From Candidatus Naiadarchaeum limnaeum (GTDB lineage Archaea; Undinarchaeota; Undinarchaeia; Undinarchaeales; Naiadarchaeaceae), in the NCBI GenBank assembly GCA_014189685.1, contig DVAB01000002.1, positions 1-14,615 on the forward strand: a stretch of 14,615 nucleotides of DNA, written 5' to 3'. Shown here in pieces: positions 1 through 14,615 of the stretch. Each line of letters opens with the position of its first letter. The first letter of the stretch is position 1. The notes under the pieces were generated by a model, which saw only the letters and a program-made list of their open reading frames with translations, did not search any database and had not been told where the DNA came from. Position numbers and translations under genes: made by a program.

Positions 1-67
1 AAACACTTCGTGTTTGTTACCCTCAAAAATTTTCAATTTTTGAGGTGAAGAGCTTAAAAAGCTTCAC
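1..67. repeat. Three tandem short hairpins
   Basis: Hairpin A pairs 1-6 with 10-15 (loop TTC) and may extend beyond the window. Hairpin B pairs 21-31 with 35-45, a perfect 11-bp stem with loop TTC. Hairpin C pairs 46-48 and 51-55 with 59-66, with a 2-nt bulge and an AAA loop; a 6-bp alternative pairs 45-50 with 62-67. The stems are different sequences, but the shape (about 10 bp and a 3-nt loop) recurs at 315-363 and 14543-14591. They could be terminator or RNA-processing structures, or traces of small palindromic elements. Confidence 0.7.
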
Positions 68-176
68 AAATTACACGGCTTTTTATGATTTTTAACTTAT
101 CACTACATGAATTAGGTTATAATATATAAGAGTTGTGGTAAGTACTTTTAGTGGACAGCAGGAAGTGTAAAAAAGC

Positions 177-185
177 TTTTATTAA
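177..185 (+). promoter_or_regulatory. Candidate TATA box for tRNA-Trp
   Basis: TTTTATTAA is centred about 30 nt upstream of the first base of the mature tRNA, a reasonable distance for an archaeal TATA box with a short 5' leader. A stronger-looking AT tract at 118-131 could instead drive a longer primary transcript. Position is the only support. Confidence 0.35.
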
Positions 186-248
186 GAAGTGCTGATTAGT
201 ATTAGATTACGGGGCCATGGTGTAACCCGGGAGCATTGCTGGCTCCAG

Positions 249-463
249 ACAGCCGCCGACATGAACGTTTTTGCAACTTAGAATCGGCTGGCGCTTCGGA
301 CTACATTAGGGACACATAAAGGAACAAAGTTCCTTTATGCACGCGAAACCTTTGGTTTCGCGTTGTGCTCGCCAAGAATTTGTGCGCTCGCAGTCCCAAA
401 ATAGGCCTAGCGTCATAAGTTTGGAGCGCTGATATTTCGATATGATGAAAGCGCTCGGAAGAA
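249..463 (+). ncRNA. tRNA-Trp intron with embedded box C/D guide RNA
   Basis: A box D motif CTGA lies at 429-432 and a perfect box C motif ATGATGA at 442-448, linked by a short hairpin (432-435 with 440-443) capped with a TTCG loop. The bases 5' of box D (420-427) are complementary to tRNA nucleotides 31-38 (242-249) over 8 pairs, one of them G-U. The fifth base upstream of box D, G424, pairs with C245, which is tRNA C34. By the N+5 rule this predicts 2'-O-methylation of C34, the modification known to be guided by the tRNA-Trp intron in Haloferax and Pyrococcus. I could not identify a clear second C'/D' pair; CCGA at 256-259 with ATGAACG at 261-267 is a weak candidate if the excised intron is circular. 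The guide segment can also pair with 450-456, an alternative fold. Confidence 0.75.
315..363. repeat. Hairpin doublet inside the tRNA-Trp intron
   Basis: The first hairpin pairs 315-325 with 329-339 (11 bp, perfect, loop AAA). The second pairs 341-350 with 354-363 (10 bp, perfect, loop TTT). They are separated by one base. They lie in the middle of the intron, away from the splice sites and the box D guide, so they account for much of its unusual length. Their shape matches the doublets at both ends of the window. Confidence 0.8.
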
Positions 464-500
464 ACCAGCAGGTTAGGGTTCAAATCCCTGTGGCCCCACC

Positions 501-564
501 ATTTAATTTGGGCTTGAAAGGTGCAGGGACAAAATGCAAGGGAATTGATATACCCAAATTAAAT
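501..564. repeat. 12-bp inverted repeat filling the tRNA-Trp/leuS gap
   Basis: Bases 501-512 (ATTTAATTTGGG) are the exact reverse complement of 553-564, with 40 nt between them. The left arm begins at the last base of the encoded tRNA CCA end, and the right arm runs into the first possible leuS ATG at 563. Inside, 513-516 can pair with 537-540. It could be a leader structure on leuS mRNA, a processing signal behind the tRNA, or a 64-bp element with terminal inverted repeats. Confidence 0.75.
545..553 (+). promoter_or_regulatory. Weak candidate TATA box for leuS
   Basis: TTGATATAC is centred about 29 nt upstream of the second in-frame ATG of leuS (578), the distance expected for a leaderless archaeal transcript. 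The match to a TATA box is weak and it lies next to the right arm of the inverted repeat. Transcription from the tRNA promoter is an alternative. Confidence 0.25.
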
Positions 565-3457
565 GCATACGACTAAAATGAACTACGAAGAATCCTTCAA
601 AAAAATCGAGGAGAAGTGGCAAAAATCCTGGGAGCAGAAAAAAGCATTTCAGCCCGCGATTGAGAAACCAAAAAAGAAACTCTTTATTACTGTGCCCTAT
701 CCCTACACATCCGGCCCATTGCATATAGGCCACGGAAGAACTTATACCATTGCAGATGTCTATGTGCGCTTTCAAAGAATGCAGGGCCAAAATGTTTTAT
801 GGCCAATGGCTTTCCACATAACAGGAACTCCAATTTTAGCAGTCTCGCGAAGAATTGAGCAGGCAGACAAGGAGGCTGTTAAAACTTACGAGGAATACAT
901 AAGCCTTTATGAGAAAGACAAGAAAAAGGCAAAAAAAATTCTTGATTCTTTTATCGAGCCGCAGAAAGTTGCTGATTTTTTCTCAGATGTAATAATTCAT
1001 GATTTCAAAAGTCTGGGATTTTCAATTGACTGGAGCAGAAAATTTACAACCGGCGATTTAGAGTACAATAAATTTATTGAATGGCAGTTCCATAGATTAA
1101 GAGATTTGGATTTAATAACAAAGGGAACTCATCCAGTTCTCTATTGTGTGAATGATAAAAATGCTGTTGGCGAGGATGATATTCAAAATGGGGATACAAT
1201 AGAGCCCGGAATTGAAGAATATACTATAATCAAATTCAAGTTTCAAGATTCTTACATAATCGCGGCAACTTTGATGCCGCACACAATTTTCGGCGCAACA
1301 AATATTTTTGTAAATCCAAATACCGCTTACTATAAATTTAAAGTCCAGAACGAAATCTGGATTGGGAGCAAGGAATTTTTTGAAAAGCTTTCATATCAGG
1401 GAAAAAATGTTGAAAAAATTAAAACAATCTCTGGCTTTGATTTGATTGGAAAAAATTGTGTTGCTCCTCTAACAGGAAAAGAACTCCAGATTTTGCCTGC
1501 AGAATTCCCAAATCCAGATATTGGGAGCGGGATTGTTTATTCTGTCCCTGCGCATTCTATTGCTGATTACGCTGCGCTTGAAGATTTAAAGAAAAACGAA
1601 AATCTTGTTAAGAAATATAATATGAATTATTCTGTTGTTCAAAAAATTGCCCCAATAAGCGTTGTAAAAACTCCTGAGCTGGGAGAAGTTCCGGCGCGCG
1701 ATTTGTACAATAAATTCGGAATAAAAAACCAAATGGATGAAAAACTTCCAGACGCAACTAAAGAGCTCTATTCAAAGGAATTTCACTTTGGAGTTATGCT
1801 TAATAATTCTGGAGACTTTTCAGAAATGAAAGTTTCTGAAGCAAGAGAATCAGTTAAGAAAAAACTTTTAGAATTAAATCTTGCTGATAATTTTCATGAG
1901 GTCACAGCTCTTGAGCTTCCTGTTATGTGCAGATGCGGTGGAAAAGTTGTTGTTTCTCTTTTAAAAGACCAGTGGTACATAAATTATGGGGACGAGGGCT
2001 GGAAAGAAAACACGCGCAACTGCTTAAACAAAATGCTAATTCTCCCTCAAATGTATAAGCCTTTGTTTGAGAGCACAATTAACTGGCTTCATGAGCGTGC
2101 ATGCGCAAGAATGCGCGGTTTGGGAACAAAACTTCCGTGGGATGAGCGCTGGATTATTGAAAGTCTATCCGATAGCACGATTTACATGGCATTTTATACA
2201 GTGATAAATTTAATCCGCACAAACAAAATCAAGCCGGAGCAATTAACAAGAAAATTCTGGGACTATGTCTTTCTCGGCGCACACAGCTCAAAAGAAATTG
2301 CACAGGAAACTAAAATAAAAGATAAAGTTCTGAATGAAATCCACGAATCTTTTGAGTATTGGTATCCAAACGATTTAAGGCACACAGCAGTCGGGCACAT
2401 AACAAACCATTTAACATTTTTTATTTTCAATCATGTTGCACTATTTCCGGAAAAATACTGGCCAAAATCAATCACTTTAAACGAATTTTTAATCCGCGAG
2501 GGAGCTAAAATGTCCAAATCAAAAGGAAATGATGTTCCATTAGATGAAATTCCTCGCACATATGGGGCCGATTTGTACAGACTTTACATAGTTAGCGGAG
2601 CGAATTTGGAAGCTGTTGTTGATTGGACAGAAAAAAATGTTCTTTCTGCGCAAAAAAGGCTGAATAGACTTTATGAGCTTTCGGATGAAATAATAAAGCA
2701 CAAAACCCAAAGCGCAGGGCGCAAAGCCACAACAATTGACCTTTGGCTTAAATCAAGATTCAATTCAATGCTAAAAATTGTAACACAGGACTTACAAAAT
2801 TTCAAAATGCGCGATTACTCTCAAAGGGCGTTTTTTGAATTCTTAAATGATTTAGGCTACTATTATCAGCGCTCAAAAGAAAACATAAATTATTTCTTGC
2901 TAAAGAAAATTTTAGCAAACTGGCTGAAAATTCTTTCCCCCCTAATCCCACACACAGCAGAGGAATTCTGGAACAAACTTGGAAACAAGAAGCTCATTTC
3001 TCTAGAAAAGTGGCCAGCTCTTGATGAGACAGCAATTAGCAAAGAGGTTGAAATTTCAGAAAATTTAATTCTAAACACTCACAAAGATGTCGAACAAATA
3101 ATTCAGCTCATAGAAAAAAAGCCTAAAAAAATTATGCTTTTTGCAGTGCCTTCTTGGAAATACGAGGTTTACAAAGGAACTCTTGAAGGAAAACAAATCC
3201 GCGATTTTATGCAAAACCCTGAATTAAAGAAGTTTGGAAATGAACTTGTGAATTATTACAATAAGCTTGGGGCAAAAAAATTCGAGCTCAGCAAAGAAAT
3301 CTTAGATTCAAAGAAAGAGCTGGAAGTTTTGAAAGAAGCAAAGCAATTTTTCGAATCCTCCTTTAATTGCAAATTTGAAATTTTAGAGACAGAAAAATCT
3401 ACTAATCCAAAAGCAAAAATTGCTGATGTTATGAAGCCCGGGATTTATTTAGAATAA
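563..3457 (+). CDS. leuS: Leucyl-tRNA synthetase, archaeal type
   Basis: This cytoplasmic class I enzyme charges tRNA-Leu with leucine using ATP. At 964 residues it has the usual size of the archaeal/eukaryal form. The N-terminal Rossmann fold carries HIGH at residues 54-57, within PYPYTSGPLHIGHGR, and KMSKS is at 649-653. Between them is the CP1 editing domain, with the conserved Asp at residue 335 (SVPAHSIADYAAL). The editing threonine motif reads T-L-M-P-H-T at 236-241, where T-x-R-P-E/D-T is usual, so the Arg and acidic positions are replaced. The anticodon-binding helical domain and the archaeal C-terminal domain follow. Two starts are possible: 563, at the edge of an inverted repeat, and Met6 at 578, which is closer to the homologous start (FKKIEEKWQ) and suits a leaderless mRNA. 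The next gene starts 1 nt after the stop, so the two are probably co-transcribed. Confidence 0.96.
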   Translation: MHTTKMNYEESFKKIEEKWQKSWEQKKAFQPAIEKPKKKLFITVPYPYTSGPLHIGHGRTYTIADVYVRFQRMQGQNVLWPMAFHITGTPILAVSRRIEQADKEAVKTYEEYISLYEKDKKKAKKILDSFIEPQKVADFFSDVIIHDFKSLGFSIDWSRKFTTGDLEYNKFIEWQFHRLRDLDLITKGTHPVLYCVNDKNAVGEDDIQNGDTIEPGIEEYTIIKFKFQDSYIIAATLMPHTIFGATNIFVNPNTAYYKFKVQNEIWIGSKEFFEKLSYQGKNVEKIKTISGFDLIGKNCVAPLTGKELQILPAEFPNPDIGSGIVYSVPAHSIADYAALEDLKKNENLVKKYNMNYSVVQKIAPISVVKTPELGEVPARDLYNKFGIKNQMDEKLPDATKELYSKEFHFGVMLNNSGDFSEMKVSEARESVKKKLLELNLADNFHEVTALELPVMCRCGGKVVVSLLKDQWYINYGDEGWKENTRNCLNKMLILPQMYKPLFESTINWLHERACARMRGLGTKLPWDERWIIESLSDSTIYMAFYTVINLIRTNKIKPEQLTRKFWDYVFLGAHSSKEIAQETKIKDKVLNEIHESFEYWYPNDLRHTAVGHITNHLTFFIFNHVALFPEKYWPKSITLNEFLIREGAKMSKSKGNDVPLDEIPRTYGADLYRLYIVSGANLEAVVDWTEKNVLSAQKRLNRLYELSDEIIKHKTQSAGRKATTIDLWLKSRFNSMLKIVTQDLQNFKMRDYSQRAFFEFLNDLGYYYQRSKENINYFLLKKILANWLKILSPLIPHTAEEFWNKLGNKKLISLEKWPALDETAISKEVEISENLILNTHKDVEQIIQLIEKKPKKIMLFAVPSWKYEVYKGTLEGKQIRDFMQNPELKKFGNELVNYYNKLGAKKFELSKEILDSKKELEVLKEAKQFFESSFNCKFEILETEKSTNPKAKIADVMKPGIYLE

Positions 3458-3458
3458 A

Positions 3459-3959
3459 ATGGATTTAACTGCTGAACAGCTGAAGATAATTGAACTCTAC
3501 AAGGACAGGAGAATTTCCCTCGATGAAGTAGCTGAAAAGCTGCATATGAATATGCAAAAGGTAAAACAAATTTTATCAGAGCTGAAAGTACCAATTATTA
3601 GATTTGATACACACACAAAAGTATGGAAAATTGCTCTTACTATTCATGTTGTTAAGCGCTTTGATGAGCGAACGCGCAAACTTGGCGCACCCAAGCTCGA
3701 TTTGCGCGCCTTTTTGAGGGACGCTCTCTTAAATGGCACGATACTTGAATATGAAGGAATTTTGCTTGTTGAGTCCGGCAGTATCAGTTTTGTCCTTAGC
3801 ACTTTTTTTAATGATGATAATCTGAGCGCACAAGGCGTAAACTTAGTAGCTATGACATTTGCATTTGAAAAAGGCAAATTACCGCCCAGAACCGCTAGAA
3901 TCATAGAGCATGGCAAAACAATTAAAAATCCTACCGAATCTCAAATTAGGATAGTCTAA
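3459..3959 (+). CDS. Small HTH-domain protein of unknown function
   Basis: This 166-residue soluble protein has no family I can name securely. Residues about 5-45 (ISLDEVAEKLHMNMQKVKQIL in the middle) look like a DNA-binding helix-turn-helix. The rest, about 50-150, contains an H-V-V-K-R-F-D-E-R-T segment followed by an acidic/hydrophobic strand-rich part. This loosely recalls the H...R...eR pattern of DUF4258-like small domains related to RelE-type toxins; that resemblance is weak. There is no signal peptide or membrane segment. It starts 1 nt after leuS and ends 3 nt before the convergent TraB-like gene. No Shine-Dalgarno sequence is evident, so it may be translated by coupling to leuS. A role as local regulator of leuS is possible but is inference from position only. 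Confidence 0.75.
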   Translation: MDLTAEQLKIIELYKDRRISLDEVAEKLHMNMQKVKQILSELKVPIIRFDTHTKVWKIALTIHVVKRFDERTRKLGAPKLDLRAFLRDALLNGTILEYEGILLVESGSISFVLSTFFNDDNLSAQGVNLVAMTFAFEKGKLPPRTARIIEHGKTIKNPTESQIRIV

Positions 3960-3962
3960 CTA

Positions 3963-4805
3963 TTACTCCAAATCCTTTAAAATCCACTTTAATCTCGGCG
4001 CACTCCACAAATGTACAATAACTAAAACTTTAGGATCTCGGCCCAGCATTCTTCTCAATTCACGATATTTTTCTAGTACAACAGCTGCCATATGTTTCTC
4101 TCTTATGTAATCGATTTTCCTGAGAAGGTAAGCCACTTTTATTTCAGATTTTGTTTCGCTGCTCAATGGGAGATAATTCAAAATTCCAAATAATATTGAT
4201 GAGGCTGCTCGGTCATATGCAGCGCCTCCTCTGCAGAGTGCGCATACGTTTACATTATGCCTGTAAGGATTTGTTGTCAATATTGCATGGTGTCGTATTA
4301 CTCTTTCAACAATATAAAATGGATAATGAATTAGCTCATTTAGTTCCCAGATCAATGGCGGGAGTTTTTTCGTTGCTAAAATTGCTTTTGCGTTTTGAAT
4401 ATGCTCGCGCTCAGCTTCCATTATGAGCTCTTTTTCTAACTCATCCAATGGCATGTCCATTGCAAAAATTTTCGCTTTTACTTTTTTCGCTGCCTTCAGT
4501 ACATGCACTTCTCTCCCCTCTTTCCGTATAAAATCCAGTTCCCATGCTTCTACTTGGCCTGCTAAAAACTTCTCTGTTAAATCGTGGTCAACTTTCTTTT
4601 CGGCCTTTTTAATAGCCCCAAATAATCTTTTCTTTAATCCTTCCTCCCCAAATTTTCCAGCCATATAATCATCCAAAATTTCTTGAAACGGAGAAACAGG
4701 AAGTTCCATAAAGACAGCATCCGGCCTCATCTTTCTTATCTCGTGCGCCGCGTAAACTGCATGCGCCACATCATACATTCCCTCTGAGATTATTCTAATT
4801 GTCAT
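3963..4805 (-). CDS. Divergent TraB/ChaN-like protein
   Basis: This 280-residue soluble protein has an overall pattern like the TraB/TIKI/ChaN superfamily. An N-terminal strand is followed by helix I-R-K-M-R-P-D-A-V-F-M-E-L-P, the 'kPDvV.vEL' hallmark. The C-terminus has R-E-K-H-M-A-A followed by V-L-V-I-V-H-L, matching the family's final R...Ma...vvGxxH segment. The two GxxH motifs of typical members are not intact: the first region reads SEGMYDVAH and the last IVHLW, so metal-dependent activity is doubtful. A CALC pair lies mid-protein. The ATG directly abuts the stop of the upstream surface-protein gene (0 nt gap). AGGAG at 4816-4820 is a plausible Shine-Dalgarno sequence lying inside the end of that gene. 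It is the last gene of the alaS unit. The family call is tentative. Confidence 0.5.
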   Translation of the reverse strand: MTIRIISEGMYDVAHAVYAAHEIRKMRPDAVFMELPVSPFQEILDDYMAGKFGEEGLKKRLFGAIKKAEKKVDHDLTEKFLAGQVEAWELDFIRKEGREVHVLKAAKKVKAKIFAMDMPLDELEKELIMEAEREHIQNAKAILATKKLPPLIWELNELIHYPFYIVERVIRHHAILTTNPYRHNVNVCALCRGGAAYDRAASSILFGILNYLPLSSETKSEIKVAYLLRKIDYIREKHMAAVVLEKYRELRRMLGRDPKVLVIVHLWSAPRLKWILKDLE

Positions 4806-7800
4806 TTACTCATATCTCCTGTTATCATAAGAACTTTGTTTTTGTTTCAAGTAAGCAGCATACTCTGGATGCTGTCTTGCATATGCCTCCATCTTTGCTC
4901 TTTGCTCAGGAGTCATTGGAGGCGTTACTGGGCGAACAGGCGCAGGCTGGCCAGGGGCTCCAGGGGGTCTTTGGACTATCGGCTGAGGCCTTGCAACTCC
5001 AAGTGCTTGCGGAGTAAATCTTGGCTTTGCAGCCAAGTCAACAGGCTTCTCAATCAAACTTCCTAGTCCAATTTTCTCAAACAAATCCTTTAGCCACGGG
5101 AACTTGTATAATGGAATCCATCCCTCTCTTATTGCAAAAATGAAAAACCCTAACGCAGAAGCAACTATAACTATTATAAAAACAGGCAAGAGATTTTTCT
5201 TTGGAGTTTCCTGAACATCATTCACCACACTGCTTATGTTGTTTATTGCACGGCGCGCCTCTGTTAATTTATCATCTGCCTCTGAAATGAATTGCTTTGC
5301 CTGTTCATTGTTCTTTGATTTCAAAGAGTTCTCTGCTTTATCAAGAGCTGTTTTTGCATCCTCTAAGCTTTCTCTTGCTTTTGTCCTATCTTCTTGCACT
5401 TGGCTCGCGAGTTTGTTATTATTCTCCAAAATCGCATCGAAATTTTCAAATTTGCTATTCAACTGATTGTATTCTGACTTTGCCGCATCAAGTAGCCCTT
5501 GTATGTCTTCAGCAATTTCAAATGTTATCGGAACATCAATTGTTTCAGGAGTAAGTCCTGGCTTTGTAAATATAAAAGATATTTTTGTCGAGTAAGTTCC
5601 AATATCTTTGTTTGCTGTAAATGCAACTTTAGTTCTTGTTTCCCCGCCCCCAACATTTATAGATGCTTTCTCAGAAACAAAACTATCTGCAAATTCCAAA
5701 GGAATGCCCACCTCAACTTTTACATCTGCAGGATCGGCTGTTATTCCAAATGCGAAATTTTGTTCAACCATTTTATTTTGTGCAACCTTTCCAATATCCC
5801 ATGTTCCTGGGCTTACTGTTGCACCTATTGTAATTGGTGGGGGAGGAATGATTTCTGGTGGCGGAGGTAATATTATCTCTTCAGGCACAACTACATTGTA
5901 AGTAATCGGAATTACTTTTTTGTCAACATCTACTCCGCTTGCCGAAGTTATGTTAATCTCATCTCTATAGTTTCCTGCTGTTGCTGTCGCTGCCAATGAG
6001 GTAGTTATTGAAAGCACTGCTGTTTCTCCTCCTTGCAGTGCTAACTTATCCAGCGATAGAGTAAGCCTTGGAGAATTAGTTGCTGCGCTTAGATTCTGGA
6101 TTAATTCCGGCCCAGTATTTTCGATTGTAATAGTGATTGTTGCTGTATAAGGAGGAGTAACATTTCCAAAATCATAGGAAGTTGGAGCTGTTGCAATTAT
6201 TCCAAGCGGCCTTGAGTAAGAAAAGCCGTATAGCAAACCACCGCGCTCCTTTCCATTTAGTGCAATCACTTCTCCAACATAATTGCATGTTTGCCCAAGT
6301 TCACAATCCGATGGCTGAATGAATGAAACAAAAAAGTTTCTCTGTCTACCAAAGTAGTCCATTGGGGTTAATGGAGTAATCTCTTTTAATCCACAGTTGT
6401 TTGCTTTGTAGAGTGAATAGAAAACCCCATTGACATAATTGGCTCCAACTTTTACCTTGTCTATATTAACCGGAGTTCCGATCTCGAGTTTTAATCCGCT
6501 TGGCAAAAAGTCCTCATCTGCAAGTGTTCCAAAATTTTGAGGGTCTCCGCTTCCAGAGGGAGAGAGCAGCTGAACTTCTAACTCTCCTCCTCCAACAATT
6601 GGCTCAATTGGAATTGTTGAAGATGCGCTCTGTGCAATTGAAAATAAATGGCTTTTGTTCTCAATAAGATCGAATTCAAGAACAGGCGAGTTGAGTCTTA
6701 CTCTCGGGCAAACTTCTGCAAATTGGCTTTTTACAAAAGTTCCACATGGAACGTCCTGATCTCCATAAGTAATTTTACAAAATACATTTGGATATCCTGG
6801 AGTAACATTATATGCACGCACAACATTTCCCAAAGTTACAAATCTTGGAACAACTTGAACAGGGCTTCCAAGGGACTGCTGTTTAACAGTTAAAATTCTT
6901 GTTGTTGATGCTGTTGCTCCTGCATCATCTGTTACTGTTAAAGTAATTGTATGGCTTCCAACGCTTAAATCACGAGTTGTGAAGGAGCTTGCTGTGCCCA
7001 AAACACCATCAATGTTTGAACTCCACTCATAGCCAACTATTGTTCTTCCAAAAGATGCGGTTCCGCTTCCAACAAAGTTCACTTCCTGCCCAAAACTTGG
7101 AGCAGAAGGAGTTATTGAATTAATTGTTGCGGTTAACTGTGATGGCAGAGAAGCTAGCCCAATTGTAAGAGTTGCTGTTGCAGGGTCGCTCCAAACATTA
7201 GTGCTGTCTTTTACTCGGAAAGTAATTGTGTGAACTCCTTGTGCAAGAGTTGACCTAGTGAAAGTTGCCGATGAACTCAAAAATCCATTTCTGCTTGAAT
7301 TCCACTCATACCCAACTATTGTTCTTCCAGCAGGAGCAGTCCCACTTCCTGTAAAAGTAACTGGCTGGCTAAGGTTTGCAGGATTTGGAGTTATTGAAAC
7401 AATTGCAGCAGTTGGATTGGTTGGTGTAACAGCTGGCCCAACTGTGAAAATTTTTGTTCCAGTTCCAGGAGGATCGCGGGCAGTGTTTCCATTTTGATCA
7501 ACTGCTTGTGCAAAATAAGTATGCGGACCCTGTGTGCTGAAAGTAGTTGTGTAAATGCAAGTTATCTGCTGTGCTAATTGTTGCGAGCAAACTTTTTGCG
7601 TTCTTTCGACATCATCGACGTAGATATCTATGTCAGCCATTTGAATATTATCAGTTGCAGAGGCGTTTATTGTAACCTGCCGGTTAACCCCTGGACTTGT
7701 AGGAGTGTGAGAAACAGTAACAGTTGGCGGAGTAATATCCTGCGAAGGAGTTGATTGTGTTGTTTTTGTTACAATATTACTTGTCTTGAGCAAAGTTGAA

Positions 7801-8489
7801 GTGCCTAAAACCCCATCGCGGGCCTCTATCTTAAAATCATAAGGTGTTCCTGGGTTTAAACCAACTACTGTCCACCCTGCTTTTGTTTTATCAAGTTGAG
7901 AATGTAAAATCCAATTTGTTGTTCCTGAAAATTTATAATAAACCCAATAATGTGTTGTTCTTGGATCTGCGCCTGCAGTCCAACCCCATGTAAGCGGAAC
8001 AGAAGTAGTTGTAGAAGTTCCAGCAGTTAAAACTAATTGAGATGATGGTTGTTGAGTGGTTGCTGAGGCTGTATTACTGGTTTGCAACACCCCTGTTGTT
8101 GAACTCATTGCATGCACTCTGAAATCATATGAAGTTGAGGCTGCCAACCCAGTTACAGTAAAAGTTCTTACTGTTGTGGAAACACTGCTTACCGTCTGCC
8201 ATGCTGTGGTTCCTGTAAGTTTTTTCTCTATTCTGTAAAAATTTAATCCAGTTCCTGTGTAGGCTGTCCAACTAAGTGTTACAGAATTTGATGTTGTTCC
8301 TATTACAGATAGAACCATAGGAAGCGATGGCGGAGGTGGAATAGATGTGTCTGAAGTAGGTGGCAGCGGTGGAGGGGGCGGAGGTGGTGGAAGAGATGTT
8401 TGCGCCTTGATTTCTAACAAATTTATGCTACTTATCAATAAAAAAATACCTAATATTATGAGTACTGCAACTTTTAGTGGGGTTTTCAT
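4806..8489 (-). CDS. Large multidomain cell-surface protein (FN3, Ig-like, PKD, coiled coil, TM)
   Basis: This 1227-residue exported, membrane-anchored protein has no catalytic motif I recognise. In order it shows a signal peptide (about 1-30), a poly-proline stretch (about 34-57), two fibronectin type III domains (about 58-145 and 152-245), an Ig-like domain (about 252-350) and two PKD domains (about 360-445 and 450-540, both with GRTIVGYEW). A Cys-containing region of unknown type (about 545-755) follows, then two ASH/Hydin-like beta domains (about 760-865 and 885-993), a charged coiled coil (about 995-1095), one membrane helix (about 1100-1120) and a Pro-rich tail of about 107 residues, probably cytoplasmic. 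The layout suggests an adhesin or scaffold held off the membrane by the coiled coil. Only 1 nt separates it from alaS upstream, so it shares a transcript with a housekeeping gene. No good Shine-Dalgarno is seen. Confidence 0.88.
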   Translation of the reverse strand: MKTPLKVAVLIILGIFLLISSINLLEIKAQTSLPPPPPPPPLPPTSDTSIPPPPSLPMVLSVIGTTSNSVTLSWTAYTGTGLNFYRIEKKLTGTTAWQTVSSVSTTVRTFTVTGLAASTSYDFRVHAMSSTTGVLQTSNTASATTQQPSSQLVLTAGTSTTTSVPLTWGWTAGADPRTTHYWVYYKFSGTTNWILHSQLDKTKAGWTVVGLNPGTPYDFKIEARDGVLGTSTLLKTSNIVTKTTQSTPSQDITPPTVTVSHTPTSPGVNRQVTINASATDNIQMADIDIYVDDVERTQKVCSQQLAQQITCIYTTTFSTQGPHTYFAQAVDQNGNTARDPPGTGTKIFTVGPAVTPTNPTAAIVSITPNPANLSQPVTFTGSGTAPAGRTIVGYEWNSSRNGFLSSSATFTRSTLAQGVHTITFRVKDSTNVWSDPATATLTIGLASLPSQLTATINSITPSAPSFGQEVNFVGSGTASFGRTIVGYEWSSNIDGVLGTASSFTTRDLSVGSHTITLTVTDDAGATASTTRILTVKQQSLGSPVQVVPRFVTLGNVVRAYNVTPGYPNVFCKITYGDQDVPCGTFVKSQFAEVCPRVRLNSPVLEFDLIENKSHLFSIAQSASSTIPIEPIVGGGELEVQLLSPSGSGDPQNFGTLADEDFLPSGLKLEIGTPVNIDKVKVGANYVNGVFYSLYKANNCGLKEITPLTPMDYFGRQRNFFVSFIQPSDCELGQTCNYVGEVIALNGKERGGLLYGFSYSRPLGIIATAPTSYDFGNVTPPYTATITITIENTGPELIQNLSAATNSPRLTLSLDKLALQGGETAVLSITTSLAATATAGNYRDEINITSASGVDVDKKVIPITYNVVVPEEIILPPPPEIIPPPPITIGATVSPGTWDIGKVAQNKMVEQNFAFGITADPADVKVEVGIPLEFADSFVSEKASINVGGGETRTKVAFTANKDIGTYSTKISFIFTKPGLTPETIDVPITFEIAEDIQGLLDAAKSEYNQLNSKFENFDAILENNNKLASQVQEDRTKARESLEDAKTALDKAENSLKSKNNEQAKQFISEADDKLTEARRAINNISSVVNDVQETPKKNLLPVFIIVIVASALGFFIFAIREGWIPLYKFPWLKDLFEKIGLGSLIEKPVDLAAKPRFTPQALGVARPQPIVQRPPGAPGQPAPVRPVTPPMTPEQRAKMEAYARQHPEYAAYLKQKQSSYDNRRYE
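7022..7329 (-). repeat. Internal PKD-domain duplication
   Basis: A 29-nt segment at 7022-7050 recurs at 7301-7329 with one mismatch, and both encode GRTIVGYEW at the same place in adjacent PKD domains. The surrounding protein also aligns (SITP...GSGTA...HTIT), but the DNA there has diverged. This indicates tandem domain duplication with the core kept nearly identical by selection or gene conversion. Confidence 0.8.
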
Positions 8490-8490
8490 T

Positions 8491-11409
8491 TCACTCTAAC
8501 ACTTTTTCTAATTTAGTAAGTGCCTCTTCCTCTGAGATACTCAGCTTTTGATCAGCTACTGCTCGCCCCGAATCCCCGCTTATTTTAGCATTTGGAATTA
8601 AAGTATTTAAAACTTCTCTTGCGCTCAATTTTGCATCTTTTCCAACTGCACAAATGGCCTTTGTTTCTGAAGAGATTATCACAATTGCGCTTGTTTCCTT
8701 CTGGGTGGCAACAGCTGCTGCTCTAATTGCCAATCCAAAATCTCCCACATGGCCAATAATAATATTATAGTCCCCTAAAGGTCGAGCTTTTACAAACAAA
8801 TCCTCAACTATTTTTGAAGTATACCTGTTTTCCAACTCGTTTATCTGCTTTCTTTGTGCCTTCCAATGCTCAAAAATTAGTTTTGCAATTACTCCCAAAT
8901 CTTTTGTTTTGTTCAAGCTTTGAATAAATTGTTTATCATCTTTTTCACCTTTCAAACCGAGCAGTTTTTCTAAATCTTCTGTTCGCCCTGAATTTTCTCT
9001 TATTTCTGAGAAAAATCTTTCAAGAGTTTTTGATAAATCCACTGCTTTAACTGAAAAAACTTTTGCAGTCTGCCCCAAATCCTCTAAACTTACCTTCTCT
9101 AATTTTACTCCATATTTTTCTAAGCCTATAACAGTGCTCTTTATCAACTCTTTCTCACTGAATTCTTTTTCTTCTAAAAGCACTTTTCCTGCGACAAAAA
9201 CCAACCTTATAACCCCGTCCTGAATTTTTTCTGTTTTAATTATTCTAATCCCCTCTGTTTCGCTTGTATTATCTAAGTGTGTTCCCCCGCAGGCCTGCGC
9301 ATCAAAGTCTTGAATATTTACAACTCGGATTAATTTTCCAGGAACTGCTCCGCCCTGATAAAGTGTAAAGCCGAATTTTTCCTCAGCCTCATTGCGCGGC
9401 GTGAATTTCTTTAAAATTTTATGCTTTCCATTCACAATTTTGTTTGCAAGCTTTTCAATCTCATATTTTTCAATGTCTGTTAAATTTGTATAATGCGTTA
9501 TATCCAATCTGCCTTTATCTGGATCAATTTGCGAACCAGATTGCCAAATATGCTCGCCTAAAATCTTTCGCGTTGCTCCCCCAAGGATATGCGCTGCATC
9601 ATGATTTTGTGCAAGATGCATTCGTCTTTCACTATCTATAACTCCATGAACAGTTTGCCCAACTTTAAACACTCTTGGATTTTCAATTTCGTGCAAAATA
9701 ACTCCTTTTATTTTTTCAACGTTCAAAACTTTTATCCCATTTAGGGTTCCAATATCATTCGATTGCCCGCCGCCAGTTGGGTAGAAAATTGTTTTATCTA
9801 AAATAATGTATTTTCCAATCACTTTCAAAACTTTTGATTTACACTCGAATAATTTTGTATTCTCATAGTAAAGCGGATAACTCTCCCTCAGCCCAGAAAC
9901 ATTTATTTCTTTTGAAACAATCTCCTTTTTTGTCTGAACTTCCGGGTGTCTTTCAGCCACGCGCGCATAAAAGTTTTCAGGAATCTTGACTTGAAAATTT
10001 ATTTTTTTAGCTTCCTCTTCTATTAATTCAGGAGTAATTCCTTGGGAATCATAGAGTTCAATAAGTTTGTCATCTGAAATTTTCTCCTTCCTCTCAATGA
10101 GTTGTTGGACAATTTTTCTTGATTTATTAGCTGTGTTATCATATTTTTCCCTTTCAACGCGCAAAATTTTGTAAATATCCTCCAGATTTTTGCGCAGCTC
10201 TGGATACTGGGGCTTTAAATATTTTGCATGCATTTCTATAATTCCTTCTAAATCAAGTGCCCAGCCGTATTTTTTTATAAAATCGATAATACGCCTGTAT
10301 AAAACTCTCAAATTATACTGCCCCCCAACATTTGAAGGCAGGGCTCCATCAGAAATCGCAAATAATAGTGTTCTTGTATGATCTCCAATTGAATAAATCG
10401 CGCTGAGTTTTAAAATTTCATCCCTTAACTTTTTAACATCAACTTTTAATTTATCCGCAATTTCTTTCCAAGTTTTATCTAAGTTCCCAACCTCCTCAAA
10501 ATTCAAAAGCCCGCTGTATGGCAAAAATCTTCTAACTAAATCATTATCCGGCCTGATCCCTGTTTGCCCATACAATTCCTTAACAACAGTCGGAAAATTC
10601 GCTTCATAGCTTGTGTTTGTTCCATGGGTTAGCCAAGCAGGTCTTTCCTGGCCCATTCCCATATCCAAAACATTTAATTTTAAATCTCTCAATTTTCCGC
10701 TTTCTGTAACCTCATAAGTCATGTAAACTTGATTCCCAATCTCAAGTCCATGTGCAAAAAATTCCATGCACACTCCCATATTCCCTCCGCCGCCCCACTG
10801 GTCCTCGTGGAATTTAATTGCTTCTTTTTTCAGTCCCATTCCTTTTTCAAGCCAAACTAGAATATCCTCAAAATATTTTTCCTGGTTAAATTTTTTTTTC
10901 TCATAGAATGCGTGCTGCCCAATCATTATAAAACTTGTATAATGCCTTCCTGTTATTCCAACATTATCAATATCATTAAATCTTACACATGGCTGCGGGA
11001 CAACTAAAGGATTCGCAGGCGGCTCAACCTCTCCATTTACAACATATGGCTGAAAATCGTAAATCGAAGCGTTATTCCAATAAACATCATCCCTCCAGCG
11101 CGCAACAACAGGGTATCTTTTGATTGGCGCATAGCCAAGTTTTTTAAAGGTTTTTGAAAATTCTTCCCAGACTTGGATAAAATCCATTTTTTTCTTTGCA
11201 ACTTCTTGGCCAATGAAAGTATAGCCGCCTGAGCAATTCGGATCTCCACAGAGTTTTGATTCAATAGTTGTCCAAAAATATTTTCCGCAGCTTGCGCAGT
11301 GCGCGCGGTGAAAGCCGTTTTCCTTCAGGGTTTTGACTGGGTAGAATTTCTCAGGAGATTTGTCGGTTTGCTTTTTTAGCTCTGCCTTTAAAGAATTCAG
11401 GCTTACCAT
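8491..11409 (-). CDS. alaS: Alanyl-tRNA synthetase, archaeal type
   Basis: This cytoplasmic class II enzyme charges tRNA-Ala and hydrolyses mischarged Ser/Gly-tRNA-Ala. The 972 residues cover all expected parts. The archaeal N-terminal zinc region has Cys38, Cys41, Cys54 and Cys59. The class II catalytic core follows (for example R-W-R-D-D-V-Y and G-I-T-G-R-H-Y). The editing domain has its metal ligands HDAAH (603-607) and C-G-G-T-H (707-711). The C-terminal DHHA1/C-Ala domain ends the protein. The Gly-rich loop of the last domain, normally a run of Gly before 'aQgG', reads S-G-D-S-G-R-A-V-A-D-Q and looks degenerate. The start fits homologues, and a TATA box 27 nt upstream implies a leaderless or nearly leaderless mRNA. 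It is the first gene of a three-gene unit and diverges from the membrane-protein gene at 11492. Confidence 0.96.
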   Translation of the reverse strand: MVSLNSLKAELKKQTDKSPEKFYPVKTLKENGFHRAHCASCGKYFWTTIESKLCGDPNCSGGYTFIGQEVAKKKMDFIQVWEEFSKTFKKLGYAPIKRYPVVARWRDDVYWNNASIYDFQPYVVNGEVEPPANPLVVPQPCVRFNDIDNVGITGRHYTSFIMIGQHAFYEKKKFNQEKYFEDILVWLEKGMGLKKEAIKFHEDQWGGGGNMGVCMEFFAHGLEIGNQVYMTYEVTESGKLRDLKLNVLDMGMGQERPAWLTHGTNTSYEANFPTVVKELYGQTGIRPDNDLVRRFLPYSGLLNFEEVGNLDKTWKEIADKLKVDVKKLRDEILKLSAIYSIGDHTRTLLFAISDGALPSNVGGQYNLRVLYRRIIDFIKKYGWALDLEGIIEMHAKYLKPQYPELRKNLEDIYKILRVEREKYDNTANKSRKIVQQLIERKEKISDDKLIELYDSQGITPELIEEEAKKINFQVKIPENFYARVAERHPEVQTKKEIVSKEINVSGLRESYPLYYENTKLFECKSKVLKVIGKYIILDKTIFYPTGGGQSNDIGTLNGIKVLNVEKIKGVILHEIENPRVFKVGQTVHGVIDSERRMHLAQNHDAAHILGGATRKILGEHIWQSGSQIDPDKGRLDITHYTNLTDIEKYEIEKLANKIVNGKHKILKKFTPRNEAEEKFGFTLYQGGAVPGKLIRVVNIQDFDAQACGGTHLDNTSETEGIRIIKTEKIQDGVIRLVFVAGKVLLEEKEFSEKELIKSTVIGLEKYGVKLEKVSLEDLGQTAKVFSVKAVDLSKTLERFFSEIRENSGRTEDLEKLLGLKGEKDDKQFIQSLNKTKDLGVIAKLIFEHWKAQRKQINELENRYTSKIVEDLFVKARPLGDYNIIIGHVGDFGLAIRAAAVATQKETSAIVIISSETKAICAVGKDAKLSAREVLNTLIPNAKISGDSGRAVADQKLSISEEEALTKLEKVLE

Positions 11410-11412
11410 AGC

Positions 11413-11423
11413 CGCTAATAGCG
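11413..11423. promoter_or_regulatory. Small palindrome between alaS TATA box and start codon
   Basis: CGCTAATAGCG has 4-bp inverted arms around AAT and sits just upstream of the alaS ATG, where a repressor would block transcription start. The half CGCTAATAG also occurs on the minus strand at the extreme right edge (14607-14615), in the uL1 leader. This could be chance. Confidence 0.25.
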
Positions 11424-11431
11424 CACTTAAC

Positions 11432-11440
11432 TTTTTATAG
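11432..11440 (-). promoter_or_regulatory. TATA box of alaS
   Basis: On the minus strand this reads CTATAAAAA, centred 27 nt from the alaS ATG and preceded by an A-rich stretch that could serve as BRE. The distance implies that transcription starts at, or 1-2 nt before, the start codon. Confidence 0.6.
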
Positions 11441-11460
11441 CTTTTTAAAATTTCGGCAAC

Positions 11461-11468
11461 TTTAAATA
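11461..11468 (+). promoter_or_regulatory. TATA box of the 143-residue membrane protein gene
   Basis: TTTAAATA is centred about 27 nt before the ATG at 11492, implying a leaderless transcript. It is divergent from the alaS TATA box, and both promoters share the 82-bp intergenic space. Confidence 0.6.
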
Positions 11469-11491
11469 TTGCGGAATATCACCTTTCAAAT

Positions 11492-11923
11492 ATGCAAACT
11501 TCTCAGAAAAAATGGACCAAAGAGCGCTATTTACAAATAGTTTTAGCAATTTTGTTTCTTGCACCACTTATATTTGTGCCACTATATGTTGGAGCAATCT
11601 ATAGTGTTTCTATAGGTAATGTCATATACGGATTAATAAAGTTCTATCTTTTAGTGCCCATGGGAATACTCTTCGGACCATTAATTCTTTTCCTACCCCC
11701 GTACACAACAGAGGGAATTGCCTTTTCAATGTTATTTATAATCCCCATAATAATCTCGCTAATTTCCTATAAGAAACTGCTACCCTATGTTGGGGTAAAG
11801 CAGGAATACAAAGAGCTCTACACACTCTTGATATTTTATATTGTACTACTCTGTATCGGCTTAATAATCGGTACTACCACCTTAATTCTATATGCGCCCT
11901 CTGGGTATGCTGGGTTTGACTAA
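11492..11923 (+). CDS. Small multi-pass membrane protein, unknown function
   Basis: This 143-residue protein has a short basic N-terminus (KKWTKER) and about four hydrophobic segments at roughly residues 15-36, 42-66, 76-93 and 108-134. The short loops contain K-K and K-Q-E-Y-K-E. No family motif, signal cleavage site or catalytic residue pattern is recognised. A well-placed TATA box makes it likely to be a real, leaderless gene. The next gene begins 40 nt downstream and has its own TATA box, so the two need not be one operon. No homologue can be named from the sequence. Confidence 0.7.
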   Translation: MQTSQKKWTKERYLQIVLAILFLAPLIFVPLYVGAIYSVSIGNVIYGLIKFYLLVPMGILFGPLILFLPPYTTEGIAFSMLFIIPIIISLISYKKLLPYVGVKQEYKELYTLLIFYIVLLCIGLIIGTTTLILYAPSGYAGFD

Positions 11924-11936
11924 GTATTAAATCTTA

Positions 11937-11946
11937 AAATATATAA
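11937..11946 (+). promoter_or_regulatory. TATA box of the 191-residue membrane protein gene
   Basis: AAATATATAA is centred about 28 nt upstream of the third codon of the next gene (ATG at 11970) and 22 nt upstream of its first ATG. With leaderless spacing as at the neighbouring genes, 11970 would be the true start. Confidence 0.55.
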
Positions 11947-11963
11947 CTAACCCAACTAACAGA

Positions 11964-12539
11964 ATGGCTATGAAATTTAATTCTATGTTGGCAGTTTTGC
12001 CTGCGCTTTCAATAACAGGGCAATTAAGCCTGACTATAAAAGATGTTGGCTCGCTTCTTGTTTTAGCTGCGGTTTTATTCGCGGTGGAGCTTGCATTTTT
12101 TCTTATCCCAGGGGTTTCTGTATCCTCACTTCTAATTGCACTTGCGTGTTTGTATTATCCATTCTGGATTGTTTTTGCTGTTGCGCTTTTCCCGGTTTTC
12201 TTTGCGCACTTTTTAATTACAAAAAATCCTTCTGCTATAGTTCCTGACTTTTTGACTTTACTCCCAATGGTGGCTTTTGGAACTTTTGCTGGCCCTGTTA
12301 TTTTGAGCTCTGTGAGCGGATTTTTAGGCTGGAGTTTGTATGGGGTAACTTTTAGCCTTGTGAAATGGGGAGTTGCAATTCCTGTTGGAATTATGACCGG
12401 CCGCTCAATGGGGAAAAGGCTTAGAGAATTAGTTCTTGAGCCGCTTGTTAGCTCAATCTTATTTCAGGCAAAAACTTTCTTTTTCTTTTTATTCCCTGGA
12501 ATTGTTATAAAGCTTGCCGGAATTGGAATTTCAGCATAA
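11964..12539 (+). CDS. Multi-pass membrane protein, unknown function
   Basis: This protein of up to 191 residues has about five hydrophobic segments: roughly residues 28-50, 52-85 (probably two short helices), 95-118, 120-145 and 165-188. A basic loop G-R-S-M-G-K-R-L-R-E-L lies near 146-156 and probably faces the cytoplasm. Short Gly/Pro-containing helices (IPGVSVSS, VAIPVGIMTG) suggest a small channel-like or scaffold membrane protein, but no named family is recognised. Two ATGs lie close together at 11964 and 11970. The TATA spacing favours 11970, which removes only Met-Ala. The downstream gene has a TATA box beginning 1 nt after this stop codon. Confidence 0.75.
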   Translation: MAMKFNSMLAVLPALSITGQLSLTIKDVGSLLVLAAVLFAVELAFFLIPGVSVSSLLIALACLYYPFWIVFAVALFPVFFAHFLITKNPSAIVPDFLTLLPMVAFGTFAGPVILSSVSGFLGWSLYGVTFSLVKWGVAIPVGIMTGRSMGKRLRELVLEPLVSSILFQAKTFFFFLFPGIVIKLAGIGISA

Positions 12540-12549
12540 TTTATAAATA
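12540..12549 (+). promoter_or_regulatory. TATA box of the small soluble protein gene
   Basis: TTTATAAATA is centred 28 nt before the ATG at 12573 and only 13 nt before the upstream in-frame ATG at 12558. A transcript started from this box would begin after 12558, so the box argues for 12573 as the translation start. Confidence 0.6.
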
Positions 12550-12572
12550 CTTAGAAAATGAATTTATTTAAT

Positions 12573-12956
12573 ATGGGTTTTGGAAATCACTCTAAAGAGG
12601 ACAAGGTTACAGACGTTATTTTAACCACGGAAATGCTTGATACTGATAAATTTTATGGCGAACTTCTAAACTGTACTACCTTTGAAAAGCTTGCCGATAC
12701 AAAGCATCCTGCTGCGAATGTTATCCAGAATTTTATAATTGCCTGTAAAAACGCTAACCTGAGGGAAAGACTCATTGCGCTTGCGAAAAATAATGGAAGA
12801 ATACACATTTTGTATGACGAAGCCATGATTATCATTAATGAGGTTGCAGAGAGGAAAAAGCAGGTTCATCCTGAAATGGCTTATGAGCTTGAGCGCACCC
12901 GTATTATCGTTAATGCTGCAGTAAGCCTCTTGCTTCATAAGCTTGCCGGAAAATAA
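12573..12956 (+). CDS. Small helical soluble protein, unknown function
   Basis: This protein has 127 residues from the ATG at 12573, or 132 if the ATG at 12558 is used. I chose 12573 because the TATA box sits only 13 nt before 12558 but at leaderless distance from 12573. The protein is charged and predicted mostly helical, with no signal peptide or membrane span. It contains T-K-H-P-A-A-N-V-I-Q-N-F-I-I-A-C-K-N-A and a C-terminal L-E-R-T-R-I-I-V-N-A-A-V-S-L-L-L-H-K-L. I recognise no domain. It ends 1 nt before the stop of the convergent uL10 gene, in the position where the rpl12 stalk gene often follows uL10 in archaea; it does not resemble L12 (no acidic hinge or tail) and is on the opposite strand. 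Confidence 0.7.
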   Translation: MGFGNHSKEDKVTDVILTTEMLDTDKFYGELLNCTTFEKLADTKHPAANVIQNFIIACKNANLRERLIALAKNNGRIHILYDEAMIIINEVAERKKQVHPEMAYELERTRIIVNAAVSLLLHKLAGK

Positions 12957-12957
12957 G

Positions 12958-13824
12958 TTAAGTTTGCGCTTGTTCTATTGGCGCGGTAGGAATCTTTTCA
13001 GATAATGCTTTTGCCTGCGCTCCTGCTTTTGCCAATAATTCTTTTGCAGTTGCCTCACAGACAAAATTAGCTTTAAGCGCAACAGATTTTGTGTTTGTGT
13101 AAGCCTTTTGAACAAATATTTTGACATTGTATTTTGTTGGATAACCAACCTTGAAAGTTAAGTTCAAAGATCCTGCAGAAGCCTGCTTTAACCATTCCAA
13201 AACTTGCGCTGCACTTATGCTTAATGCAGCCTCTCCAAAAACCATTCCTTTTTCCCAGGCAGCCACGAATCTTAATTTTAATTCAATTGGTTCAATCCCA
13301 AGCTTGTTTATAATTTCTGCTTTTTTCGCATCCACTCGCTCGCCTGCTTTTGCAATTAATGAATCCTCTTTGATTACAACTTTTCCTCTTTCAATCGCGG
13401 CCTTTATTCCTGCTTTTTGCAATTCTCCGACAATTGGCCCTGGTGAGAAAGAAGTTTCGCCCTCTGGAATTAGGATATCCTTCGGCATAATCGAATTTGC
13501 CCTTGCAGGTGCGTTTGCCTTGTTCTCAATTAAAATTTTTGAAATTGCAAATGGGTTTTCCTTTGTTAAAAGTAAAGCAGGCTCTCCTTGCAAATGGCTT
13601 ACCAGTTCTTTTTTTCCAATCTTTTCAAGAGCGCGCTGGATTAAAGCCTTCTTTGACATTTTAATCAAAGCCTTTCCTTTCAGAAGCTTGCGCATTTTCA
13701 AAAGCTGTTTTGATGGGAAGGATGTCATGTCTATGAGTCCTATAACTGGGTATTCCTTCATGAGCTCGGCTAACTTATCAACCTCTTCCAATTTCCATTT
13801 TGCAACTGTTCCCTGCGGTCTCAT
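12958..13824 (-). CDS. rplP0: Ribosomal protein uL10 (stalk base, archaeal P0)
   Basis: This 288-residue protein anchors the L12 stalk to 23S rRNA and helps recruit translation GTPases. The N-terminal rRNA-binding domain is clear (residues about 1-105). The archaeal/eukaryal insertion follows, with F-S-P-G-P-I-V-G-E-L-Q-K-A-G-I at about 127-141 and K-L-G-I-E-P. The C-terminal helical part (about 215-280) should carry the L12-binding spine. The protein ends ...IPTAPIEQAQT, without the Glu-rich flexible tail and terminal GLGALFG-like motif common in archaeal P0, which other archaea use to contact elongation factors. Its ATG overlaps the uL1 stop by 4 nt (ATGA), so translation is probably coupled. 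No L12 gene follows; the next gene is convergent. Confidence 0.95.
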   Translation of the reverse strand: MRPQGTVAKWKLEEVDKLAELMKEYPVIGLIDMTSFPSKQLLKMRKLLKGKALIKMSKKALIQRALEKIGKKELVSHLQGEPALLLTKENPFAISKILIENKANAPARANSIMPKDILIPEGETSFSPGPIVGELQKAGIKAAIERGKVVIKEDSLIAKAGERVDAKKAEIINKLGIEPIELKLRFVAAWEKGMVFGEAALSISAAQVLEWLKQASAGSLNLTFKVGYPTKYNVKIFVQKAYTNTKSVALKANFVCEATAKELLAKAGAQAKALSEKIPTAPIEQAQT

Positions 13825-14498
13825 GCTTTTACCCCCGCTGCTTTTTCGACTGCCCCGATTTTAACCGAAGGAGACATTGTTAATTTCAAATGCGCAGATT
13901 TAATCTGCGATTCGCCCTTTGGAAGTTTTTCTTTCAAAGATGTAAGAATTTTTTCAACATTCTCAACAATTTGCTGGTCAGTCATTTGTTCAACTCCAAC
14001 TGCGCAGTGAATTATCGGCTGGTCTTTTACTCGCGCTGTAATCATTTTGTCAAATCGCGCAAAAATATTTTTTAAATCATCCTTTGGGTTTACAGGCTTT
14101 GGCATCTTATCACGCGGCCCCAAAGTTGCTCCAAGAGTTTTTCCAACCTCAACCATCAAATCCGGCTGCGCAACAAAAATATCAACCTCTCTAATTATTT
14201 TCCGCGCAGCTTTTTTGTCCTTTGCCAAATTTTGCAAATCAGCGCGGCCAACTATAATTTTCAAGCCAGCATTTTTTGCTTTTTCAGCAAATTCGCCCTC
14301 TGCAACTGCCCCATATCTTACTGGCTTCCCTTTTCCATGCGGCAACACAACCTCGAGCTTTACCTTACTCTCCGGCTTTTTCATATCAAGCTCTTGCAGA
14401 GTGACTTGCAGATCAAAAGTCTGTTTGAATTTTCTAGGATTAGCTGCAGCTAGTTCTCTAACTTTCATTACAGCCTGAAGTATTTCCTCTGGTTTCAT
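13821..14498 (-). CDS. rpl1: Ribosomal protein uL1
   Basis: This 225-residue protein is full length for archaeal L1, which forms the L1 stalk beside the ribosomal E site and in Methanococcus also represses its own operon by binding its mRNA. The two-domain fold is recognisable. N-terminal residues L-Q-V-T-L-Q-E-L-D-M-K-K-P form the RNA-binding edge. The signature L-G-P-R-D-K-M-P-K-P-V occurs at about residues 127-137. The C-terminal V-K-I-G segment completes domain I. The start is supported by a strong Shine-Dalgarno sequence 5 nt upstream. It leads the uL1-uL10 pair. Confidence 0.97.
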   Translation of the reverse strand: MKPEEILQAVMKVRELAAANPRKFKQTFDLQVTLQELDMKKPESKVKLEVVLPHGKGKPVRYGAVAEGEFAEKAKNAGLKIIVGRADLQNLAKDKKAARKIIREVDIFVAQPDLMVEVGKTLGATLGPRDKMPKPVNPKDDLKNIFARFDKMITARVKDQPIIHCAVGVEQMTDQQIVENVEKILTSLKEKLPKGESQIKSAHLKLTMSPSVKIGAVEKAAGVKA

Positions 14499-14503
14499 TA
14501 AAT

Positions 14504-14533
14504 GCTCCTCCTAATCCCAGAACACAGGATTAG
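14504..14533 (-). promoter_or_regulatory. Strong Shine-Dalgarno of uL1 with an overlapping hairpin
   Basis: On the minus strand GGAGGAG (14511-14505), preceded by TTA, is the best Shine-Dalgarno sequence in the window, 5-6 nt from the uL1 ATG. Immediately upstream, 14527-14533 pairs with 14511-14517 (7 bp, 9-nt loop). The last two bases of this stem are the AG of AGGAGG. Folding would partly hide the ribosome site, as expected for a translational switch. Confidence 0.6.
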
Positions 14534-14542
14534 TACAGCGGA

Positions 14543-14591
14543 TGTCAAAAACGAAGTTTTTGACAGAAGCGAATTTTGAAAAAATTCGCTT
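14543..14591. repeat. Hairpin doublet in the uL1 leader
   Basis: The first hairpin pairs 14543-14552 with 14556-14565 (10 bp, perfect). The second pairs 14567-14577 with 14581-14591 (11 bp, perfect). Both loops are GAA on the plus strand (TTC in the mRNA sense), and one base separates the hairpins. The shape matches 1-67 and 315-363, while the stem sequences differ. They lie upstream of uL1, so they could be leader structures or the end of a gene beyond the window. Confidence 0.8.
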
Positions 14592-14615
14592 GATTTAGAA
14601 AGAAATCTATTAGCG

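Follow-up and report, generated by a model that had tools for sequence, protein, structure and literature searches.

A putative circularly permuted box C/D guide for C34 in the tRNA-Trp intron of Candidatus Naiadarchaeum limnaeum

RESULTS AND DISCUSSION

A tRNA-Trp gene with a long intron

The DNA analyzed here (the window) comprises the first 14,615 nucleotides of contig DVAB01000002.1. Its source is an archaeal genome (G000) of 983,883 bases in 52 contigs that is 98% complete. When introns are allowed, ARAGORN identifies a tRNA-Trp(CCA) gene at 211-501 (Table 1), the only tRNA-Trp gene detected in this genome. Its intron measures 215 nt and lies at the canonical 37/38 site. The gene is called neither by ARAGORN at default settings nor by Rfam, which returns nothing relevant at gathering or relaxed thresholds. 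It was also not returned by a genomic search with tRNA-Trp model R1, probably because of the 215-nt intron; a local search with the model did return 211-501. The other matches to R1 in this genome that were checked are tRNAs for Pro, Arg, Lys, and Ile, and none is a tRNA-Trp. The strand GGAAGAA of the splice-site helix carries one A more than the canonical GGAG-AA, and the BHB motif is partial and not fully canonical.

Table 1. Features of the tRNA-Trp gene and its intron (window coordinates)
Feature	Position	Strand	Remarks
tRNA-Trp exon 1	211..248	+	positions 1-37; anticodon CCA at 245-247
Target of the guide	242..249	+	C245 = C34
Intron, 215 nt	249..463	+	between positions 37 and 38; splice site set by anticodon-stem pairing
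Dispersed repeat element, ~161 nt	250..410	+	between exon 1 and guide; copies elsewhere in G000
Two nested palindromes, CATAAAGGAAC/GTTCCTTTATG and ACGCGAAACC/GGTTTCGCGT	315..363	+	genome-wide palindrome family
Guide (antisense) element	419..427	+	G424 faces C34 at N+5
Box D, CTGA	429..432	+	direct reading and covariance model
Hairpin/loop linking box D to box C, TAT-TTCG-ATA	433..441	+	weak stem here; covaries in relatives
Box C, ATGATGA	442..448	+	perfect RUGAUGA; direct reading and covariance model
GCGCTC, complement of guide/box D bases 424-429	451..456	+	competing local hairpin
3' strand of splice-site (BHB-like) helix, GGAAGAA	457..463	+	direct reading against other introns
tRNA-Trp exon 2	464..501	+	position 38 to the encoded CCA

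A candidate guide in register with C34

An initial annotation of this DNA proposed a box C/D guide within the intron, directed at C34 of the very tRNA that the intron interrupts. Re-reading of the letters reproduces the elements of this proposal. CTGA is present at 429-432, and 420-427 pairs with 242-249 over eight positions that include one G-U pair (T420-A249, T421·G248, T422-A247, G423-C246, G424-C245, A425-T244, G426-C243, and C427-G242). The base opposite C245 (C34) is G424, the fifth upstream of box D, which is the N+5 register. A ninth pair, G419-C250, is available in the pre-tRNA. After splicing, G419 may switch from C250 to C39, which would leave the length of the pairing unchanged; the predicted energies are -16.4 kcal/mol before and -15.9 kcal/mol after splicing.

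The annotation had judged a chance origin unlikely, and this holds: when the intron was dinucleotide-shuffled 20,000 times, only 8 of the shuffled sequences offered an uninterrupted run of eight or more pairs that includes C34 and sets it at N+5 of a CTGA, a figure that leaves the box C of the intron out of account. This perfect box C, 9 nt past box D, had escaped the initial annotation. A box C/D covariance model, which the annotation had suggested as a check, was built from 23 guide-D-hairpin-C modules with the window left out. It gives a single significant match in the whole window, at 421-448 (27.5 bits, E 7.1e-6), and the next best match scores 8.5 bits. The stem between boxes D and C is itself weak in the window, which suggests that its D/C motif may form a K-loop rather than a K-turn.

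A second feature absent from the initial annotation is the complementarity between bases 424-429 and 451-456. The resulting local hairpin has a predicted energy of -15.0 kcal/mol, nearly equal to that of target pairing, and could sequester the guide. A similar but shorter self-pairing (GAGC/GCTC) is seen in archaeon UBA543 (G002).

Conservation among archaeal tRNA-Trp introns

An intron-tolerant tRNA-Trp covariance model was used to search 297 archaeal genomes, and the introns were parsed. Conservation was counted over 53 distinct tRNA-Trp introns with a length of 40 nt or more, a set that leaves out family f10, whose members ARAGORN had misassigned to Arg or Gly. The guide core TGGAG is found in 50 of the 53 introns, where 7.3 are expected after shuffling. 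A CTGA-like box (three or four of four letters matching) follows TGGAG at exactly +2 nt at 41 of 52 testable sites, against a background of 8%, and each other offset from -2 to +11 accounts for 0 to 6 sites. The CTGA and the complementarity, on whose conservation the annotation had staked its claim, are thus both retained in relatives. These include G002, a member of the same order, whose intron reads CTGGAGCG-TTGA-hairpin-ATGATAG.

Covariation of the guide with tRNA positions 31-38, also put forward earlier, is borne out in part. At position 31 the guide follows the tRNA: A31 faces T in all five cases, and G31 faces C in 28, T in 3, and A in 5. The anticodon bases are invariant and mostly permit no covariation signal. 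When the whole intron was compared with relatives by BLAST, matches were confined to the tRNA exons and none fell in the intron.

Complementarity to the anticodon might instead assist folding or splicing of the pre-tRNA by keeping the anticodon region in place for the BHB, with no role in methylation. Introns of archaeal pre-tRNAs do pair with positions 32-35 near the 3' splice site, through the GGAG at their ends, and an antisense with no box D after it occurs in family f10 and in type III introns. However, the guide is a copy separate from the splice-site GGAG, it is held at a fixed distance of 2 nt from box D, and the 14-nt Trp intron of L019 has the splice-site part only. Boxes C and D and the covarying hairpin between them would moreover be superfluous for such a role, which we regard as quite unlikely to account for the element.

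A permuted order of guide elements

Two main arrangements were found. Fifteen introns have the classic order C-g39-D'-C'-g34-D, with a box C-like sequence that precedes TGGAG by exactly 5 nt. In another 23, among them that of the window, box C lies 6-27 nt downstream of box D, an order that we call permuted, or type II. The intron in the window reads g34-D-loop-C, with no box C upstream of the guide.

Among type II introns, 15 of the 21 that have enough room contain, shortly past box C, a core that can pair with tRNA positions 38-41 (3.0 expected). This core tracks changes in the tRNA (ATCC/GGAT, ACCC/GGGT, ACCG/CGGT or TGGT, and ACCT/AGGT), and no clear box D' accompanies it at the classic spacing. 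Given the g34-D-C order and the 38-41 core past box C, the arrangement g34-D-C-g39 is, as read from the letters, the classic order circularly permuted. The hairpin that links boxes D and C covaries: 93.4% of cells are paired, compared with 40-49% in slid controls, and 32 cells show double changes, compared with 10.3 in shuffles. An imperfect CTGA-like word (CTGA, CTGT, or CTGC) often directly follows the GGT of the position-39 antisense in type II introns (for example L089, L017, L121, and L127); N+5 from this word would point to position 42, not 39.

The named carriers of type II introns in the collection scanned are Altiarchaeales, Aenigmatarchaeota, Nanoarchaeota, Woesearchaeota, one record labeled Euryarchaeota, and archaeon UBA543. 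Most of the relatives are metagenome assemblies. On a LeuRS tree of 23 genomes the topology labels are clustered (6 changes, compared with 10.3 when shuffled). We claim no single origin of type II, because the permuted type does not form one clade on this tree and LeuRS may have been transferred.

In a third arrangement, seen in families f17 and f32, the g34 has no box D and is preceded by a CTGA/box C pair. Six introns (L084, L085, L087, L088, L095, and L110) have a CTGA/box C after the position-39 guide and a position-34 antisense without box D, which makes them a complementary half-guide type. Family f10 (L057, L059, L064, L066, L070, L073, L076, and L083) has D-hairpin-C followed by an anticodon antisense, TCTGGA. 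This antisense has no box D, and therefore the N+5 rule cannot apply to it; the sequence upstream of the f10 box D has no evident target in tRNA-Trp.

A probable single target

The initial annotation had suggested a single-target version, and we find neither room for a second guide after box C nor a trace of one. Box C is separated from the splice-site helix by only 7 usable nucleotides, too few for a second antisense, and the window therefore lacks one directed at the position-39 region with a box D'. The shortest relatives, with introns of 38-46 nt (L128, L120, L065, and L115), are also without a second guide. One argument of the annotation proved wrong, namely that C39 in place of U speaks against a second guide: a perfectly placed second guide is present in introns of the classic order that have C39 (L097).

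Alternatively, the 215 nt might hide the outer C and D boxes of a classic two-target guide at other places, and most classic introns do have both guides. Yet the window lacks the box C-like sequence that all 15 classic introns have 5 nt before TGGAG. The 7 nt past box C offer no space, and the added length on the 5' side belongs to a repeat element present at other loci. We consider this reading highly improbable.

A repeat element within the intron

The element at 250-410 is in part ~90% identical to two other places in the genome. One (C25:4314-4429) lies directly 3' of a tRNA-Ser gene, and the other (C44:14864-14928) lies beside tRNA-Thr. At the latter, the element is immediately preceded by 16 nt copied from the 5' end of tRNA-Thr (TGCCTCCGTAGCTCAG), and the intact tRNA-Thr comes after the element. 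A more distant copy begins at C17:52099. Thus three of the four copies of this structured element of ~160 nt are in or beside tRNA genes.

Within the same order, the introns of G002 and G004 measure 56-61 nt, and G003 and G005 have none. The simplest reading of these sequences is that the repeat entered the intron downstream of exon 1 and ahead of the guide, which it left intact. On this reading the intron is long because of the insertion, and its extra length is unrelated to guiding.

Two further repeats were noted. The palindrome GCGAAACC-NNN-GGTTTCGC (341-363 in the window) occurs exactly, with a variable loop, at 10 places, in the window and on contigs C1, C6, C17, C28, C43, C45, C50, and C51, often with a second GGAAC/GTTCC palindrome. 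With up to two mismatches it occurs at 14 places, and a reversed-pattern control gives 0. Another structured repeat, at 502-563, is an inverted repeat around GGCTTGAAAGGTGCAG...TGCAAGGGAA that recurs at C21:9806 and C28:1778. Each of the three copies found immediately follows a tRNA gene (Trp, Lys, and one more), and the repeat is possibly a tRNA-linked small RNA.

The guide itself is not universal in this order. In one genus, G003 and G005 (L005/L006) have lost the intron and carry A at position 37, and the box D of a third species, G004 (L003), has degenerated to CGGA. Because of these two losses and this degenerate box, the guide is evidently dispensable in the order, as far as these genomes speak to it. 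Together with the recent insertion and the missing second guide, these losses could signal a decaying, nonfunctional guide in the window, in which the surviving motifs are relics and both the insertion and the loss of the second guide reflect relaxation. Such decay is unlikely, since boxes D and C in the window are perfect matches to the consensus, better than those in G002 or G004, and the guide forms 8-9 pairs without a mismatch.

Machinery and proposed mechanism

The genome encodes fibrillarin and Nop5 in adjacent genes (C36) and L7Ae-family proteins on C13 and C21. Parts, register, and conservation agree with the original proposal of a guide directed at C34 of its own tRNA, and methylation of this base is predicted. 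We favor the interpretation, at a probability of roughly 0.83, that 249-463 encodes a circularly permuted, single-K-turn box C/D guide for 2'-O-methylation of C34 in its own tRNA. Points that count against it are the weak D-C stem, the competing hairpin, the loss or degeneration of the guide in relatives, the ~161 nt of inserted sequence that part the target from the guide, and the incompletely canonical splice-site helix.

In the mechanism that we propose, L7Ae would bind the D/C K-turn or K-loop and Nop5-fibrillarin would be recruited. The guide would pair with tRNA bases 31-38, or 31-39 after splicing, and C34, facing the fifth base upstream of box D, would be methylated. Three modes of action are conceivable: in cis within the pre-tRNA, in trans, or as part of the circle formed by the excised intron. 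Circularization would place the guide after box C and before box D, the arrangement of ordinary guides. Circular tRNA-Trp introns are present in all archaea that were reanalyzed (PMC12558985) and are abundant in Thermococcus kodakarensis (PMC9014305). Because tRNA-Trp introns circularize in other archaea, the permuted order would be mechanistically neutral once the intron is excised. For Naiadarchaeum, we infer assembly, methylation, and circularization.

A broader proposal is that several archaeal lineages (Altiarchaeales, Aenigmatarchaeota, Nanoarchaeota, Woesearchaeota, and the UBA543 order) possess a permuted, often single-K-turn tRNA-Trp guide, that the excised circle is its working form, and that half-size guides of 38-46 nt suffice for Cm34. 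We see the odds of this as about even.

Comparison with known systems

The intron resembles the euryarchaeal tRNA-Trp intron guide known from Haloferax volcanii and as Pyrococcus sR50 (Clouet d'Orval 2001; Singh 2004; as summarized in PMC4090602 and PMC7994747) in its 37/38 site, box C/D consensus, anticodon-loop antisense, and C34 at N+5. As that guide is described there, with the order C-g39-D'-C'-g34-D and two K-turns, the window differs in having g34-D-C, one K-turn, one target, and an inserted repeat. H. volcanii is known to tolerate the absence of its tRNA-Trp intron.

Nanoarchaeum equitans, a DPANN archaeon, also has a C/D RNA in a tRNA intron, although that of tRNA-Met. Its sRNA24 is a permuted C/D RNA that was detected as a circle, but this is a free-standing gene and not a tRNA-Trp intron (PMC3491384). 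The minimal single-domain C/D snoRNA (Deryusheva and Gall 2019, as cited in PMC7994747) likewise has one C, one D, and one antisense. According to the same summary it is eukaryotic and linear, with C-guide-D and a terminal stem, whereas the window has guide-D-loop-C. In the literature searched, which covered the key primary papers incompletely, we found neither a permuted tRNA-Trp intron guide nor one from DPANN archaea described.

Implications

Archaeal C/D methylation is usually thought to require paired C/D and C'/D' architecture. If the interpretation given here is correct, self-modifying tRNA-Trp introns are far from confined to the classic euryarchaeal order and also exist as two circularly permuted versions. 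This opens two questions to experiment: is the circular intron the form that works, and are one K-turn and one antisense enough for archaeal C/D methylation? In addition, a single order offers a natural series, with an intact guide, a degenerate box D, a lost intron, and an intron enlarged by a repeat, for comparisons that may reveal the purpose of the mark.
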